NCBI RefSeq assembly: GCF_011777495.1
Contig: NZ_JAATJS010000003.1
Location: 310,001-374,000, forward strand
From: Microvirga terricola
GTDB taxonomy: Bacteria; Pseudomonadota; Alphaproteobacteria; Rhizobiales; Beijerinckiaceae
DNA length: 64,000 bases
Direction of reading: 5' to 3'
This document shows positions 1 through 64,000 of this stretch, one piece after another (the stretch's first letter is position 1; every line of letters begins with the position of its first letter). Below the pieces are notes generated by a model. It was not told the DNA's origin, did not search any database, and saw only the letters and a list, made by a program, of their open reading frames with translations. The position numbers were made by a program, and so were the translations under genes.

Positions 1-266
1 AGCGCCTCTATGTGACGCGGAACATGCCGACGACGGAAGCAGGCATCATGACCGTGGGGCTGGGGCAGGTCTATGCCAGCCTCGGCGAGATTCAGTCGGA
101 CGGCTCCATCGGCCTGCGCCTCTACTACAAGCCTCTTGTGCTGCTGATCTGGCTCGGCGCGCTCGTGATGGCGGCGGGTGGAGCGCTTTCACTCACGGAT
201 CGGCGGTTGCGCATCGGCGCGCCCGCGCGGGCGAAGGTGCCACCTTCCTCAGTTCCGGCGGAGTAG
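1..266 (+). CDS. ccmF: CcmF (cytochrome c-type biogenesis protein), C-terminal end only
   Basis: The frame is open from base 3 at the window edge, so the gene starts upstream and only about 87 residues are visible. CcmF is an inner-membrane component of the system I haem lyase that joins haem to apocytochrome c in the periplasm. The visible part has the typical CcmF ending: a 'MPTTEA' segment, an 'LRLYYKPLVLLIWLGAL' stretch leading into the last membrane helix, then 'GGALSLTDRR' and a short basic cytoplasmic tail. The stop lies 3 bases before ccmH, which supports a single cytochrome maturation operon. The identification is by family resemblance of the tail and by context. Confidence 0.9.
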   Translation, partial: RLYVTRNMPTTEAGIMTVGLGQVYASLGEIQSDGSIGLRLYYKPLVLLIWLGALVMAAGGALSLTDRRLRIGAPARAKVPPSSVPAE

Positions 267-269
267 GGG

Positions 270-731
270 ATGCGCTTCGTTTTTGCCCTCATCGGCGTTC
301 TCCTCGTGGCAAGCCCCGTCTTCGCGGTGCAGCCTGACGAGGTGCTGAAGGACCCGGCACTGGAGCAACGCGCTCGCGACATTTCATCGGGCCTGCGTTG
401 TCTTGTCTGTCAGAACCAGTCCATCGACGATTCCGACGCGACGCTCGCAAAGGACCTGCGGTTGCTCGTCCGCGAACGCCTCTCGGCCGGCGACACCGAC
501 GATCAGGTGCGCGGCTTCCTGGTCCAGCGTTACGGGGAATTCGTCCTGCTCAAGCCGACCTTCGGCACGCATACGCTGCTGTTGTGGCTGACCCCTGCGC
601 TTGTTCTTGTTCTGGGCGGTCTCGGCGCGTACGCGGCCCTCCGCCGCCGTCCGCAGTCTGCCGGTGCTCTCGACGATGCGGAGCAGGAAGCGCTCGCGGC
701 CGTGCTGAAGCGTGATCCGGACGCGCCTTAA
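270..731 (+). CDS. ccmH: CcmH/CycL, cytochrome c maturation thioreductase subunit
   Basis: A 153-residue membrane-anchored periplasmic protein that helps keep the CxxCH haem site of apocytochrome c reduced for haem ligation. Residues 1-19 form a signal peptide ending 'SPVFA'. The active-site motif RCLVCQNQ carries Cys44 and Cys47, as in the LRCxxCQ motif of the family. A single C-terminal membrane helix spans about residues 102-125 ('LLLWLTPALVLVLGG'). The length is that of the short CcmH/CycL form without the TPR extension (CcmI). It follows ccmF by 3 bases and is evidently co-transcribed with it. The start ATG at 270 directly precedes the signal peptide. Confidence 0.93.
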   Translation: MRFVFALIGVLLVASPVFAVQPDEVLKDPALEQRARDISSGLRCLVCQNQSIDDSDATLAKDLRLLVRERLSAGDTDDQVRGFLVQRYGEFVLLKPTFGTHTLLLWLTPALVLVLGGLGAYAALRRRPQSAGALDDAEQEALAAVLKRDPDAP

Positions 732-837
732 GCAAACCTTACCAACATTTCATCTTGAGGTGAGGGCGCCGTAAGGCTGCGGGGCCCATTTTCTTCCCAT
801 GACGAACCCGCAGGGGTTTCGCGAGGAGAAAAAGACA

Positions 838-2049
838 ATGTTGGACAAAGCTTCCACCCCCACCCGCAAGCGTATGACCAAATGGCTCGGCGCAGCGGCC
901 GTTGCTGCGTTGATCGCGGGCGGCGCCGTCGAGAGTGGTCTCGTTGTTCCCAATCCGGCCCATGCCGAGCTGCGCTCCATGTCGCAGCCGGTGCAAAGCA
1001 TGCCGTCCTTCGCCAACGTCATCGACCAGGTGAAGCCCGCGGTCGTCTCGGTGAAGGTGAAGATGTTGAGCGTCGCCGACCGCGGCGGCGACGACGACGA
1101 AAGCGACGGCTCGGAGTTTGCGGTGCCCGACATGCCGCCTGGCAGCCCGATGGATCGCTTCTTCCGCCAGTTCCGTGACCAGCAGGGTCCTCGCGGCAAG
1201 CATCGCCAGCCGCGGCAGTTCGCCCAGGCCCTCGGCTCCGGCTTCTTCATCTCGGCCGACGGCTACGTCGTGACCAACAATCACGTCGTGGAGAACGCCT
1301 CGCAGGTCCAGGTGACGATGGATGACGGCAAGGTTCTGGACGCCAAGGTGATCGGCACCGATCCGAAGACCGACCTCGCGCTTCTGAAGGTCGATGGCGG
1401 CAGCGACTTTCCGTATGTCCGCCTCGCCCCGCAGAAGGCGCGGATCGGCGACTGGGTTCTCGCCGTCGGCAACCCGTTCGGCCTCGGTGGCACGGTGACG
1501 GCAGGCATCGTCTCGGCGCAGCACCGCGACATCGGCGCAGGCCCCTATGACGACTTCATCCAGATCGACGCGCCGGTGAACAAGGGCAATTCCGGTGGCC
1601 CGACATTTAACCTCGCCGGTGAGGTGGTCGGCGTGAACACAGCGATCTTCTCGCCGTCTGGCGGCAGCGTCGGCATCGCCTTCGCGATCCCCGCAAACAC
1701 CGTCGATCAGGTCGTCGCCTCGTTGAAGGACAAGGGCTCGGTCACCCGCGGCTTCATCGGCGTGCAGATGCAGCCGGTGACCAAGGAAATAGCCGAAGCC
1801 ATCGGGCTCAAGGAGCCGAAGGGCGCCCTTGTGGCGGATACGGTCAAGAACGGCCCCGCCGCCAAGGCCGGAATCCGGACCGGTGATACCATCGTCGCCG
1901 TCAACGGCGAGGCGATCACGGAGGCAAGGGACTTGTCGCGCAAGGTGGCCCAGGTGGCGCCTGGCAAGACCCTTTCGCTCACCCTCTACCGCGATGGCAA
2001 GGAGCGTACCGTAACCCTTGAGGTCGCGAGCCAGCCGAAGGGGGCCTAA
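838..2049 (+). CDS. degP: DegP/HtrA-family periplasmic serine protease with one PDZ domain
   Basis: A 403-residue trypsin-fold quality-control protease of the cell envelope. The signal peptide covers about residues 1-43 (ending 'PAHA'). The catalytic triad is visible: His149 in TNNHVV, Asp179 in KTDLALL and Ser252 in GNSGGP. One PDZ domain follows (about residues 300-395, starting RGFIGVQ) and the protein then stops; classical DegP and many rhizobial homologues carry two PDZ domains. The ATG at 838 is preferred because GAGGAG precedes it and it begins right before the basic signal-peptide region; an in-frame ATG at 799 lacks this support. The gene sits between the cytochrome genes and a two-component pair, a known rhizobial order. 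Confidence 0.93.
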   Translation: MLDKASTPTRKRMTKWLGAAAVAALIAGGAVESGLVVPNPAHAELRSMSQPVQSMPSFANVIDQVKPAVVSVKVKMLSVADRGGDDDESDGSEFAVPDMPPGSPMDRFFRQFRDQQGPRGKHRQPRQFAQALGSGFFISADGYVVTNNHVVENASQVQVTMDDGKVLDAKVIGTDPKTDLALLKVDGGSDFPYVRLAPQKARIGDWVLAVGNPFGLGGTVTAGIVSAQHRDIGAGPYDDFIQIDAPVNKGNSGGPTFNLAGEVVGVNTAIFSPSGGSVGIAFAIPANTVDQVVASLKDKGSVTRGFIGVQMQPVTKEIAEAIGLKEPKGALVADTVKNGPAAKAGIRTGDTIVAVNGEAITEARDLSRKVAQVAPGKTLSLTLYRDGKERTVTLEVASQPKGA

Positions 2050-2069
2050 ACCCTTTTCGGAATGGAGCC

Positions 2070-2160
2070 GGCGCCAAGTTAGAATGTGTCCCTGTCGCTT
2101 GGCGCCCACTTCCCACGGCAGGCTGGCCTATCCCCCTCCAAGGCCGGCCTGCCGTTGGGA
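2070..2160 (+). promoter_or_regulatory. Two consecutive strong RNA hairpins between degP and the response regulator
   Basis: The first inverted repeat is GGCGCCAAG (2070-2078) with CTTGGCGCC (2098-2106), perfect over 9 pairs. The second pairs 2115-2128 (ACGGCAGGCTGGCC) with 2142-2155 (GGCCGGCCTGCCGT), 14 pairs with one wobble, and extends through TCCC/GGGA (2111-2114 with 2157-2160) around a single bulged T. No T-run follows, so a standard intrinsic terminator is not indicated. The hairpins may stabilise the degP mRNA 3' end, weaken read-through, or act in the 5' leader of the regulator gene. The structure is read from the sequence; its function is inference. Confidence 0.5.
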
Positions 2161-2184
2161 TTAAAATGCGCTACACTCATGCCC

Positions 2185-2883
2185 ATGCGGATTCTCATCA
2201 TCGAGGACGACCGGGAGGCAGCGTCCTACCTCGTCAAGGCTTTTCGGGAAGCGGGCTATGTGGCGGATCATGCCGCGGATGGCCTGGATGGCTATGCCAT
2301 GGCGGAATCGGGAGACTACGACGTTCTCGTCGTCGACCGCATGTTGCCGAAGCTCGATGGGCTTTCCCTGATCCGGTCCTTGCGGGAGCAGAGCATTGAA
2401 ACCCCCGTTCTCATCCTCTCAGCCCTCGGGCAGGTCGATGACCGGGTGAAGGGCCTCCGTGCCGGGGGCGATGATTATCTCCCCAAGCCTTATGCCTTCT
2501 CTGAACTTCTGGCGCGCGTCGAGGTGCTCGCCCGCCGGCGCGGTTCAGCGCCGTCGGGAGAGCCGACCGTCTATCGCATCGCGGATCTCGAACTCGACCG
2601 CCTGTCCCATCGGGTGGCGCGGTCGGGGCAGGAGATCGTGCTGCAGCCGCGCGAATACCGACTGCTCGAATACCTGATGCGCAATGCCAACAAAGTCGTG
2701 ACCCGCACCATGCTGCTGGAGCATGTGTGGGACTATCATTTCGACCCGCAGACCAACGTCATCGACGTACACGTCTCCCGCTTGCGGGCGAAGATCGACA
2801 AGGGCTTCGACAAACCTCTCATTCACACCATCCGCGGCGCGGGTTACATGGTCCGGGTCGGCAGCGATGGGGATGACGAATGA
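2185..2883 (+). CDS. OmpR/PhoB-family response regulator
   Basis: A 232-residue two-domain regulator. The receiver domain (about residues 1-115) has the acidic pair in 'IIEDDRE', the phospho-acceptor Asp51 in 'VVDRMLPKLDG' and the conserved Lys in 'YLPKPYAF'. The C-terminal winged-helix domain (about 130-225) contains 'LQPREYRLLEYLMRN' and 'VDVHVSRLRAKID'-type recognition elements. The start is placed at the second of two close ATGs (2179 and 2185) because the receiver domain starts with MRIL. It is followed closely by its probable kinase partner. The signal sensed is unknown; location next to degP suggests envelope stress, which is inference. Confidence 0.92.
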   Translation: MRILIIEDDREAASYLVKAFREAGYVADHAADGLDGYAMAESGDYDVLVVDRMLPKLDGLSLIRSLREQSIETPVLILSALGQVDDRVKGLRAGGDDYLPKPYAFSELLARVEVLARRRGSAPSGEPTVYRIADLELDRLSHRVARSGQEIVLQPREYRLLEYLMRNANKVVTRTMLLEHVWDYHFDPQTNVIDVHVSRLRAKIDKGFDKPLIHTIRGAGYMVRVGSDGDDE

Positions 2884-2899
2884 GAAGAGTGTGCGACCC

Positions 2900-4315
2900 A
2901 TGAACGCCCTCGGCAAACTCGTCCGCACGACGGCTTTCAAGCTTTCCTTCGCCTATCTCGTCATCTTCACTATCTTCGCCTTCGTGACGCTGGGCTATGT
3001 GGCTTGGAGCGCCCAGCGCCTGCTGAACGACCAGTTCGTCTCCACCATCGAGGCGGAGATCAACGGGTTGGCGGAGCAATACCGCAACGGCGGCCTGCGG
3101 CGTCTTGTGAATGTGGTGGATCGCCGTTCTCGCGCACCGGGGGCCTCGCTTTACCTTGTCACCACGTTCGCGGGCGAAAAGATCGCCGGAAACATCAGCG
3201 CACTGCCGCCAGGTGCGATCGATCAGGCGGGTCAGTTCGAAACGGCCTATAGCCGCACCGACGATGCGGAGGCCGCGACCAGCAATGCCATTGTTCGCGT
3301 CTATTTGCTCCCTGGCGGGTTTCGCCTCATGGTGGGGCGGGATCTCGAGGAGCGCGCGCGGCTGAACGCCGTCATTCAACGGGCTTTTGGCTACTCGCTC
3401 TTGTTCATCGGCGTGCTCGGCTGCGCAGGTGGTTGGTTCATCACACGCCGCGTGCTCAAGCGCGTCGACGACATGACGGAAACGACACGCGTCATCATGG
3501 CCGGCGATTTGAGCGGACGGCTGAAGGTTGCCGGAACAGGCGATGAACTCGATCGCCTCGCCCATAACCTCAACGACATGCTCGACCGCATCGGCGAGTT
3601 GATGATGGGCATGCGCGAAGTTTCCGACAACATCGCCCATGATCTGAAAACCCCGCTGACCCGTTTGCGCAACAAGGCCGACGAGGCTCTGCGGACGGCG
3701 AAGACCCCTGACGAGTTGAAGGTCGCGCTCGAAGCGACCATCGACGAGAGTGACAACCTCATCCGCATCTTCAACGCCCTTCTCATGATCGCGCGGCTTG
3801 AAGCCGGCAATGCCCAAGAGGAGTTGGCGGATTTCGACGCGGCGGAAGCTGTGCGCGATGTCGCGGAACTTTACGAGGCGCTGGCGGAAGAGGCCGGCGT
3901 GCCGCTTGAGGTAACGATCGAGGACGACTTGCCGCTACACGGCAGCCGCGAACTGTTAGGACAGGCGGTCGCGAACCTTCTCGACAACGCCCTGAAATAC
4001 GGAGCAACAGGCTCTGGCGAGTCCGAAAGAGCCATTACCGTAACCGCGAAGCGCGCCAATGGGGAGGTTCTGATCACGGTCGCTGACCGAGGGCCGGGAA
4101 TCCCGGAGGCCGAGCGAGCCCATGTCGTCGAGCGTTTCGTCAGGCTCGAAACGGCGCGCTCGCGCCCCGGTTTCGGGCTTGGCCTCAGCCTGGCTGCGGC
4201 CGTCGCCCGTCTCCACGGAGGCACCCTGCGGCTTGAGGACAACGAGCCGGGCCTGCGCGCGGTGCTCGTGCTGCCGCGCCAGGAGGCGCCGGCCCAGCTG
4301 CCGGTCGCGGCTTAA
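2900..4315 (+). CDS. Sensor histidine kinase, partner of the upstream regulator
   Basis: A 471-residue membrane kinase. A first membrane helix lies at about residues 12-34, then a periplasmic sensor region of roughly 130 residues, and a second helix ('YSLLFIGVLGCAGGWFI') followed by a HAMP linker. The HisKA helix carries the phospho-acceptor His247 in 'NIAHDLKTPLTRLR'. The ATPase domain shows the N box 'LLDNALKYG', G1 'DRGPGIP' and G2 'GFGLGLSLA'. ATG 2900 follows GAGAAG; an in-frame ATG at 2873 would overlap the regulator gene by 11 bases and is an alternative. The pair is translationally adjacent, so it is a cognate two-component system whose stimulus is not known. Confidence 0.9.
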   Translation: MNALGKLVRTTAFKLSFAYLVIFTIFAFVTLGYVAWSAQRLLNDQFVSTIEAEINGLAEQYRNGGLRRLVNVVDRRSRAPGASLYLVTTFAGEKIAGNISALPPGAIDQAGQFETAYSRTDDAEAATSNAIVRVYLLPGGFRLMVGRDLEERARLNAVIQRAFGYSLLFIGVLGCAGGWFITRRVLKRVDDMTETTRVIMAGDLSGRLKVAGTGDELDRLAHNLNDMLDRIGELMMGMREVSDNIAHDLKTPLTRLRNKADEALRTAKTPDELKVALEATIDESDNLIRIFNALLMIARLEAGNAQEELADFDAAEAVRDVAELYEALAEEAGVPLEVTIEDDLPLHGSRELLGQAVANLLDNALKYGATGSGESERAITVTAKRANGEVLITVADRGPGIPEAERAHVVERFVRLETARSRPGFGLGLSLAAAVARLHGGTLRLEDNEPGLRAVLVLPRQEAPAQLPVAA

Positions 4316-4390
4316 GCGGAAATATTTCGATTGCCTCGGGCCGGAGGGCATGGACACTCAACCCGTCGACAAGGATTCGATGGATTGGCC

Positions 4391-7363
4391 GTGCCGGATA
4401 AGAAAAGCTCCTTCCTCAGCCGCCTGACGCAGGCTCCCCCCGTTGCCGATCTCCGGCGCGCCAAGGCGCAGCTGGCCGACTTCGTCCGGCGGGTCAAGGA
4501 CGAGCCAGAGGCTGCATCCCTCTTGCCGCATCTTGAGGCCGGCCTTTTTCGCGATCTGCTTTTGGCCCTTGCCGACCATTCCACCTTCCTTTGGCAACTC
4601 GTCGTCACCGACCCAGTGCGCATGGCGAAGCTTGCCGCCGAGCCGCCGGAAGAGGCCCATCGCGCCGTCATCGAGAGCCAAGTCAATCTTTTCCGCGAAC
4701 TCCGCTCCGGCGCGATGACGCGGGATGACGTGGTGAGCGCTTTCCGCCGCAACCGCAACACGCACGCTCTTCTCGTCGCGCTTGCAGATATTGGCGGCCT
4801 CTGGGATGTCGTGCAGGTCACGCAGGCCTTGTCGGATTTCGCCGATGCGTCGGTCAGCGGTGGCGTCAACCTCGTGCTGACCGAGTTTGCCGATTCCGGG
4901 CGGATCGTTCTGCAAAACCCGGACTCGCCGGGCGAGGGTTCCGGTTTCACCGTGCTGGCGCTCGGCAAGCATGGCGCGGGCGAGCTGAATTATTCGAGCG
5001 ATATCGACCTCGTCATCTTCTTCGATTCCGAAAGTCCGGCGCTGCCAGAGGGCGCGGAGGCCGCGACCCTTTACACACGCATCGCGCAACAACTCGCGCG
5101 ACTCTTGCAGGAGCGTACGCCCGACGGCTACGTGCACCGTGTCGATTATCGCCTGCGGCCCGATCCCGGCTCGACACCGACCGCTGTTTCCCTTGCCTCC
5201 GCCTATACCTATTACGAAACCGTCGGCCAGAACTGGGAGCGTGCGGCGCTCATCAAAGCGCGGCCCGTTGCGGGCGACCTGACGCTCGGCACGAATTTCC
5301 TATCCGAATTGCGCCCCTTCATCTGGCGCAAATATTTTGACTTCGCCTCGATCCAGGATGTGCACGCCATGAAGCGACAGATCCATGCGGTGCGAGGGCA
5401 CGATGAGATCGCGGTCGCTGGCCACGACATCAAGCTCGGACGCGGCGGCATTCGTGAGATCGAGTTTTTCGTCCAGACGCAGCAGCTTGTGTTCGGCGGC
5501 CGCCGCCCGGCTTTGCGTGGACGGCGCACGCTCGACATGCTGGTCGCGCTTCACGACGAAGGCTGGATCACCGACAAGGCACGCGATGAACTCTCCGAGG
5601 CCTATCGCTTCCTGCGGACCATCGAGCATCGTTTGCAGATGGTGGCGGACGAGCAGACGCAGCGGCTGCCCTCGGATGAGGACGAGCTGAAGCGCTTCGC
5701 GAAATTCTGCGGCTATCCCAATCTCAAAGAATTCTCCAAAGCCCTGACCCATCAGGCGAGCATCGTGCAGGGGCATTATGCGCTGCTCTTCGAGGAAGCG
5801 CCGGAACTTGCCTCCGATGTCGGCAATCTCGTTTTCACCGGCACGACCGACGATCCCGAGACTCTGGCAACGCTCCAGCGCCTCGGTTTTCGAGAGCCCG
5901 AGAAAGCGGCTGAGACCGTGCGCGGCTGGCATTTTGGCCGCCGCTCAGCCATCACCAGCCAACGCGCGCGAGAGGTACTGACTGAGCTGACACCCGCCTT
6001 GTTATCCGCACTCGGCGGAACGGCCGATCCGGATGGCGCGCTTGCGGTGCTCGATCGCGCCTTCGGGCGCATGCCTGCGGCGGTCGAGCTTCTGACCATC
6101 CTGCAATCGCACGAACGACTGCGCCTGCGCTTCGCCGATCTGTTGGGCACGGCGCCGCGCCTTGCCGACACGGTGGCGCAGTCCCCGCATGTGCTCGACG
6201 CGTTGATTGATCCCGCTTTCGGCGTGGCCTCGACGGACGAGGCGGCCATCGAACAGCAGGTTCGCCAGATCATCGGATCGCCGCGCGATTTCGAGGACTT
6301 TCTCGACCGCTCGCGCGATGCCGCCCGGCAGATGCGCTTCATCACAGGCGCGCGCCTTCTTTCAGACGTCCTGTCTCCGGCGCAGGCGGGCGAAGTCTAT
6401 GCAGCCATTGCGCAAGCGATCATCCGCGTTTCATTCGAACAAGTGCGCAAGGTTTTCGAAGCCGAGCACGGCGTGGTGCCGGGCGCGCAGATCGCCATTC
6501 TCGGCTTAGGAAGGCTTGGCACGCGCGAGCTGACCGCGGGCTCGGATCTCGACCTCGTCGTCATCTACGACTTCGATGAGGAGAAGCGCGAAAGCTCCGG
6601 AGCGCGTTCGCTTGACGCGGTGGTCTACTACACGCGCCTTACGCAGCGCCTGGTGGCTGCGTTGACGGTGCCGACCCGGCGCGGGCTTCTCTATGAGGTC
6701 GATTTACGCCTCCGTCCCCAAGGCGGAAAGGGGCCGGTCGCATCCCAGTTTCGCGGCTTCGTCAATTATCAGCAGACGGAGGCCGATCTGTGGGAGCACA
6801 TGGCTCTCACACGTGCCCGCGTCCTGGCCGGGGATCCTGAGCTCACAAAGCGAGTTCAGGATGCTGTGGGTGGGCTCATCGCTGCACGGCGTGATCGCAA
6901 GAAGGTCGTGAAGGAAGTTCGCGCAATGCGGGAGCTCATCGCTCAGGAAAAAGGCGATGACAATCCGTGGGATCTCAAGTTGGCGCGTGGCGGCCTGACC
7001 GACCTCGACTTCATCGCGCAGGCCTTGATCCTTATAGACGCTGCCGACAATTCAGCACTGATCGGTCTCTCGCCGGAGGCGACATTCGCGGAAGCGAGGC
7101 GCTCAGGACTCCTGAACCTCGGGGATGAGGAAATCCTGATCGAGGCGCATCGCCTGTTCAGCGCCCTTTTCCAGTGGCAGCGCCTGACGATCGAGGGGGC
7201 TTTCAATCCGGCGGCCGTTCCGCCTGCTATTCTCAAGCGTCTGGCCTCCGTCGCAGGTCTCCCGGATGCGAAAGTCCTCATCGATCACCTGAACGCGACG
7301 CGTGCGCAGGTGACGGACATATATCAGAAAGTCCTCGACGCGCGGTCAGGAGTGGCTCGCTGA
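4391..7363 (+). CDS. glnE: Bifunctional glutamine synthetase adenylyltransferase/deadenylylase
   Basis: GlnE adds AMP to, and removes it from, a tyrosine of glutamine synthetase in response to PII, setting ammonium assimilation. The protein is about 990 residues and has the expected duplicated nucleotidyltransferase architecture. The N-terminal (deadenylylating) half has 'GELNYSSDIDLVIFFD' and the C-terminal (adenylylating) half has 'TRELTAGSDLDLVVIYDFD'; each is followed by helical GlnE domains with 'RLRPDPGS' and 'RLRPQGGKG' motifs. The start is uncertain: GTG 4391 (MPDKKSS) is preferred over TTG 4331. Position after the two-component pair and before pleC matches the order in rhizobia. Confidence 0.95.
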   Translation: MPDKKSSFLSRLTQAPPVADLRRAKAQLADFVRRVKDEPEAASLLPHLEAGLFRDLLLALADHSTFLWQLVVTDPVRMAKLAAEPPEEAHRAVIESQVNLFRELRSGAMTRDDVVSAFRRNRNTHALLVALADIGGLWDVVQVTQALSDFADASVSGGVNLVLTEFADSGRIVLQNPDSPGEGSGFTVLALGKHGAGELNYSSDIDLVIFFDSESPALPEGAEAATLYTRIAQQLARLLQERTPDGYVHRVDYRLRPDPGSTPTAVSLASAYTYYETVGQNWERAALIKARPVAGDLTLGTNFLSELRPFIWRKYFDFASIQDVHAMKRQIHAVRGHDEIAVAGHDIKLGRGGIREIEFFVQTQQLVFGGRRPALRGRRTLDMLVALHDEGWITDKARDELSEAYRFLRTIEHRLQMVADEQTQRLPSDEDELKRFAKFCGYPNLKEFSKALTHQASIVQGHYALLFEEAPELASDVGNLVFTGTTDDPETLATLQRLGFREPEKAAETVRGWHFGRRSAITSQRAREVLTELTPALLSALGGTADPDGALAVLDRAFGRMPAAVELLTILQSHERLRLRFADLLGTAPRLADTVAQSPHVLDALIDPAFGVASTDEAAIEQQVRQIIGSPRDFEDFLDRSRDAARQMRFITGARLLSDVLSPAQAGEVYAAIAQAIIRVSFEQVRKVFEAEHGVVPGAQIAILGLGRLGTRELTAGSDLDLVVIYDFDEEKRESSGARSLDAVVYYTRLTQRLVAALTVPTRRGLLYEVDLRLRPQGGKGPVASQFRGFVNYQQTEADLWEHMALTRARVLAGDPELTKRVQDAVGGLIAARRDRKKVVKEVRAMRELIAQEKGDDNPWDLKLARGGLTDLDFIAQALILIDAADNSALIGLSPEATFAEARRSGLLNLGDEEILIEAHRLFSALFQWQRLTIEGAFNPAAVPPAILKRLASVAGLPDAKVLIDHLNATRAQVTDIYQKVLDARSGVAR

Positions 7364-7415
7364 GGAGCCGAGTGAGTCTGCCGACGGCGTTATCTTTCGA
7401 AGGCGGTGCTTTGGG

Positions 7416-9743
7416 TTACGCCGCAGCGTCCGCCAGTGCGATGTCCGCGTTGGTCGCTTCCGTCAGCGGCAGGTGGACCAGCACGATGGTGCCGACGCCT
7501 TCCTGGCTCTTGATGCGTAGCGTGCCGCCGTGCAGTTCCGTGAGCGAACGGGCGATGGCGAGGCCCAGCCCTGAGCCCTTGTAGCTCTTCGAGAACTCGG
7601 TCTCGACCTGCTCGAAGGGACGTCCGAGCTTGTGCAGGGCCTGCGCCGGAATGCCGATGCCGTTGTCCTCGACATAGATGTTGATGGCGTTGCCGGCCTG
7701 ACGGGTACGCACCGTGATGCAGCCGCCGTCACTGGTGAACTTCGTGGCGTTCTGCAGCAGGTTCACGAGGATCTGATGGATCGCCCGTTCGTCCGCCGTG
7801 ACGACGATGTCTTCCGGGATCACGTCGACCGAGACGGACAGGTTCTTGCCCTTGATCTGTTCGCTGACGAGCTTGAGCGCCTTGTGGACAGACGCGTTCA
7901 CTTCGACAGCTTGCTTCTTCAGGCTCGTGCGGCCCGCTTCGATGCGCGACATATCGAGGATGTCGTTGATGACCGACAGGAGATATTCGCCGCTGGTGCG
8001 AATGTCGGTGCAGTATTCTTCATACTTATCCGAGCCGAGCGACCCAAAGATGCCGCTCTGCATGACTTCCGCGAAGCCGATGATGGCGTTGAGCGGGGTG
8101 CGCAGCTCATGGCTCATGTTGGCCAGGAATTCAGACTTGGCGCGGTTCGCGCTTTCGGCCTGGGCCTTCTGGTCGAGATAACGCTCGGCGAGATCGGCAA
8201 GCTGGTGCGTCTGCGCTTCGAGCTTCTGACGCGACTGCTTGAGGTCCAGAACGGTGGCAATCAGTTCCTTCTCGGACTCGACAAGGCGATGCTCGTGGCG
8301 CTTGAGCGCGGTGATGTCCGTGCCGACGGAGACGTAGCCGCCGTCCTTGGTCCGGCGCTCGTTGATCTGCAGCCAGCGACCATCCTGGAGGCGCGCCTCG
8401 AAGGTGCGCGCGCCTACATCCTGGTTCTGTGCGCGCACGAACTGGTGCTGCACTTCCGGCGGGCGGCCCTGCGCCATCACCTCGGCATAGGTCATGCCCT
8501 GGAGCTGCGCGTCGGCGGGAAGCTCGTGCAGCTTCTGGAATTTCGAATTGCAGAGCACGAGACGGTTGTTGGCATCCCACAGCACGAAGGCTTCCGAGAT
8601 CGCCTCGATGGCATCGTGGAGGCGCGCATCGGCTTTTTCGGTCTTTTCCTCAAGCCGGCGCTGCTCCGTCACGTCGACGGCGATGCCGACGAGATGGCTT
8701 GCCGCATCGTCCGGATCGTTCATCAGTTCGGCGCGGGCGCGCAGCCACACCCAGTCGCCGCTGGACGAGCGGATGCGGAACTCGTAATCGACGAGCGAGG
8801 TGCTGGCGGAAGCGAGCTGTTCGGCGAGCGTATAAAGGTCCTGATCATCCGGGTGGATCATCGTGTTGACTTCGCCGAAGGACAGGAACTCGTCCTGCCG
8901 CTCGTAGCCGAGAAGCTCGTACATCGAGTCGGACCAGTAGATGCGTCCGCGTCCGATATCCCAGTCCCACAGGCCGCAGCGGCCGCGGTTGAGGGCGGAG
9001 TCGATGCGGTCGCGCACCTTCTCGCAAACCTCGTCGGCGGCCTGCGCGCGATTGGCCTGCATGACATAAGCAATGCCAAGGCCGAGAAGCACCAGAATGG
9101 TCCCGCCGAGCAGCGACACATGGCCAATGGTGCGTGACCACCATCCTTCGAGAAGGCGGGGGATCGGCTGTACGATAGCGATCTGGCCGAGCGAGGTTGG
9201 CAGCGAGCGCACGGTCGCGATGCCTTCATCGCCGCTGGCGAGCTTGATGGTCATCACGCCTGCGCGGTCTGCAAAGAGCGCGAGGGGCTGCGCATCGCCG
9301 AGCAACTCGGCGAGCGCGTGTGGTGCGGTCGCTGTCGCGGGATAAGAAGCGATGATCGCGCCGTTATGATCGACAAGATGAAGCGTGCGGTTCCGCGTCA
9401 GCGCGCTCGGCGGCATGGTCTTGGCAAGCTCGCTCAGGCGCGATGCGGCCGCGGCCTTGTCGGCCGGCGCGGGATGGTTGCCGAGTTTTGCTGCCGACAG
9501 CGAGGCGATCACATCGATATCGCCGACGGCATCGATGAGCGTGTCCTTGCGGGTTTCGCGCACCTGAACCCAGGCGGTCGCCGCAAGCGTCACGAGAAAA
9601 AGCGCCAGAAGGGCGGGAACCGCGAGCTTCAGGAAGGGCTCGTATTGCTCCAATCGCCGATATGTCGGGTTCGCGTCAGATCGCGTCACCCCGAGAATCG
9701 TACCCGCGCGTGCGGGTACGCATGCGGTCACCGCCCCCGCCAT
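7416..9743 (-). CDS. pleC: PleC-like PAS-domain sensor histidine kinase
   Basis: A 775-residue kinase of the PleC/DivJ group, which sets the phosphorylation of DivK and so asymmetric division and CtrA activity in alphaproteobacteria. An N-terminal membrane helix (about residues 38-58), a periplasmic loop and a second helix ('HVSLLGGTILVLLGLGIAYVM') precede two PAS domains. HisKA carries His545 in 'NMSHELRTPLNAIIGFAE', followed by 'GSDKYEEYCTDIRTSGEYLL', a run typical of PleC/DivJ. The ATPase boxes are 'LLQNATKF', 'DNGIGIP' and 'GSGLGLAI'. The ATG follows GGAGGG. Assignment as PleC rather than DivJ rests on length, the periplasmic domain and glnE synteny. It converges on glnE. Confidence 0.85.
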   Translation of the reverse strand: MAGAVTACVPARAGTILGVTRSDANPTYRRLEQYEPFLKLAVPALLALFLVTLAATAWVQVRETRKDTLIDAVGDIDVIASLSAAKLGNHPAPADKAAAASRLSELAKTMPPSALTRNRTLHLVDHNGAIIASYPATATAPHALAELLGDAQPLALFADRAGVMTIKLASGDEGIATVRSLPTSLGQIAIVQPIPRLLEGWWSRTIGHVSLLGGTILVLLGLGIAYVMQANRAQAADEVCEKVRDRIDSALNRGRCGLWDWDIGRGRIYWSDSMYELLGYERQDEFLSFGEVNTMIHPDDQDLYTLAEQLASASTSLVDYEFRIRSSSGDWVWLRARAELMNDPDDAASHLVGIAVDVTEQRRLEEKTEKADARLHDAIEAISEAFVLWDANNRLVLCNSKFQKLHELPADAQLQGMTYAEVMAQGRPPEVQHQFVRAQNQDVGARTFEARLQDGRWLQINERRTKDGGYVSVGTDITALKRHEHRLVESEKELIATVLDLKQSRQKLEAQTHQLADLAERYLDQKAQAESANRAKSEFLANMSHELRTPLNAIIGFAEVMQSGIFGSLGSDKYEEYCTDIRTSGEYLLSVINDILDMSRIEAGRTSLKKQAVEVNASVHKALKLVSEQIKGKNLSVSVDVIPEDIVVTADERAIHQILVNLLQNATKFTSDGGCITVRTRQAGNAINIYVEDNGIGIPAQALHKLGRPFEQVETEFSKSYKGSGLGLAIARSLTELHGGTLRIKSQEGVGTIVLVHLPLTEATNADIALADAAA

Positions 9744-9835
9744 GCGAAGTTCCCTCCAGAACCACTAACATCCTTGATCGGAGGACGTGCCGCATCTCTC
9801 CGAATCACCAACAATAGAATCGCGGATGAGTGATT

Positions 9836-9882
9836 TGTCTAGCTGCGCGAATGTCTAGGTTAACAAAAAATTTCTTTTTGTT
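9836..9882. promoter_or_regulatory. Repeats in the pepN-pleC intergenic region
   Basis: Two copies of TGTCTAG occur at 9836-9842 and 9852-9858, 16 bases apart. An AT-rich inverted repeat follows: AACAAAAA (9862-9869) with TTTTTGTT (9875-9882) around a 5-base loop. On the minus strand these elements come after the pepN stop and before the pleC start. The AT hairpin may end pepN transcription and the direct repeat may be a protein site in the pleC promoter. Both roles are inference from position. Confidence 0.35.
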
Positions 9883-9936
9883 TTTCGCGCGCCGATTTTG
9901 CCGGGAATTTTTGGGAACTTTCGTGAATCCAACGCG

Positions 9937-12585
9937 TTATTGGACCTTCGTTTCGAGCGAACGATTCACGATATCGCTGACATCGCGGGAGAGGTTCGGA
10001 TGCTCGGCGATGGCTTGCAGAGTCTGCTGCGCGTGCTTGCGACGAGTCTCTTCCATCATCCGCCAGGCGCTGAATGCGGTCAGCAGGCGCGCCGCGAGTT
10101 GCGGGTTCAGCTCGTCCGCGCGCAGCACGATCTCGGCCAGGAAGGCGTAGCCCGCGCCATCGGCGCGGTTGAACTGCATCTGATTGGCCATGGCGAAACT
10201 GCCCACCAGCGAGCGCACCCGGTTGGGGTTGTTGATCGAAAAGGCGGGGTGGTTCATCAGCCCCTTCACCCGTTCGAGCGTCCCTTCTTCGAGGATCGTG
10301 GCCTGCAAGGCGAACCATTTGTCGAGCACCAGTGGCTCGTCGCGGTAACGCTCGCTGAACTGGGTCAGCGCCCCCTCGCGGGCAGCGCCCGGCAGGGTCG
10401 TCAGCACACTCAAGGAAGCCAGACGGTCTGTCATGTTGCCGGCGGTGTCGAATTGCTCGCGGGCCAACCTCTCGCCGAGACGCTTGTCCGCGCCCGCGAT
10501 CAGATCGAGCGCGACGTTGCGCAGGGCGCGACGCCCCGCGCTGGCGGCATCGGGGCTGTAGGGGCCCAGATCCGCCAGCAGTTGGTGGAACTCCCATAGC
10601 TGCCCGATATTCGCGCTGCCGATACGCCGTTTCAGCTCCGTGCGGGCCTTGTGAATCGCATCGGGGTCCACGTCGGCGGCGATCTCCTGCGCGATGTCCG
10701 CCTCGCTCGGGAGCGTCAGCACGAGCGCGGCGAAGGCCGGATCGCGCATCGCGTCGTCCTCTATGAACATTTCCAGCGCAGCGGACAGGCCTGTGATGTC
10801 TGCGTCAGTGACCGCCGCGCCGGTCGACAGAGCAACGAGCAGGCGCATCGCGACGGTCTGCGCCGCCTGCCAGCGATTGAAGGCATCGCTGTCATGGCGC
10901 AAAAGCACGAGCAGTTCCGTGTTCGACAGGTCGAGCGAGGTTTTGACCGGAGCCGAGAAGCCGCGGAAGACGGAAGGGACGGGATGCGACGGGACATTCG
11001 TGAAGGTCAGGCTGTCGCTGGCCTTGTCTAGGATAAAGACCCCTTGCGCATTCACGCGGTCGGATGAGGTGGCAAGCGGCCTGCCATCCTGCGCGACAAG
11101 ACCCAGCGCCACGGGGATCGCCATTGGCTCCTTATTAGGCTGTCCGGGCGTCGCGGGCGTGGCTTGCGTGAAATCGAGCCGGTAGGTCTGCGCCGCCTCG
11201 TCATAGGTTCCCTTGATCGTGACGCGCGGTGTTCCGGCCTGGGCGTACCAGTGCGAAAAATGGGAAAGGTCGCGGCCCGTTACTTCAGAGAAGGCTTGCA
11301 GAAAATCCTCGACCGTCGCGGCGGTGCCGTCGCAGCGGTCGAAATACAGGTCCATGCCGCGCCGGAAATCCGCCTCGCCGATGATCGTCTTGAGCATCCG
11401 GACGATTTCCGCGCCCTTCTCATAGACGGTGGCCGTGTAGAAGTTGTTGATCTCGCGATATTGCGTCGGCCGCACGGGATGGGCGAGGGGGCTCGCATCC
11501 TCCGAGAACTGGCGCGCACGCAAGGTCTTCACCTCGGCAATGCGATGCACGGGGCGGGACCGTTCGTCGGACGAGAATTCCTGATCGCGGAAGACCGTGA
11601 GGCCTTCCTTCAGGCAGAGCTGGAACCAATCGCGGCAGGTGACCCGATTGCCGGACCAGTTGTGGAAATACTCATGCGCAATGATCGCCTCGATATTAGC
11701 GTAGTCCATGTCGGTCGCGGTCTCAGGCGACGCCAGCACGTATTTGTCGTTGAAGATGTTGAGACCCTTGTTCTCCATCGCCCCCATGTTGAAATCCGAC
11801 ACGGCGACAATGTTGAACTCGTCGAGGTCGTATTCGCGCCCGAACACCCGCTCGTCCCAGCGCATGGAACGTTCCAGCGCATCGAGAGCGTAGGCCGCAC
11901 GCTCTTCCTTGCCGGGCTCCACATAGACCGCGAGCTTCACCTTGCGACCGCTCATGGTGGTAAAGTCCTTGCCGACCTTTCCGAGGCGACCGCCGACGAG
12001 CGCGAAGAGATAAGCAGGCTTGGGGTGAGGATCGTGCCAGACCGCGTAGTGCCGGTTCGTTCCGGCAATGTTACCTGCCTCGACCGGGTTACCATTGCCG
12101 AGCAGTACAGGCGCTTCGTCCCGGTCGGCTTCGATGCGCGTGGTGTAAACCGCCATCACGTCGGGCCGGTCGAGGAAATAGGTGATGCGGCGAAAGCCTT
12201 CCGCTTCGCATTGCGTGCAGTAATTGCCGCTCGAGCGATAAAGACCCATGAGCTGCGTGTTTGCGGTCGGGTCGATTTCCGTCTCGATGGTGAGCGTGAA
12301 AGGCCGCCGCGGCGGTTGGGCAATGGTCAGGCCTTGCGCGGACGCTTCAAACTCCGCCGCAGGGATCGCCCTTCCGTCGAGTGAAAGCCCTTTTAAATTC
12401 ACCTCGTCGCCGTCGAGCACGAGCGGTGCATCGGGGCGACCTTTGGGGTTCGGCTTAAGTGCGAGCGTCGCCGTGACGCGTGTCGTGGTGGGATGCAGCC
12501 GCACATCGAGTTCGACCCTCTCGATCACGAACGGGCTTGGCTGATAATCCTCAAGCCGGATCACAGGGGTCGTTTCGGTGCGCAT
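9937..12585 (-). CDS. pepN: Aminopeptidase N (M1 family zinc metallopeptidase)
   Basis: An 882-residue cytosolic aminopeptidase that removes N-terminal residues from peptides. The zinc site is visible as HEYFH (His304, Glu305, His308) with the third ligand Glu327 exactly 19 residues later in 'LKEGLTVF'. The exopeptidase motif GAMEN occurs upstream in 'NMGAMENKGLNIF'. The N-terminal beta domain, catalytic domain and long C-terminal helical domain (DUF3458-type) are all present, and the length is that of proteobacterial PepN. There is no signal peptide. It is divergent from the VOC gene at 12728 and upstream of pleC on the same strand, separated by 193 bases. Confidence 0.96.
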   Translation of the reverse strand: MRTETTPVIRLEDYQPSPFVIERVELDVRLHPTTTRVTATLALKPNPKGRPDAPLVLDGDEVNLKGLSLDGRAIPAAEFEASAQGLTIAQPPRRPFTLTIETEIDPTANTQLMGLYRSSGNYCTQCEAEGFRRITYFLDRPDVMAVYTTRIEADRDEAPVLLGNGNPVEAGNIAGTNRHYAVWHDPHPKPAYLFALVGGRLGKVGKDFTTMSGRKVKLAVYVEPGKEERAAYALDALERSMRWDERVFGREYDLDEFNIVAVSDFNMGAMENKGLNIFNDKYVLASPETATDMDYANIEAIIAHEYFHNWSGNRVTCRDWFQLCLKEGLTVFRDQEFSSDERSRPVHRIAEVKTLRARQFSEDASPLAHPVRPTQYREINNFYTATVYEKGAEIVRMLKTIIGEADFRRGMDLYFDRCDGTAATVEDFLQAFSEVTGRDLSHFSHWYAQAGTPRVTIKGTYDEAAQTYRLDFTQATPATPGQPNKEPMAIPVALGLVAQDGRPLATSSDRVNAQGVFILDKASDSLTFTNVPSHPVPSVFRGFSAPVKTSLDLSNTELLVLLRHDSDAFNRWQAAQTVAMRLLVALSTGAAVTDADITGLSAALEMFIEDDAMRDPAFAALVLTLPSEADIAQEIAADVDPDAIHKARTELKRRIGSANIGQLWEFHQLLADLGPYSPDAASAGRRALRNVALDLIAGADKRLGERLAREQFDTAGNMTDRLASLSVLTTLPGAAREGALTQFSERYRDEPLVLDKWFALQATILEEGTLERVKGLMNHPAFSINNPNRVRSLVGSFAMANQMQFNRADGAGYAFLAEIVLRADELNPQLAARLLTAFSAWRMMEETRRKHAQQTLQAIAEHPNLSRDVSDIVNRSLETKVQ

Positions 12586-12727
12586 GGGTCACTCTCGAAA
12601 AGGGTTACTCTTTCGGCCAGGGCTCTTTCTGCGAGCCTTTCTTGTCCTAGCTCTTTCCCCTGATATGGACCAACCGCCAGCCGATTCATAGGGTGGTAGC
12701 CATAAGGAACCAGGAAGGGAAAAGACG

Positions 12728-13093
12728 ATGAATCCGGTTGTTTGGTTTGAAATTCCCGTCAACGATCTCGATAAGGCGAAAGCGTTCTATGAACACATTT
12801 TGGGCCTGACTTTGTCGCCGATGGACATGGGAGAGGCCAAGATGGTCTTCTTCCCGATGTCCGACCAGCAGCAGCCCGGCGCGACCGGCGCGCTGATGAA
12901 GTCGGACGGTTATGCACCGTCGCACAACGGCACCGTCATCTATTTCGAGGTTCCCGATATCGAGGGAACGCTCAAGAAGGTTGCCGAGAAGGGCGGCAAG
13001 ACTCTTGTGCCGAAGATGAGCATCGGCCAATACGGATTCATCGCCCATTTCGAGGATACCGAAGGCAACCGCGTCGCGCTTCATTCCATGTAG
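12728..13093 (+). CDS. VOC-fold (glyoxalase/bleomycin resistance-like) protein
   Basis: A 121-residue single-domain protein with the paired beta-alpha-beta-beta-beta modules of the vicinal oxygen chelate superfamily. The first module begins 'VVWFEIPVNDLDKAKAFYEHILG' in outline and the second 'VIYFEVPDIEGTLKKV', ending 'FEDTEGNRVALHS'. A candidate metal ligand is the Glu of the last strand. Proteins of this kind include small-molecule lyases, dioxygenases and resistance proteins, and the substrate cannot be told from sequence. The ATG has a good ribosome site (GGAAGGGAAAAG). It is divergent from pepN across a 142-base region. Confidence 0.85.
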   Translation: MNPVVWFEIPVNDLDKAKAFYEHILGLTLSPMDMGEAKMVFFPMSDQQQPGATGALMKSDGYAPSHNGTVIYFEVPDIEGTLKKVAEKGGKTLVPKMSIGQYGFIAHFEDTEGNRVALHSM

Positions 13094-13114
13094 TAAGCGC
13101 CGCCGCGTCTCCGT

Positions 13115-13142
13115 CGGAGATTGCCTTTCGGGGCGATCTCCG
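13115..13142 (+). terminator. Hairpin after the first VOC gene
   Basis: GGAGATTGCC (13116-13125) pairs with GGCGATCTCC (13132-13141), one T-G pair included, with loop TTTCGG; a C-G pair extends it on the outside. It lies 22 bases after the VOC stop. No T-run follows, so termination would be weak or Rho-assisted. Confidence 0.45.
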
Positions 13143-13177
13143 GCTAGGCGTGTTCCGGTTCACTACGGAGACGTGCC

Positions 13178-13618
13178 TTGGAATACCTGCACACGATGAT
13201 TCGGGTCTCGAACCTTGAGCGATCCCTCGACTTCTTCTGCAACAAGTTCGGCCTCGTCGAAGTCCGCCGGATCGATAACGAGAAGGGCCGCTTCACCCTC
13301 GTTTTCCTTGCCGCCGATGAGGACATCGAAAAGTCCAAGACCAGCCGGGCTCCGCTGCTCGAACTGACCCACAATTGGGGCGAGCACGAATATACCGGCG
13401 GTCGCAATTTCGGCCATCTGGCCTATCGCGTCGACGATATCTACGCGATCTGCCAGAAGCTGATGGATGCGGGCGTCACCATCAACCGCCCGCCCCGCGA
13501 CGGGCACATGGCCTTCATTCGCACTCCCGACCATATCTCCATCGAATTGCTGCAGCGCGGCGAACCGAAGCCGCCGCAGGAGCCTTGGGCGTCCATGCCC
13601 AATACCGGCACATGGTAA
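13178..13618 (+). CDS. Lactoylglutathione lyase-like VOC protein (GloA type)
   Basis: A 146-residue protein resembling glyoxalase I, which converts the methylglyoxal-glutathione hemithioacetal to lactoylglutathione. Visible signatures are '[17 protein letters not shown]', 'LVEVRR', 'LVFLAADED', '[12 protein letters not shown]' and 'GFGHLAYRV'-like '[12 protein letters not shown]', with a final 'ISIELLQ' strand that holds the usual metal-binding Glu. The start is a TTG at 13178 (MEYLHTM): GGAG stands at the right distance and family members start at this point; an ATG at 13196 would cut into the first strand. The canonical 'FYxxxLG' is 'FFCNKFG' here. Homologues in this group are annotated GloA or simply VOC proteins. 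Confidence 0.85.
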
Positions 13619-13635
13619 GAGCTTGACCTTACACA

Positions 13636-13682
13636 TTGTGGTGGAGCGGCTCGTTTCGCCACAAAGTGCGCTGTTGGCGAAA
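13636..13682. promoter_or_regulatory. Overlapping dyads upstream of xdhA
   Basis: TTTCGCCA (13654-13661) and TGGCGAAA (13675-13682) form a perfect 8-base inverted repeat with a 13-base spacer. A second dyad, TTGTGG (13636-13641) with CCACAA (13659-13664), overlaps it. The pair sits about 65-115 bases before the xdhA start and is a reasonable candidate operator for the purine operon. No regulator gene lies next to it. Confidence 0.35.
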
Positions 13683-13748
13683 TCGTTGGACTCCGCCATT
13701 CTACCCGGCCCGACATAACGAGCCGGGTTCAACCGGCGGAGGAATGAA

Positions 13749-15230
13749 GTGGCACGAGACGCGATCCGCTTTTGGCGGCAAGGACAGGTCGTCGAGGTTT
13801 CCGGTTTCCACCCGCGCACCACGCTTCTGGACTATCTGCGGCTTCAAAAGCGCCAGGTCGGCACCAAGGAAGGTTGTGCCGAGGGCGATTGCGGCGCCTG
13901 CACGGTCGCGCTGGGCCGGGTTCGCGAGGGCTCTGTGCACTACGAGCCTGTCAATGCCTGCATCCTGCTGCTGGGCCAGATCGACGGCGCCGAGCTTGTC
14001 ACCGTTGAGGATCTGGCAGCGGGCGGCCCGCTTCATCCCGTGCAGAGTGCAATGGTGGCGAGCCACGGTTCGCAATGCGGCTTCTGCACCCCTGGCATCG
14101 TAATGAGCCTGTTCAGCCTCTACTACGAAGGCGAGAGGCCTGTGACCCGCGAGGCGGTGAACGACGCGCTTGCGGGCAATCTCTGCCGCTGCACCGGCTA
14201 TCGCCCCATCGTCGACGCCGCCCTTGAGGCGTGCGGCGGACAGCCGAGCGATGCCTTTTCCATTGATCATCCCGGTAGAGCCCAAAGCTTGACGGCGCTG
14301 AACGACGCGCAGGATGTCTTCATCCGCCATGAAAAAGGTTTCTTCGCCGCTCCGGCGAGCGAAGCTTCCCTTGCTGCGCTTTACGCCGAGCATTCCGATG
14401 CCACGCTTGTCGCAGGCTGCACCGATGTCGGCCTTTGGATCACCAAGGGCATGGCGGAGCTGGAAAAGATCATCTGGCTTGGCCGTGTCGCCGGCCTCGA
14501 CCGGATCGAGGACAACGCTGAAGCGTTGACGCTCGGTGCGACCGTCACCCACGCTCAGGCCTTCTCCACGCTTGCCGCCATCGATCCCGATCTCGGCGAA
14601 ATCATGCGCCGGTTCGGTTCCACTCAGGTCCGCGCGTCCGGCACGGTCGGCGGAAACATCGCCAACGGTTCGCCCATCGGCGATCTCGCTCCTGCCCTGA
14701 TCGCGCTCGGCGCCGGACTCGAATTGCGCCGGGGTGACGAAACCCGAACCATCCCGCTCGAAAACTTTTTCATCGCGTATCGCAGGCAGGACCGCGCGCC
14801 GGGCGAATATGTCCGCCGCGTGACCGTACCGGAGCTTAAAGCGAACGAGCATTTCCGCGCCTATAAGGTTTCCAAGCGCTTCGACGAAGACATTTCCGCC
14901 GCCATGGGCGCTTTCAAGTTCACCCTCGGTGGTCGCCACATCGCAGATGCCCGCATTGCTTTCGGCGGCATGGCGGGGACGCCAAAGCGCGCCAGCGAGA
15001 CGGAGCAGACGCTCGTTGGCCTTTCGCTCGATGAGCCTGCTACCTGGGGCGAGGCGCTCGCCGCCATCGGGCGTGACTATCAACCGATGGACGATCATCG
15101 CGCCTCTGCGGCCTATCGCGCCACCGTGGCGCGCAATTTGCTGTTCAAGGCCTTGAGCGAAACCGCCTCCGGCCAGACGCGCGCAACGCGCATTGTCGGC
15201 CAGCGCGAGGCGCTCGAGGCGGCGGAGTAG
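13749..15230 (+). CDS. xdhA: Xanthine dehydrogenase small subunit (2Fe-2S and FAD)
   Basis: A 493-residue subunit that carries electrons from the molybdenum site to NAD. The N-terminal plant-type 2Fe-2S domain has Cys43, Cys48 and Cys51 in 'EGCAEGDCGACT'. The second 2Fe-2S helical domain has 'GSQCGFCTPG' and 'NLCRCTGYRP'. From about residue 190 the FAD-binding domain shows 'LVAGCTDVGLW' and 'GTVGGNIANGSPIGD', followed by the CO dehydrogenase flavoprotein C-terminal domain. The GTG at 13749 is preceded by GGAGGAA. The gene opens the xdhA-xdhB-xdhC-guaD operon for guanine and xanthine breakdown; the next start is 4 bases past its stop. Confidence 0.96.
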   Translation: MARDAIRFWRQGQVVEVSGFHPRTTLLDYLRLQKRQVGTKEGCAEGDCGACTVALGRVREGSVHYEPVNACILLLGQIDGAELVTVEDLAAGGPLHPVQSAMVASHGSQCGFCTPGIVMSLFSLYYEGERPVTREAVNDALAGNLCRCTGYRPIVDAALEACGGQPSDAFSIDHPGRAQSLTALNDAQDVFIRHEKGFFAAPASEASLAALYAEHSDATLVAGCTDVGLWITKGMAELEKIIWLGRVAGLDRIEDNAEALTLGATVTHAQAFSTLAAIDPDLGEIMRRFGSTQVRASGTVGGNIANGSPIGDLAPALIALGAGLELRRGDETRTIPLENFFIAYRRQDRAPGEYVRRVTVPELKANEHFRAYKVSKRFDEDISAAMGAFKFTLGGRHIADARIAFGGMAGTPKRASETEQTLVGLSLDEPATWGEALAAIGRDYQPMDDHRASAAYRATVARNLLFKALSETASGQTRATRIVGQREALEAAE

Positions 15231-15234
15231 CGTG

Positions 15235-17586
15235 ATGAACGAGACCATGAAGATTGATGCGCTCACTTTGGCCTCTGCGGGAGAGGTCGAATCTCTCCGC
15301 CACATTCGCCAACCGCTGCCACATGATTCCGGCCCCAAGCACGTGCAAGGCGCGGCGCAGTACATCGACGACATTCGCGAACCGGACGGCACACTGCACA
15401 TCGCGCTCGGCCTGACATCGAAAGCGCGCGGACGTCTTGTTTCGCTCGATCTCTCCGCTGTGCGCACCGCGCCCGGCGTCGTCGCGGTGCTGACTGCCGC
15501 CGACATTCCAGCCAAGAACGACATTTCACCTGCCTTCGGCGACGATCCGCTCTTCGTTGAAACCCAAGTCGATTTTCTCGGGCAAGCCGTCTTCGCCGTC
15601 GTCGCAACGGAACGCGACAGCGCTCGTCGTGCGACGCGCTTGGCGAAAATGGAGATCGAGGCCGAAGCGCCGAGCATCACGGTCGAGGATGCGCTCGCGC
15701 GCGGTGAAACCGTGCTGCCGGATTACGCCTTTGGCCGGGGCGATGCGAAGGCCGCCATTGCTTCATCGCCATGCAGGCTCGAAGGGCAATTCCGCATTGG
15801 CGGGCAGGAGCACTTTTATCTCGAAGGACAGGTCGCACTGGCGATCCCCGGTGAAGATGGGGATGTGCACGTCTATTCCTCGACCCAGCATCCAACGGAA
15901 GTGCAGCACGTCGTAGCGCGTGTGCTCGGCATCCCTGATGCCTATGTGACCTGCGAAACCCGCCGCATGGGCGGCGGCTTCGGCGGCAAGGAAAGTCAGG
16001 CGACGCAATGGGCCGTCACCGCTGCGCTCGCCGCGCGCGTGACAGGCAGGCCATGTAAACTGCGCCTCGACCGCGACGACGATTTCGTTCTCACTGGCAA
16101 GCGGCATGATTTTCGTTGCGATTGGCAAGTGGGCATCGACGGTGAGGGGCGCATTCAGGGCTATGAGGTCGAGCATCTCGCCCGCTGCGGCTATTCGGCT
16201 GATCTGTCGGGCGGTGTCGTGGACCGCGCGATGTTTCACTCCGACAACGCCTATTGGATGCCCGCCGTCCATGTCGGTTCGAAACGGCTGAAGACAAACA
16301 CGGTCTCGAACACCGCCTTTCGCGGCTTCGGCGGCCCGCAGGGCATGCTCGCCATCGAGCATGTGATGGACCAAATCGCCTGGGCGACGGGGCGCGACCC
16401 GCTCGACGTGCGTTACGCCAATTTCTACACGCCGGGGCAGAACATCACCCCGTTCGGCATGGAGGTGGAGGAGACCGATACGCTCTTCGGCCTCGTGCAG
16501 ACGCTCGAGCGCACGTCCGATTATCGTGCGCGCCGTGCGGAGATCGCAGCGTTCAACGCCACGTCTCCCATCATGAAGCGCGGACTTGCGCTGACGCCTG
16601 TGAAGTTCGGCATCAGTTTCACGCTGACGCAGCTCAATCAGGCGGGCGCGTTGGTGCATGTCTATCAGGACGGCTCCGTGCATCTGAACCACGGCGGCAC
16701 CGAGATGGGGCAGGGGCTCTATATCAAGGTGGCGCAGGTGGTGGCGGAGGAATTCGGCATCGCCATGGAGCGCGTGCGCATCACCGCAACGACAACCGCG
16801 AAAGTGCCCAACACGTCGCCCACGGCGGCATCGTCAGGCTCCGATCTCAATGGTATGGCCGCGCGCGTTGCGGCAAGCGCCATTAAGGCGCGTATGACCG
16901 CTTTCGCCGCCGAGGCCTATGGCGTGTCAGAGGATCAGGTGGAGTTCCGGGACGATCACGTCTTCGTCGGAAATCACAGCCTGCCCTTTACCGAACTCGC
17001 CAAGAAATGCGTGCTCGCCCGCGTGTCGCTCTCCGAGGCCGGTCACTACAAGACACCGAAGATTACGTGGGATCGCGCGACCGCGACGGGGCGCCCCTTC
17101 TTCTACTTCGCGTATGGCGCGGCGTGCTCTGAAGTGATCGTCGATACGTTGACTGGCGAAAACCGGCTTCTGCGCGCGGACATTCTGCATGATGTCGGCA
17201 AGTCCCTGAATCCTGCCATCGACATCGGTCAGATCGAGGGCGGGTTCGTGCAGGGCATGGGCTGGCTCACGACGGAAGAGCTGGTGTTCGGCAAGGATGG
17301 CCGTCTGCTCACCCACGCGCCGTCGACCTACAAAATCCCCGTCGCTTCCGATGTGCCTGCGGATTTCCGCGTCGCGCTTTATCCTAACGCTAATCGCGAA
17401 GAGACGATCTATCGCTCCAAGGCTGTCGGCGAGCCGCCGATCATGCTGGCGAACAGCGTCTTCTGCGCGCTGACCGATGCGGTGCATTCGCTCGATCCCA
17501 CAAAGCCCGTGCCGCTTGATGCCCCCGCGACGCCGGAGGCGATCCTGCGCGCCTGCGAGGCTTTGCGCGGGAGGTTGTTGGGGTGA
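15235..17586 (+). CDS. xdhB: Xanthine dehydrogenase large, molybdopterin-binding subunit
   Basis: A 783-residue catalytic subunit that hydroxylates hypoxanthine or xanthine to urate at the Mo site. Family motifs include 'RMGGGFGGKESQ', 'AFRGFGGPQGM', 'GTEMGQGLYIKVAQ' and, near the C-terminus, 'KAVGEPPIMLANS', whose Glu is the catalytic base in characterised enzymes. The a/b hammerhead domain occupies about residues 30-140. The ATG at 15235 is preferred to upstream in-frame starts that would overlap xdhA. Its last 4 bases overlap the start of xdhC (GTGA), so translation of the maturation factor is coupled to it. Confidence 0.97.
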   Translation: MNETMKIDALTLASAGEVESLRHIRQPLPHDSGPKHVQGAAQYIDDIREPDGTLHIALGLTSKARGRLVSLDLSAVRTAPGVVAVLTAADIPAKNDISPAFGDDPLFVETQVDFLGQAVFAVVATERDSARRATRLAKMEIEAEAPSITVEDALARGETVLPDYAFGRGDAKAAIASSPCRLEGQFRIGGQEHFYLEGQVALAIPGEDGDVHVYSSTQHPTEVQHVVARVLGIPDAYVTCETRRMGGGFGGKESQATQWAVTAALAARVTGRPCKLRLDRDDDFVLTGKRHDFRCDWQVGIDGEGRIQGYEVEHLARCGYSADLSGGVVDRAMFHSDNAYWMPAVHVGSKRLKTNTVSNTAFRGFGGPQGMLAIEHVMDQIAWATGRDPLDVRYANFYTPGQNITPFGMEVEETDTLFGLVQTLERTSDYRARRAEIAAFNATSPIMKRGLALTPVKFGISFTLTQLNQAGALVHVYQDGSVHLNHGGTEMGQGLYIKVAQVVAEEFGIAMERVRITATTTAKVPNTSPTAASSGSDLNGMAARVAASAIKARMTAFAAEAYGVSEDQVEFRDDHVFVGNHSLPFTELAKKCVLARVSLSEAGHYKTPKITWDRATATGRPFFYFAYGAACSEVIVDTLTGENRLLRADILHDVGKSLNPAIDIGQIEGGFVQGMGWLTTEELVFGKDGRLLTHAPSTYKIPVASDVPADFRVALYPNANREETIYRSKAVGEPPIMLANSVFCALTDAVHSLDPTKPVPLDAPATPEAILRACEALRGRLLG

Positions 17587-18545
17587 GGGTCTGGCGGCAT
17601 CTCGCCGATCTTGTGGCCAGCCATGGCGCTGCCGCCCTTGTCAGCGTGCACGAGGTCAAAGGCTCCGCGCCGCGCGAGGTCGGCGCGCGCATGGTCGTGC
17701 GGCCGGATGGGGCCTATCGCGGCACCATCGGCGGCGGGCAGCTCGAATTCCGCATGCTCGACATCGCCCGCGAGATGCTGGAGCGCAAGGAACGCTCCGC
17801 CCGCATCGTCGATCAGGCCTTGGGGCCGGATCTCGGCCAATGCTGCGGCGGGCGCGTCAAAGTCCTTATCGAAACCTTCGACCCGCAGGACCTGGCCGAC
17901 TTGAAGCCCCTGTTAACGGCGGAAGCCGAAGGCGGTGCTTTCCAAGTCGAGTGCCGGCTCGATCACGGCCGTGTCCGGCGAGAACTCTCCTCCGCCGTCG
18001 GCGATGACAGTTGGACCGAGTGGCGCGAAACCCATGGCGAGGCGCTGACCTCCGTCCTGCTCTTCGGCGCAGGCCATGTGGGCCGCGCACTCGTTCTGGC
18101 GCTCGCGCCGCTGCCGTTTTCCATCCGCTGGTTCGATGACCGTGAAGGGGCATTTCCGTCGCATATCCCGGGAAATGCCACCGCTATTGCCCTGCGCGAT
18201 CCGGAGGCTGAGATCGCGGAGGCCGATCCTCACTCGCTCATCCTCGTCATGACCCACGACCACCCCCTCGACATGGCAATCACGGCGGCGGCCTTGCGGC
18301 GGGGCTTTCCCTATGTCGGCCTGATCGGCAGCGCCACGAAGCGGGCGCGGTTCGAGAAGCGCTTCCGGGAACTGGGCTTAAGCGAGGGGCGGATCGGCTC
18401 GCTCGTTTGCCCCATCGGCCTTCCCGGCATCGTGGGCAAGGAGCCCGCCATAGTCGCGGCCTCGGTGGCCGCCCAACTCCTCCAGGTCCGCGAGCGCTTA
18501 AACTTCTCGCCTCTTTCCGCCTCAAACGATAAAAGCGCCTTATGA
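17583..18545 (+). CDS. xdhC: XdhC, molybdenum cofactor insertion factor for xanthine dehydrogenase
   Basis: A 320-residue protein that binds Moco, promotes its sulfuration and delivers it to XdhB. The N-terminal XdhC/CoxI domain has 'VKGSAPREVGARMVV' and 'TIGGGQLEF' with 'GQCCGGRVKVLIE'. The C-terminal Rossmann-like domain has 'LLFGAGHVGRAL', 'ALRDPEAEI' and 'YVGLIGSATKRARFEKR'. It overlaps xdhB at its GTG start by 4 bases and overlaps guaD at its stop by 4 bases. It is not part of the final enzyme. MoaA at 33.6-34.6 kb would supply the cofactor pathway. Confidence 0.95.
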   Translation: MRVWRHLADLVASHGAAALVSVHEVKGSAPREVGARMVVRPDGAYRGTIGGGQLEFRMLDIAREMLERKERSARIVDQALGPDLGQCCGGRVKVLIETFDPQDLADLKPLLTAEAEGGAFQVECRLDHGRVRRELSSAVGDDSWTEWRETHGEALTSVLLFGAGHVGRALVLALAPLPFSIRWFDDREGAFPSHIPGNATAIALRDPEAEIAEADPHSLILVMTHDHPLDMAITAAALRRGFPYVGLIGSATKRARFEKRFRELGLSEGRIGSLVCPIGLPGIVGKEPAIVAASVAAQLLQVRERLNFSPLSASNDKSAL

Positions 18546-19027
18546 CTGACCATAAGACAGAAGATCAGCGCTATCTCGCGCGCGCTGTTGCCCTTTCGCG
18601 CGAGCACATGAACGACGGTGCCGGGGGGCCCTTCGGCGCGGTGATCGTGCGCGACGGCAATGTTCTGGCCGAGGGCTGGAACCGGGTGACGTCCTCGAAC
18701 GATCCCACCGCCCATGCGGAGGTGACGGCGATCCGCCGCGCCTGCGAGGCGGTGGGCGATTTCGCCCTGCAGGGGGCGACCCTCTATACGAGCTGCGAGC
18801 CATGCCCCATGTGCCTCGCCTCGGCCTATTGGGCGCGTATTTCGCGCATCGTCTATGCCAATACCCGCGAGGATGCGGCGCAGATCGGCTTCGACGACAG
18901 CCTGATCTATGAGGAAATCCCTAAGCCCGTCTCCGAGCGGATCATTCCCATGGACCACGTGCCGAGTCTGGAGGCCAGGGCGGTCTTCGACGCCTGGGAA
19001 GCCAAGCCGGACAAGGTCACTTACTAA
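18542..19027 (+). CDS. guaD: Guanine deaminase (cytidine deaminase fold)
   Basis: A 161-residue zinc enzyme that converts guanine to xanthine, the substrate of the xanthine dehydrogenase encoded just upstream. The zinc site is seen in 'PTAHAEVTAIR' (His and catalytic Glu) and 'CEPCPMC' (two Cys). 'GGPFGAVIV', 'TSSNDP' and the C-terminal 'GFDDSLIYEEI' match the Bacillus GuaD type, whose C-terminal segment reaches the neighbouring active site of the dimer. It is not TadA, which has a different 'EPC' context and lacks this tail. The start overlaps the xdhC stop by 4 bases. Function is supported by both family and operon. Confidence 0.92.
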   Translation: MTDHKTEDQRYLARAVALSREHMNDGAGGPFGAVIVRDGNVLAEGWNRVTSSNDPTAHAEVTAIRRACEAVGDFALQGATLYTSCEPCPMCLASAYWARISRIVYANTREDAAQIGFDDSLIYEEIPKPVSERIIPMDHVPSLEARAVFDAWEAKPDKVTY

Positions 19028-19106
19028 GCCGCGTCCTCTCGACCATGGCTTTACCCGGCCATGGTGACTATCTTGACGACAAGTTCACATCTCACGCGAG
19101 AAAGCC

Positions 19107-19727
19107 ATGCCCTGCGCTGCCACCATCGTCCGTAAAGCCGCCGTCAAGGCTGACCGGGTCGTCGACACGGTCACCCTCGATTACGCGGCGCGCAATCGCC
19201 GCCATGCGACCTTGAGGGGCGAGGGTGGGACGGAGGTTGTGGTTGACCTCGACATGGAAACCACCGTCAACGATGGCGATGCGTTTCGCCTTAAGGACGG
19301 GTTGCTGGTGCAGGTGAAGGCTGCCGCCGAGCGCCTTCTGGAAGTGCGGGCGGAAAACCCGCTGCGTCTCACGCGCCTCGCCTGGCACCTCGGCGGCCAG
19401 CACGGCCTCGCCGAGATCACCAGCGATGCGATCTATATCGAGGACACTCCGGCCTTTGCCGAACTGGCACGCGGCCAGGGCTGCGTCGCGACGCCGGTGA
19501 CGCGGGCGTTCCGGCCCGAGCAGAGCCTCCATGTCTGCGATCATGACCACGGGCATCACCACCATCATGGTCACGACCACGGTCATGCTCATCATGACCA
19601 TCACGGACACGCGCATCACGATCATGGCCACGATGATCACAAGCACGACCATGCGCACGACCATCATCACGAGCACGGCCATGGCTGCGGATGCGGCCAC
19701 CATCACGGCCACAAGCACGATCACTGA
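19107..19727 (+). CDS. ureE: UreE-type urease accessory nickel chaperone with long His-rich tail
   Basis: A 206-residue protein. About residues 1-140 form the UreE N-terminal and metallochaperone domains ('VTLDYAARNRRHATLRG', 'LTRLAWHLGGQH', 'GVATPVTRAFRPE'-like 'GCVATPVTRAFRPEQ'). UreE delivers nickel to urease. The last 65 residues are extremely His-rich, with about 35 His mixed with Asp and Gly, and a 'GCGCG' pair of Cys, making a large metal-storage tail. No urease structural or other accessory gene is in this window; the gene instead follows the purine operon by 79 bases, whose end product urate can lead to urea. That link is inference. Confidence 0.9.
   Translation: MPCAATIVRKAAVKADRVVDTVTLDYAARNRRHATLRGEGGTEVVVDLDMETTVNDGDAFRLKDGLLVQVKAAAERLLEVRAENPLRLTRLAWHLGGQHGLAEITSDAIYIEDTPAFAELARGQGCVATPVTRAFRPEQSLHVCDHDHGHHHHHGHDHGHAHHDHHGHAHHDHGHDDHKHDHAHDHHHEHGHGCGCGHHHGHKHDH
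19530..19724 (+). repeat. Low-complexity His/Asp/Gly-coding repeat inside ureE
   Basis: The tail of ureE is made of imperfect short units of CAT/CAC, GAC/GAT and GGC/GCC codons. The codons alternate between CAT and CAC, so the sequence is not a perfect microsatellite, which suggests it is maintained by selection and not only by slippage. Length variation between strains would be expected here. Confidence 0.75.
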
Positions 19728-19733
19728 TCCGGC

Positions 19734-20204
19734 ATGTCCAAGACGACGCGCGCGACGCTCGCCTTGCAGCAGGCGGGCGTCGCCTTCACGGTCCACACCT
19801 ACGACTACGATCCGCAAGCCGAGCGCATTGGCCTCCAGGCGGCGGAGGCCATCGGAGCCGATCCGAACACGGTTCTGAAGACCCTGATGGTGCTGGTCGA
19901 TGGCAAAGCGGCTTGCGTGGTCGTGCCCTCCGACCGTGAGGTGAACCTGAAGAAGCTGGCGGCGGCGCTTGGTGGCAAGGCGGCGCAGATGATGAAGCCC
20001 GCCGATGCGGAACGGCTTACCGGCTATCACGTCGGTGGCATCAGCCCCTTCGGACAGAAGAAGCGCGTGCCGACCCTGATCGAAGAAACCGCCTTCACCC
20101 ACGCGAGCGTCTTCATCAATGGCGGCCAGCGTGGCCTTCAGGTGAAACTAGCTCCCGGCGATGCCGCCAAGGTTCTGGACGCGAAGAGCGCAGCGCTGAT
20201 CTGA
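19734..20204 (+). CDS. ybaK: YbaK/EbsC-family Cys-tRNA(Pro) deacylase
   Basis: A 156-residue trans-editing enzyme that hydrolyses cysteine wrongly attached to tRNA(Pro). The YbaK/ProRS editing fold is indicated by 'TYDYDPQAERIGLQAAEAIG', 'VLKTLMVLVDG', the key Lys region 'REVNLKKLAAALGGK' and 'GGISPFGQKK' near the substrate pocket, then 'VFINGGQRGLQVKLAP'. The length is normal for the free-standing protein. The ATG lies 6 bases after the ureE stop, so the two are probably co-transcribed though functionally unrelated. Confidence 0.92.
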   Translation: MSKTTRATLALQQAGVAFTVHTYDYDPQAERIGLQAAEAIGADPNTVLKTLMVLVDGKAACVVVPSDREVNLKKLAAALGGKAAQMMKPADAERLTGYHVGGISPFGQKKRVPTLIEETAFTHASVFINGGQRGLQVKLAPGDAAKVLDAKSAALI

Positions 20205-20316
20205 TCTCCAAGGCTGGGTGACATTGCCGCCTCGCGGAACCATCACCCCCGCTTCGACTTGGCTGGTGTGGGCAAGGGTCATCGCGATGCTGATCCTGCT
20301 TCCAAAGGGGATCGGC

Positions 20317-21333
20317 ATGGAAACCGCGCCCGCCACCACAGACAATGAGACCTTGAGAGGGGAGATCGAGCGTCTCGCGGAGCTGTTTCGTCAGGCGCCG
20401 GGCTTCATCGCGGTCATGCGGGGGCCGGATCTGGTTTTCGAGATCGTCAACGACGCTTTCGAGCAGGTCGTCGGCCATCGCGACCTCATCGGCAGGCCGG
20501 TGCGCGAGGCCATGTCCGAGATCGAGGAGCAGGGCTTCTTCGAACTGCTCGACGAGGTTTATCAGACGGGCCAACCCTTCGTCGGCCGCCAGATGCCCTT
20601 GCGGCTTCAAAGACAACGGGGAGGCCCGATCGAGGAAGCGTATTTCGATTTCGTCTATCAGCCCATCCGGGACCGGAGCGGGAAGGTCACGGGCATCTTT
20701 CTCGAAGGCAGCGACGTCACCGACCGGGTCTGGGCCGAGGAATATCAGCAGCTTCTCATCAACGAGCTGAACCACCGGGTGAAAAACACCCTGGCGACCG
20801 TTCAATCCATCGTCTCGCAGACCTTGAGGCACGCAACCAACCAGGCGGAAGCGCGTAAAGCCATCGAGCAGCGCCTGGCGGCATTGTCCCGCACCCACGA
20901 CATGCTCATCCGCGAGAACTGGAAAGGGGCCGAGATCCGCCAGTTGGTCGCCCAAACGCTCGAGCCGTTTCAAAGTGGGGCACACAAGCGATTCAACGTT
21001 GCGGGGCCGGAGCTCAAGCTGTCCTCCCGCACGGCGCTCGATCTGTCTCTCACCTTGCATGAACTCGCGACGAATGCCGTCAAATACGGGGCGCTGTCCA
21101 ACGATGCGGGCCGGATCGAGGTGATCTGGTCGGTCGACGGATCGACCGATCCACCCCACCTCCGGTTGCGCTGGGAGGAGGAGGGCGGTCCCCCGGCCCA
21201 TCCGCCCGACCGAAAGGGCTTCGGCTCCCGCCTCATCGAGCGCAGCCTTGCGCGGGATCTGGATGGCGAGGTCGCCATTGAATTCAGGCCGCGCGGTGTC
21301 GTCTGTACGATTGAAGCGCCGATTATCACCTGA
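20317..21333 (+). CDS. PAS-HWE-family sensor histidine kinase, soluble
   Basis: A 338-residue kinase without membrane helices. A PAS domain (about residues 15-135) is followed by a HWE kinase core: phospho-acceptor His153 in 'INELNHRVKNTLATVQSIV', the N box 'HELATNAVKYGALS' and the diagnostic Trp-Glu in 'LRLRWEEEGG', then 'GFGSRLIERSL'. HWE kinases are common in rhizobia and often respond to light, redox or general stress. The ATG at 20317 follows AAAGGGG and removes a spurious hydrophobic extension that would start at 20218. No response regulator is adjacent, so its partner must be encoded elsewhere. Confidence 0.88.
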   Translation: METAPATTDNETLRGEIERLAELFRQAPGFIAVMRGPDLVFEIVNDAFEQVVGHRDLIGRPVREAMSEIEEQGFFELLDEVYQTGQPFVGRQMPLRLQRQRGGPIEEAYFDFVYQPIRDRSGKVTGIFLEGSDVTDRVWAEEYQQLLINELNHRVKNTLATVQSIVSQTLRHATNQAEARKAIEQRLAALSRTHDMLIRENWKGAEIRQLVAQTLEPFQSGAHKRFNVAGPELKLSSRTALDLSLTLHELATNAVKYGALSNDAGRIEVIWSVDGSTDPPHLRLRWEEEGGPPAHPPDRKGFGSRLIERSLARDLDGEVAIEFRPRGVVCTIEAPIIT

Positions 21334-21439
21334 CGCATTTTTTCGTGCAAAACCGGCGCATTCGCCTTACATCGGCGCTATAGCCAACCCCATAACGGAC
21401 ATCCGAACCTGCACCGCCTTCGGGCGGAAGAGTAAAAAA

Positions 21440-22432
21440 TTGTTGTCACCAAAAGACATAGCCCTGAGCGTTGCGCCCATGATCGAATGGACGGACCGGC
21501 ATTGCCGGTCGTTCCATCGCGTTATGTCGCGCCGGACGCGGCTTTATACGGAGATGGTCACCACCGGGGCGGTGATCCATGGGCCGCGTGACAGGCTTTT
21601 GGGGTTTGATGACGCGGAGCATCCCGTCGCGGTGCAGCTCGGTGGGTCGGACCCGGCGGAGCTGGTCAAGGCGGCGCGGATCTGTGCCGATTTTGGTTAT
21701 GACGAGATCAACCTCAATGTGGGTTGCCCTTCGGACCGTGTGCAGAACGGCCGCTTCGGGGCCTGCCTGATGCTGGAGCCTGCTCTCGTGGGCGAGTGCG
21801 TCGCCGCCATGAAGGGTGCCGTCTCCCTGCCGGTCACAGTCAAATGCCGCATCGGCGTCGATGAGCAGGATACGGAAGAGGCGCTGAACCGGCTGACCGA
21901 GAGCGTGGTCGCGGCCGGTTGCGATGCGCTGACCGTTCATGCCCGCAAGGCTTGGCTTCAGGGCCTGTCGCCGAAGGAAAATCGCGATATTCCACCGCTC
22001 GACTACGATCGCGTCTATCGGCTGAAGCAGAAAAACCCTGATTTGCCGACCGCCATCAATGGTGGCATCCGCACCATGGCGGAGGTTAAGGAGCACCTGA
22101 AACACGTGGACGGCGTCATGCTGGGCCGCATCGCCTATCAGGAGCCGGAAATCCTTCTTGCCGTTGATCGCGAGCTGTTCGGCGAGGGGCCGCCCGTCGC
22201 CGATCCCTTCGAGGCGGTGGAGGCCTACGAGCCCTATGTCGCAGCGCAGCTCGCCGAGGGGCGGCGTCTCCACGACATGACCCGGCATATGCTCGGCCTT
22301 TTCACCGGACGCCCGGGGGCGCGCGCCTATCGCCGCCATCTGGCGACCGAGGCGACGAAGCCGGGCGCAGGGCTTGAGACATTGCGCGACGCGGTCGCGA
22401 AGGTGTCGCGGCTTTCTGCTGAGGCGGCCTGA
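21440..22432 (+). CDS. dusA: tRNA-dihydrouridine synthase A
   Basis: A 330-residue FMN- and NADPH-dependent enzyme that reduces U20/U20a of tRNA to dihydrouridine. The TIM barrel shows 'LSVAPMIEWTDRHCRSFHR', 'VAVQLGGSDP', the catalytic Cys in 'INLNVGCPSDRVQ', 'VTVKCRIGVD', 'LTVHARKAWLQGLSPKENR' and 'AINGGIRT', all typical of DusA rather than DusB/C. No ATG precedes the barrel; TTG at 21440 (or 21443) is taken as start because GGAAG lies 9 bases upstream and the family begins close to 'SVAPM'. The gene follows the HWE kinase after a 106-base gap. Confidence 0.94.
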   Translation: MLSPKDIALSVAPMIEWTDRHCRSFHRVMSRRTRLYTEMVTTGAVIHGPRDRLLGFDDAEHPVAVQLGGSDPAELVKAARICADFGYDEINLNVGCPSDRVQNGRFGACLMLEPALVGECVAAMKGAVSLPVTVKCRIGVDEQDTEEALNRLTESVVAAGCDALTVHARKAWLQGLSPKENRDIPPLDYDRVYRLKQKNPDLPTAINGGIRTMAEVKEHLKHVDGVMLGRIAYQEPEILLAVDRELFGEGPPVADPFEAVEAYEPYVAAQLAEGRRLHDMTRHMLGLFTGRPGARAYRRHLATEATKPGAGLETLRDAVAKVSRLSAEAA

Positions 22433-22536
22433 GGCCGATCGCGTTTTCCTTTTCACAGCCTTTTCGCCCGGCTTGCCCCGGAAGGCTTTCTCCGTCAGAG
22501 ATCGAAAAACACGCCGCCTCAAAAGAGATTCCCGCC

Positions 22537-23388
22537 ATGTTCGGAATATCCCTCCTCGACCTTTCCTGGCTTGTCGTTGCGCTGCTTGCGGCGGGGGCGA
22601 TCACGGGCTTGCTGGCGGGCTTGTTCGGGGTCGGCGGCGGCACGGTGGCGGTGCCGATCCTCTATGAATTGTTCCGCATCGTCGGCGTGCCGGAAGAAGT
22701 GCGGATGCCGCTTTGCGTCGGCACATCGCTCGCTATCATCATCCCCACTTCCATCCGCTCCTTCATGACCCATCGCGCCAAGGGCGCGGTCGACATGTCG
22801 ATCCTGAAAGTCTGGGCGGCGCCTGTGGTCATCGGCGTGGCGGTGGGGAGCTACATCGCCCGCTACGCACCGGCCGAACTTTTTAAGGCGGTCTTCGTCC
22901 TCGTGGCGGGTGTGGCCGCGATCCGGCTTCTCTTCGGCAAGGATACCTGGCGCTTTGGCCTCGACATGCCGGCGAAGCCCATCACGGTGTTTTACGGCTG
23001 GGTGATCGGCTTTCTCTCGGCCCTCATGGGCATCGGCGGCGGCCTTTTGTCGAACATGTTCATGACGTTCTACAACCGCCCCATCCATCAGGCGATTGCG
23101 ACGTCCTCCGGCCTCGGCATTCTCATCTCCATTCCCGGCGCACTCGGCTATATCTATGCCGGCTGGCCGCGCGCTGCGGAGTATCCGAACGTTCTGGCGC
23201 TCCAGTTCCCGCTCGCCATCGGTTATATCTCGCTTCTCGGCTTCCTGCTCTTCATCCCGACCAGCACCTGGATGGCCCCCGTCGGCGCGCGTCTGGCGCA
23301 CCGGCTCTCGAAGCGGCGTCTTGAAGTGGCGTTCGGCACCTTCCTGCTTCTCATCTGCGCTCGGTTCGCGATCAGTTTGTGGGTCTAA
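22537..23388 (+). CDS. TauE/SafE-family (TSUP) membrane permease
   Basis: A 283-residue integral membrane protein with about eight hydrophobic helices. The two repeated halves each carry the family's Gly-rich turn: 'GLFGVGGGTVAVP' near residue 30 and 'ALMGIGGGLLSN' near residue 165. 'CVGTSLAIIIPTSIRS' and 'ATSSGLGILISIPGAL' are matching helix motifs. TSUP proteins export or import sulfite, sulfoacetate, taurine-derived or other organosulfur anions, and the substrate here cannot be predicted. It stands alone, 104 bases after dusA. Confidence 0.9.
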   Translation: MFGISLLDLSWLVVALLAAGAITGLLAGLFGVGGGTVAVPILYELFRIVGVPEEVRMPLCVGTSLAIIIPTSIRSFMTHRAKGAVDMSILKVWAAPVVIGVAVGSYIARYAPAELFKAVFVLVAGVAAIRLLFGKDTWRFGLDMPAKPITVFYGWVIGFLSALMGIGGGLLSNMFMTFYNRPIHQAIATSSGLGILISIPGALGYIYAGWPRAAEYPNVLALQFPLAIGYISLLGFLLFIPTSTWMAPVGARLAHRLSKRRLEVAFGTFLLLICARFAISLWV

Positions 23389-23463
23389 AATCAGGCATTG
23401 GCAATTTGTGGTTGCCGAACAATGCGCAACTATTGGTTGTTTTCGCCTGCTGGCGAGAACCCA

Positions 23464-23483
23464 AATGTGTGCGCGTGCACATT
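23464..23483. promoter_or_regulatory. 20-base near-palindrome upstream of the small-protein array
   Basis: Bases 23464-23483 pair end to end: AATGTG with CACATT outside, and C-G at the centre, with only two G-T type mismatches in 10 positions. It lies about 145 bases before the first small-protein gene and upstream of the likely promoter, where an activator or repressor could bind. The symmetry is visible; the role is inference. Confidence 0.35.
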
Positions 23484-23523
23484 GGCGGAAGCAGAGATTT
23501 AAATTCTTTGCGAAAATAGTTGA

Positions 23524-23529
23524 TATAAC
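23524..23529 (+). promoter_or_regulatory. Possible -10 element for the small-protein array
   Basis: TATAAC occurs in an AT-rich stretch 80 bases before the first start codon. No convincing -35 hexamer stands 16-18 bases upstream, so an activator or an alternative sigma factor may be needed. Transcription from here would give a leader of about 70 bases containing the fold described at 23546-23602. Confidence 0.3.
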
Positions 23530-23545
23530 GTTTCATAAAAAATAA

Positions 23546-23602
23546 CCTCCTTGTGCGCTTCGGCCTTCCAACGGTCGGCGCGTTGGTAAATCCCGAAGGA
23601 GG
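23546..23602 (+). promoter_or_regulatory. Anti-Shine-Dalgarno leader fold upstream of the small-protein array
   Basis: CCTCCTT (23546-23552) is perfectly complementary to AAGGAGG (23596-23602), which is the ribosome site of the first small-protein gene (ATG 23609). Between them CCAACG (23568-23573) pairs with CGTTGG (23581-23586) over a 7-base loop. Together they make a two-tier hairpin that would hide the ribosome site. Such folds act as RNA thermometers or respond to a ligand or protein. Complementarity is seen directly; regulation is inference. Copies 2 and 3 have exposed GAGGAGG sites and lack this element. Confidence 0.5.
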
Positions 23603-23608
23603 GAAAAC

Positions 23609-23839
23609 ATGGTAACTCGTATAAGTGCTGTCACATTGGCGCTTGCCATCTCCGCGTTCAGCGCGACGCAGGCTAGTGCGTTCTTTGGCTATGATGATGA
23701 GCGCGATCCGCCGAAGGGTTTGAACGGTGTGAGCGCGACCGGCCTGACGGACCAGGGGCTTGCCGACCTCAAGGTTGGCAAGGCGGCGCATTCGAAGTCC
23801 GTCGTGCTGCCTGACGGCTCGCGCGTCGAGATCAAGTAA
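23609..23839 (+). CDS. Small secreted protein of unknown function, array copy 1
   Basis: A 76-residue precursor. Residues 1-24 form a Sec signal peptide ending 'TQASA', leaving a mature protein of 52 residues that starts FFGYDDERDPPKGL and ends VVLPDGSRVEIK. The mature part has no Cys, is hydrophilic, and has a conserved 'GVSATGLTDQGLADLKVGK' core. It resembles nothing I can name. From base 23636 onward it is almost identical to copies 2 and 3; before that, its first nine codons differ (MVTRISAVT), so the duplication or gene conversion boundary lies inside the signal peptide. The ribosome site AAGGAGG can be masked by the leader fold. Confidence 0.8.
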   Translation: MVTRISAVTLALAISAFSATQASAFFGYDDERDPPKGLNGVSATGLTDQGLADLKVGKAAHSKSVVLPDGSRVEIK

Positions 23840-23853
23840 GCGAGGAGGAACTC

Positions 23854-24084
23854 ATGACGATCCGTAAAAGCGTTCTGGTGTTGGCGCTTGCCATCTCCGC
23901 GTTCAGCGCGACGCAGGCTAGTGCGTTCTTTCACTATGATGATGAGCGCGATCCGCCGAGGGGTTTGAACGGTGTGAGCGCGACCGGCCTGACGGACCAG
24001 GGGCTTGCCGACCTCAAGGTTGGCAAGGCGGCGCATTCGAAGTCCGTCGTGCTGCCTGACGGCTCGCGTGTCGAGATCAAGTAA
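23854..24084 (+). CDS. Small secreted protein of unknown function, array copy 2
   Basis: A 76-residue precursor with signal peptide MTIRKSVLVLALAIS...ASA (residues 1-24) and a 52-residue mature part. It differs from copy 3 at only three residues, all just after the cleavage site: His27 (Gly in copies 1 and 3), Glu31 (Asp in copy 3) and Arg36 (Lys in copies 1 and 3). The rest, through the VEIK end, is the same. A GAGGAGG ribosome site stands 7 bases before the ATG, in the 14-base spacer after copy 1, so it is translated from the same message. No known domain is recognised. Confidence 0.8.
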   Translation: MTIRKSVLVLALAISAFSATQASAFFHYDDERDPPRGLNGVSATGLTDQGLADLKVGKAAHSKSVVLPDGSRVEIK

Positions 24085-24098
24085 GCGAGGAGGAACTC

Positions 24099-24329
24099 AT
24101 GACGATCCGTAAAAGCGTTCTGGTGTTGGCGCTTGCCATCTCCGCGTTCAGCGCGACGCAGGCTAGTGCGTTCTTTGGCTATGATGATGACCGCGATCCG
24201 CCGAAGGGTTTGAACGGTGTGAGCGCGACCGGCCTGACGGACCAGGGGCTTGCCGACCTCAAGGTTGGCAAGGCGGCGCATTCGAAGTCCGTCGTGCTGC
24301 CTGACGGCTCGCGTGTCGAGATCAAGTAA
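24099..24329 (+). CDS. Small secreted protein of unknown function, array copy 3
   Basis: A 76-residue precursor with the same signal peptide as copy 2 and a mature N-terminus FFGYDDDRDPPKGL. Asp31 is unique to this copy. The gene is followed after 22 bases by a perfect intrinsic terminator, so it is the last member of the unit. The absence of Cys, of a double-Gly leader and of any membrane segment in the mature part argues against lantibiotic-, microcin- or holin-type products as commonly known. A periplasmic or extracellular role is likely from the signal peptide alone; no function is assigned. Confidence 0.8.
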   Translation: MTIRKSVLVLALAISAFSATQASAFFGYDDDRDPPKGLNGVSATGLTDQGLADLKVGKAAHSKSVVLPDGSRVEIK

Positions 24330-24351
24330 ACGTTCTCCGCATAATGAAAGA

Positions 24352-24375
24352 CCCTCTCGCCACAAGGCGAGAGGG
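24352..24375 (+). terminator. Intrinsic terminator closing the small-protein array
   Basis: CCCTCTCGCC (24352-24361) pairs perfectly with GGCGAGAGGG (24366-24375) around ACAA, followed by TTGTT. The stem is ten pairs with strong GC content. It separates the array from the ADYC-like gene, whose ATG is 11 bases further on. Confidence 0.85.
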
Positions 24376-24385
24376 TTGTTCGAGT

Positions 24386-25183
24386 ATGGTGCATCGACTA
24401 ATCCTCTTTTTCGCGCTGCTGATTTTCGCGCAATTTTCTCCCGCATCTGTTTCGGCTTTGGAAGGGCGCTTTCAAGCCGATGGTATGGACCTCGTGCTCA
24501 AGCTCAGTGACGGCAGAGTACTGAGAGGGCAGACGCTGACCGGGATGAGGCTCTTCCTGGGCACAGGGGCGGATGAGCGGGAAATACGCATTGATGATAT
24601 TGCGCTGGAAACGCGACTGCGCGGGTTGCCGCTTACCTTCTATCGGATGTCCGTGAAGGACAGAGAAACGGGGGCTTTCAAAGAACTGTGCCAGGTCGAT
24701 CCTGACGGAGAGCGTGCCGCGATCGCTTATCCCAACGGAGCGGATGACTTTTCCCTGACATGCACGAGTGGAGCCGAGGGCAAATGCATCCTCTTCGGCT
24801 ATTTTCCTTGGCAGACTCAGGACGGCATTCCGATGCGCGATCTGCATCGCGCCTGCGTCCACATGTTGCGCGCCGATTATACCGGGGATGATCGGCCGAC
24901 CGCGAAGAACGGGACGAAAATCAACATCATCGACCGCTTCGGCATTCAGAATCCCGGCCACGTTTCCTGGATGGAGTTCGAGGCCGCCTGGGGGACGGAA
25001 GGGGCCATTTGTGTCGCCCATCCCCGCATTGCCGACAACATTACGTTGGACGAATTGGCCGATAGGGCGCCCCGGCTCAAGGGACGATTGGGGCCGCATA
25101 AATGCTATGAGGAAGCGGTGCGGGACGATCCGCGTGCGCTAATTTACAATGAATCGGTCCTGACCTGGCGCACAAAGCGGTAG
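24386..25183 (+). CDS. Secreted protein resembling ADYC-domain proteins
   Basis: A 265-residue precursor with a signal peptide of about 24 residues (hydrophobic LILFFALLIFAQF, ending 'ASVSA'). The middle has 'RACVHMLRADYTGDD' followed by 'NGTKINIIDRFGIQ', the region that names the ADYC family, but with Thr where Cys is usual. Other Cys (in 'ELCQVD', 'SLTCTSGAEGKCILFGYFPW', 'RACVHM', 'AICVAHPRI', 'HKCYEEA') could form disulfides. The ADYC family has no known biochemical function. The ATG at 24386 is preferred because an upstream in-frame ATG (24344) would put the terminator hairpin inside the gene. Family assignment is by remembered motif and is moderate. Confidence 0.6.
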   Translation: MVHRLILFFALLIFAQFSPASVSALEGRFQADGMDLVLKLSDGRVLRGQTLTGMRLFLGTGADEREIRIDDIALETRLRGLPLTFYRMSVKDRETGAFKELCQVDPDGERAAIAYPNGADDFSLTCTSGAEGKCILFGYFPWQTQDGIPMRDLHRACVHMLRADYTGDDRPTAKNGTKINIIDRFGIQNPGHVSWMEFEAAWGTEGAICVAHPRIADNITLDELADRAPRLKGRLGPHKCYEEAVRDDPRALIYNESVLTWRTKR

Positions 25184-25273
25184 GCAGCACGCTGCTGCTG
25201 CGTTGCCGGGCTTCTGCATCGTCTGTGCGCTCCCCTTAGCTGCGTGCCTGCCCCTGAAAGAATTATTCGGCAC

Positions 25274-25966
25274 TCATTTCCTGCGCAGGATCAGCCGGTT
25301 GCCGCGAACCTCGTAAGATCCGAGGCGCTCTAAGAAGGTCATGCCGAGAAGATTGGTGTGCAAGCTTCCGGATGGGGTGATCAGGGCCTCCACATTGCGC
25401 TCGGTGATTGGCCCCACAGAAAGGATCGGGATGATGACCGGCGCCGCAAGCGCGGTGCCGTTCGCAGTGGAGACTGGCACGGAATAATCCAGGTCCTCCG
25501 GCTTGAAGCCAAGGGCAGCGGCATTTTCCGCGCGGATCACGACGGTGCTGGCGCCCGTGTCGAAGATGAAACGGCCGTCGCGTCCGTTGACCTTGGCAGT
25601 GAGCACGAAACTCCCGTCCAGCTTGCGCGCGGCAACAACCTCGCCCTTGTCGGTGACGACGGTGCGCCCGAGCGAGACATCGCCAATGGCGCGGTCGATA
25701 ACGGCTTCAAACTCATGCCGGGCGGAATAGGCGACGAGCACAGCCAGAAGAATCCCCGCACTGACGGCAGTGGCCTGCACGCCATAGGTCCAGTGACGGC
25801 TGAAATTCTCGATGATACCGGCGGCCAGAATCAGCGTCAGCGCGCAGAAGCTGACGGCGAGCGCGGTTTCTAACGGCGAAAAATCGGCAATCGGCTCTTC
25901 GACGAGGACGGCAATCAGGAATGCTCCTGCGAGAAGAAGCAATCCCGCTCTGCGCGCGCCACGCAT
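25274..25966 (-). CDS. Retropepsin-like aspartic protease, membrane-anchored (TIGR02281 type)
   Basis: A 230-residue protein with three or four N-terminal membrane helices (about residues 5-85) and a C-terminal single-lobe aspartic protease domain. The active site is 'FIFDTGASTVVI', the DTGAS form of the DTG motif, followed by the flap 'STANGTALAAPVII' and the 'NLLGMTFLERLGSYEVRGNRLIL' ending typical of the clan AA family found in alphaproteobacteria. As in retropepsins it should act as a dimer; substrates are unknown. Its start overlaps the stop of the DUF1289 gene by one base, so they form one unit. Confidence 0.85.
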   Translation of the reverse strand: MRGARRAGLLLLAGAFLIAVLVEEPIADFSPLETALAVSFCALTLILAAGIIENFSRHWTYGVQATAVSAGILLAVLVAYSARHEFEAVIDRAIGDVSLGRTVVTDKGEVVAARKLDGSFVLTAKVNGRDGRFIFDTGASTVVIRAENAAALGFKPEDLDYSVPVSTANGTALAAPVIIPILSVGPITERNVEALITPSGSLHTNLLGMTFLERLGSYEVRGNRLILRRK

Positions 25967-26163
25967 CAGGAGGCCTTATCGGGCTCGACAGCAAAGGCTT
26001 GCCGCATCCGCTCGGGCAGTTCGGCCATGATGCGCAGCCGCTCTTCCTCAGTCAGGCGGTACCACGTGCCGATTTCCTCGCGCGTGCGCCCGCACCCCTC
26101 GCACAGACCCGTTTCGGGATCGAGCATGCAGACGCGGATGCAGGGGGTGGAAGCGGGGCTCAT
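25966..26163 (-). CDS. DUF1289-family small Cys-rich protein
   Basis: A 65-residue protein with four Cys at 8, 12, 21 and 24 in 'PCIRVCMLDPETGLCEGCG', the pattern of DUF1289 (probable Fe-S or zinc binding), then 'TREEIGTWYRLTEEERLRIM', which is also characteristic. Function is unknown in the family. It lies between cobS and the aspartic protease on the same strand, with 15 bases to cobS and a one-base overlap with the protease, so all three are probably co-transcribed. Confidence 0.88.
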   Translation of the reverse strand: MSPASTPCIRVCMLDPETGLCEGCGRTREEIGTWYRLTEEERLRIMAELPERMRQAFAVEPDKAS

Positions 26164-26178
26164 GATTGCTTCATGTCG

Positions 26179-27018
26179 TTACGGTGCGGTGACGGTCAAG
26201 AGGCCGATCAGCGCGGCGATCTCCGCGACCTGTTGCGCCGCTCCCGCGATGTCGCCTGTCTGCCCCCCGATGTGCCGCGCGGCGAACCGCGTCAGCGCGA
26301 GCCCTGAGAGCGCCGACAGAGCGATCATCAGGCCGACGCCCGAGGGAGCCAGTCCGGCGATCATGCCGAGCACGACGGCGAGTAAGGATGCGATGGCGGC
26401 GGCGAGCCACAGCGCGTCGCGTGTCGGCTGTCCGACCGCTTGGGAGGCACCATCCGGACGGGCAGGGGGCAGCAGCACGAGGGGCATCAGGCCCGCCGTG
26501 CGGGAGAGCGAGGCTACGATCAGAAGGGCGATGCAGGCTGCCAGGGGGGCGAGGCGGTCTGCCAGGGCCGCCAGCGCGCCGATCCGCAAAGCGAAGGCCA
26601 GGATGAGCGCGGATGCGCCATAGGAGCCGATCAGGCTGTCCTTCATGATCGCGAGCCGCCGTTCGCGAGTCGCACCGCCAAAGCTGTCGGCGGTATCGGT
26701 CAGCCCGTCCTCATGGAACGCGCCGGTGGTCAACGTCATCGCGGCGATGGAGAGGATGGCCGCGAGCCAGGGGCCGAGATCGAGAAAGAGGGCGAGGGCC
26801 AGCACCAGCGCAGGCAACAGGCCGAGCACGAGCCCCGCCACCGGCAGAACCCGCGTCAATCTCTGAAATTCGGGCAGCGCATGGGGGTCATGCTCCCAAG
26901 GCAGGGTGGACACCGGAAGGCGAGAATAAAAGCGCAGGCAACGGGCGAGATCGGTCAGCAATTCCTGCCAAGCGCGCGTCGTCGCGGCGGTTTGTGCCTT
27001 CTGCAATTGATCGGACAT
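26179..27018 (-). CDS. cobS: Adenosylcobinamide-GDP ribazoletransferase (cobalamin synthase)
   Basis: A 279-residue integral membrane enzyme that joins adenosylcobinamide-GDP to alpha-ribazole in the last steps of cobalamin synthesis. Recognisable parts are 'CLRFYSRLPV', the acidic motif 'GAFHEDGLTDTADSFGG' and 'RRLAIMKDSLIGSYGA', followed by several hydrophobic helices. Length is somewhat above the usual 250 because of an N-terminal extension. It is divergent from cobT with 75 bases between, an arrangement common in alphaproteobacteria. No cobalamin riboswitch fits in that short space. Confidence 0.95.
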   Translation of the reverse strand: MSDQLQKAQTAATTRAWQELLTDLARCLRFYSRLPVSTLPWEHDPHALPEFQRLTRVLPVAGLVLGLLPALVLALALFLDLGPWLAAILSIAAMTLTTGAFHEDGLTDTADSFGGATRERRLAIMKDSLIGSYGASALILAFALRIGALAALADRLAPLAACIALLIVASLSRTAGLMPLVLLPPARPDGASQAVGQPTRDALWLAAAIASLLAVVLGMIAGLAPSGVGLMIALSALSGLALTRFAARHIGGQTGDIAGAAQQVAEIAALIGLLTVTAP

Positions 27019-27093
27019 GCTTCACCCCGTGTGCACAGCCCGTTATAGGTCACGCCTGACCTCATTCTTCAATGCCTCATAGGCTGGATCCCC

Positions 27094-28122
27094 ATGAACG
27101 ATACCGCGCCTTCCTCGCCCTTCGACGATATCCGCCGCCTGATCACGACGATTCCCGGGCCGGACGAGGCGGCGGTCGAGGCTGTGCGGCTGCGGGACCG
27201 GCAGCTGACGAAGCCAGCCGGCAGCTTAGGCCGCCTGGAATGGCTGAACGAGTGGCTCGCCGCCTGGCAGGGCAAACCGAAGCCGACCGTGGATCGTCCG
27301 ATGGTCTGCGTCTTTGCCGGCAGCCATGGGGTGACGGCGCGCGGCGTTTCCGCGTTCCCGTCTGACGTGAACCGGCAGATGCTGGAGAACTTTTCCGCAG
27401 GCGGCGCTGCCATCAACCAGATATGCGCGAGCCTTGGGCTCGGCTTCAAGGTGTTTGATCTCGCCATCGACATGCCGACCAACGACATCGTGACTGACGC
27501 GGCGATGGACGAAAAAGCCTGTGTCGCCACCATGGCCTTCGGAATGGAGGCGATTGCAGGCGGCACCGACCTGCTCGCCGTCGGCGAACTCGGCATTGGC
27601 AACACCACCATCGCCGCCGCGATCTATACTGCTCTCTTCGGCGGCCCGGCGGCGCATTGGGTTGGGCGTGGCACGGGTGTCGACGATGAGGGGATGAAGC
27701 GCAAAATTGCAGCCGTCGAGGGGGCGCTCGACCGACACAAGGATCATCTGAAGGACCCGCTCGAAGTGCTGCGCCGCCTCGGCGGACGCGAAGTTGCCGC
27801 CATCGCAGGCGCGATCCTAGCCGCGCGGCTGCAGCGCATCCCCGTCGTTCTCGACGGCTACGTCACGACTGCGGCTGCTGCGGTTCTGCACGCCATCCAT
27901 CCCTCGACCATCGACCATTGCATCGCCGGACATGTTTCGGCGGAAGGCGCGCATCAGGACGTGCTGGAGCGCCTCGGCAAAATCCCGCTTCTGGCGCTCG
28001 GCATGCGTCTTGGCGAGGGGACGGGCGCGGCACTCGCCGTCGGCATCGTGAAAACCGCCGCCACCGTTCATCGTGACATGGCGACTTTCGGTCAGGCAGG
28101 CGTTTCCGAACGCCTGTCATAA
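27094..28122 (+). CDS. cobT: Nicotinate-nucleotide-dimethylbenzimidazole phosphoribosyltransferase
   Basis: A 342-residue cytosolic enzyme that makes alpha-ribazole phosphate from nicotinate mononucleotide and DMB for the lower ligand of cobalamin. Signatures are 'RDRQLTKPAGSLGRLE', 'VFAGSHGVTARGVSAFP', 'GGAAINQIC', 'AVGELGIGNTT', 'GRGTGVDDEGMKRK' and 'MRLGEGTGAALA', in which Glu308 is the catalytic base by homology. It lies opposite cobS, the enzyme using its product after dephosphorylation. The nuclease gene begins 2 bases after its stop. Confidence 0.96.
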   Translation: MNDTAPSSPFDDIRRLITTIPGPDEAAVEAVRLRDRQLTKPAGSLGRLEWLNEWLAAWQGKPKPTVDRPMVCVFAGSHGVTARGVSAFPSDVNRQMLENFSAGGAAINQICASLGLGFKVFDLAIDMPTNDIVTDAAMDEKACVATMAFGMEAIAGGTDLLAVGELGIGNTTIAAAIYTALFGGPAAHWVGRGTGVDDEGMKRKIAAVEGALDRHKDHLKDPLEVLRRLGGREVAAIAGAILAARLQRIPVVLDGYVTTAAAAVLHAIHPSTIDHCIAGHVSAEGAHQDVLERLGKIPLLALGMRLGEGTGAALAVGIVKTAATVHRDMATFGQAGVSERLS

Positions 28123-28124
28123 AC

Positions 28125-28652
28125 ATGTTCCAGTCCCGGTTCCCTCGTCGCCCCTTCGCTGCGCGCTCGTCTCACCGCGGGCTTGCGTCCTTGGTGCTGG
28201 CGCTGGGCCTGGCGGCCGGGGCGAACCTGCTTCTCAGCCCCAAGGAGCCCGCCGAGGGGCGGGCCTATGCGGTCGACGGAGATACCATCCGGATCAACGA
28301 GATGCGCATCCGCCTCAAAGGCATCGATGCACCGGAACTGGAACAGACCTGCGTCAGGGCCGGTCAGCCTTATCTCTGCGGCGAGGAAGCGCGCAATGCG
28401 TTGGTTGCGATCCTTCTCAAGCAGCAGGTGGAATGCCGCCTGTCGGGACGCGACCGTTATCGGCGCTCTCTGGCCCGGTGCACTGTCGAGGGCAAGGATA
28501 TCGGCGCGCGATTGGTCGAAGAGGGTTGGGCCGTCGCCTATGGCGGTTATACCTGGGAGGAAACGCGCGCCCGGCATCGCGCCGTCGGCCTGTGGGCCGG
28601 ATCATTCGACTATCCGCGCGAGTGGCGTCGGAAACACGGCCGCTCGACCTAA
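28125..28652 (+). CDS. Thermonuclease-family (SNase-like) protein, membrane-anchored or secreted
   Basis: A 175-residue protein with a hydrophobic segment at about residues 20-38 serving as signal or anchor. The OB-fold nuclease domain shows 'AYAVDGDTIRINEMRIRLKGIDAPELEQTC', in outline, with the catalytic Arg in 'RIRLKGIDAPE' and the second Arg in 'RYRRSLARC', then 'GWAVAYGGY' and 'GLWAG'. Key SNase residues seem intact, so calcium-dependent phosphodiesterase activity is possible. It follows cobT by 2 bases, but a functional link is not evident. Confidence 0.82.
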   Translation: MFQSRFPRRPFAARSSHRGLASLVLALGLAAGANLLLSPKEPAEGRAYAVDGDTIRINEMRIRLKGIDAPELEQTCVRAGQPYLCGEEARNALVAILLKQQVECRLSGRDRYRRSLARCTVEGKDIGARLVEEGWAVAYGGYTWEETRARHRAVGLWAGSFDYPREWRRKHGRST

Positions 28653-28796
28653 TTTTGCATCCGCTCTCGCGAATTTATCAGGTCCATCAGAATTTTAGGC
28701 GAGATTTCCCCGCGATCATGAAGGCAAAGTCTGCGCTATATTAATTTTATAACATAAATTACCCTGCGTCATATGGATTTGAAATTATAAGTATAC

Positions 28797-28812
28797 TTAA
28801 ACCCTTCGTTAA
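28797..28812. promoter_or_regulatory. CtrA-like TTAA pair upstream of the chemoreceptor gene
   Basis: TTAA at 28797-28800 and 28809-28812 are separated by 8 bases; the CtrA consensus is TTAA-N7-TTAA, so this fits only if TAAA at 28798 is taken as the first half. The 234 bases between the nuclease and chemoreceptor genes are otherwise AT-rich with no reading frame. Alphaproteobacterial motility and chemotaxis genes are often under CtrA control. Confidence 0.25.
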
Positions 28813-28886
28813 ATTCCTACGGTAAGGATGATGGCGAGAATATGGCAATCATTGTTACCGGGGTCCGTCGCGAGGCGGGTGATGAG

Positions 28887-30575
28887 ATGAGGTTTCTTCA
28901 AAGACTGTCGATCAGGTCAAAACTGATCGGTGCGTTCGCTGTGCTTTTCGTCCTGACGCTGCTTGTCGGCCTGCAGGGACTGATCGAGGTCCGCAACCTC
29001 AACCGTCTCCTGGCTGAATCCAACACCGCCTCTCTTCCGAGCGTTCGCTGGTCGGGCGCGATCAACGCGATCACGGCGGATCTCAGGGGCACGCTTCTGC
29101 GTCATACGCTCGCGGTTGATGAGGACGTGATCCTTGAGGCGGAAGCGCGCTCGGTCGAACTTGATAAAAAACTGGCGGAAGCTCGCACCGCCTTTGTCGC
29201 CCTCATCAATACGTCCGAGGAACGCGCTCTCTACGAGGAATTCAGCCAGAACTGGGGCACCTATGCGACGGAGGCCGCCGCAGTCCTCAAGTACTCGCAG
29301 CAGAGCCAAACGGCGATGGCTCGTCAGCACTTCAACGGAAGAACCATCGAGCCCTTCCGGAAGGCGCAGGAGGCTCTCGAAAAAATCGTCGAGAGCGTCG
29401 TTGCCGAAGCGGAGAAAAACTATCTCGAAGCGCAGGCGGATTATGAGCGCATGCTCCAGTGGGTCATCGCCATTCTTGCTGCTGCCGCGATCTTCGGCGC
29501 CGGTCTTGGAGTCGTCATCATTCGCTCGATCTCGCGCGGCATTGCGTCGGTGGTAGCACCCATGAGGGCTCTCGCCGAAGGCGATCTCATGGCGGACGTG
29601 CCTCATCGCGGCGAGAAGAATGAGATCGGCACGATCGCTGACGCCGTCCAGGTCTTCAAGGCCGCGCTCATCGCCAAGAAGGAGGCCGATGAGGCAGCCG
29701 CTCTCGAAGCCGACGCCAAGATGCGTCGTGCTCAAAAGCTCGACGAACTGACGAAGCGCTTCGAGGCGAACGTCTCCGTCCTCACGCAGGAGCTGACCGG
29801 CGCCGCGACCGACATGGAAGCGACGGCCAAGTCCATGGCGGCGATTGCCGACCAGACGACCCGCCAATCGGCCACCGTGGCTTCGGCTGCCGAGCAGACA
29901 TCGGCCAATGTGCAGACGGTTGCGGCTGCGACGGAGGAAATGTCGATTTCGATCCGCGAGATTGCCACGCAGATCAACCAATCCTCGCAGATCGCCGATC
30001 GTGCGGTCCAGGGCGCGCAGCGCACGAATGTGACCGTGCAGACGTTGGCATCGACGGCGGAAAAAATCGGCGACGTGATCGCGCTGATCAACAACATCGC
30101 CGGCCAGACCAACCTGCTTGCGCTCAACGCCACCATCGAGGCGGCGAGGGCGGGTGAGGCGGGCCGCGGCTTCGCGGTCGTCGCGTCCGAGGTCAAGGAA
30201 CTGGCCAGCCAGACCGCCAAGGCGACCGAGGAAATCGGCAGCCAGATCGCGGGCGTCCAGCAGGCCACGGAAGAGGTCGTTGCGGCGATCCAGGATATCG
30301 CCAAGACGATCACCGAGATGTCCCAAATTTCCGTCACCATCGCTGCCGCCATGGAGCAGCAGGGCGTGGCAACGCAGGAGATCTCCCGCAATGTGCAGGA
30401 GGCCGCGCGCGGCACGGATCATGTCACCGGCAATATCACCGACGTCCGCCAGGGCGCGGGCGAGACGGGCTCCGTCGCCGCCAAGGTGCTCGACGCGGCG
30501 CAGGGGCTTGCACGCCATTCGGAGGATCTTGGCCGCGAGGTTCAGGACTTCCTCTACGGCGTGAAGGCCGCCTGA
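28887..30575 (+). CDS. Methyl-accepting chemotaxis protein
   Basis: A 562-residue transmembrane receptor. The first helix (about residues 8-30) is followed by a periplasmic four-helix-bundle sensor of about 150 residues, a second helix ('[21 protein letters not shown]'-region), a HAMP domain and a coiled-coil signalling domain. The hairpin tip that contacts CheA/CheW is '[20 protein letters not shown]', seen here in full and preceded by typical methylation helices. There is no C-terminal CheR-binding pentapeptide. The ATG at 28887 (MRFLQRL) is chosen as it directly precedes the first helix with GAGGCGG upstream; an ATG at 28842 is possible. Ligand unknown. Confidence 0.93.
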
Positions 30576-30602
30576 CAAGTTCACGAACTTCGTGAGATTT
30601 TC

Positions 30603-30629
30603 GAAAGCCGCCCCCCTTGGGCGGCTTTC
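30603..30629 (+). terminator. Intrinsic terminator after the chemoreceptor gene
   Basis: GAAAGCCGCCC (30603-30613) pairs perfectly with GGGCGGCTTTC (30619-30629) around CCCTT, followed by TTCGTTTTT. It ends the chemoreceptor transcript 28 bases after the stop. Confidence 0.9.
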
Positions 30630-30714
30630 TTCGTTTTTCCCTTATTGACCCATTTGCCAGTGTCGCGGAGCCGGTTCCGCCCTATGCTCCAGCTTAACCG
30701 CAAGGAGCCGATGA

Positions 30715-31506
30715 ATGAGCCAGACGACCCTGCATTGCGCCGTGACCGGAGCGGTCGCCACGATCACACTCGCCCGCGCCGACAAGATGAACGCGTTCAA
30801 TACGGCGATGCATGCCGAATTGCGTGAGGCGTTGGATCGCTGCGAGAAGGATGATGCGGTTCGCGTTGTCGTGCTCACAGGAGAGGGAAGGGCCTTTTCC
30901 TCCGGCCAGGATCTGACCGAGGAGATGCCACGCGATGCGCAAGGACGCATCGAACTCGGGCCTGCGCTTGCGCGGGACTACAATGCGCTCGTGCTGAGGC
31001 TCGCAAATTATCCGAAGGTGACCATCGCGGCCTTGAACGGCCCTGCCGTTGGGGCCTCGATGAACATTGCGCTCGCCTGCGACGTGGCGGTCGCGGCCCG
31101 CTCTGCCTATCTTCAGGAGGGCTTTGCGAAGATCGGTCTCATTCCCGATGCGGGCGGCACCTGGATTTTGCCACGTCTTGTTGGGCCCAAGCAGGCGCTC
31201 GCGCTCATGTTGACTGCAGAACCGATTCCTGCCGACGAGGCGCAGCGCATGGGGATCGTTTTCAAGGTTTTCGACGATGCAACCTTCGCCAGGGACATGG
31301 CGGCCTTCGCAGCAAGCCTCGCCGGCGGACCGGCACTTGCCTATCGCCTGATGAAACAGGCGGTAGCCGGGAGCCTGTCGAACGATCTTGAGACGCAGCT
31401 TGAGCTGGAGGCCCGGTTGCAGAACCAAGTGGGCGCCAGCCGCGATTTCATTGAGGGCATCACGGCTTTTCGCGAAAAGCGCGCGCCGCGGTTTGAGGGG
31501 CGGTGA
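30715..31506 (+). CDS. Enoyl-CoA hydratase/isomerase family protein (PaaG-like)
   Basis: A 263-residue crotonase-fold protein. The oxyanion-hole regions are 'GRAFSSGQDLTE' and 'ALNGPAVGASMNIALACD'; 'GLIPDAGGTWILPRLVG' contains an Asp that serves as acid-base in PaaG-type isomerases, while the hydratase Glu of the first turn is replaced ('GPAVGASMN'). This points to isomerase (2-oxepin or ring-epoxide isomerisation of phenylacetyl-CoA derivatives, or delta3-delta2 enoyl-CoA) more than to classical hydratase. No other phenylacetate genes are nearby, so the pathway is not settled. It is followed by a small membrane protein gene. Confidence 0.85.
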   Translation: MSQTTLHCAVTGAVATITLARADKMNAFNTAMHAELREALDRCEKDDAVRVVVLTGEGRAFSSGQDLTEEMPRDAQGRIELGPALARDYNALVLRLANYPKVTIAALNGPAVGASMNIALACDVAVAARSAYLQEGFAKIGLIPDAGGTWILPRLVGPKQALALMLTAEPIPADEAQRMGIVFKVFDDATFARDMAAFAASLAGGPALAYRLMKQAVAGSLSNDLETQLELEARLQNQVGASRDFIEGITAFREKRAPRFEGR

Positions 31507-31517
31507 AGGATGAGTAC

Positions 31518-31724
31518 ATGCGATACAATTATTGGATCGTCGGCCTCCTCACGCTTCTTGTCGTGATCGGCCTTTTCATGTCCCGCGATCCTGAGCGCGC
31601 CGCGCGCCTCTCGCAGATGTATCGCGACGCCGCCTTTTCTGGTGAAGCGCGCCAGCTCGTGCTGTTCGCGCTCGCCATCGGGATCGGCGGGTTCATCCTC
31701 TACCTGACGATGACCCGCCGTTAG
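31518..31724 (+). CDS. Small membrane protein of unknown function
   Basis: A 68-residue protein with two predicted membrane helices: 'YWIVGLLTLLVVIGLFM' near the N-terminus and 'LVLFALAIGIGGFILYLTM' near the C-terminus, joined by a hydrophilic loop 'SRDPERAARLSQMYRDA'. The ATG at 31518 has AAGGATGAG in front of it; a GTG at 31503 overlapping the upstream stop is an alternative. It is probably co-transcribed with the enoyl-CoA isomerase-like gene. I do not recognise a family. Confidence 0.65.
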   Translation: MRYNYWIVGLLTLLVVIGLFMSRDPERAARLSQMYRDAAFSGEARQLVLFALAIGIGGFILYLTMTRR

Positions 31725-31737
31725 ATCGGCGCTGCGA

Positions 31738-32604
31738 TTAGCGCTCGAGCCGCGCGATCAGGCTGGACGTGTCCCAACGCTTGCCGCCCATTTTCTGCAC
31801 GTCGGCATAGAACTGATCCACGAGAGCGGTGACAGGCAGGCTCGCGCCGTTCTTCCGCGCTTCCGCGAGGCAGATGGCGAGGTCCTTGCGCATCCAGTCG
31901 ACGGCGAAGCCGAACTCGAACTTGCCCTCGTTCATGGTCTTGCCGCGGTTCTCCATCTGCCACGACCCTGCCGCGCCCTTCGAGATGACGTCGAGCACCG
32001 CCTCGATGTCGAGCCCGGCCTTCTTGCCGAAATGGACGCCCTCGGACAGGGCCTGCACAAGACCTGCAATGCAGATCTGGTTGATCATCTTGGTGAGCTG
32101 GCCAGAGCCCGCCGGACCCAACAGGCGGCAGGCGCGCGCAAAGCTCATGATGACCGGCTCGGCCTTCGCGTACACATCCGCATCGCCGCCGCACATGACC
32201 GTCAGCACGCCGTTTTCCGCACCGGCCTGGCCGCCGGAGACGGGAGCGTCGATGAAGGCCGCGCCTTTCTCCTTCGCCGCCGCATAAAGCTCGCGCGCGA
32301 CTTCTGCGGAGGCGGTGGTGTGGTCGACGAAGATCGTGCCGGGTTTCAGACCGTGGAAGGCTCCGTCGGGACCCAAGGTCGCCTGACGCAGGTCGTCGTC
32401 GTTGCCGACGCAGGCGAAAACGAAATCCTGTCCTTCGGTGGCCTCGCGCGGCGTTTTCATGGCGCGACCGCCGTTCTCAGAGACCCATCGCTCGGCCTTT
32501 GCGAAGGTCCGGTTATAAACCGTGACCTCATGGCCCTTTGCCTTGAGATGCCGCGCCATGGGGTAGCCCATCACCCCAAGCCCGAGAAATGCGACCTTCG
32601 CCAT
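31738..32604 (-). CDS. NAD(P)-dependent oxidoreductase of the 3-hydroxyisobutyrate dehydrogenase family
   Basis: A 288-residue beta-hydroxyacid dehydrogenase. The N-terminal Rossmann motif is 'FLGLGVMGYPMARHL'; 'VYNRT' after strand 2 suggests NADP preference. The substrate motif is 'FIDAPVSGGQAGAENG', and the catalytic Lys is Lys172 in 'GSGQLTKMINQ'. The C-terminal helical domain has 'DLAICLAEARKNG'. The family covers 3-hydroxyisobutyrate, tartronate semialdehyde and glyoxylate/succinic semialdehyde reductases, and the exact substrate is open. It converges with the small membrane protein gene, 13 bases away. Confidence 0.88.
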   Translation of the reverse strand: MAKVAFLGLGVMGYPMARHLKAKGHEVTVYNRTFAKAERWVSENGGRAMKTPREATEGQDFVFACVGNDDDLRQATLGPDGAFHGLKPGTIFVDHTTASAEVARELYAAAKEKGAAFIDAPVSGGQAGAENGVLTVMCGGDADVYAKAEPVIMSFARACRLLGPAGSGQLTKMINQICIAGLVQALSEGVHFGKKAGLDIEAVLDVISKGAAGSWQMENRGKTMNEGKFEFGFAVDWMRKDLAICLAEARKNGASLPVTALVDQFYADVQKMGGKRWDTSSLIARLER

Positions 32605-32665
32605 TGTCTGCTCCCTTGTCGTCCCGAATGGTTCTATGGAGAGCAGCGGCGGCGGTCAAACGGCC

Positions 32666-33472
32666 CTATTTGATATCGAAGGGAAAGTACTTCGCGCGGA
32701 TGGCGTCATAGGTCCCATCCGCCATGATGTGAGCGATGGCGCTGTTGAACTGCTCCCGTAGGCTGTCGTCGCTCTTGCGCAAGCCGATGCCGTAAATCTG
32801 ATGCTGATAGGGCGGGTCGGCGGGCGCATTGCCGATCAGGCGGCAGCACGCGCCCTCGCGGGAGGAGAGGAACGCGGCAAGCGAGCGCCTGTCACCGAAA
32901 ACGGCATCGATCCGTTCGGTCAGAAGATCGAGATTGGCCTCGTCGACCTTGGAATAGGGCCGGATTTCGGAATCCTTGTAGAACTGGTCGAGATATTCCG
33001 CCCAATCGCTGCGATCCGTCACCCCGATAGTCTTGCCTGCCAGCCCCTGCGGCGTGACCTCGCGAAGACCCGAGCCCTTGCGGGTGATGAAGGCTGCAGG
33101 AATCCGGTAGTAGGGCGCCGAGAATGCGATGCGCCTCTTGCGGCGCTCCGTGATTTCGAGCGACGACACGATCGCGTCATAGTCGCGGTTCACTAGGCCG
33201 CGCAAAATCCCGTCCCACTCGTGTGGGACAAGCACGCATTCCGCTTTCATGACCTCGCACATGGCTTTCAGGAGTTCGATCTCGAAACCCTGAAGCTCGT
33301 TGTTCTGGTCCATGTAGTTGAACGGCGGATTGGCCCCCTCGACGGCGACGCGGATGGTCTGCTTAGGGGGAGATGCGGGCGTCTCTTGCGCGGTCGCGGA
33401 AAGGCCTGCCGAGAGCCACACGACGAGGCCCGCAAGCATTGCCAGTCTTCGCCCGAAACCCGAAACGTTCAC
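32666..33472 (-). CDS. Periplasmic substrate-binding protein, polar amino acid type (SBP_bac_3)
   Basis: A 268-residue precursor with signal peptide to about residue 28 ('LVVWLSAGLSATAQ'). The mature protein has the family-3 start 'IRVAVEGANPPFNYMDQNNELQGFEIELLKAMCE', in outline, then 'DAIVSSLEITERRKRRIAFSAPYYRIPAAFI', 'GKTIGVTDRSDWAEYL' and 'GIGLRKSDDSLREQFNSAI'. It should bind an amino acid or small organic ligand for an ABC importer, yet no permease or ATPase gene is adjacent, so it is an orphan in this window or a sensor input. Two Cys pairs ('CEVMKAEC', 'ACCRL') are unusual for the family. Confidence 0.87.
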   Translation of the reverse strand: MNVSGFGRRLAMLAGLVVWLSAGLSATAQETPASPPKQTIRVAVEGANPPFNYMDQNNELQGFEIELLKAMCEVMKAECVLVPHEWDGILRGLVNRDYDAIVSSLEITERRKRRIAFSAPYYRIPAAFITRKGSGLREVTPQGLAGKTIGVTDRSDWAEYLDQFYKDSEIRPYSKVDEANLDLLTERIDAVFGDRRSLAAFLSSREGACCRLIGNAPADPPYQHQIYGIGLRKSDDSLREQFNSAIAHIMADGTYDAIRAKYFPFDIK

Positions 33473-33548
33473 GTTTGTGCAGCCTGAATAATTTAAGGCT
33501 GGATATCCCTTGAAAAGCTTGAACAGTCAATCAACCTGCCGGTGAGAT

Positions 33549-33564
33549 ACTTTGACACCAAAGT
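33549..33564. promoter_or_regulatory. Short inverted repeat between moaA and the binding-protein gene
   Basis: ACTTTG (33549-33554) and CAAAGT (33559-33564) flank ACAC. On the minus strand it follows the moaA stop by about 13 bases and precedes the binding-protein start by about 77 bases. No T-run follows in that direction, so an operator is as likely as a terminator. Confidence 0.3.
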
Positions 33565-33576
33565 AACGTTAGGAAA

Positions 33577-34605
33577 TTAACCGCCCGTCATGCTCATGTG
33601 CCGGCCGACGGCGGGTCGCGCATGGCGCCTGTCGATGATGAAATCGTGCCCCTTCGGTTTGCGCGCGATGGCGTCAATGATGGCTTTTTCGAGAAGAGCG
33701 TTGTTGTCGGAGGCTCGGACGGGCGCCCGCAGATCGACGGCGTCCTCCTGGCCGAGGCACATGAAAAGCTGGCCGGTGCAGGTTAGCCGCACGCGGTTGC
33801 AGCTTTCGCAGAAGTTGTGGGTCATCGGGGTGATGAAGCCCAACTTTCCACCGGTTTCCCTCACGCGGGCATAGCGTGCAGGCCCTCCGGTGCGCTCGTC
33901 GATCTCGTCCAGCGTGTAACGTGCGCCCAGGCGCGCCCGTACGAGCGAGAGAGGCAGGAACTGGTCGATCCGCTGTCCGTCGATTTCGCCGAGCGGCATC
34001 ACCTCGATGAGGGTCAAGTCCATTCCGCGCCCATGGGTCCAGGCGATGAGACCCTCGATCTCATCCTCGTTGACGCCCTTCAGCGCTACGGTGTTGATCT
34101 TGATCTTGAGGCCCGCGCGCTGCGCGGCATCGAGGCCGTCGAGGACCTTGGAGAGATCGCCCCATCGGGTAATGCGATGGAACTTGTCGGCGTCGAGCGT
34201 GTCGATGGACACATTGATCCGCTGGACGCCACAGGCAGCGAGGTCCGCCGCATGGCGCGCGAGTTGCGAGCCGTTGGTGGTGACGGTCAGCTCGTCGAGC
34301 GCGCCCGAATCGAGATGGCGGGAGAGCGAGCGGAACAGGTTCATGATATCCCGCCGCACGAGGGGCTCACCCCCGGTGATGCGCAGCTTGCGCACGCCCT
34401 GTCCGACAAAAACGGAGCAGATGCGGTCAAGCTCCTCGAGCGTCAGCAGGTCCCGCTTCGGCAGGAAGGCCATGTTTTCCGACATGCAATAGACGCAGCG
34501 GAAATCGCACCGATCCGTCACCGATACTCTGAGATAGGTGATGGCGCGGCCGAACGGGTCCACGAGAGGACGGCCGGAAACTGGATCGCTCGATGATCCC
34601 CACAT
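33577..34605 (-). CDS. moaA: GTP 3',8-cyclase (molybdenum cofactor synthesis)
   Basis: A 342-residue radical SAM enzyme starting Moco synthesis from GTP. The SAM cluster is Cys33, Cys37, Cys40 in '[12 protein letters not shown]'; '[12 protein letters not shown]' and '[10 protein letters not shown]' are standard radical SAM elements. The second 4Fe-4S cluster is in the C-terminal domain: '[19 protein letters not shown]'. The protein ends in Gly-Gly, which completes the active site in characterised MoaA. Its product pathway serves the xanthine dehydrogenase encoded at 13.7-17.6 kb. It is divergent from the DUF971 gene over 101 bases. Confidence 0.97.
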
Positions 34606-34706
34606 GGTGGAGAAATCCTCGCTGTTCGTGCACTTGAATGCGTGCTTTCAACGTAGCTCTCAGGCAGCTAACGTCAAATCACAAACCATGGAAGAGAGAA
34701 ACACCC

Positions 34707-35069
34707 ATGAGTTCCGAGCGCTGGCCCACAGAGCTTCGTCTTGCCAAGGACAGGCGGACTTTAAGCATCGCATTCGATGACAGAACGGCTTTCGATCTTC
34801 CGGCCGAATATTTGCGCGTGACGAGCCCCTCGGCCGAGGTGCAGGGTCATAGCCCCGCGGAGCGGAAAACCGTGCCCGGCAAGCGCAACGTGGAAATCAT
34901 CGGCGTCGAGCCCATCGGCAATTATGCGGTCAAGCTTGTCTTCGACGATCTGCACGACACGGGAATCTACGGGTGGGACTATCTGCACCAGCTTGGGGTC
35001 GAGCAGCAGGGCAGGTGGCAAGCCTATCTCGATGAGTTGGCAGTCAAGGGTTTATCCCGGGATCGTTAG
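34707..35069 (+). CDS. DUF971-family protein
   Basis: A 120-residue protein of the DUF971 type, related to the N-terminal domain of gamma-butyrobetaine hydroxylase. Visible traits are 'PTELRLAKDRRTLSIAFDD', 'LPAEYLRVTSPSAEVQGH', 'VEIIGVEPIGNYAVKLVFDDLHDTGIY' in outline, and 'GWDYLHQLG'. The family binds metal in some members, and stand-alone bacterial forms often sit near molybdenum or iron-sulfur genes; here moaA is divergent. ATG 34707 follows GAAGAGAG. Its stop overlaps the stop of the convergent P-loop gene by 4 bases. Confidence 0.88.
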   Translation: MSSERWPTELRLAKDRRTLSIAFDDRTAFDLPAEYLRVTSPSAEVQGHSPAERKTVPGKRNVEIIGVEPIGNYAVKLVFDDLHDTGIYGWDYLHQLGVEQQGRWQAYLDELAVKGLSRDR

Positions 35070-35572
35070 CTCGGGTTGGTTGCCAACAACATGGCCGTGC
35101 ATCGGCTTTCGAGGAGAGCCACGGTTTCGGCGAAGTCCTGCCGGTCGGTTTCGATTACCAGATCGCTGAAGGGCTGCGGGGCATAGCCTTGGTCGATCAT
35201 TTCCGTGATCCGGCTCTGTTCTCCGGGGTCGAAGACGCGGCCCCGCGTGGGGGCGAGGATTGCGCCCTGCGCCGCGGAAAGCGTGACGCAATGGCATGCA
35301 ATTCCCTGTGCTTTGAAGGTGCCGTGGAAAAAGACCCAATCCCGCCGGCGGAGCGGCTTGGCGATGACGACGGCCGGTTTCTCGCGAAGCGCTGCCAGTG
35401 CCGCATCGACCAGCCGGCGCGACGAGGTGAGGATCTCTCCGAACCACGTCCTTGTATGATTACGCAGGTCGTCGCTGTCGATGAAGGCCGCATTCATGGC
35501 CGGCGCAAGCGCCCGGCCCAGGGTGGTCTTTCCCGCCCCGATCGGGCCATTGAGGAAAATGACATGTCGCAT
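35066..35572 (-). CDS. Small P-loop kinase-like protein
   Basis: A 168-residue P-loop NTPase of shikimate/gluconate kinase-like size. Walker A is 'NGPIGAGKTTLGRAL' (about residues 8-16 hold the GxxGxGKT core); 'AAFIDSDDLRNH' may be the acidic strand after the loop. A lid-like region with several Arg ('KPLRRRDWVFF', 'LAPTRGRVF') follows. The substrate is not recognisable; it is not AroK, which has different shikimate-binding motifs. It overlaps the DUF971 gene tail to tail by 4 bases. Confidence 0.7.
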   Translation of the reverse strand: MRHVIFLNGPIGAGKTTLGRALAPAMNAAFIDSDDLRNHTRTWFGEILTSSRRLVDAALAALREKPAVVIAKPLRRRDWVFFHGTFKAQGIACHCVTLSAAQGAILAPTRGRVFDPGEQSRITEMIDQGYAPQPFSDLVIETDRQDFAETVALLESRCTAMLLATNPS

Positions 35573-35662
35573 AAGCGGACGATGTCAGGATTTCCAAGTG
35601 CGATCCAGGTCGGAAAGGCCGACGTGAGGCCGGCCTTTCACAATGTACTTATCTCCTTGCGA

Positions 35663-36247
35663 TCAGCGCTGCACGACCACGCGCGTTCCGACCCTTGCGC
35701 GGCTGTAAAGATCCATCACGTCATCATTTGTCATGCGGATGCAGCCTGAGGAGACGGCTTCGCCGATAGTCTCCGGCTCATTCGAGCCGTGGATGCGATA
35801 CAAGGTGCTGCCGATGTAAAGGGCCCGCGCGCCGAGCGGATTGTCCGGTCCGCCCCTCATGTAGCGCGGCAGATCGGGGCGACGCCTCAGCATCTGCGCC
35901 GGGGGGCGCCAATCCGGCCACTCGCGTTTCATGGTGATGGAATGCGTGCCGGCCCACTCGAAGCCGGGGCGGCCCACGCCGACGCCGTAGCGGATCGCCT
36001 GGCCGTTGCCGAGGGTGTAGTAGAGGTGCCGTTCACTCGTCGATACGACGATGGTGCCGGGCCCAAAACGGCTGCCAAAGGCGACGATTGCGCGCGCGCT
36101 TGGCGCGGCTTGCGCCCTCAGAGCGTCCTCTTGGGGGTAGAGTGGCCGGCGGGTCAGCGGATCGATTGCGGTGAAGGCTGCAGCCGGGGTGGCAAGGGCG
36201 GCGAAGACACAAAAAAGCCCGTACTGGGCAGCGCGAGAGCGTCCCAT
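35663..36247 (-). CDS. L,D-transpeptidase (YkuD domain), periplasmic
   Basis: A 194-residue precursor with signal peptide to about residue 24 ('FCVFAALATPAAA'). The YkuD domain begins 'GTIVVSTSERHLYYTL' and has the catalytic signature 'YRIHGSNEP' with His, then 'SSGCIRMTNDDVMDLY' with the nucleophilic Cys. Enzymes of this type form 3-3 cross-links in peptidoglycan or attach envelope proteins to it. The C-terminus 'GTRVVVQ' is typical. It is a single gene, with 236 bases to the tRNA gene on the other side. Confidence 0.93.
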   Translation of the reverse strand: MGRSRAAQYGLFCVFAALATPAAAFTAIDPLTRRPLYPQEDALRAQAAPSARAIVAFGSRFGPGTIVVSTSERHLYYTLGNGQAIRYGVGVGRPGFEWAGTHSITMKREWPDWRPPAQMLRRRPDLPRYMRGGPDNPLGARALYIGSTLYRIHGSNEPETIGEAVSSGCIRMTNDDVMDLYSRARVGTRVVVQR

Positions 36248-36443
36248 GATAGCCTCGAGAATTCAGGTTTGGTGCGGATTTTGCCTTTGCTAAACGCAAT
36301 GGCTGCGTTTCGGATCCAGTCTCTTTCGGGAGCTCTAAGTGCAACGGTGTCGTGTTTTCGCCACGTCGCAATCCATCGTTAAAGTCACGGCGACACAATT
36401 CGCGGCCGAAAAATTTTGTTCGCCGTCTTTCGGATTCTTTGGC

Positions 36444-36472
36444 TTGACGTCAGGGGTTTAACGACCTTAGAA
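36444..36472 (+). promoter_or_regulatory. Sigma-70-type promoter for tRNA-Val
   Basis: TTGACG (36444-36449) and TTAGAA (36467-36472) are spaced by 17 bases, close to the consensus, and the tRNA starts 12 bases after the -10 box. This is the clearest housekeeping promoter in the window. Confidence 0.7.
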
Positions 36473-36483
36473 GGCGCTGGTCA

Positions 36484-36558
36484 GGGCGCGTAGCTCAGCG
36501 GGAGAGCATTCGCTTCACACGCGAAGGGTCACAGGTTCAATCCCTGTCGCGCCCACCA
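36484..36558 (+). tRNA. tRNA-Val (anticodon CAC)
   Basis: A 75-base tRNA with the 3' CCA encoded. The acceptor stem GGGCGCG (36484-36490) pairs perfectly with CGCGCCC (36548-36554), discriminator A, then CCA. The D arm is GCTC-AGCGGGA-GAGC, the anticodon stem TTCGC/GCGAA holds loop TTCACAC with anticodon CAC for Val codon GUG, and the T arm ACAGG-TTCAATC-CCTGT is standard. It stands alone. Confidence 0.97.
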
Positions 36559-36626
36559 TTTCTTCCTGACATGCCGGTTCACGTTTTCGTGCTTATGCCC
36601 GCGCTTGTTTGCGCGTGGTGGGGGTG

Positions 36627-37316
36627 TCAGGCCGCCAGCGGTCTCGTGAGATTGCCGATCGCCCCGAAAAGCTGGTCGAAATGGTCGATGACGATGTCCG
36701 GACCCAATTGCTGGACCGGCACTTCCGTATAGCCGAATGGCACAGCGATGACCGGGATGCGTGCGTTCCGGGCGGTTACGATATCGGTTCGCGAATCTCC
36801 CACCATCACCGCCCTGCGGGGATCGCCGCCCGCGCGCTCGATGGTGAGCGTGAGATGTCGGGCGTCCGGCTTGAAATACGGAAACGTATCGCGCCCGCAA
36901 TTCGCTGCGAATAGATGGTCGACGCCCAGCGCCTCGAGCAGCTTGACCGAGTGCTCTTCGACCTTGTTGGTGCAGACGGCGAGGATGAAGCCCGCCGCTT
37001 CCAGCCTTCTCAGCGCCCGCCGCACACCGGGAAAAAGCTCCGTCTGGACGCAGATATTCTCGCTGTAATGGACCATAAACCGCTCGAATAGCCGGTCGAG
37101 ATGAGCCGGTGCCAGGTCCTTGCCCGCAGCCTGAAATCCGCGCTCGATCAGGGCCTTGGCGCCCGCTCCGATCATATCCCGGGCCTTGGCCAGGGGCAGC
37201 GGAGCCAAGCCTTCCTGCGCCAGAATGACGTTCAGCGTGCCGACGAGGTCGGCGGCCGTGTCGGCCAGCGTTCCGTCGAGGTCGAAGACGGCGATGGGCG
37301 GGGTGTGAATGGCCAT
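36627..37316 (-). CDS. gph: Phosphoglycolate phosphatase (HAD superfamily)
   Basis: A 229-residue HAD hydrolase that removes phosphate from 2-phosphoglycolate, produced by oxidative DNA repair or Rubisco oxygenation. Motif I is 'VFDLDGTLADT' with the nucleophile and acid-base Asp pair; the cap domain follows; motif II 'VCTNK' has the Thr; motif III is the Lys in 'YFKPDARHL'; motif IV is 'VMVGDSRTDIVTARNA'. This set matches Gph. The name fits the neighbouring rpiA, as gph-rpiA pairing is frequent in rhizobia, though here a small secreted-protein gene lies between. Confidence 0.9.
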   Translation of the reverse strand: MAIHTPPIAVFDLDGTLADTAADLVGTLNVILAQEGLAPLPLAKARDMIGAGAKALIERGFQAAGKDLAPAHLDRLFERFMVHYSENICVQTELFPGVRRALRRLEAAGFILAVCTNKVEEHSVKLLEALGVDHLFAANCGRDTFPYFKPDARHLTLTIERAGGDPRRAVMVGDSRTDIVTARNARIPVIAVPFGYTEVPVQQLGPDIVIDHFDQLFGAIGNLTRPLAA

Positions 37317-37407
37317 AGAGCTGGGCTACCTGCTGGAGACACCTGAATCAAGCCGGAGAATAATAGGGTCTGATTTGTTGATTCGTTCTTACCGAATGGA
37401 GTTTTCG

Positions 37408-37859
37408 ATGCGGCTCGTTGGTCCTGCAACGTTTCTCTCAGTGGCCCTTTTCATGGGCGGTCTGACGGTTCCATCGCTTGCCGCGACCTATGATTTCGTC
37501 CCCGCGCCGCAAACAGACCTCAACCGGATCTACCGCATCGACCGGGTCACGGGGGAGGTTAGCTCCTGCCAGTACGGCCTGCAGGAGGGCACCATCGGCG
37601 TCACGCTCTGCTTCTCGCCCGGCGAGGGCGCTGGGCCGCAGGCCCCGGGAGAATTCGGCCTCGTCGCCTCCCGCCACGAGCGGGAAGGGGGCGTCTTTCG
37701 CGTCAATTACCGCACCGGGGAGATGAGCATCTGCTACGTCTTCGACGAAAGGTCGTCTGCACACCCCAGGCCAGCCCGTCGCCTGCCGCGCCCGCGAGCC
37801 CTCCGGCCTCGACTCCGAGCGTGCGTTCCGGCACAGGAGCTTCGCCGCAGCGGCCTTAA
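37408..37859 (+). pseudogene. Secreted protein with two Cys repeats, frameshifted near its end
   Basis: Signal peptide at residues 1-25 ('ATFLSVALFMGG...PSLAA'), then two similar modules: 'RIYRIDRVTGEVSSCQYGL...VTLC' and 'GVFRVNYRTGEMSICYVFDE'. The second module should end in Cys like the first. In the frame as read, the sequence after 'YVFDE' becomes Arg/Pro-rich and runs to a stop at 37878. Adding one A at the GAAAGG run (about 37747-37752) gives 'DEKVVCTPQ', restoring the expected Cys, and a Pro/Ser/Ala tail that stops at 37857-37859. This is either a real one-base loss or a homopolymer error. Start ATG 37408 follows GGAG. Function unknown. Confidence 0.7.
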
Positions 37860-37964
37860 GACTCATGTCAGGCTGTGAAACCTTCTTTCTTCCTGCGCCT
37901 CTTGCGTGGTAGAGGCGTCCTCGTCCGCCTTCTTCAGGAGGCGGTGAATGGTTAGGGGTCATCA

Positions 37965-38657
37965 GTGAGCGACACTCTCAAGCGCGCCGCAGCCGAACGG
38001 GCGGCCGCCCTGGTCTCCGACGGGATGAGGCTTGGCCTCGGCACCGGCTCGACGGCGGCGCATTTCGTTGCGGCCATAGGCGAGCGCGTGCGCGGCGGTC
38101 TCAAGGTGATCGGTGTGCCGACCTCCGAGGCGACCCGCCAGCAGGCTGAGCGCGAAGGCATTCCCCTGACGACCCTCGACGAGACGCCCGAACTCGATCT
38201 GACGGTGGACGGGGCCGACGAGCTGGACGGTCAGCTGAGGCTCATCAAGGGCGGCGGCGGCGCGCATCTGCGCGAAAAAATCGTGGCTGCCGCCAGCCAC
38301 CGCATGATCGTCATCGCCGACGGCTCGAAGCATGTGGAAACCCTCGGGCGTTTCCCGCTGCCGATCGAGGTGGTGCCCTTCGGCCTCAAGGCGACGGAAA
38401 TTGCCATCGCGAAGGTTTTGAAGGGCTCGGGGCTGAACCCCGACCTGCGCCTGCGCGCCAAGGACGGCAACCCGTTCGTCACCGACAGCGGAAACCTCAT
38501 TCTCGATGCGCATCTGGGCCGCATCGAAAAACCCGACGCTCTGGCCGCGGCGCTGAACGCCGTGCCCGGCGTCGTCGAGCACGGACTTTTTCTTGGCCTT
38601 GCCACCGGTGCGATCCTCGCGACCGGGGAGGGGCTTGTCGAACTCGGTCAGGTCTGA
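37965..38657 (+). CDS. rpiA: Ribose-5-phosphate isomerase A
   Basis: A 230-residue enzyme interconverting ribose 5-phosphate and ribulose 5-phosphate in the pentose phosphate pathway. Motifs are '[13 protein letters not shown]', '[11 protein letters not shown]', '[14 protein letters not shown]' with the catalytic acids, '[14 protein letters not shown]' and '[15 protein letters not shown]'. The start is GTG 37965 with AGGGG upstream. The length is standard. DUF2059 follows by 32 bases and is likely co-transcribed. Confidence 0.97.
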
Positions 38658-38689
38658 CCATAAGTCTTCCAAAGATTGGAGCCTATTCA

Positions 38690-39190
38690 ATGATCCGTTC
38701 CGCTTCCCGCCTGGCTGCGACCACCGTCGCCCTGTTCATGCTGGCCAGCCCTGTCTTCGCGCAGGCCCAGCCGACCCCGAGTCATCTTGCCCTCGCGCGC
38801 GAAGTCGCCATCGGGTCGGGCATGACCCGTTCGTTCGACGCCATGACCGAGCCGCTGCTCGGCCAGCTGCAGCAGATGAACGTCACGCGTCCGGAAGTGA
38901 AGCAGGACCTGGATCAGGTTGTCGCCATGCTGCGCCCTGAGATCGAGCAGCAGAAGGAAAAGATGGTCGAGGCCGCCTCCAAGGCCTTCGCCAGCCGCCT
39001 GACCGAAGCCGAGCTGAAGGAGATCGCGGCCTTCTACAAGTCCCCGGCGGGTGTGAAATACGTCCAGACCCAGCCCGTCATCCTCGACGAGATCGTCCGC
39101 GAACTCGCGACTTGGACCCAGAACGTCGCCGAATACGTGATGATCCGTGCCCGCGCGGAGATGGGCAAGCGCGGTCACCAGCTGAACTAA
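38690..39190 (+). CDS. DUF2059-family periplasmic protein
   Basis: A 166-residue precursor with signal peptide to about residue 24 ('ALFMLASPVFA'). The DUF2059 domain is the helical segment with 'LTEAELKEIAAFYKSPAGVKYVQT' in outline, which defines this family; it usually binds nothing known and is found in many proteobacterial periplasms. The position after rpiA and before gor/aroG is frequently seen in rhizobia. A strong terminator follows 24 bases after the stop. Confidence 0.9.
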   Translation: MIRSASRLAATTVALFMLASPVFAQAQPTPSHLALAREVAIGSGMTRSFDAMTEPLLGQLQQMNVTRPEVKQDLDQVVAMLRPEIEQQKEKMVEAASKAFASRLTEAELKEIAAFYKSPAGVKYVQTQPVILDEIVRELATWTQNVAEYVMIRARAEMGKRGHQLN

Positions 39191-39214
39191 GAGCGCAAAC
39201 CGCCTCGGACATGC

Positions 39215-39244
39215 AAAAGGCCCGGCATCGCTGCCGGGCCTTTT
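39215..39244. terminator. Bidirectional intrinsic terminator between DUF2059 and aroG
   Basis: AAAAGGCCCGGC (39215-39226) pairs with GCCGGGCCTTTT (39233-39244), twelve perfect pairs with a 6-base loop. The A-run on one side and T-run on the other let it work for both converging transcripts. Confidence 0.92.
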
Positions 39245-39268
39245 ACTTTTCGAAGCTTTTCGCGATCG

Positions 39269-40654
39269 TTATTCCGCCGCCAAGGCGGTCGGGCGCTCGC
39301 GGGACTGGCGCTCGCGCTTGATCATCTCGGAGGTCAGGAACGCGATCTCAAGCGCCTGCTCCGCGTTGAGACGCGGGTCGCAATAGGTGTGGTAGCGGTC
39401 GCTCAGATCGGCATCGGTGAGGGCGCGTGCGCCGCCGGTGCATTCCGTCACGTTCTTGCCGGTCATCTCGAGATGGATGCCGCCCGCATGGGTGCCCTCG
39501 GCCTGGTGCACGGCGAAGAAGTCGCGAACCTCGCCCATGACCATCTCGAACGGCCGGGTCTTGTAACCGGACGCCGCCTTGACCGTGTTGCCGTGCATCG
39601 GATCGCAGGACCACACGACGGTGCGGCCCTCGCGCTGCACGGCCCGGATGAGGCCCGGCAGATGGTCGCCCACCTTGTCGGCGCCGAAGCGGCAGATCAG
39701 GGTGAGGCGGCCTGCCTCGTCCTCGGGGTTGAGCAGGTCGATGAGCTTGAGGAGCCCATCCGGCGTCAGCGACGGGCCGCACTTCAGGCCGATCGGGTTC
39801 TTGATACCGCGCATGTACTCGATATGGGCGTGATCACCCTGGCGGGTGCGGTCGCCGATCCAGAGCATGTGGCCGGAGGTGGCATACCAGTCGCCGGTCG
39901 TGGAATCGACGCGGGTCAGTGCCTCCTCGTAGCCGAGCAGCAGTGCCTCGTGGCTGGTGTAGAAATCCGTCGTGCGCATCTCGGGATGCGTCTCGGGATC
40001 GATGCCGATGGCCCGCATGAAGTCGAGGCTCTCGGTGATGCGCTCGGCCAGTTCGCGGTAGCGCGAGGATTGCGGGGAATCCTTCACGAAGCCGAGCATC
40101 CAGCGATGCGCGTTCTCAAGGTTGGCGTAGCCGCCAGTCGCGAAGGCGCGGATCAGGTTGAGCGTCGCCGCCGATTGGCGATAGGCCATGAGCTGGCGGC
40201 GCGGATCGGGGATGCGCGCTTCCGGCGTGAAGGCTATGTCGTTGATGATGTCGCCGCGGTAGCTCGGCAGCTCGACGCCGTCGACCGTCTCCGTGTTCGA
40301 TGAGCGCGGCTTGGCGAACTGACCGGCGGAACGGCCGATCTTCACCACGGGCGAGCCGCCCGCGAAAGTCAGAACCACCGCCATCTGCAGGAACAGGCGG
40401 AAGAAGTCGCGGATGTTGTCGGCTGAATGCTCGGCGAAGCTTTCGGCGCAGTCGCCGCCCTGGAGCAGGAAGGCCTCGCCCTTGGCGACCTTGCCGAGGG
40501 TGCGCTTCAGCTTGCGGGCTTCGCCCGCAAAAACCAGCGGGGGAAAGCCGGCGAGCTGCTGCTCGACGCTCTCAAGCGCCTCAAGGTCCGGAAAGGCCGG
40601 AACCTGCTGGATAGGCTTGTTCCTCCAGCTGTTGGGCGTCCACCGCTCAGTCAT
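39269..40654 (-). CDS. aroG: 3-deoxy-7-phosphoheptulonate synthase, class II
   Basis: A 461-residue plant-type (class II) DAHP synthase that joins PEP and erythrose 4-phosphate, the first step of aromatic amino acid synthesis. Features are the N-terminal '[19 protein letters not shown]', the metal and substrate motifs '[11 protein letters not shown]', '[14 protein letters not shown]', '[14 protein letters not shown]', '[12 protein letters not shown]' and '[15 protein letters not shown]'. Class II enzymes are usual in alphaproteobacteria. It is transcribed toward DUF2059 and shares its terminator; gor lies 131 bases upstream on the same strand. Confidence 0.96.
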
Positions 40655-40785
40655 GACACACTCTCTTGTCTCTCAATTTCCTCGTCGTTCACCGCAACAA
40701 GCGGCACGAAAGGGCACCTATACACGACATATTCAAAAAGGCGAGTGCGGTGCGAAATGACACCTAGTCATCTCGGCCGCCACTT

Positions 40786-42168
40786 TTAAGCCGCCACCGG
40801 CTTCTTGGCCGGCACCGGGGTGCGCATCGTGACCAATTCCTCCGCCGCCGTTGGGTGAACGGCGATGGTGCGGTCGAAATCGGCCTTCGTCGCGCCCATG
40901 GTAACGGCAATGCCGGCCAGTTGGATCATTTCACCGGCATCGTGTCCGACGATATGGACGCCGACCACCTTATCGGTGGCTTTGTCGACGATCATCTTCA
41001 TCAGGACGCGATCCGGCGCTCCGGACAGGGTGGCGCGCATGGGGCGGAAGACGGCCTTGTAGACGTCGATCTCCCCATAGCGTTCCTCCGCCGCCGCCTC
41101 GCTGTGGCCCACGACGCCGATTTCGGGGGTCGAGAACACCGCCGTCGGGATCAGATCGTGATCGACCGAGGTGGGCTTATCGCCGAAAACCGTGTCCGCG
41201 AAGGCGTGTCCCTCGCGAATGGCGACGGGCGTCAGGTTGGCGCGGTTGGTGACATCGCCGACGGCGTAGATCGACGGGATCACGGTCTGAGAATAGGCAT
41301 CGACGGGGATCGCTCCCACGGCGTCGAGGGTGATCCCGACATTTTCCAGCCCGAGCTTTGCCGTGTTGGGCCTCCGCCCGGTGGCCACGAGCACCTGATC
41401 GACCGTGACGATGCTGCCGTCCGACAAAGTGGCGGCAATGCCGTCCGGCGTCTTGTCGAGGCGAGTGACCGTCATGCTGAGCGCCAGCTTGATGCCGCGC
41501 TTGGCATAGGCGTCGGCCAGGGCGTCGCGCACGTCCTCGTCGAAACCGCGCAGCAGCTTGGGGCCGCGGTGGAGCAGGGTGACCTCGCTGCCGAGTCCGG
41601 CGAAAACGCCGGCGAATTCCACGGCGATATAGCCCCCACCGATCACTAGGATGCGCTTCGGCTGGGCCTCGAGATGAAAGACCTCGTTCGAGGTGATGGC
41701 GAGTTCCCCACCGGGAATGGCCGGCTCAAGCGTCGGGTAAGCGCCGACAGCGACCAGGATATAGCGCGCCCGAACGCGCGCCCCGGTCTTGAGAATGCGA
41801 ACCGTATGGGCATCCTCGATCACCGCGCGGCTATCGACGATCTCGACGCCCGCCTTTTCCAGATTGCTCCGGTAGATGCTCTCCAGCCGGTCGATCTCCA
41901 GATCCTTGTTGCGGATCAGGGTCGGCCAGTTGAAGCTCGACGGACCCACGGTCCAGCCGAAGCCCGCCGCATCATGGAAATCGTCCGAGAAGCGGCTGGC
42001 ATAGACCATCAGCTTCTTGGGCACGCAGCCGCGAATGACGCAGGTGCCTCCGACCCGGTATTCCTCCGCAATCATGACCTTCGCGCCATAGGTTGCGGCG
42101 ATGCGGGCGGCGCGCACGCCGCCGGAGCCGCCGCCGATGACGAAAAGATCAACGTCGAAATCGCTCAT
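40786..42168 (-). CDS. gor: Glutathione-disulfide reductase
   Basis: A 460-residue FAD flavoprotein that reduces glutathione disulfide with NADPH. FAD site 'FVIGGGSGGVRAARIAA'; redox disulfide Cys43 and Cys48 in 'GGTCVIRGCVPKK'; NADPH site 'VIGGGYIAVEFAGVFAGLG'; second FAD motif 'YAVGDVTNRANLTPVAI'; and C-terminal 'HPTAAEELVTMR' with the active-site His-Glu pair. The ATG at 42168 starts just before the FAD motif and overlaps the stop of the O-antigen-ligase-like gene by 4 bases, so the two are translationally coupled although unrelated in role. Confidence 0.96.
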   Translation of the reverse strand: MSDFDVDLFVIGGGSGGVRAARIAATYGAKVMIAEEYRVGGTCVIRGCVPKKLMVYASRFSDDFHDAAGFGWTVGPSSFNWPTLIRNKDLEIDRLESIYRSNLEKAGVEIVDSRAVIEDAHTVRILKTGARVRARYILVAVGAYPTLEPAIPGGELAITSNEVFHLEAQPKRILVIGGGYIAVEFAGVFAGLGSEVTLLHRGPKLLRGFDEDVRDALADAYAKRGIKLALSMTVTRLDKTPDGIAATLSDGSIVTVDQVLVATGRRPNTAKLGLENVGITLDAVGAIPVDAYSQTVIPSIYAVGDVTNRANLTPVAIREGHAFADTVFGDKPTSVDHDLIPTAVFSTPEIGVVGHSEAAAEERYGEIDVYKAVFRPMRATLSGAPDRVLMKMIVDKATDKVVGVHIVGHDAGEMIQLAGIAVTMGATKADFDRTIAVHPTAAEELVTMRTPVPAKKPVAA

Positions 42169-43424
42169 GCTGTTGTCTCCAGATAAGTCTTTTTGGCGGC
42201 GAGCATCCAGGCGATGGCGGCCCCAAGGGAGGCCGCCCACCAGCCTTGCCAGGCGCCATGGCCGATGAGGCCTACGGCGGCTGCGGAGCCCATCAGGGCC
42301 AGGGATGCGCTCATGATTAGATGCGGCTGGCGCCGAATGGCGCTGACCACGAGAAGGGCGATAGTAAGCGCGAGTACCGCCCCGACGACACCAAGCTCGG
42401 TCCAGATCTGAATCGGGACGTTGTGGGGGTGCCCGACTGCCAGAAGGGTTCTGTCGGCCTCGGACACTTTCTGGGCGACCGCCGTATCCCGCATGCGCGG
42501 GCTCACGCCGAAACCGGCTCCAAGGAACGGCTGCTCGCGGATTGCCGCACCGAAGCTGATCCAGATATCGACCCGTTCACGGGAATGATCCCGCGCCAGT
42601 TTTTCATGAATGAAGGTGGGGATTGCGCGGTCGCTGATCGGGCCGATGAAGGGGGCCGCCACCGTGACCGCGACGAAGGCCGCCGCGGCCAGACCTGAGA
42701 CGGCCCGCGGTGCAAACCAGGCCAGGGCGAAGACCGAGCACGCCACGATGAGGCCGACTACTGATGCGCCGCTTTCGCCGTTGGACATTGCGGCGACGAT
42801 CACAGCGATTAGGCCGAGCGCGAAAATCCAGCCCCGGCGCAGGTTCAGGGCAAACCAGATCGCGAGCGCGGGCATCAGCACCAGAATCGTTAGGAACGAG
42901 CGGTTGAAGATGTAGCTGTTCCAGCGCCGCCCGAGCATGTGACGCAAGGCTAGGCCCGTTCGCAGCTCGATCACCATCATCAAGCAGGCCAGGACGATGG
43001 CGCCCGCTAGGAGAAAGAAAGCCTGTCGGGTTAGGTAGCGGGGCAGGGCCCGACCGACGACGAAAGCGCAGGCGACTGCGAGCCAGAACTCGCCGAGCGC
43101 CGCCACCGAGACGCCGCGAAATTCGCTCCATACGACCGAAAGAGCGGACCATCCGGCGAAAACAAGAACCGCGATCCCCAAGGGCGAGCGTAGGGCGGCC
43201 AAGGCTTGCCGGAGGAACGACGGCAGGTTCCCCTCGACGGCGAGCGCAGCCAGCGAACACAGGGCACTCAACACCAGAAAGACCGGGCTTGAACGATGGG
43301 CGACGGCCATGCCGACCGGCATCACGGCAAGGGCCCCCACGGCAATGCGCCATAATGTGGCGGCGAGCCGGAGCTGAGGGGCGGGAAGGGGACGGCCGGA
43401 TGAGGCCATGTCGAGCGTGCTCAT
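42165..43424 (-). CDS. O-antigen ligase/polymerase-like membrane protein
   Basis: A 419-residue integral membrane protein with about 10-12 hydrophobic helices. The conserved periplasmic loop region of the Wzy_C/WaaL family is suggested by 'DHSRERVDIWISFGAAIREQPFLGAGFG' in outline and the following 'AVGHPHNVPIQIWTELGVVGAV', which contains the His near helix re-entry used by O-antigen ligases. It may attach or polymerise surface polysaccharide. No glycosyltransferase cluster is nearby, so the substrate is open. It overlaps gor by 4 bases and is divergent from tctC. Confidence 0.85.
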   Translation of the reverse strand: MSTLDMASSGRPLPAPQLRLAATLWRIAVGALAVMPVGMAVAHRSSPVFLVLSALCSLAALAVEGNLPSFLRQALAALRSPLGIAVLVFAGWSALSVVWSEFRGVSVAALGEFWLAVACAFVVGRALPRYLTRQAFFLLAGAIVLACLMMVIELRTGLALRHMLGRRWNSYIFNRSFLTILVLMPALAIWFALNLRRGWIFALGLIAVIVAAMSNGESGASVVGLIVACSVFALAWFAPRAVSGLAAAAFVAVTVAAPFIGPISDRAIPTFIHEKLARDHSRERVDIWISFGAAIREQPFLGAGFGVSPRMRDTAVAQKVSEADRTLLAVGHPHNVPIQIWTELGVVGAVLALTIALLVVSAIRRQPHLIMSASLALMGSAAAVGLIGHGAWQGWWAASLGAAIAWMLAAKKTYLETTA

Positions 43425-43564
43425 GAAAAGGTCTTACGCGAAGGTTGAACATCGATAAAGAACCCAGCGCTTGCAGCGGGGCATTTCGACCTTTACCGTT
43501 CAGGCGCAGGGCGCGCGCTTACGTAGCGGAAAAGGCGTCAAAGATCTCATTGGAGGAATTGTTA

Positions 43565-44527
43565 ATGAGCCAATATCGCAAGGGTTTCTGGCGCGGCGCG
43601 CTGGCGGCTGCCGCTGTGGCGGGATTCGCCACGACCGCTATGGCCCAGTCCGAACTCAAGATCATGGCTCCGGCGGCTCCGGGCGGCGGCTGGGACCAGA
43701 CCGCTCGTTCCATGCAGCAGGCACTGACCACGGCCGGCCTCGCAAAGAGCGTCCAGGTCACCAACGTTCCGGGCGCTGGCGGCTCCATCGGCATTGCCCA
43801 GTTCGTCAACGGCGCGAAGGGCGACGGCAGCCAGCTCATGGTTATGGGCTACGTGATGGTCGGCGCGCTTTTGACCAACAAGTCCCCCGTCACCCTCGAC
43901 CAGACCACCCCCATCGCGCGCCTCACCGGCGAGTATGAGGCCATCGTGGTCCCGGCGGATTCGCCGATCAAGAACGCCAAGGATCTCGCAGCGGCCGTGA
44001 AGGCCGACCCGGCGAAGGTCACCTGGGCCGGCGGCTCGGCGGGTGGTGTCGACCACATCGCCGTGGCCCTCTTCGCGAAGGCCGTTGGCGCCGATCCGAC
44101 CAAGATCAACTACATCCCGTTCTCGGGCGGCGGTGAATCGCTTGCGGCTATTCTTGGCGGCAAGGTCACGGCGGGCATCTCCGGCTACGGTGAGTTCGAA
44201 AGCCAGATCAAGGCAGGCAAGCTGCGCCTCATCGGCCTGACCACGCCGAAGGGCACGCCGGACATGCCTTCGCTGAAGGAACAGGGCGTCAATCTCGAGA
44301 TCGCCAACTGGCGCGCTGTCGTTGCCGCTCCCGGCATCTCCGCGGACCAGAAGAAGGCTCTTTCCGAGACCATCGACAAGCTCGCGAAGTCGAAGGAGTG
44401 GGCCGAAATCCTGAAACAGAAGGGCTGGGATGACGCCTATCTGTCGGGCGACGCCTTCGCCAAGTTCCTGGCCGAGGACACCAATCGCACGAAGGAGGTT
44501 CTGACCTCCGTCGGGCTTGTGAAGTAA
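43565..44527 (+). CDS. tctC: TctC-type tripartite tricarboxylate transporter binding protein
   Basis: A 320-residue periplasmic protein with signal peptide to about residue 27 ('GFATTAMAQ'). The Bug/TctC fold is marked by '[18 protein letters not shown]', '[15 protein letters not shown]', '[14 protein letters not shown]' and '[18 protein letters not shown]'. It captures a carboxylate such as citrate for the TctA-TctB permease encoded next. The ATG at 43565 follows GGAGG and directly precedes the signal peptide. A terminator hairpin sits just after its stop. Confidence 0.95.
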
Positions 44528-44554
44528 CGAACTACCGCCTGAAAGACTATTGTC

Positions 44555-44584
44555 GGAAGCGCCGCCTTTGCGGCGCTTCCTTTT
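44555..44584 (+). terminator. Hairpin with T-run between tctC and tctB
   Basis: GGAAGCGCCGC (44555-44565) pairs perfectly with GCGGCGCTTCC (44570-44580) around CTTT, then TTTT. It ends 10 bases before the tctB start, inside the operon. It would end most transcripts after tctC and protect their 3' ends, leaving less message for the permease. Confidence 0.85.
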
Positions 44585-44594
44585 AGGGATTGCC

Positions 44595-45068
44595 ATGAGC
44601 ACACGAACACCTGGCCGCGTCGACAAGGCAGGCCTCGTCATCGCCCTTTTTCTCCTCATCCTCGCAGGTCTGATCTGGCAAGACTTGACCAGCCTCCAGC
44701 TCTCTTCCGTCTATGGCCTTGGGCCGAAGGCGATGCCGGTCGTGGTCTCAGTGGGGCTTGTGGTTTTGGCGGTCGGCAACGCCGTGACCGCGCTTAAAGG
44801 TGGATTGCCCGCGCGCGAAAGGCTCGATTGGAAGCCGATCCTCTTCATCCTCGGCGGCCTCGCCGCGCTGATCGCCTGCATCAAGTTCGAGATCGGCTTC
44901 ATCCCCGCGACGGCCATTCTGTTCGCGGCCACGTCCGCGGCCTTCGGACGGCGTGCTTTTCTCGTCGATCTCCTCATCGGCTTCGTGGCCGGTATCGTGA
45001 TTTTCCTTCTCTTCTCGAAGCTGTTGACCCTGACGCTGCCGATGGGTCCGCTCGAGCGCCTGATCTGA
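44595..45068 (+). CDS. tctB: TctB-type small permease subunit
   Basis: A 157-residue membrane protein with four predicted helices: '[17 protein letters not shown]', '[18 protein letters not shown]', '[17 protein letters not shown]' and '[18 protein letters not shown]'. The TctB family is poorly conserved in sequence; size, helix number and place between tctC and tctA identify it. The ATG at 44595 has AGGGA upstream, which the hairpin described at 44555-44584 leaves free. tctA begins 7 bases after its stop. Confidence 0.9.
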
Positions 45069-45075
45069 GGCTTCC

Positions 45076-46575
45076 ATGGACGCTTTTTTTGCACTCGCCC
45101 ATGGCGTGACCGTCGCCATCCAACCGATGAACCTGCTGTTCGCCCTCGTCGGCGTGCTGCTCGGCACGGCGGTCGGCGTTCTGCCGGGCATCGGCCCGGC
45201 GCTGACCGTGGCGCTCCTCCTGCCGATCACCTTCAAACTCGATCCGGGCGGATCGATCATCATGTTCGCGGGCATCTACTACGGCGGCATGTATGGCGGA
45301 TCGACGACCGCGATCCTCATCAACACGCCCGGCGAAAGCGCCTCGATGGCGACCGCGCTTGAAGGCAACAAGATGGCCAAGGCAGGGCGCGGCGGGCCGG
45401 CGCTTGCGACCTCGGCCATCGGCTCCTTCGTCGCCGGCACCATCGCGACGCTGGGCCTCGCCTTCCTCGCGCCGACCCTCGTCGAATTGGCCGTGAAGTT
45501 CGGGCCGGAGGATTACTTCGCGCTCATGTGCGTCGCCTTCGTCACGGTCTCGGCGACGTTCGGCGATTCCCCGGTGCGCGGCTTGACGAGTCTTTTCATC
45601 GGCCTCGCGCTGGGTCTCGTCGGTATCGACAGACTGACCGGGCAGGCCCGTCTCACCTTCGGTGTGCCGGAACTTCTCGACGGCGTCGAGGTCACGACCC
45701 TTGCGGTCGGCCTCTTTGCGGTCGGCGAAGCGCTCTACGTTGCCTCCCGGCGCCACATCGAGGAAGAGGTGCTCGAGCCGGTGCGCGGTTCGCTGTGGAT
45801 GACCAAGCAGGACTGGAAGCGTTCCTGGATGCCGTGGCTGCGCGGCACCCTCTTCGGCTTCCCCATCGGAGCCTTGCCGGCGGGCGGCGCGGAAATCCCG
45901 ACCTTCCTATCCTACTCCACCGAAAAGCGCCTGACGAAGTACCCGGAAGAGTTCGGCCACGGCGCCATCGAAGGCGTGGCAGGCCCGGAGGCAGCCAACA
46001 ACGCGTCCGCCGCCGGCACCTTGGTGCCGCTCCTGGCGCTTGGCCTTCCGACTTCGGCGACTGCCGCGATGATGCTGGCCGGCTTCCAGCAATACGGCCT
46101 CAACCCCGGCCCCCTGCTATTCGCCGAACGACCTGAGCTGGTTTGGGGCCTGATCGCCAGCCTGTTCATCGCGAACACGATGCTGCTCGTCCTCAACTTG
46201 CCGCTGGTCGGCCTGTGGGTGAAGCTTTTGGCCATTCCGCAGCCCTGGCTCTACGCCGGCATCCTGGTCTTCGCGACCATGGGCACCATCGCGGCGAAGC
46301 CTTCGGTTGTCGAGCTGACCATGCTTGGGGCTTTCGGCGTCCTCGGATTCCTGATGCGGCGGTTCGATTATCCCATCGCGCCAGTCGTGGTCGGCCTCAT
46401 CCTTGGCCCCATCGCCGAAGCGCAGCTGCGCCGCGCTCTCTCGATCAGCCTCGGCGATCCGATGGTGCTGCTCCAAAGCCCGATCTCGGCGACCCTGCTC
46501 GCCATCGCGGCCATCGCCTTGATCCTGCCGTTCGCGCTCAAGGGCATGAACCGGTTCAAGGCTCAGGAGGACTAA
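45076..46575 (+). CDS. tctA: TctA-type large permease subunit
   Basis: A 499-residue membrane protein with about twelve helices that transports tricarboxylates or related acids using the ion gradient. Family motifs are '[20 protein letters not shown]', '[20 protein letters not shown]' in outline, '[15 protein letters not shown]', and '[20 protein letters not shown]'-type '[13 protein letters not shown]'. The second Gly-rich half '[23 protein letters not shown]' is also as expected. It closes the tctCBA operon; the two-component regulator genes tctDE often found with it are absent. Confidence 0.95.
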
Positions 46576-46596
46576 GAGAAAGGTCCCGATCTCAAA

Positions 46597-46623
46597 AAAA
46601 GCGGCGCTTCGAGCGCCGCTTTT
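46597..46623 (+). terminator. Intrinsic terminator after tctA
   Basis: AAAAGCGGCGCT (46597-46608) pairs perfectly with AGCGCCGCTTTT (46612-46623) around TCG, preceded by more A. It ends the tct operon 21 bases after tctA. Confidence 0.92.
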
Positions 46624-46714
46624 CGTTTCGGGCGTCGTTTCACCGGCCCGAATGGCAGGAGCGCATTTTCCCCGCATTGCTGCCATTGTCGCAACGCGCT
46701 AAATCGACAGGGCT

Positions 46715-48448
46715 ATGGCTCAGAACAGACTCAAGATTGCTCTCGCGCAGCTCAACCCCATCGTCGGCGATGTGGCCGGCAACGAGCAGAAGGCGCGCGC
46801 CGCCCGCGCTGAGGCGGCCCGGCTCGGCGCGGACATCGTGATGTTCACGGAGCTTTTCCTGGCCGGTTATCCGGCCGAGGACCTCGTGCTCAAGCCTGCC
46901 TTTCAGGATGCCTGCCGCGCGGCCTGCGAGCGGCTCGCCGCCGAGACGGTGGATAGCGGGCCTGCTATGCTCATCGGCCTGCCCTGGAAAGAAGGGGCTG
47001 CGCTCTACAACACCTACGCGCTTCTCGATGACGGGGCGATTACGCTGCGCTTCAAAGTCGATCTGCCGAATTACGGCGTCTTCGACGAGAAGCGGAATTT
47101 CGAACACGGCCCCATGCCGGGGCCGGTTAACTTCCGCGGTGTCCGGCTCGGGCTGCCCATTTGCGAAGATATCTGGACGCCGGATGTCGTCGAGTGCCTG
47201 GCCGAGACCGGTGCCGAGATCCTGCTCGTTCCGAACGGCTCGCCCTATTGGCGGGGCAAGACCGAGGAACGGTTCAACATTGCCGCTGCACGCATCACGG
47301 AAAGTGGATTGCCGCTCGTCTACCTCAACGAAGTCGGCGGCCAGGATGAATTGATTTTCGACGGCGCGTCGTTTGTGCTCAATGCCGACTGCTCGCTCGC
47401 CTGCCAATTGCCCGCCTATCACGAGACGGTCGCGCTGACGGTCTGGGAGAAGGGCGCAGAGGGTTGGACCTGCATCGACGCTCCGATGGTGACGGTGGAA
47501 GAGGGCGAAGAGGCGGATTATGCCGCCTGCGTCCTCGGGCTTCGCGACTACGTGGAGAAGAACCGCTTTCCGGGCGTGGTGCTTGGCCTCTCCGGCGGCA
47601 TCGATTCCGCAATCTGCGCAGCGATGGCGGTCGATGCGCTTGGGCCTGAGCGCGTCCACTGCGTGATGCTGCCCTATCGCTACACGTCGAGTGAGTCGCT
47701 GAAAGACGCCGAAGACTGCGCGAAGGCGCTGGGCGTTCGTTACGACACGCTGCCGATTGCGCCCGCCGTGGATGGTTTCGAGGAATTGCTGCAGCCGCTC
47801 TTCGCGGGCAGGCCGCGCGACATCACGGAAGAGAACATGCAAAGCCGCGCGCGCGGCACGATCCTCATGTCGATCTCAAACAAGTTCGGCGCGATGGTGG
47901 TGACGACGGGCAACAAATCCGAAATGTCGGTCGGCTATGCCACGCTCTATGGCGACATGAATGGCGGCTTCAACCCGATCAAGGATCTCTACAAGATGGA
48001 GGTCTATCGCCTGTCGGCTCTGCGCAATCGCCGGAAGCCGGAGGGTGCATTGGGGCCGGACGGCATCGTGATCCCCGAAAACATCCTGTCCAAGGCACCA
48101 AGCGCCGAGCTGCGCGAGAACCAGACGGACCAGGACTCACTGCCGCCTTACGACGCCCTCGACGCGATCCTGCACGGGCTTGTGGAGGAAGAACTGCGCG
48201 TCTCCGAAATCGTCGCGCGGGGCTACGATCTCGAAACCGTCAAGAAAGTCGAGCGGCTGCTCTATCTCGCCGAATACAAGCGCCGACAATCGGCACCGGG
48301 CGTGAAGGTCACTCGCAAAAACTTTGGCCGTGATCGCCGCTATCCGATCGTCAATCGCTTTCGGGATCAGGGCGAGGTGCCTGTCCGTCCCGCTGGGGTT
48401 GCGGAACGGGCCGTCGGCAAGCCGAAAATGAGTTCGCTGGATGTCTAG
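46715..48448 (+). CDS. nadE: NAD+ synthase, glutamine-hydrolysing
   Basis: A 577-residue two-domain enzyme for the last step of NAD synthesis. The N-terminal nitrilase-type glutaminase (about residues 1-265) has its Glu in '[11 protein letters not shown]', Lys in '[14 protein letters not shown]' and Cys150 in 'LPICEDIW'. The C-terminal synthetase has the PP-loop '[19 protein letters not shown]' (SGGIDS at 293-298), then '[19 protein letters not shown]' and '[18 protein letters not shown]'. Length is normal for the fused form. gltX starts 47 bases after its stop. Confidence 0.97.
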
Positions 48449-48495
48449 CGCCATCGTCGCTCGCGCCATCCAATTCCAGTTATTATAGGATCTCT

Positions 48496-49836
48496 ATGTC
48501 CAAGCCTATCGTCCGCTTCGCCCCGTCTCCGACCGGGCGCATCCACATCGGCAATGCGCGCCAGGCGCTCATGAATGCGCTCTTCGCGCGGCGCGAGAAG
48601 GGCGTGTTTGTCCTGCGTTTCGACGACACGGACCTTGAACGCTCCAAGCGTGAATATGCCGATTCCATCGAAGTTGATCTCGCGTGGCTCGGCATCGCGC
48701 CGGATGTGGTGGTGCGCCAGTCGGAGCGCGTGGAGTTCTATGACGAAGCCGCCGAGCGGCTCCGCGATGTCGGCCGGCTCTATCCCTGCTACGAGACAGC
48801 CGAAGAGCTCGAGTTTCGCCGCAAGCGCCAGCTCGCGCGTGGCCTGCCGCCGATCTATGACCGCGCCGCGCTCAAGCTCACGAAGGAAGAACGGGAAAAG
48901 CTCGAAGCGGAAGGGCGTCGCCCGCATTGGCGCTTCCGTCTCGATCACCGCGTCGTCACATGGCACGACCTTGTGCGCGGCGAATGCCATGTGGATTGCG
49001 GCTCGCTGTCGGACCCCGTGCTGGTGCGCGAGGACGGGACCTATCTCTACACGCTGCCCTCGATCGTCGACGACATCGACCTGAAGATCAGCCACGTGAT
49101 CCGCGGCGAAGACCACGTGACCAACACGGCGGTGCAGATTCAGATCTTCGAGGCTTTGGGCGCGCATCTCCCGCAGTTTGCACACATCAACCTGCTGACG
49201 ACCGCGAGCGGGGAGGGGCTGTCCAAGCGTCTCGGGCATCTGTCGCTCACAAGCCTGCGCGAAGCGGGGCTGGAGCCGATGTCTGTTGCATCGCTTGCGG
49301 TTCTGGTCGGAACGGCGGAGGCCGTGCGGCCCGTTGCGGACATCGATGAACTCGCAAGCCTCATCGATTTCAACCACATCTCCCGCGCGCCGGCGAAATT
49401 CGACGAGCATGAGCTCGATCAGCTCAATGCGCGTCTGATCCACGAAATGCCCTACGAGGCCGCGCGCAGCCGTCTCGCGGCGCTTGATGCGGATGGGGGC
49501 GAGGCGTTTTGGCTGGCGGTGCGGGGCAACCTGACCCGATTGGCCGATGCGGTTCAATGGTGGCACGTGGTGCGCGGGCCGGTGACGCCTGTCATCGAGG
49601 ACAAGGCCTTTCTCGATGCCGCCACGAAAGTTCTTCCCGACGCGCCCTGGGATTCCACGACCTGGAAGACCTGGACGGAGGCCGTAAAGGCCGCGACCGG
49701 CGTGAAAGGCAAGGCGCTTTTCATGCCGCTGCGTTTAGCGTTGACAGGTCTCGATCATGGGCCTGAACTGGCAGCGCTCCTGCCCTTGATCGGACCTGAG
49801 CGCGCCAAAGCGCGACTTGTGGGGCAGGCTGCTTAA
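48496..49836 (+). CDS. gltX: Glutamyl-tRNA synthetase
   Basis: A 446-residue class I aminoacyl-tRNA synthetase. The HIGH-equivalent is '[16 protein letters not shown]' (HIGN, His17 to Asn20), and the KMSKS-equivalent is '[12 protein letters not shown]' (LSKR at about 242-245). '[11 protein letters not shown]' and 'YDRAALKLT' fit GluRS rather than GlnRS. Many alphaproteobacteria have two gltX genes, of which one may charge tRNA(Gln) for amidation; whether this is the canonical or second copy is not clear from sequence. The GST gene follows by 15 bases. Confidence 0.93.
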
Positions 49837-49851
49837 CAAAGGGGACACGCC

Positions 49852-50538
49852 ATGTATCAGCTCTTCATCGCCAACAAGAACTATTCATCCTGGTCTTTGC
49901 GGCCGTGGGTGCTGATGACGGAACTCGCGATTCCCTTCGAGGAGCAAATGGTCCTCTTCGGTGGTGCCTCGAACTGGGACCGGTTCCGCGATTTTGCGCC
50001 GAACGGCAAGGTTCCCTGCTTGAAGGATGGCGACACGGTGGTGTGGGATTCCCTCGCCATCGCTGAATATTTGGCCGAGCGGCATCCGGGTGTCTGGCCC
50101 TCCGACGCGAGCGCCCGCACCTGGGCTCGCTCCGCTGCCGCGGAGATGCATTCAGGATTCACCACGCTGCGTGGAAGCTGCCCGATGTGTTGCGGCATCC
50201 GCGTCCGCATCGACGAGTGGACGCCGGCGTTGAAGCATGACATCGCCCGGATTGGTGAATTGTGGAGCGACGGCCTGAACCGCTTCGGCGGACCTTTCCT
50301 GGCAGGCAAGGCTTTTACGGCGGTGGATGCGTTCTTCGCGCCGGTGGCGTTCCGCGCCCAGACCTATGGTCTCACGTTCGGCGAGACCGCCGATGCCTAT
50401 GTGAAGCGGCTGCTTGCTCTGCCGGCGATGAAAAGCTGGTACGAAGCGGCACTGGCCGAGACATGGCGCGAGCCCGCCCATGAAGATGACGTGAAGCGGA
50501 CCGGGACCTGGCTGGAAGACCGGCGCGCGACGGCCTGA
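49852..50538 (+). CDS. Glutathione S-transferase family protein
   Basis: A 228-residue protein. The N-terminal thioredoxin-like domain starts 'LFIANKNYSSWSLRPWVLM', with a Ser/Tyr pair in the place of the catalytic residue, and has the 'GKVPCLKDGD' cis-Pro turn and 'VWDSLAIAEYLAERHP', which binds the gamma-glutamyl part. The C-terminal helical domain follows from about residue 90 ('ARSAAAEMHSGFTTLRG'). The 'SSWSLRP' start belongs to a group of proteobacterial GSTs related to maleylacetoacetate isomerase-like proteins; substrate unknown. It ends 26 bases before the convergent DUF2865 gene. Confidence 0.9.
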   Translation: MYQLFIANKNYSSWSLRPWVLMTELAIPFEEQMVLFGGASNWDRFRDFAPNGKVPCLKDGDTVVWDSLAIAEYLAERHPGVWPSDASARTWARSAAAEMHSGFTTLRGSCPMCCGIRVRIDEWTPALKHDIARIGELWSDGLNRFGGPFLAGKAFTAVDAFFAPVAFRAQTYGLTFGETADAYVKRLLALPAMKSWYEAALAETWREPAHEDDVKRTGTWLEDRRATA

Positions 50539-50564
50539 GCCATCGCGCGTCACCGACGAACCCG

Positions 50565-51680
50565 TTAAGGCGTTGCGTTCGGCACCGGGATCAGGTTGGG
50601 CGCGATAATGCGCACAGTCCGCTTGGTGCCGTCCGCCGCAACGTTTTCGCGCTTCGGACCTTCGCTCTGGTTCACGATGCGGGTGTTTTCGATGGATTGC
50701 GGGCCGATGCCGGAGGATTCCTTGCTCGCGGTTGGCGCGGCAGCGGCGATTTCGGCGGCGGCCTGTGTTTCCTCGGTCGCCTTCTTCTCGGCGGCCTTGC
50801 GGGCCTGAACGACCTTCGGACGCGAAAGCTCTTCCGACTTCTCGGCGGTCACGATCACGTCGCCCTTGCGCTGTTCCAGCATGCCCTCAGCCCTGCGCAG
50901 GACGACAGCCCAGCTCTCGTCCCCCTTCTTGCAGGCACAGCTTTCATCGAAGTTCTTGCGGAACTTGAAGGCGTTGGCGAGCGAGGTGTAGGGCCGGCTT
51001 CCGGACACCGAGATCGCCCGGTTAAGCGAGTCATCGCCGCCGCCGGTGGCAAACGCGAGGGTTTCGGTGCCGGGGCAGAGCGACTGGCACATTTCGTCCG
51101 CGCTCTCCCGGCCGCCGGGCGCGACGCTCAACGGGAAATACGAACCGTCGCAGGTTTTCACACAGACAAGACGGCGACCGCCGAGGGGCTGGTCCTCGGA
51201 GATGATCGGCTGGCCTTCCGGCATGATGTCCGGCTGTTGGGGACGCGGCGTGCCGAAGAGGGATTCGAAGAAGCCGCGGGGCTGGTCGGTGCTGCAGGTC
51301 TGCTGCACGGCGGCCTGAAGCTGACGGCGGCGGAATTCGATATCGCCGCTCTCGGCGGCCTGCTGGGCCATCCGGTTATATCCGGCCTCCAGCTGCCGAA
51401 TCTGTTGCTGCATCGGGCCGCATTCGGCAGGTGCCGGGCCGGTCAGGAAGCCGAGCGGGCCGCGCTCGCAGCCGATGGAGCGGTAATAGGCGAGAAGCCG
51501 GTTCAACTCATCGCGCTGGGCCGCCATGGCGCTCGACTGGGCGCTTCCGCCGCTCCGTTCCAGATTCGCCAATTCGGCACGGAAGCGCAGGCATTCCGCC
51601 GATTGAGCAAAAGCGGCATCGCCCGCGGCGAGAAAAGCCGTGGCGGCAATCAGAAGGCGGAAGAAAGAGATCTTTTTCAT
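50565..51680 (-). CDS. DUF2865-family secreted protein
   Basis: A 371-residue precursor with a signal peptide to about residue 25 ('LLIAATAFLAAGDAAFAQ'). DUF2865 features are a helical N-terminal part with Cys pairs ('AECLRFRAELANLER', 'SIGCERG', 'AECGPMQQQIRQLE') and the Cys-rich core 'VCVKTCDGSYFPLS', 'EMCQSLCPGTETLAF' and 'CACKKG'. The C-terminus is Ala/Lys/Glu-rich and probably disordered. This family is almost restricted to Hyphomicrobiales and has no known function. ATG 51680 starts at the signal peptide; upstream in-frame starts lack a plausible leader. Confidence 0.88.
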   Translation of the reverse strand: MKKISFFRLLIAATAFLAAGDAAFAQSAECLRFRAELANLERSGGSAQSSAMAAQRDELNRLLAYYRSIGCERGPLGFLTGPAPAECGPMQQQIRQLEAGYNRMAQQAAESGDIEFRRRQLQAAVQQTCSTDQPRGFFESLFGTPRPQQPDIMPEGQPIISEDQPLGGRRLVCVKTCDGSYFPLSVAPGGRESADEMCQSLCPGTETLAFATGGGDDSLNRAISVSGSRPYTSLANAFKFRKNFDESCACKKGDESWAVVLRRAEGMLEQRKGDVIVTAEKSEELSRPKVVQARKAAEKKATEETQAAAEIAAAAPTASKESSGIGPQSIENTRIVNQSEGPKRENVAADGTKRTVRIIAPNLIPVPNATP

Positions 51681-51851
51681 AAATCTTGTCGCGAAAACCG
51701 GATTTTCATGCCGCCAATAGCCCAGGTCGATGGTCATTTGACGTCGTGAAATTGACCCTAATGTGATTAGCGCCTTGCACGCGCCGATGGAAGCCAAGTA
51801 GCGTTCAAGCAGGGCGGCAAAAGCCACAGCCAGAGGAATTTAGGGGAAAGC

Positions 51852-52235
51852 ATGTACTCTCATACGACCGTCGGGGCAAATGACGTGAACCGCGCCAAGG
51901 CGTTCTACGACGTCGTTCTCGCGCCGCTCGGCATCGAGGCGAAGCTCGTTTTCGACAGCGCCATCAGCTATGGCCTGCCGGGCGGCCCCTCCCAGTTCTG
52001 GGTCACGCAACCCTTTGACGGGAAAAGCCAATCGGTCGGCAACGGCACCATGATCGCCTTTGCGGCCTCGAAGAGGTCGGCGGTCGACGCCTGTTATGCC
52101 GCCGCGATGGCCAGGGGTGGGAAGGACGAAGGCGGGCCGGGTCTGCGGCCGCATTACCACAAGGATTATTACGGCGCTTACTTCCGCGACCTCGACGGCA
52201 ACAAGATTTGCGTGTGCAGTCAGCACGCCGAGTAA
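51852..52235 (+). CDS. VOC-fold protein
   Basis: A 127-residue glyoxalase-like protein with both VOC modules: 'SHTTVGANDVNRAKAFYDVVL' and 'GTMIAFAASKRSAVDACYAAA', ending 'GAYFRDLDGNKICVCSQ', where the Asp-Gly-Asn-Lys turn is diagnostic. The first-strand His in 'SHTTVG' and a late residue may bind a metal. Rhizobial relatives are annotated only as VOC or glyoxalase proteins. It is divergent from DUF2865 over 171 bases, which contain no clear reading frame. Confidence 0.86.
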   Translation: MYSHTTVGANDVNRAKAFYDVVLAPLGIEAKLVFDSAISYGLPGGPSQFWVTQPFDGKSQSVGNGTMIAFAASKRSAVDACYAAAMARGGKDEGGPGLRPHYHKDYYGAYFRDLDGNKICVCSQHAE

Positions 52236-52292
52236 CCCTCGCAAGAGGCGGGAAGCTTCCCCACATAGCGCGTGACTGTGGGAGATTGCGGA

Positions 52293-52799
52293 ATGCTCGC
52301 TCGAATCGCCTTGGCTCTGGCGCTTGTCGCCGGGGCCGCTACCGGCGCCCTGGCCCAGGAGCCGGACCTGATTTTCAAGAAATCGACCGTCTGGCGGGCG
52401 CTGACCCCCAATGACAAGCTGGCCGTCTATGGCGTTGACGATCCGCTCGTGGAGGGCGTCGCCTGTCACTATACGACGCCGGAGAAGGGCGGCCTGTCCG
52501 GAACCTTCGGCGTGGCCGAGGAGGTGTCCGATATTTCGCTTTCCTGCCGTCAGGTCGGACCGGTCCGCTTCAAGGGCAAGTTCGAGCAGGGCGACGTGGT
52601 GTTCAGCGAGCGCCGATCCCTGATCTTTAAGAAGATGCAGATCGTCCGCGGCTGCGACGCCAAGCGTAACACGCTGGTCTATATGGTCTATTCCGACCGG
52701 CCCATCGAAGGCTCGCCCAAGAACTCGACCTCGACCGTGCCGCTGATGCCTTGGGGCACAGAAGCGCCACAGAAATGCGGCGAGTGGCTGACCCGTTAA
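52293..52799 (+). CDS. creA: CreA-family periplasmic protein
   Basis: A 168-residue precursor with signal peptide to about residue 22 ('ALVAGAATGALAQ'). Alignment by eye with E. coli CreA is strong: 'VYGVDDPLVEGVACHYTTPEKGGLSGTFGVAEEVSD' in outline, then 'ISLSCRQVGPVRF', 'VVFSERRSLIFKKMQIVR', 'DAKRNTLVYMVYSD' and 'EGSPKNSTSTVPLMPWG'. CreA's biochemical role is still unknown; it is not the regulator CreB. ATG 52293 is preferred over an in-frame start at 52272 because the signal peptide begins there. It is unlinked to creBCD. Confidence 0.92.
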   Translation: MLARIALALALVAGAATGALAQEPDLIFKKSTVWRALTPNDKLAVYGVDDPLVEGVACHYTTPEKGGLSGTFGVAEEVSDISLSCRQVGPVRFKGKFEQGDVVFSERRSLIFKKMQIVRGCDAKRNTLVYMVYSDRPIEGSPKNSTSTVPLMPWGTEAPQKCGEWLTR

Positions 52800-52835
52800 G
52801 ACGCGACCACAAAACGGGTCTCTCATGACCCGGTC

Positions 52836-53534
52836 ATGGAGAGCCTTCTGTCCCGTTCAGCGCGCCTTCTTGATCTGATCCAGGTCCTCCGCCGTCGCCG
52901 CCGACCGATTACGGCAAGCGAGATTGCGGAAGAACTCGGCATTTCCTTGCGTACCGTCTATCGGGATATCGCTACGCTGATGGCCCAGGGCATGCCGATC
53001 GAGGGGGAGGCAGGGCTTGGCTATGTCTTGAAGCCCGGCTTCTTCCTGCCGCCGCTGATGCTGGGCGAGAATGAGATGGACGCGATCATCCTGGGCCTGC
53101 GGTTTGTTTCCCAGAGGGGCGACAAGGCGCTGGCTGTCGCCGCCGAGGATGCGCTGGCAAAGATCACCGCCGTTTTGCCGCCTGGTCTTGAAGATGCGGC
53201 AGCCACGAGCGGCCTCCTGGCTGGCCCGGGCAGCACGAGTGACGCATCTCGTCTTGCGGCGCTCCGCCGGGCGATCCGCGCCGAGGAGAAACTCCGGCTG
53301 AGCTATGTCGATAAGCTTGGCGTGGCCACCGAGCGGGTCGTCTGGCCCGTTGCAATCGGCTTTTTCGATGCAGTGGAAATGCTGGCGGCGTGGTGTGAGA
53401 CGCGCAGCGATTTCCGTCATTTTCGCCTGGACCGGATCGCCTCGGCAGCGTCGACAGGAGAGAGGATGCCGAAACGCCAACGAATCCTGCTTGCTGAATG
53501 GCGTCTCGTGGAAGGGCTCGGCGACTTGATCTGA
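52836..53534 (+). CDS. YafY-type HTH-WYL transcriptional regulator
   Basis: A 232-residue regulator with an N-terminal winged helix-turn-helix ('RLLDLIQVLRRRRRPITASE', 'EELGISLRTVYRDIATL') and a C-terminal WYL-type ligand domain ('LRLSYVDKLGVATERVVWPV', 'AWCETRSDFRHFRLDRI'). 'LGENEMDAIILGLRFVSQR' is typical of YafY/DeoR-like WYL proteins. It starts 36 bases after creA and is followed by VOC and EVE genes, which it may regulate; YafY-type regulators next to VOC genes are common. Effector unknown. Confidence 0.9.
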   Translation: MESLLSRSARLLDLIQVLRRRRRPITASEIAEELGISLRTVYRDIATLMAQGMPIEGEAGLGYVLKPGFFLPPLMLGENEMDAIILGLRFVSQRGDKALAVAAEDALAKITAVLPPGLEDAAATSGLLAGPGSTSDASRLAALRRAIRAEEKLRLSYVDKLGVATERVVWPVAIGFFDAVEMLAAWCETRSDFRHFRLDRIASAASTGERMPKRQRILLAEWRLVEGLGDLI

Positions 53535-53599
53535 TTGCTGCTGCCAGAAACTGACAATGGAGCGCGTTACGGATCGAGGCACCGAAACCGGAGAGCACC

Positions 53600-53962
53600 A
53601 TGCCCGATCCCAGCCTCGTCATTCTCTACGTCGACAGACCCGAAGCCAGCGCAGCTTTTTATGCCGACCTCCTCGGTCAATCGCCGGTCGAGGCTTCGCC
53701 GACTTTCGCCATGTTCGCTTTGCCGTCAGGATTCAAACTCGGCCTATGGGCGCGCCACACAGTCGAGCCGGCCGCAACGGGCGCAGGCGGGGGCACTGAG
53801 CTCGCCTTTCCGGTTGCCGACGTCGATGCCGTTTATCTGGACTGGGCAGGACGCGGCCTGGCCGTGATTCAGCCCCCAACGGAGATGGATTTCGGCCGCA
53901 CCTTCGTCGGGCTCGACCCAGATGGTCATCGGCTACGAGTATATGACCCGGTGATGCCGTGA
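53600..53962 (+). CDS. VOC-fold protein (PhnB/BphC-like small type)
   Basis: A 120-residue VOC protein: '[21 protein letters not shown]' begins the first module and '[21 protein letters not shown]' the second, with '[17 protein letters not shown]' at the end. The usual ligand residues of metal-binding members are not clearly kept, so it may be a binding rather than a catalytic protein. It lies 65 bases after the WYL regulator gene and overlaps the EVE gene by 4 bases (GTGA), which indicates a two-gene unit. Confidence 0.86.
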
Positions 53963-54396
53963 GCGGCGGGTGGATTGCGGTCGCCTCAGCCGAGCATGTT
54001 CGGCGCGGGCGGGAAGGAGGCTTCATGCAGGTCTGCCATGGCAAGGCCGGCCCCTTACGCCGGATAAAGCCCGGCGACCATGTCGCCTACTACTCCCCGA
54101 CGGCGGTTCTGGGCGACAAGATCCCCTATCGGGCATTCACGGCGGTCGGCGTGGTTGCGGAGGGCGAGCCCTACGCCTTCGACATGGGCGGAGGGTTCAT
54201 CCCTTCGCGGCGCAATGTCCGGTGGTTCGATTCTGTCGATGCGCCGATCGTGCCCTTGCTCGAGCGCCTCGATTTCACGGCGGGCATGCGCAACTGGGGC
54301 TACAAGTTCCGCTTCGGATTATTCGCGGTCAGCGAGCGTGACATGGACGTCATCGCCGATGCGCTGAAGGGGCCCGCCGATAGGAGAGAGGCTTAA
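53959..54396 (+). CDS. EVE-domain (PUA-like) protein, UPF0310 type
   Basis: A 145-residue single EVE domain: '[33 protein letters not shown]' in outline, '[13 protein letters not shown]', '[13 protein letters not shown]', '[14 protein letters not shown]' and '[21 protein letters not shown]'. EVE domains belong to the PUA superfamily and are thought to bind modified bases in DNA or RNA; some occur in phage-defence or modification loci. This member has no nuclease partner here. It starts with GTG overlapping the VOC stop, and its end overlaps the convergent gene by 4 bases. Confidence 0.88.
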
Positions 54397-54722
54397 TTCG
54401 AGCAGGTAATGGCAACCGGCCTCGGCGCGGGGGCGGTTGCCACCTTTTGCACTTCAACCGACCCCGTCACGTCCTCAGGGTCTGCCTGCCGGAAGGAGAC
54501 GGCGCGGGAATAGCCCTGCGCTTCGCACCAGGTATCCGCCACCGCCTTGCCACAGGTATGGCCGGAGACGAGGCATTCTGCGACGCCGTAGCCGTCAGCG
54601 GCCGGCACCAGGAAGGTTGCCTCGGTTGCGGAAGCCTTGCCACCCTCCGGCATCAGGGTCAGGGACCCGGCGGCAACAAGCACGACCGCACCCAACCCGA
54701 GCATGGCATATGCGCGGCGCAT
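54393..54722 (-). CDS. Small secreted Cys-containing protein of unknown function
   Basis: A 109-residue precursor with a hydrophobic N-terminal signal or anchor ('[18 protein letters not shown]'). The mature part has four Cys, three of them in '[24 protein letters not shown]' (shown in outline) and one next to the C-terminus. The middle is '[19 protein letters not shown]' and a Pro/Ala stretch follows. Similar short proteins occur in rhizobia without a named family. The ATG at 54722 has GAGG in front of it. A GTG at 54734 is an alternative. Confidence 0.75.
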
Positions 54723-54886
54723 GGAAGACCTCACTGCAATTGAACTCGTGCACTAATGTGACGAAGGGGCGTGAATAAACCGCTAACGTGACGGCAGACA
54801 ACCGAGCTTGGGCGTTCTCTCAAAAAATTCATGGGACTTTGTGGAGAACCTTGACGCCGCAAGGCGGAGAGGGCATTGATGGAACC

Positions 54887-54931
54887 ATGAACACGGCAAC
54901 GATCCTCATTTCCGGGATTATTTGCGGCTAG
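54887..54931 (+). CDS. Possible 14-residue leader peptide upstream of cysS
   Basis: The reading frame MNTATILISGIICG ends with Cys-Gly and a TAG stop, 86 bases before cysS. A 4-codon frame (ATG 54879) ends in ATGA that overlaps its start. The ribosome site is weak or distant (GGAGAGGG at about 54866-54873). Its position in the leader and the Cys codon next to the stop recall attenuator peptides, but the peptide's reality is not proven by sequence. Confidence 0.3.
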   Translation: MNTATILISGIICG

Positions 54932-54975
54932 CGCACAACGCTGGCTGGAGCCGTCTCGTCCTCATTCCACGGATC

Positions 54976-55017
54976 GAAACCATACTCCGGCCTGCGGCCT
55001 GAAGGGATTATGGTTTC
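54976..55017 (+). promoter_or_regulatory. Hairpin enclosing the cysS ribosome binding site
   Basis: GAAACCATA (54976-54984) pairs perfectly with TATGGTTTC (55009-55017), which ends directly at the cysS ATG. Inside, TCC (54986-54988) can pair with GGA (55005-55007) of the ribosome site AAGGGA, and GGCC-TGC-GGCC forms a small inner hairpin. When folded, initiation would be hindered. Confidence 0.5.
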
Positions 55018-56484
55018 ATGACTGCACTGAAACTCTACAGCACGCTGACCCGGTCGAAGGACACGTTCGTCCCCATCGACGACAGGAATGTGCGCCTCTA
55101 TGTCTGCGGCCCGACCGTGTACGACTATGCCCATATCGGCAATGCGCGCCCGATCATCGTCTTCGACCTTCTCTTCCGACTGCTGAGACATGTTTACGGT
55201 GCGGAAGCGGTCACGTATGTGCGCAACATCACGGATGTGGAAGACAAGATCAACGCGCGCGCCGCGCGGGACTATCCCGACCTGCCGCACAACGATGCGA
55301 TTCGCATCGTCACGCAGAAGACCGAGAAACAGTTCCACGACGACATCCGCGCGCTCGGCGTGCTGATGCCGGAGCACGTGAACGAACCCGGCAAGCCGCC
55401 GCGTTTCGTTGAGCCTCGCGCGACCGAGCATATCGATGAGATGAAGATGATCATCGAGCGCCTGATCGCGCGCGGCGCGGCCTATGTCGCCGAGGACCAT
55501 GTGCTATTCAGCGTGTCGGGCATGAGCAAGTTGTCGAACGTGCCGCAATACGGCGCATTCTCGAAGCGCTCGCTCGACGAGCTTCTGTCCGGCGCGCGTG
55601 TCGATGTCGCGCCCTACAAGCGCGATCCGATGGATTTCGTGCTCTGGAAGCCGTCAGGCCCCAAGGACCCGGCTTGGCCTTCGCCCGCCGGCATCGCAAA
55701 GCCGGGCCGTCCCGGTTGGCACATCGAATGCTCGGCCATGGCGTGGAAGCATCTGGTGCAGGCTTTCGAGACGCGGCTTTCATGCAACGATCCGGCTGAG
55801 CGTGAAACCTTCGACATTCATGGCGGCGGCATCGATCTCGTCTTCCCGCATCACGAGAACGAGATTGCGCAATCCTGCTGCGCCTTCGGCGTGCCGCGCA
55901 TGGCGAATGTGTGGATGCACAACGGCTTCCTTCAGGTGGAAAGCGAGAAGATGTCGAAGTCTCTCGGCAACTTCTTCACGATCCACGATCTCTTGAAGGA
56001 TTGGCCGGGCGAGGTTTTGCGCTTCAACATGCTGCGCACCCATTATCGCCAGCCCATCGACTGGACGGTGAAGGGGCTGGAGGAAAGCCAGAAGACGCTC
56101 GACCGCTGGTACGGCCTTGCGGGCGATGGCTCGTCTGTCACGCTCTCGGGCCCGGTGGTCGAGGCTTTGGCGGACGATCTCAATACGCCGAAGATGCTCG
56201 CGGAGTTGCACGCCCTCGATCACCACGGCGCGCATGAGGAACTGGGCGCGAACCTGCGTGCGCTCGGGTTCCTTCTTGAAGGCTCCGTTGCCTGGGAGGC
56301 GCGCAAAAAGGCCTCTCTCAGCGTCGACGCGAGCGTCGTCGAGGCGCTCATCGTCGCCCGCAAGGAAGCGCGCGCTTCGAAGAACTGGGCCGAGTCCGAC
56401 CGTATCCGCGATGAACTCGCCGCCTTGAGCGTCGTCGTGAAGGACAACAAGGACGGCACCACCACCTGGGAGGTCGCGCGATGA
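55018..56484 (+). CDS. cysS: Cysteinyl-tRNA synthetase
   Basis: A 488-residue class I synthetase. The zinc and cysteine site uses Cys30 in '[17 protein letters not shown]', which also has the HIGN motif at 39-42, the Cys in '[13 protein letters not shown]' and His in '[12 protein letters not shown]'. The KMSKS loop is '[12 protein letters not shown]'. The C-terminal DALR and anticodon-binding helices follow. Length is standard. Translation starts inside the hairpin described at 54976-55017, so expression may be set at initiation. Confidence 0.97.
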
Positions 56485-56575
56485 CCTTTTCGGTTCTTCA
56501 CCGCTATGGCCGGGCTTGTTGCGGGGATGACGCCTCTGGTCTGCGTTGCCGTTACACCAAGGAAAGGACGCTCTG

Positions 56576-57085
56576 ATGGGTCATTCTATGCCGAAGCCAG
56601 CTCTGCGACCCTTCCTGCCCGACGATGCTGAGATGCTCGTGAGCATTTATCACGCCAGCGTCATGGAGCTTGCGGAAGAGGATTACAGCGAGGCGCAGCG
56701 GGAGGCCTGGGCCGCGATTGCCGATGATGAGAGCTTCGTTAAGCGCCTCGCCGGGGGAGTTACCTTGCTCGCCACGATGGAAGGAACGCCGGTCGGTTTC
56801 ATTTCTCTCAAGGACAACGAGCACGTGGATTTTCTCTACGTTCATCCAGCCGTGTCGGGACAGGGCGTAGGGGCCATGCTGTACGACGCGGTTGAGAAGC
56901 TGGCCCGCGCTCGCGGAGCAACCCGCCTCACGGTCGATGCGAGCGATACTGCGCGGCCTTTCTTCGAACAGCGCGGTTTCGCGCCCCAGCGCCGAAACAC
57001 CATTTCTCTCGGCGACGAATGGCTTGCCAATACCACCATGGAAAAGCGCCTCGCTCCGCAAGAGGACAGGAAGTTGTCGTCATGA
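56576..57085 (+). CDS. GNAT-family N-acetyltransferase
   Basis: A 169-residue acetyltransferase. 'LRPFLPDDAEMLVSIYHASV' is the usual start, 'VGFISLKDNEHVDFLYVHPAVSGQGVGAMLYD' in outline contains the acetyl-CoA loop (SGQGVG), and 'LTVDASDTARPFFEQRGF' is the last part of the fold. It is of the 'putative acetyltransferase' YafP-like type, substrate unknown. The ATG at 56576 has AAGGAAAGGA upstream. Its stop overlaps the cimA start by 4 bases (ATGA). Confidence 0.88.
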   Translation: MGHSMPKPALRPFLPDDAEMLVSIYHASVMELAEEDYSEAQREAWAAIADDESFVKRLAGGVTLLATMEGTPVGFISLKDNEHVDFLYVHPAVSGQGVGAMLYDAVEKLARARGATRLTVDASDTARPFFEQRGFAPQRRNTISLGDEWLANTTMEKRLAPQEDRKLSS

Positions 57086-58677
57086 CCCGCGAACGCATCT
57101 ATCTCTTCGACACGACCCTGCGTGACGGTGCGCAGACCACGGGTGTCGATTTTTCGCTCGAAGATAAGCGCGCCATTGCAAGCCTGCTCGACCGTCTCGG
57201 CGTCGATTATGTGGAAGGCGGCTATCCGGGCGCCAACCCGCTCGACACCACGTTCTTTTCCGAGAAGCGGACAAAGAACGCAAAATTCACCGCCTTCGGC
57301 ATGACCAAGCGCCCAGGCCGCTCGGTCTCGAACGATCCCGGCGTCGCCGCGCTGCTGGAAGCCGAGGCCGATGCGATTTGCTTCGTCACCAAATCATGGG
57401 ACTATCACGTCCACGTGGCGCTTGAGACAACGCTGGAAGAAAACCTTGCCGGCATCCGCGACAGCGTCACCGCCGCACGCGAAAAGGGCCGTGAAGTTAT
57501 CGTCGATTGCGAGCATTTCTTCGACGGCTACAAGGCCAATCCAGACTACGCGTTAGCCTGCGCGAAGACGGCTTACGATGCAGGTGCGCGCTGGGTGGTT
57601 CTTTGCGACACCAATGGCGGCACGCTGCCTCACGAGGTTTCGGCCATCGTCAGCGCCGTGACAAAGGCCGTGCCGGGCGCCAATCTCGGCGTTCACACCC
57701 ATGATGATTGCGGTTGCGCTGTTGCGAACTCGCTTGCGGCGGTGGAGGCCGGTGCGCGGCACATTCAGGGCACACTCAACGGCCTCGGCGAGCGCTGCGG
57801 CAATGCCAACCTCGTGACGCTCATCGGTGCGTTGAAGTTGAAGGACGGCTATGCGGCTCGCTTCGACCTCGGCGTGTCTGACGAGACGTTGGGTGAGTTG
57901 ACCCACGTGTCGCGGCAGGTGGATGAAATCCTCAACCGCCAGCCCAACCGCCACGCACCTTTCGTGGGCGCAAGCGCCTTTGCGACGAAAGCGGGCATTC
58001 ACGCTTCCGCGGTCCTCAAAGACCCGCGCACCTACGAGCATGTGGAGCCGGAGGTCGTCGGCAATGTGCGCAAAGTTCTGGTGTCCGACCAGGGCGGCCA
58101 GTCGAACGTGCTTGCCGAATTGAAGCGCCTCGGCTTCTCGCTTGAAAAAGGCGATCCGCGCGTGACGCGCGTGCTCGAGGAAGTGAAGCGCAAGGAAGCG
58201 GAGGGCTTTGCCTTCGAAGGGGCGGATGCGTCCTTCTTCGTGCTGGTCAAGCGCATGCTCGGCGAAGTGCCCGCGTTCTTCGACGTCGAGCGCTTCTCCG
58301 TGAATGTGGAACGCCGCTATAACGCGGTCGGCGAACTGGTCACGGCCTCGGAGGCCATCGTGAAAGTGCGCGTGGGCGACGAGATGTTGATCTCAGCCGC
58401 CGAAGGAAACGGTCCGGTGAACGCGCTCGACGTGGCTCTGCGCAAGGATCTCGGCAAGTATCAGAACTTGATCCAGGACCTGGAGTTGGTGGACTATAAA
58501 GTGCGCATTTATCAGGGCGGCTCGGATGCCGTGACGCGCGTTCTGATAGAATTCACCGATGCCACGGGCGAGCGCTGGACCACCATCGGCGTTTCGGCCA
58601 ACATCATTGACGCTTCCTTCCAGGCACTGACCGATTCCATGGTCTATAAGCTCCTGAAGGGTGGAGCGACGCTTTAA
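57082..58677 (+). CDS. cimA: Citramalate synthase
   Basis: A 531-residue member of the isopropylmalate synthase family that condenses pyruvate and acetyl-CoA to (R)-citramalate, an entry to isoleucine. The catalytic barrel has 'LFDTTLRDGAQTTGVDFS', where the Arg-Asp pair and Gln are typical of citramalate synthase, 'GGYPGANPLD', 'LCDTNGGTLPHEV', 'GVHTHDDCGCAVANSLAAVE' with metal His residues, and 'NGLGERCGNANL'. The C-terminal regulatory LeuA dimer domain is present (about 400-525). The length and 'YxEGGxPGxNP' motif separate it from LeuA. It is coupled to the GNAT gene. Confidence 0.92.
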   Translation: MTRERIYLFDTTLRDGAQTTGVDFSLEDKRAIASLLDRLGVDYVEGGYPGANPLDTTFFSEKRTKNAKFTAFGMTKRPGRSVSNDPGVAALLEAEADAICFVTKSWDYHVHVALETTLEENLAGIRDSVTAAREKGREVIVDCEHFFDGYKANPDYALACAKTAYDAGARWVVLCDTNGGTLPHEVSAIVSAVTKAVPGANLGVHTHDDCGCAVANSLAAVEAGARHIQGTLNGLGERCGNANLVTLIGALKLKDGYAARFDLGVSDETLGELTHVSRQVDEILNRQPNRHAPFVGASAFATKAGIHASAVLKDPRTYEHVEPEVVGNVRKVLVSDQGGQSNVLAELKRLGFSLEKGDPRVTRVLEEVKRKEAEGFAFEGADASFFVLVKRMLGEVPAFFDVERFSVNVERRYNAVGELVTASEAIVKVRVGDEMLISAAEGNGPVNALDVALRKDLGKYQNLIQDLELVDYKVRIYQGGSDAVTRVLIEFTDATGERWTTIGVSANIIDASFQALTDSMVYKLLKGGATL

Positions 58678-58694
58678 GCCCACCGGAGCTACCT

Positions 58695-59141
58695 ATGACC
58701 CTATCAGTTCTGCTCCCGCTGCTCGGCGTTGTCGTGGGCGGTGTCTTTCTCTCCTCTCAGGCGCCGATCAATGCCGCGTTGGCGCGGGGCTTGGGAGACC
58801 CGGTGCTGGCGGCTTGTGTCTCGTTCGCAGTCGGATTCTCGGTTCTCGCCATCATCAGCTTTTTCAGAGGCGGATGGCCGACAGGTGGCGCGATTGCCTC
58901 CGCTCCGTGGTGGTCTTGGCTCGGAGGTTTGCTTGGCGCGTTCTACGTGGCCATCGTCATCTGGGGTGTGCCGCAGCTCGGCGTGGTCAGCACCGTCGCC
59001 GCGCTGGTCTTCGGTCAGCTTGCGGCGGCGCTGCTTTTGGATGCCGTTGGCGCTTTCGGATTACCCGTTCAGGAGATCACCTGGCAGCGGCTTCTCGCGG
59101 CGGGGCTCATCCTGAGCGGGCTTGTTCTGTCCCGGTTCTGA
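58695..59141 (+). CDS. DMT-superfamily small permease (DUF606/YdcZ type)
   Basis: A 148-residue membrane protein with five hydrophobic helices and the family motifs 'GGVFLSSQAPINAALARGLGDPV' in outline and 'WSWLGGLLGAFYVAIVIWGVPQLG'. It corresponds to half of a ten-helix DMT transporter and should work as a dimer. Substrates in the YdcZ group are not known. It begins 17 bases after cimA and is likely co-transcribed. Confidence 0.88.
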   Translation: MTLSVLLPLLGVVVGGVFLSSQAPINAALARGLGDPVLAACVSFAVGFSVLAIISFFRGGWPTGGAIASAPWWSWLGGLLGAFYVAIVIWGVPQLGVVSTVAALVFGQLAAALLLDAVGAFGLPVQEITWQRLLAAGLILSGLVLSRF

Positions 59142-59144
59142 GAT

Positions 59145-59792
59145 TCAGAATTTCGTTTCGATCAGATCGACGTTCTCGACGAGCCGGGTACGCCGCACCG
59201 AGGCTTCGAGCATCGGGATCACGTCTTCGACCTGCTCGGCCACGAGGTAGTTCAGTTCAAGGCCGGGGCGGATGAAGCCCTGCTCGCGCATATGGGCGAA
59301 GAGGCTTAGAAGTGGTTTCCAGAAGCCGTTGGTGTTGAGCATCAGAATCGGCTTGGTGTGCCGCCCGAGCTGCGCCCAGGTCATCTGCTCCACCAATTCT
59401 TCCAATGTGCCGATGCCGCCGGGCAGGGCGACGAAGGCGTCCGCTTTTTCGAACATCAGCCGCTTGCGGGTGTGCATGTCGGGAACCACGATGGTTTCCT
59501 GCACTGCATCAAGAAGCTTTTCGCGGGATTTCAAAAAGTCCGGAATGATTCCCGTGACATAGCCGCCATGGTCGAGAACGGCCTTCGCCACGGTGCCCAT
59601 GAGGCCGACATTTCCGCCGCCATAGACGAGGCTAATTCCTTCTTCGGCCATCGTTCGGCCCAATGCCGCCGCATTTTCAGCGAAAACGGGCTCGTCGCCG
59701 AATCCCGAGCCGCAATAGACGCAAATGGATTTGATGGGTGACATGGGCTTTTCGGGGAAGCGGGCAGCTTCCCGCGCTGAGTCGTAAAACAT
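59145..59792 (-). CDS. LOG-family protein (cytokinin riboside monophosphate phosphoribohydrolase-like)
   Basis: A 215-residue Rossmann-fold protein. 'ICVYCGSGFGDEPVF', 'LVYGGGNVGLMGTVA' and the diagnostic 'ALPGGIGTLEELVEQMTWAQLG' (PGGxGTxxE) place it in the LOG/TIGR00730 family, whose members cleave ribose phosphate from nucleoside 5'-monophosphates, including cytokinin and purine forms. The ATG at 59792 has AAGGAAG upstream; ATG 59744 (MSPIKS) would give the more usual 199 residues. It converges with the DMT gene. Confidence 0.92.
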   Translation of the reverse strand: MFYDSAREAARFPEKPMSPIKSICVYCGSGFGDEPVFAENAAALGRTMAEEGISLVYGGGNVGLMGTVAKAVLDHGGYVTGIIPDFLKSREKLLDAVQETIVVPDMHTRKRLMFEKADAFVALPGGIGTLEELVEQMTWAQLGRHTKPILMLNTNGFWKPLLSLFAHMREQGFIRPGLELNYLVAEQVEDVIPMLEASVRRTRLVENVDLIETKF

Positions 59793-59874
59793 TGTTATTC
59801 TTCCTTATGGCCGTAGCCTTTTCAACGATAAACGGCTTAAATGCCGGAAAGTGCCGCGGTTGAGAAAAAGCATT

Positions 59875-61140
59875 ATGGCAAACGAGAAACAGGTCCGTGG
59901 GACGATAGCGATTCTCGGTGCAGCGGCGGTTTCGGTCGTCGCGGTTCTGCTGGGCGTCCTTTATTGGGAAACGGGTAAGAACACGCCGGTCGCGAAAAAC
60001 GAGACGCCGGGTTCCGGTGTTCCTCCGCAGGCTTCTCAAGTTCCATCCTCCCAGGCCCCTGTACCGCAAGCGGCACCAGCCGAATCGAAGTCTTCTCCAC
60101 CGGCGGAAGCGGCCAAAGCCGCCGCACCGGCTCCCATCGTTCCTTCCTTTGATGTGGTGCGTGTGGAGCCGGATGGCGAGAGCGTTATTGCGGGTCGTGC
60201 GGCACCGGGAGCCACCATCGAATTGCTGCGCGGCGATCAGGTTCATGCCCGCGCAGCCGCGGACGCCTCGGGCCTCTTCGCCCTCGTGCCGCCGCCCCTG
60301 CCGCCGGGCACCCATCAGATCATCCTGCAATCCATCGCCCCGGACGGCAGTCGCCAACGCTCCCGCGAGAGCGTGACGGTGGTCATCAGCCCGGCCAAGA
60401 CCCGGCCGCTGGTGGCTTTGACCGCCCCGGACAAGCCGACGGTGTTGCTCTCCAACCCCGAGCCGCCGGAGGCAAAGGTCGAGACGGCGGAAACGCCCGC
60501 GCCTGCCACCCCGCAGCAGCAGGCCAATGCCGCGCCCGGCACAAACCCGCAGGCCGCCACGCCCCGGCCCGAGATCAAGATCGTCAGCGTCGAATCGGCG
60601 GCAGGGCGGCTTTTTGTCTCCGGCCAATCCGCGCCGGGGGCCACGGTCCGCCTCTATCTCAACGACACCTTCATCGCGCCGGGCGGGGCAGGGGGAGATG
60701 GAAAGGTCTCTTTCTCCATCGCCAGTGGCGTCCGGCCCGGCGATTACCGGGTCCGGCTGGATGACGTCGATCCCGTGTCGGGCCAAGTGAAGTCCCGTGC
60801 CGAGGTCGCCTTCAACGTGCCTGCCCAGGTCGCCGGCGCCGAGGGGCAGACCGCTCCGGCTCAGGCGGCTGCGCAGCCCGCGCCCTCGAACGCCGCGCCG
60901 CAAAGCGGCGGCCAGGCCGCTCCGGCAGCGCAGCCCGGAACGGTGGTCATTCCCAATATCAACACGGCCATCGTGTCGCGCGGCGACAATCTCTGGCGCA
61001 TCAGCCAGCGGACCTATGGCGAGGGTTATCGCTACACGGTGATCTACGGGGCCAACCAGGACCAGATCCGCAACCCGAACCTGATCTATCCCGGACAGGT
61101 TTTTGTTCTCCCCAACGCGCAGGTGCAGAGGACAAACTGA
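59875..61140 (+). CDS. LysM-domain envelope protein with Ig-like repeats
   Basis: A 421-residue protein with an N-terminal membrane anchor (about residues 10-32), a Pro/Ala/Ser-rich linker, and two similar beta domains: 'FDVVRVEPDGESVIAGRAAPGATIEL' and 'IKIVSVESAAGRLFVSGQSAPGATVRL', each with a later '...FLVPPLPPGTHQI'-type edge. A second Pro/Ala linker leads to a C-terminal LysM, 'VSRGDNLWRISQRTYGEGYRY' in outline and 'NPNLIYPGQVFVLP'. LysM binds peptidoglycan, so the protein probably links the inner membrane to the wall. It is divergent from the LOG gene. Confidence 0.88.
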   Translation: MANEKQVRGTIAILGAAAVSVVAVLLGVLYWETGKNTPVAKNETPGSGVPPQASQVPSSQAPVPQAAPAESKSSPPAEAAKAAAPAPIVPSFDVVRVEPDGESVIAGRAAPGATIELLRGDQVHARAAADASGLFALVPPPLPPGTHQIILQSIAPDGSRQRSRESVTVVISPAKTRPLVALTAPDKPTVLLSNPEPPEAKVETAETPAPATPQQQANAAPGTNPQAATPRPEIKIVSVESAAGRLFVSGQSAPGATVRLYLNDTFIAPGGAGGDGKVSFSIASGVRPGDYRVRLDDVDPVSGQVKSRAEVAFNVPAQVAGAEGQTAPAQAAAQPAPSNAAPQSGGQAAPAAQPGTVVIPNINTAIVSRGDNLWRISQRTYGEGYRYTVIYGANQDQIRNPNLIYPGQVFVLPNAQVQRTN

Positions 61141-61221
61141 CCATTCGAGCCGGCGGCGGGGTGAATTCCCGTTGTCGATCGTCTATATCGGGGTCCGAAG
61201 CTTTTGATCGGATCGTAGCGA

Positions 61222-63135
61222 ATGCCCCCCTCCAGCGCTGTCCCGTCGGCTGGCTCGGCGAAGCCGAAGCCTCCCGGTTTGGTCGCGACCCTCTCGAAAT
61301 TGTGGCCCTATCTCTGGCCCCACGGCCGCCCGGATCTACAACGCCGGGTCTTTCTGGCCTTTGGCCTGCTGTTGGTCGCCAAGGGCGTCACGATGGTGAC
61401 GCCGTTCGCCTTCAAGTGGGCGACGGATGCGCTAGTCGCCGCGACCAGCGGCGCGGGGCAGGGGATCGAGGCCGCCACGACTTCAGGCACCTGGCTCTGG
61501 CGCGCGCCGGTTCTCCTCACCATCGTTTATGGTGTCACCCGCATTCTCATGGCGGTGCTCACGCAGGTCCGCGACGGGCTTTTCGCCAAGGTCGCCATGC
61601 ATGCGGTGCGCAAGCTCGCGCTGCAAACCTTCGAGCACATGCACCGCCTGTCCTTGCGCTTCCATCTCGAACGCAAGACCGGCGGCCTGACCCGCGTGCT
61701 CGAGCGCGGACGCAGGGGCATCGAGGAATTGTCGCGCCTCATGGTGTTGACGCTGATCCCCACCATCGTCGAGTTCGCGCTGGTCCTCGGCCTTCTCGCC
61801 TGGGAGTTCGACTGGCTCTATTCGCTCGTCGTGTTGGCGATGGTGGTGGTCTATCTCGCCTACACCTACAAGGCCACCGAGTGGCGTATCTCCATCCGCC
61901 GCCGGATGAACGAGTCCGACACGGACGCCAACACTAAGGCAGTCGATTCACTCCTCAACTACGAGACCGTGAAATACTTCGGCGCGGAAGCGCGCGAAGC
62001 GATCCGCTACGATCACTCCATGGAGCGCTATGAGAGGGCGTCCACGCAGACCTATGTTTCGCTGGCGGTTCTCAACGCCGGTCAGGCGGTGATCTTCTCC
62101 ATCGGCATGATGCTTGTGATGATTTTGGCCGCGCAGGACATCATGGCGGGCCGCGCTTCCATCGGCAGCTTCGTGCTCGTCAACGCCATGCTGGTGCAGC
62201 TCTACATCCCGCTGAACTTCATGGGGATGCTCTATCGCGAAATCAAACAGGCGCTCATCGATATCGACGACATGTTCAAGATCATCGATCGCAATCCCGA
62301 GATCGAGGACAAGCCGCACGCCAAGCCGCTCCACATCTCTGAGGGCGTGGTGCGTTTCGAGGATGTGCACTTCTCCTACATTCCCGAGCGCCCGATCCTC
62401 AAAGGCGTGTCCTTCGAGGTGCCCGCCGGGCACACCGTCGCCATCGTCGGTCCGTCGGGCGCGGGCAAGTCGACGATTTCGCGCCTTCTGTTCCGGTTCT
62501 ATGAACCCGCGAGCGGACGCATCCTCATCGACGGTCAGAACATCGCCGACGTGCAGCAGGGGACCTTACGCAAAGCCATCGGCATGGTTCCGCAGGACAC
62601 GGTGCTGTTCAACGACACCATTGGCTACAACGTCCAGTACGGCCGTTGGGACGCCGCCGCCGAAGACGTGAGGGAGGCAGCACGCCTCGCGCAGATCGAC
62701 CGTTTCATCAGCAACCTGCCGGAAGGCTACGACACCTCGGTGGGCGAGCGCGGCCTGAAGCTGTCGGGCGGCGAGAAGCAGCGCGTCGCCATCGCCCGCA
62801 CGATCCTCAAAGGCCCGCCGATCCTCGTTCTCGATGAGGCGACGTCGGCGCTCGACTCCTTTACCGAAAAGGAGATCCAGGACGCGCTCGACCGGGTCAG
62901 CCAGGGGCGCACGACCCTCGTCATCGCCCACCGCCTGTCCACCATCGTCGGTGCGGACGAGATCATCGTTCTCGACCATGGCAGCATCGCTGAGCGCGGA
63001 ACCCATGCGGGCCTGCTCGCCTCCGGCGGGCTCTATGCCGCCATGTGGAACCGCCAGCGCGAAGCCGACGAGGCCCGCGAGGCCCTGAAACGCGCGGAAG
63101 AGGAAGAACTGAGCAAGGAGGCGGTGCCGGGTTGA
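61222..63135 (+). CDS. ABC exporter, permease-ATPase fusion (ATM1/ABCB7 type)
   Basis: A 637-residue half-transporter. The membrane domain (about residues 40-350) has six helices; 'HVLERGRRGIEELSRLMVLTLIPTIVEF'-like 'RVLERGRRGIEELSRL', 'NYETVKYFGAEAREA' and 'NFMGMLYREIKQALIDIDDMF' match the ATM1 group, which exports glutathione-linked sulfur or metal species. The ATPase has Walker A 'VGPSGAGKSTISRLL', signature 'LSGGEKQRVAIARTIL' and Walker B 'ILVLDEATSALD'. It works as a homodimer. It is followed by psd after 54 bases, a familiar rhizobial order. Confidence 0.95.
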   Translation: MPPSSAVPSAGSAKPKPPGLVATLSKLWPYLWPHGRPDLQRRVFLAFGLLLVAKGVTMVTPFAFKWATDALVAATSGAGQGIEAATTSGTWLWRAPVLLTIVYGVTRILMAVLTQVRDGLFAKVAMHAVRKLALQTFEHMHRLSLRFHLERKTGGLTRVLERGRRGIEELSRLMVLTLIPTIVEFALVLGLLAWEFDWLYSLVVLAMVVVYLAYTYKATEWRISIRRRMNESDTDANTKAVDSLLNYETVKYFGAEAREAIRYDHSMERYERASTQTYVSLAVLNAGQAVIFSIGMMLVMILAAQDIMAGRASIGSFVLVNAMLVQLYIPLNFMGMLYREIKQALIDIDDMFKIIDRNPEIEDKPHAKPLHISEGVVRFEDVHFSYIPERPILKGVSFEVPAGHTVAIVGPSGAGKSTISRLLFRFYEPASGRILIDGQNIADVQQGTLRKAIGMVPQDTVLFNDTIGYNVQYGRWDAAAEDVREAARLAQIDRFISNLPEGYDTSVGERGLKLSGGEKQRVAIARTILKGPPILVLDEATSALDSFTEKEIQDALDRVSQGRTTLVIAHRLSTIVGADEIIVLDHGSIAERGTHAGLLASGGLYAAMWNRQREADEAREALKRAEEEELSKEAVPG

Positions 63136-63189
63136 CGGAACCCGCGGCCCCTGCCATCCCCTCTTCCAAACCATTGAGGCTTCAAAAGA

Positions 63190-63891
63190 ATGAGCGACAT
63201 TCTGGATTCGATGCGCCGCATCTTCGTTCCCATCCACAAGGAGGGCTATCCCTTCATTCTGATCGCGCTCGCTGCGACGATCGTTTTGGGATTCCTGTGG
63301 TCGCCCTTGGGCTGGATCGGCACGATCCTCACGGTGTGGGTCTGCTACTTCTTCCGCGATCCGCCGCGCGTGACGCCGATCCGCGATGGCCTCGTGGTGT
63401 CGCCTGCCGACGGCAAGGTCAGCCTCATCACCACCGCCGTGCCTCCGGCCGAACTCGACCTGCCGAGTGAGCCGATGACCCGTATCTCGGTGTTCATGAA
63501 CGTGTTCGACTGCCACGTGAACCGGTCGCCGGTCGCGGGCCGCATCACCCAGATCCTCTATACGCCGGGCCTCTTCCTCAACGCCGAGCTCGACAAGGCG
63601 AGCGAGGACAATGAGCGCAACGCCCTCGTCATCGAGACGGGGGGGACCAAGATCGGCGTGGTGCAGATCGCGGGCCTCGTGGCGCGGCGCATCGTGTCCT
63701 TCGTCAAGGAAGGCGACAGCCTGAGCCCGGGTGAGCGCTTCGGCCTGATCCGCTTCGGCTCGCGGCTCGACATTTACGTGCCGCTCTCGACGCAGGTCCT
63801 CGTCGGCCTGGGCCAGACAGCGGTCGCGGGCGAGACGGTTCTGGCCGATCTGTCGGCCAAGGAACCGGCGCGCCAGCACCGGGTCGGCTAG
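63190..63891 (+). CDS. psd: Phosphatidylserine decarboxylase proenzyme
   Basis: A 233-residue short (PSD-A type) proenzyme that makes phosphatidylethanolamine from phosphatidylserine. An N-terminal membrane segment ('[17 protein letters not shown]') is followed by '[11 protein letters not shown]', '[11 protein letters not shown]', '[20 protein letters not shown]' and the self-cleavage site '[13 protein letters not shown]', where Gly-Ser splits to make the pyruvoyl group. It is next to pssA, which makes its substrate. Confidence 0.96.
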
Positions 63892-63932
63892 CGTCGCTTG
63901 CGGCTTCCCTGGGCTGAACCTAGAATCGCGCC

Positions 63933-64000
63933 ATGAGTGACCTTTTTCCGCCCTTCGCCCCGGACCCTAACGAGCCGCGTCGGCGTCTCTTCAAACCGGT
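63933..64000 (+). CDS. pssA: Start of pssA (CDP-diacylglycerol-serine O-phosphatidyltransferase), cut by the window edge
   Basis: Only 22 codons are visible, reading MSDLFPPFAP then DPNEPRRRLFKP. The gene follows psd by 41 bases. The acidic-then-basic N-terminus before an expected first helix fits rhizobial PssA, and psd-pssA pairing is standard in the order. The call depends mainly on context. Confidence 0.6.
   Translation, partial: MSDLFPPFAPDPNEPRRRLFKP

Follow-up and report, generated by a model that had tools for sequence, protein, structure and literature searches.

Three tandem genes for a small secreted protein beside an ADYC-domain gene in Microvirga terricola, probably the amplified half of a two-gene module

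The window analysed here is a stretch of 64,000 nt from Microvirga terricola, a member of a genus placed in the Methylobacteriaceae (Hyphomicrobiales) in the NCBI taxonomy. Three consecutive open reading frames of 76 amino acids each (copy 1, 23609..23839; copy 2, 23854..24084; copy 3, 24099..24329) are located on its + strand, followed by the gene of a secreted ADYC-domain protein (PF20032; 24386..25183, + strand, 265 amino acids). A TauE-type exporter gene is found upstream of the array, and a membrane-anchored aspartic protease (TIGR02281, Pfam/NCBIfam match) is encoded on the - strand (25274-25966), convergent to the ADYC gene. The small genes were delimited by the list of open reading frames and the repeat comparison, complemented by the family profile for copy 1 and by comparison among the copies for copies 2 and 3. 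The regular spacing given in the initial annotation was confirmed, with start-to-start distances of 245 and 245 nt and a repeat unit of 245 nt, in which copies 2 and 3 are 92% and 91% identical to copy 1. Copies 2 and 3 differ from each other at 4 bases (3 codons altered), and copy 1 differs from copy 2 at 17 bases, 13 of which are inside the first 27. The two 14-base spacers, GCGAGGAGGAACTC ahead of copy 2 and its counterpart ahead of copy 3, are identical, each with a ribosome site of its own. All three genes are intact, in line with the earlier view that one small secreted protein is made from several copies. The array occurs at a single place in its own genome, within a contig of 793,830 bases. 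Because the copies differ and tandem copies are also found in two other genomes of the genus (G004, three; G022, two), the array appears to be more than one copy assembled three times, and the assembly artefact considered at the outset is unlikely, as judged from the assembly.

The predicted precursors contain a Sec signal peptide (boundary ATQASA/FF, judged by eye) and a mature part of 52 residues free of cysteine, as had been described. They were also said to belong to no recognised family, and this still applies to the window copies: copy 1 had no match in Pfam and one chance match in NCBIfam (E=0.14), and copy 2 had none among PDB sequences or PHROGs. A search of Rfam returned three matches (E 0.38-0.99), all far under the gathering scores. 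The AlphaFold model of the small protein, built from few sequences, reached a pLDDT of 60.7, with moderate confidence at the tail hairpin only.

The palindrome TGTGTGCGCGTGCACA (23466..23481, +), with the form GTG-N8-CAC, is situated about 140 nt upstream of the first ATG; we take its geometry to resemble that of CRP-family sites. The motif is found 110-175 nt upstream of 31 of the 59 small genes compared and is absent from this interval in 28, with an expectation of 0.02 per 66-nt interval from a background of 133 occurrences in 429,816 nt, the related species not being independent. Its place ahead of the small genes of the genus is fairly constant. On account of this enrichment, the palindrome is likely an operator. 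The stricter form TGTGYGN6CACA has 13 strand-matches at 10 places in the own genome, compared to 2 for the reversed control, and the neighbours at those 10 places, inspected by eye, have no common theme; one place is near a LuxR-type gene and one near a TetR-type gene. Further downstream, the A/T-rich stretch TTGATATAAC (23520..23529, +) is a weak candidate for a -10 region, based on its likeness by eye to TATAAC or CTTTACTATAAC stretches in several relatives. The possible promoter of the initial annotation was not recovered by a sigma-70 scan, which found none upstream of the array and none at 23520..23529.

The ribosome site of copy 1, GAAGGAGGG (23595..23603, +, by sequence reading), had been described as masked. 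A complement of 7 pairs (CCTCCTT at 23547-23553 with AAGGAGG) can indeed be read in the leader, but the same length was reached by 11 of 200 leader shuffles, and the fold of the leader is no better than that of the shuffles (z -0.38). Among 13 relatives, a complement of 6 bases was found in 2 and none of at least 5 bases in 9; in 2 of the 13, a complement of 5-6 bases is not built of ribosome-site letters alone. Masking as a conserved regulatory device was rejected, since most relatives are without the complement.

Between copy 3 and the ADYC gene, a repeat and stem scan and the comparison of gaps revealed a hairpin of 12 pairs, GACCCTCTCGCC-ACAA-GGCGAGAGGGTT (24350..24377, +). It had been regarded as a perfect terminator, a reading not upheld here: the stem is present, but a T-run is absent on the + strand, and the scan rates the hairpin terminator-like on the - strand only. 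In relatives, a T-run follows the stem in some cases (L087, L060) and is absent in others. A stem equalled by at most 1 of 100 shuffles was found in 36 of the 44 gaps between small gene and ADYC gene, and 8 gaps do not beat their shuffles. Consensus folding with RNAalifold, for which groups were hand-picked among related gaps and compared to 30 column shuffles, gave -32.1 versus a mean of -6.4 kcal/mol (sd 2.7) for 9 gaps and -38.2 versus -3.9 (sd 2.2) for 10 gaps, both with compensatory pairs, and -14.4 versus -0.8 for 12 gaps of PPPNG or similar type, among them that of the window. All 41 gaps together yielded a weaker consensus (-8.3 versus 0), in which 24-33 of the 41 sequences pair per position, probably because the alignment fails between groups. 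By this comparison of gap sequences, the hairpin between the small gene and the ADYC gene is conserved in Microvirga. Since the motif GAGAGGG lies inside its 3' arm, about 10 nt ahead of the ADYC ATG, the ADYC ribosome site may be masked in the window; at locus L063, the likely ADYC ribosome site is outside the stem.

The protein downstream of the hairpin is a clear member of the ADYC family (Pfam E 1.5e-39; 136.4 bits versus a cut-off of 27, covering profile positions 1-175 of 176). Its start, ATG 24386, was chosen by eye, the mechanical open reading frame beginning at 24344. It is 70% identical to the ADYC protein of M. flavescens, where one small gene is located between a TauE-type gene (identified by eye) and the ADYC gene, the same arrangement as in the window. 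A structure model of the ADYC protein (AlphaFold, few sequences) had a pLDDT of 31.5 and no usable fold, and among PDB sequences it gave two chance matches only (E 0.45-0.47). A phage or viral origin was dismissed: ADYC was absent in the phages searched, none was confirmed in viral contigs, and copy 2 gave no match in PHROGs.

The initial annotation had called for a profile search with the mature part. A profile of the small family detected members in 38 of 48 genomes of the genus, compared to 16 by single-sequence search (own genome included in the 16). ADYC is encoded in 41 of the 48, own genome included. Both are present in 38 genomes, ADYC alone in 3, the small family alone in none and neither in 7 (Fisher p 1.6e-6, with genomes that are not independent); the three ADYC-only genomes have a variant NRLxAN repeat (L055), NGSNL repeats (L057) or a partial ADYC match. 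With long members giving several HSPs per gene, 91 of the 92 HSPs of the small family share a contig with ADYC, at a maximum distance of 3,527 nt and never on the opposite strand. The sole exception is found in G008, on a contig that lacks ADYC. Viewed from the ADYC side, a profile match is found within 700 nt upstream at 44 of 50 places; at the other 6, a variant repeat ORF is directly upstream in three (L055, L056, L057), one starts 140 nt from the contig start, and the remaining two match the domain only in part. In the window as well, the small genes adjoin ADYC on the same strand. No fusion of the small protein with ADYC was noticed among the loci read. The idea that the tail of the small protein copies the first ADYC hairpin was discarded (hhalign probability 0.6%, at another place), and profile comparison did not join the tail convincingly to any part of ADYC.

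The anatomy of the small family was read from 40 fetched stretches and the window. Its members consist of a signal peptide, repeats with a period of five or their remnant, a variable linker and a C-terminal tail, VxLxDGxxVxLK; in one clade a PPPNG stretch follows the signal peptide. The N-G repeat runs comprise 0 to 24 five-residue units (NGLST, NGLSV, NGLTV, RNLNG, RGLNG) or a variant. At least two period-5 N pairs occur in 47 of the 4,393 ORFs of the loci, and every one of these 47 belongs to the family: 41 lie immediately upstream of ADYC and 6 at a greater distance within the same loci. The tail pattern is present in 55 of 60 members, the three window copies among them, compared to 2 of 4,333 other ORFs; 5 of the 60 lack it. 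The N-run is 1 in all three window copies, which thus have no period-5 N-G repeats; together with six further members they make up the 9 of 60 with a run of 0 or 1, which is why such repeats are regarded as common but not defining. With a run of only one, the window copies are close to the degenerate extreme of a family with repeats, and the family is hard to recognise from them. Read from these sequences, the window lineage has nearly lost the repeats and multiplied the whole gene instead. In the tree of small genes, each of the three tandem sets (window, G004, G022) is on one side of a branch with the other two sets on the opposite side (support 85/83, 83/89 and 100/99), a statement in which rows outside the three sets are uncounted and one long-branched row stands near the G004 set. 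Such a grouping is compatible with duplications that occurred separately or with homogenisation. Some genomes (G004, G009, G019, G037) have two small-ADYC modules in a row. Tandem modules were seen at L058, L060, L068 and L082, where the second small gene carries NGLST repeats, 24 of them in one run in L068; the first is of the PPPNG type in L058, L068 and L082.

ADYC is rare across the samples of genomes. The family sample (298 genomes) yielded 22 carriers, among them 18 Microvirga, the order sample (297) 5 and the phylum sample (299) 2, the own genome being counted in each of the last two; in family f57 it was found in 4 of 197 genomes, all of one genus. ADYC proteins may also occur in myxobacteria. 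At 12 of the 14 loci read outside Microvirga (L095-L098, L108-L117), the neighbour of ADYC is a small exported protein whose period-5 repeats are of the N-G or N-A kind. L116 encodes an exported ORF (889-1218, reverse complement coordinates), in which a Gly-rich middle replaces most N-G repeats and the tail, ...ELPDGTVAQVR, is by eye of the same kind as that of the family. The short exported ORF beside ADYC at L117 is without repeats and, by eye, without the tail. On Rhizobium and Neorhizobium plasmids (L109 3803-5120; L110 3797-5078; two loci read out of four matches), ADYC comes first and is followed by an NAITA or NALSN repeat protein; at the annotated one of these two Rhizobiaceae loci the small gene is listed as a hypothetical protein. 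Since the small gene is downstream on these plasmids, neither the gene order nor control of dosage by a hairpin is universal. A match in Lachnospiraceae (L024) was set aside as chance, because it shares only FFHYDDER, a search pattern, and nothing else convincing by eye.

These observations are probably best explained by a secreted module of two genes, of which the array would be the amplified small half, made in excess. The small protein and ADYC probably work together because the family is nearly always kept beside ADYC; this partnership is well supported by the genomic linkage, which as adjacency of genes proves no contact between the proteins. Excess production of the small protein is likely. 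One promoter, controlled via the GTG-N8-CAC site, would transcribe the small genes, and the hairpin would pass only part of transcription or translation into ADYC, be it by attenuation, by a masked ADYC ribosome site or by protection of the upstream mRNA. Partial passage would leave the small protein in molar excess over ADYC, and tripling of the gene in the repeat-poor lineage of the window would have raised the dose further. Both proteins would be exported through Sec. In the periplasm or outside, ADYC might bind or handle the small protein by the C-terminal tail of the latter; a contact at the tail and any biochemical role are guesses. More broadly, and tentatively, the module may represent an exported two-protein system of Pseudomonadota not described before, in which a tail-tagged short-repeat protein, with a number of repeats or genes varying by lineage, is recognised at its tail by ADYC and its excess is set by the hairpin.

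The initial annotation had taken the array for a complete operon of its own, in which case the small protein would be an orphan periplasmic protein and ADYC an unrelated neighbour. The stem-loop standing between the array and ADYC would suit this reading, which is nevertheless highly improbable: the linkage is near complete across genera, the position of the hairpin is conserved, the co-occurrence of both families largely contradicts it, and ADYC turned out to be a nearly invariant partner, so that the orphan operon was rejected on the grounds of this linkage. How much the triplication itself matters is a separate question. The copies may have arisen by neutral duplication not long ago and been homogenised by gene conversion, with only the pair being of importance, which is compatible with the two-gene module except for the step in dose. 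The 4 base differences between copies 2 and 3 and the single copy of M. flavescens are in favour of it, whereas three intact frames with a ribosome site each and the tandem copies in G004 and G022 are not, and we consider a triplication without function rather doubtful.

Two further explanations concern the role of the small protein. It could be the precursor of an exported peptide, similar to a bacteriocin or a signal, with ADYC as processing, immunity or receptor protein and tandem copies raising the output. In favour of this reading, there are several short precursors per locus with a conserved signal region and tail, a variable middle and a dedicated larger partner, extra copies of the small gene are found at several loci, and both a protease (homologue in 21 of 40 fetched ADYC stretches) and a TauE-type exporter (8 of 40) are in the vicinity. 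However, the protease of the window is on the opposite strand and both genes are missing from many ADYC stretches, for which reason they look like local synteny and may reflect shared chromosomal surroundings. In addition, the mature part is free of cysteine, its extreme C-terminus is retained, and the uniform repeats, up to 24 in number, look structural; a peptide precursor is thus unlikely. A version of the two-gene module, possible though short of probable, regards the small protein as a polymer-like repeat solenoid of the surface or matrix, ADYC as its assembly or anchoring factor and the window copies as a repeat-poor relic. Period-5 runs of up to 24 in many relatives, the Gly-rich middle in L116 and the constant tail are consistent with this, but the N-run of the window copies is 1, and yet the gene is tripled and intact.

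With the proposed pairing, ADYC, an uncharacterised Pfam family, gains a candidate partner and a regulatory context, and both proteins become testable by simple deletion and pull-down. The partner would escape annotation by being short, of low complexity and fast-changing, with only the signal peptide, a few N-G units and the tail conserved, and the window shows a lineage in which the gene is repeated rather than a unit inside the protein. Pfam covers ADYC alone, and neither Pfam nor NCBIfam was found to have a model for the small partner in the window. Four other small proteins of Microvirga were scanned, three of which match the GLTT repeat (PF01744) via their period-5 NGLSx repeats, a match limited to a short repeat of low complexity; window copy 1 and the fourth relative (RNLNG type) are without it. 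The pentapeptide-repeat consensus is A(D/N)LXX (PF00805). Like these proteins, the small family has a period of five with a hydrophobic position; unlike them, it has N-G as a fixed element, and the proteins are short and exported. Window copy 1 and the four relatives scanned had no Pfam match to PF00805. In the literature searched, which left out most papers of subscription journals, no description of the small-ADYC pairing, no paper naming the ADYC domain or PF20032 and none on the GLTT repeat was found; papers containing the word ADYC are unrelated by title and the start of the abstract. In a table of a 2026 preprint on stable consortia (PMC12919014), a pentapeptide-repeat protein of a Microvirga is listed against an Archangium protein with the value 50.43.

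The closest parallels to the proposed control are operons in which protein ratios are set between the genes. In the puf operon this is done by an intercistronic hairpin. Intercistronic stem-loops are likewise described to set protein ratios in a cellulosome operon (PMC4423207). Unlike in both operons, the 3' arm of the window hairpin may hold the ribosome site of the next gene; as in both, a stem-loop is located between the gene needed in excess and the gene that follows.
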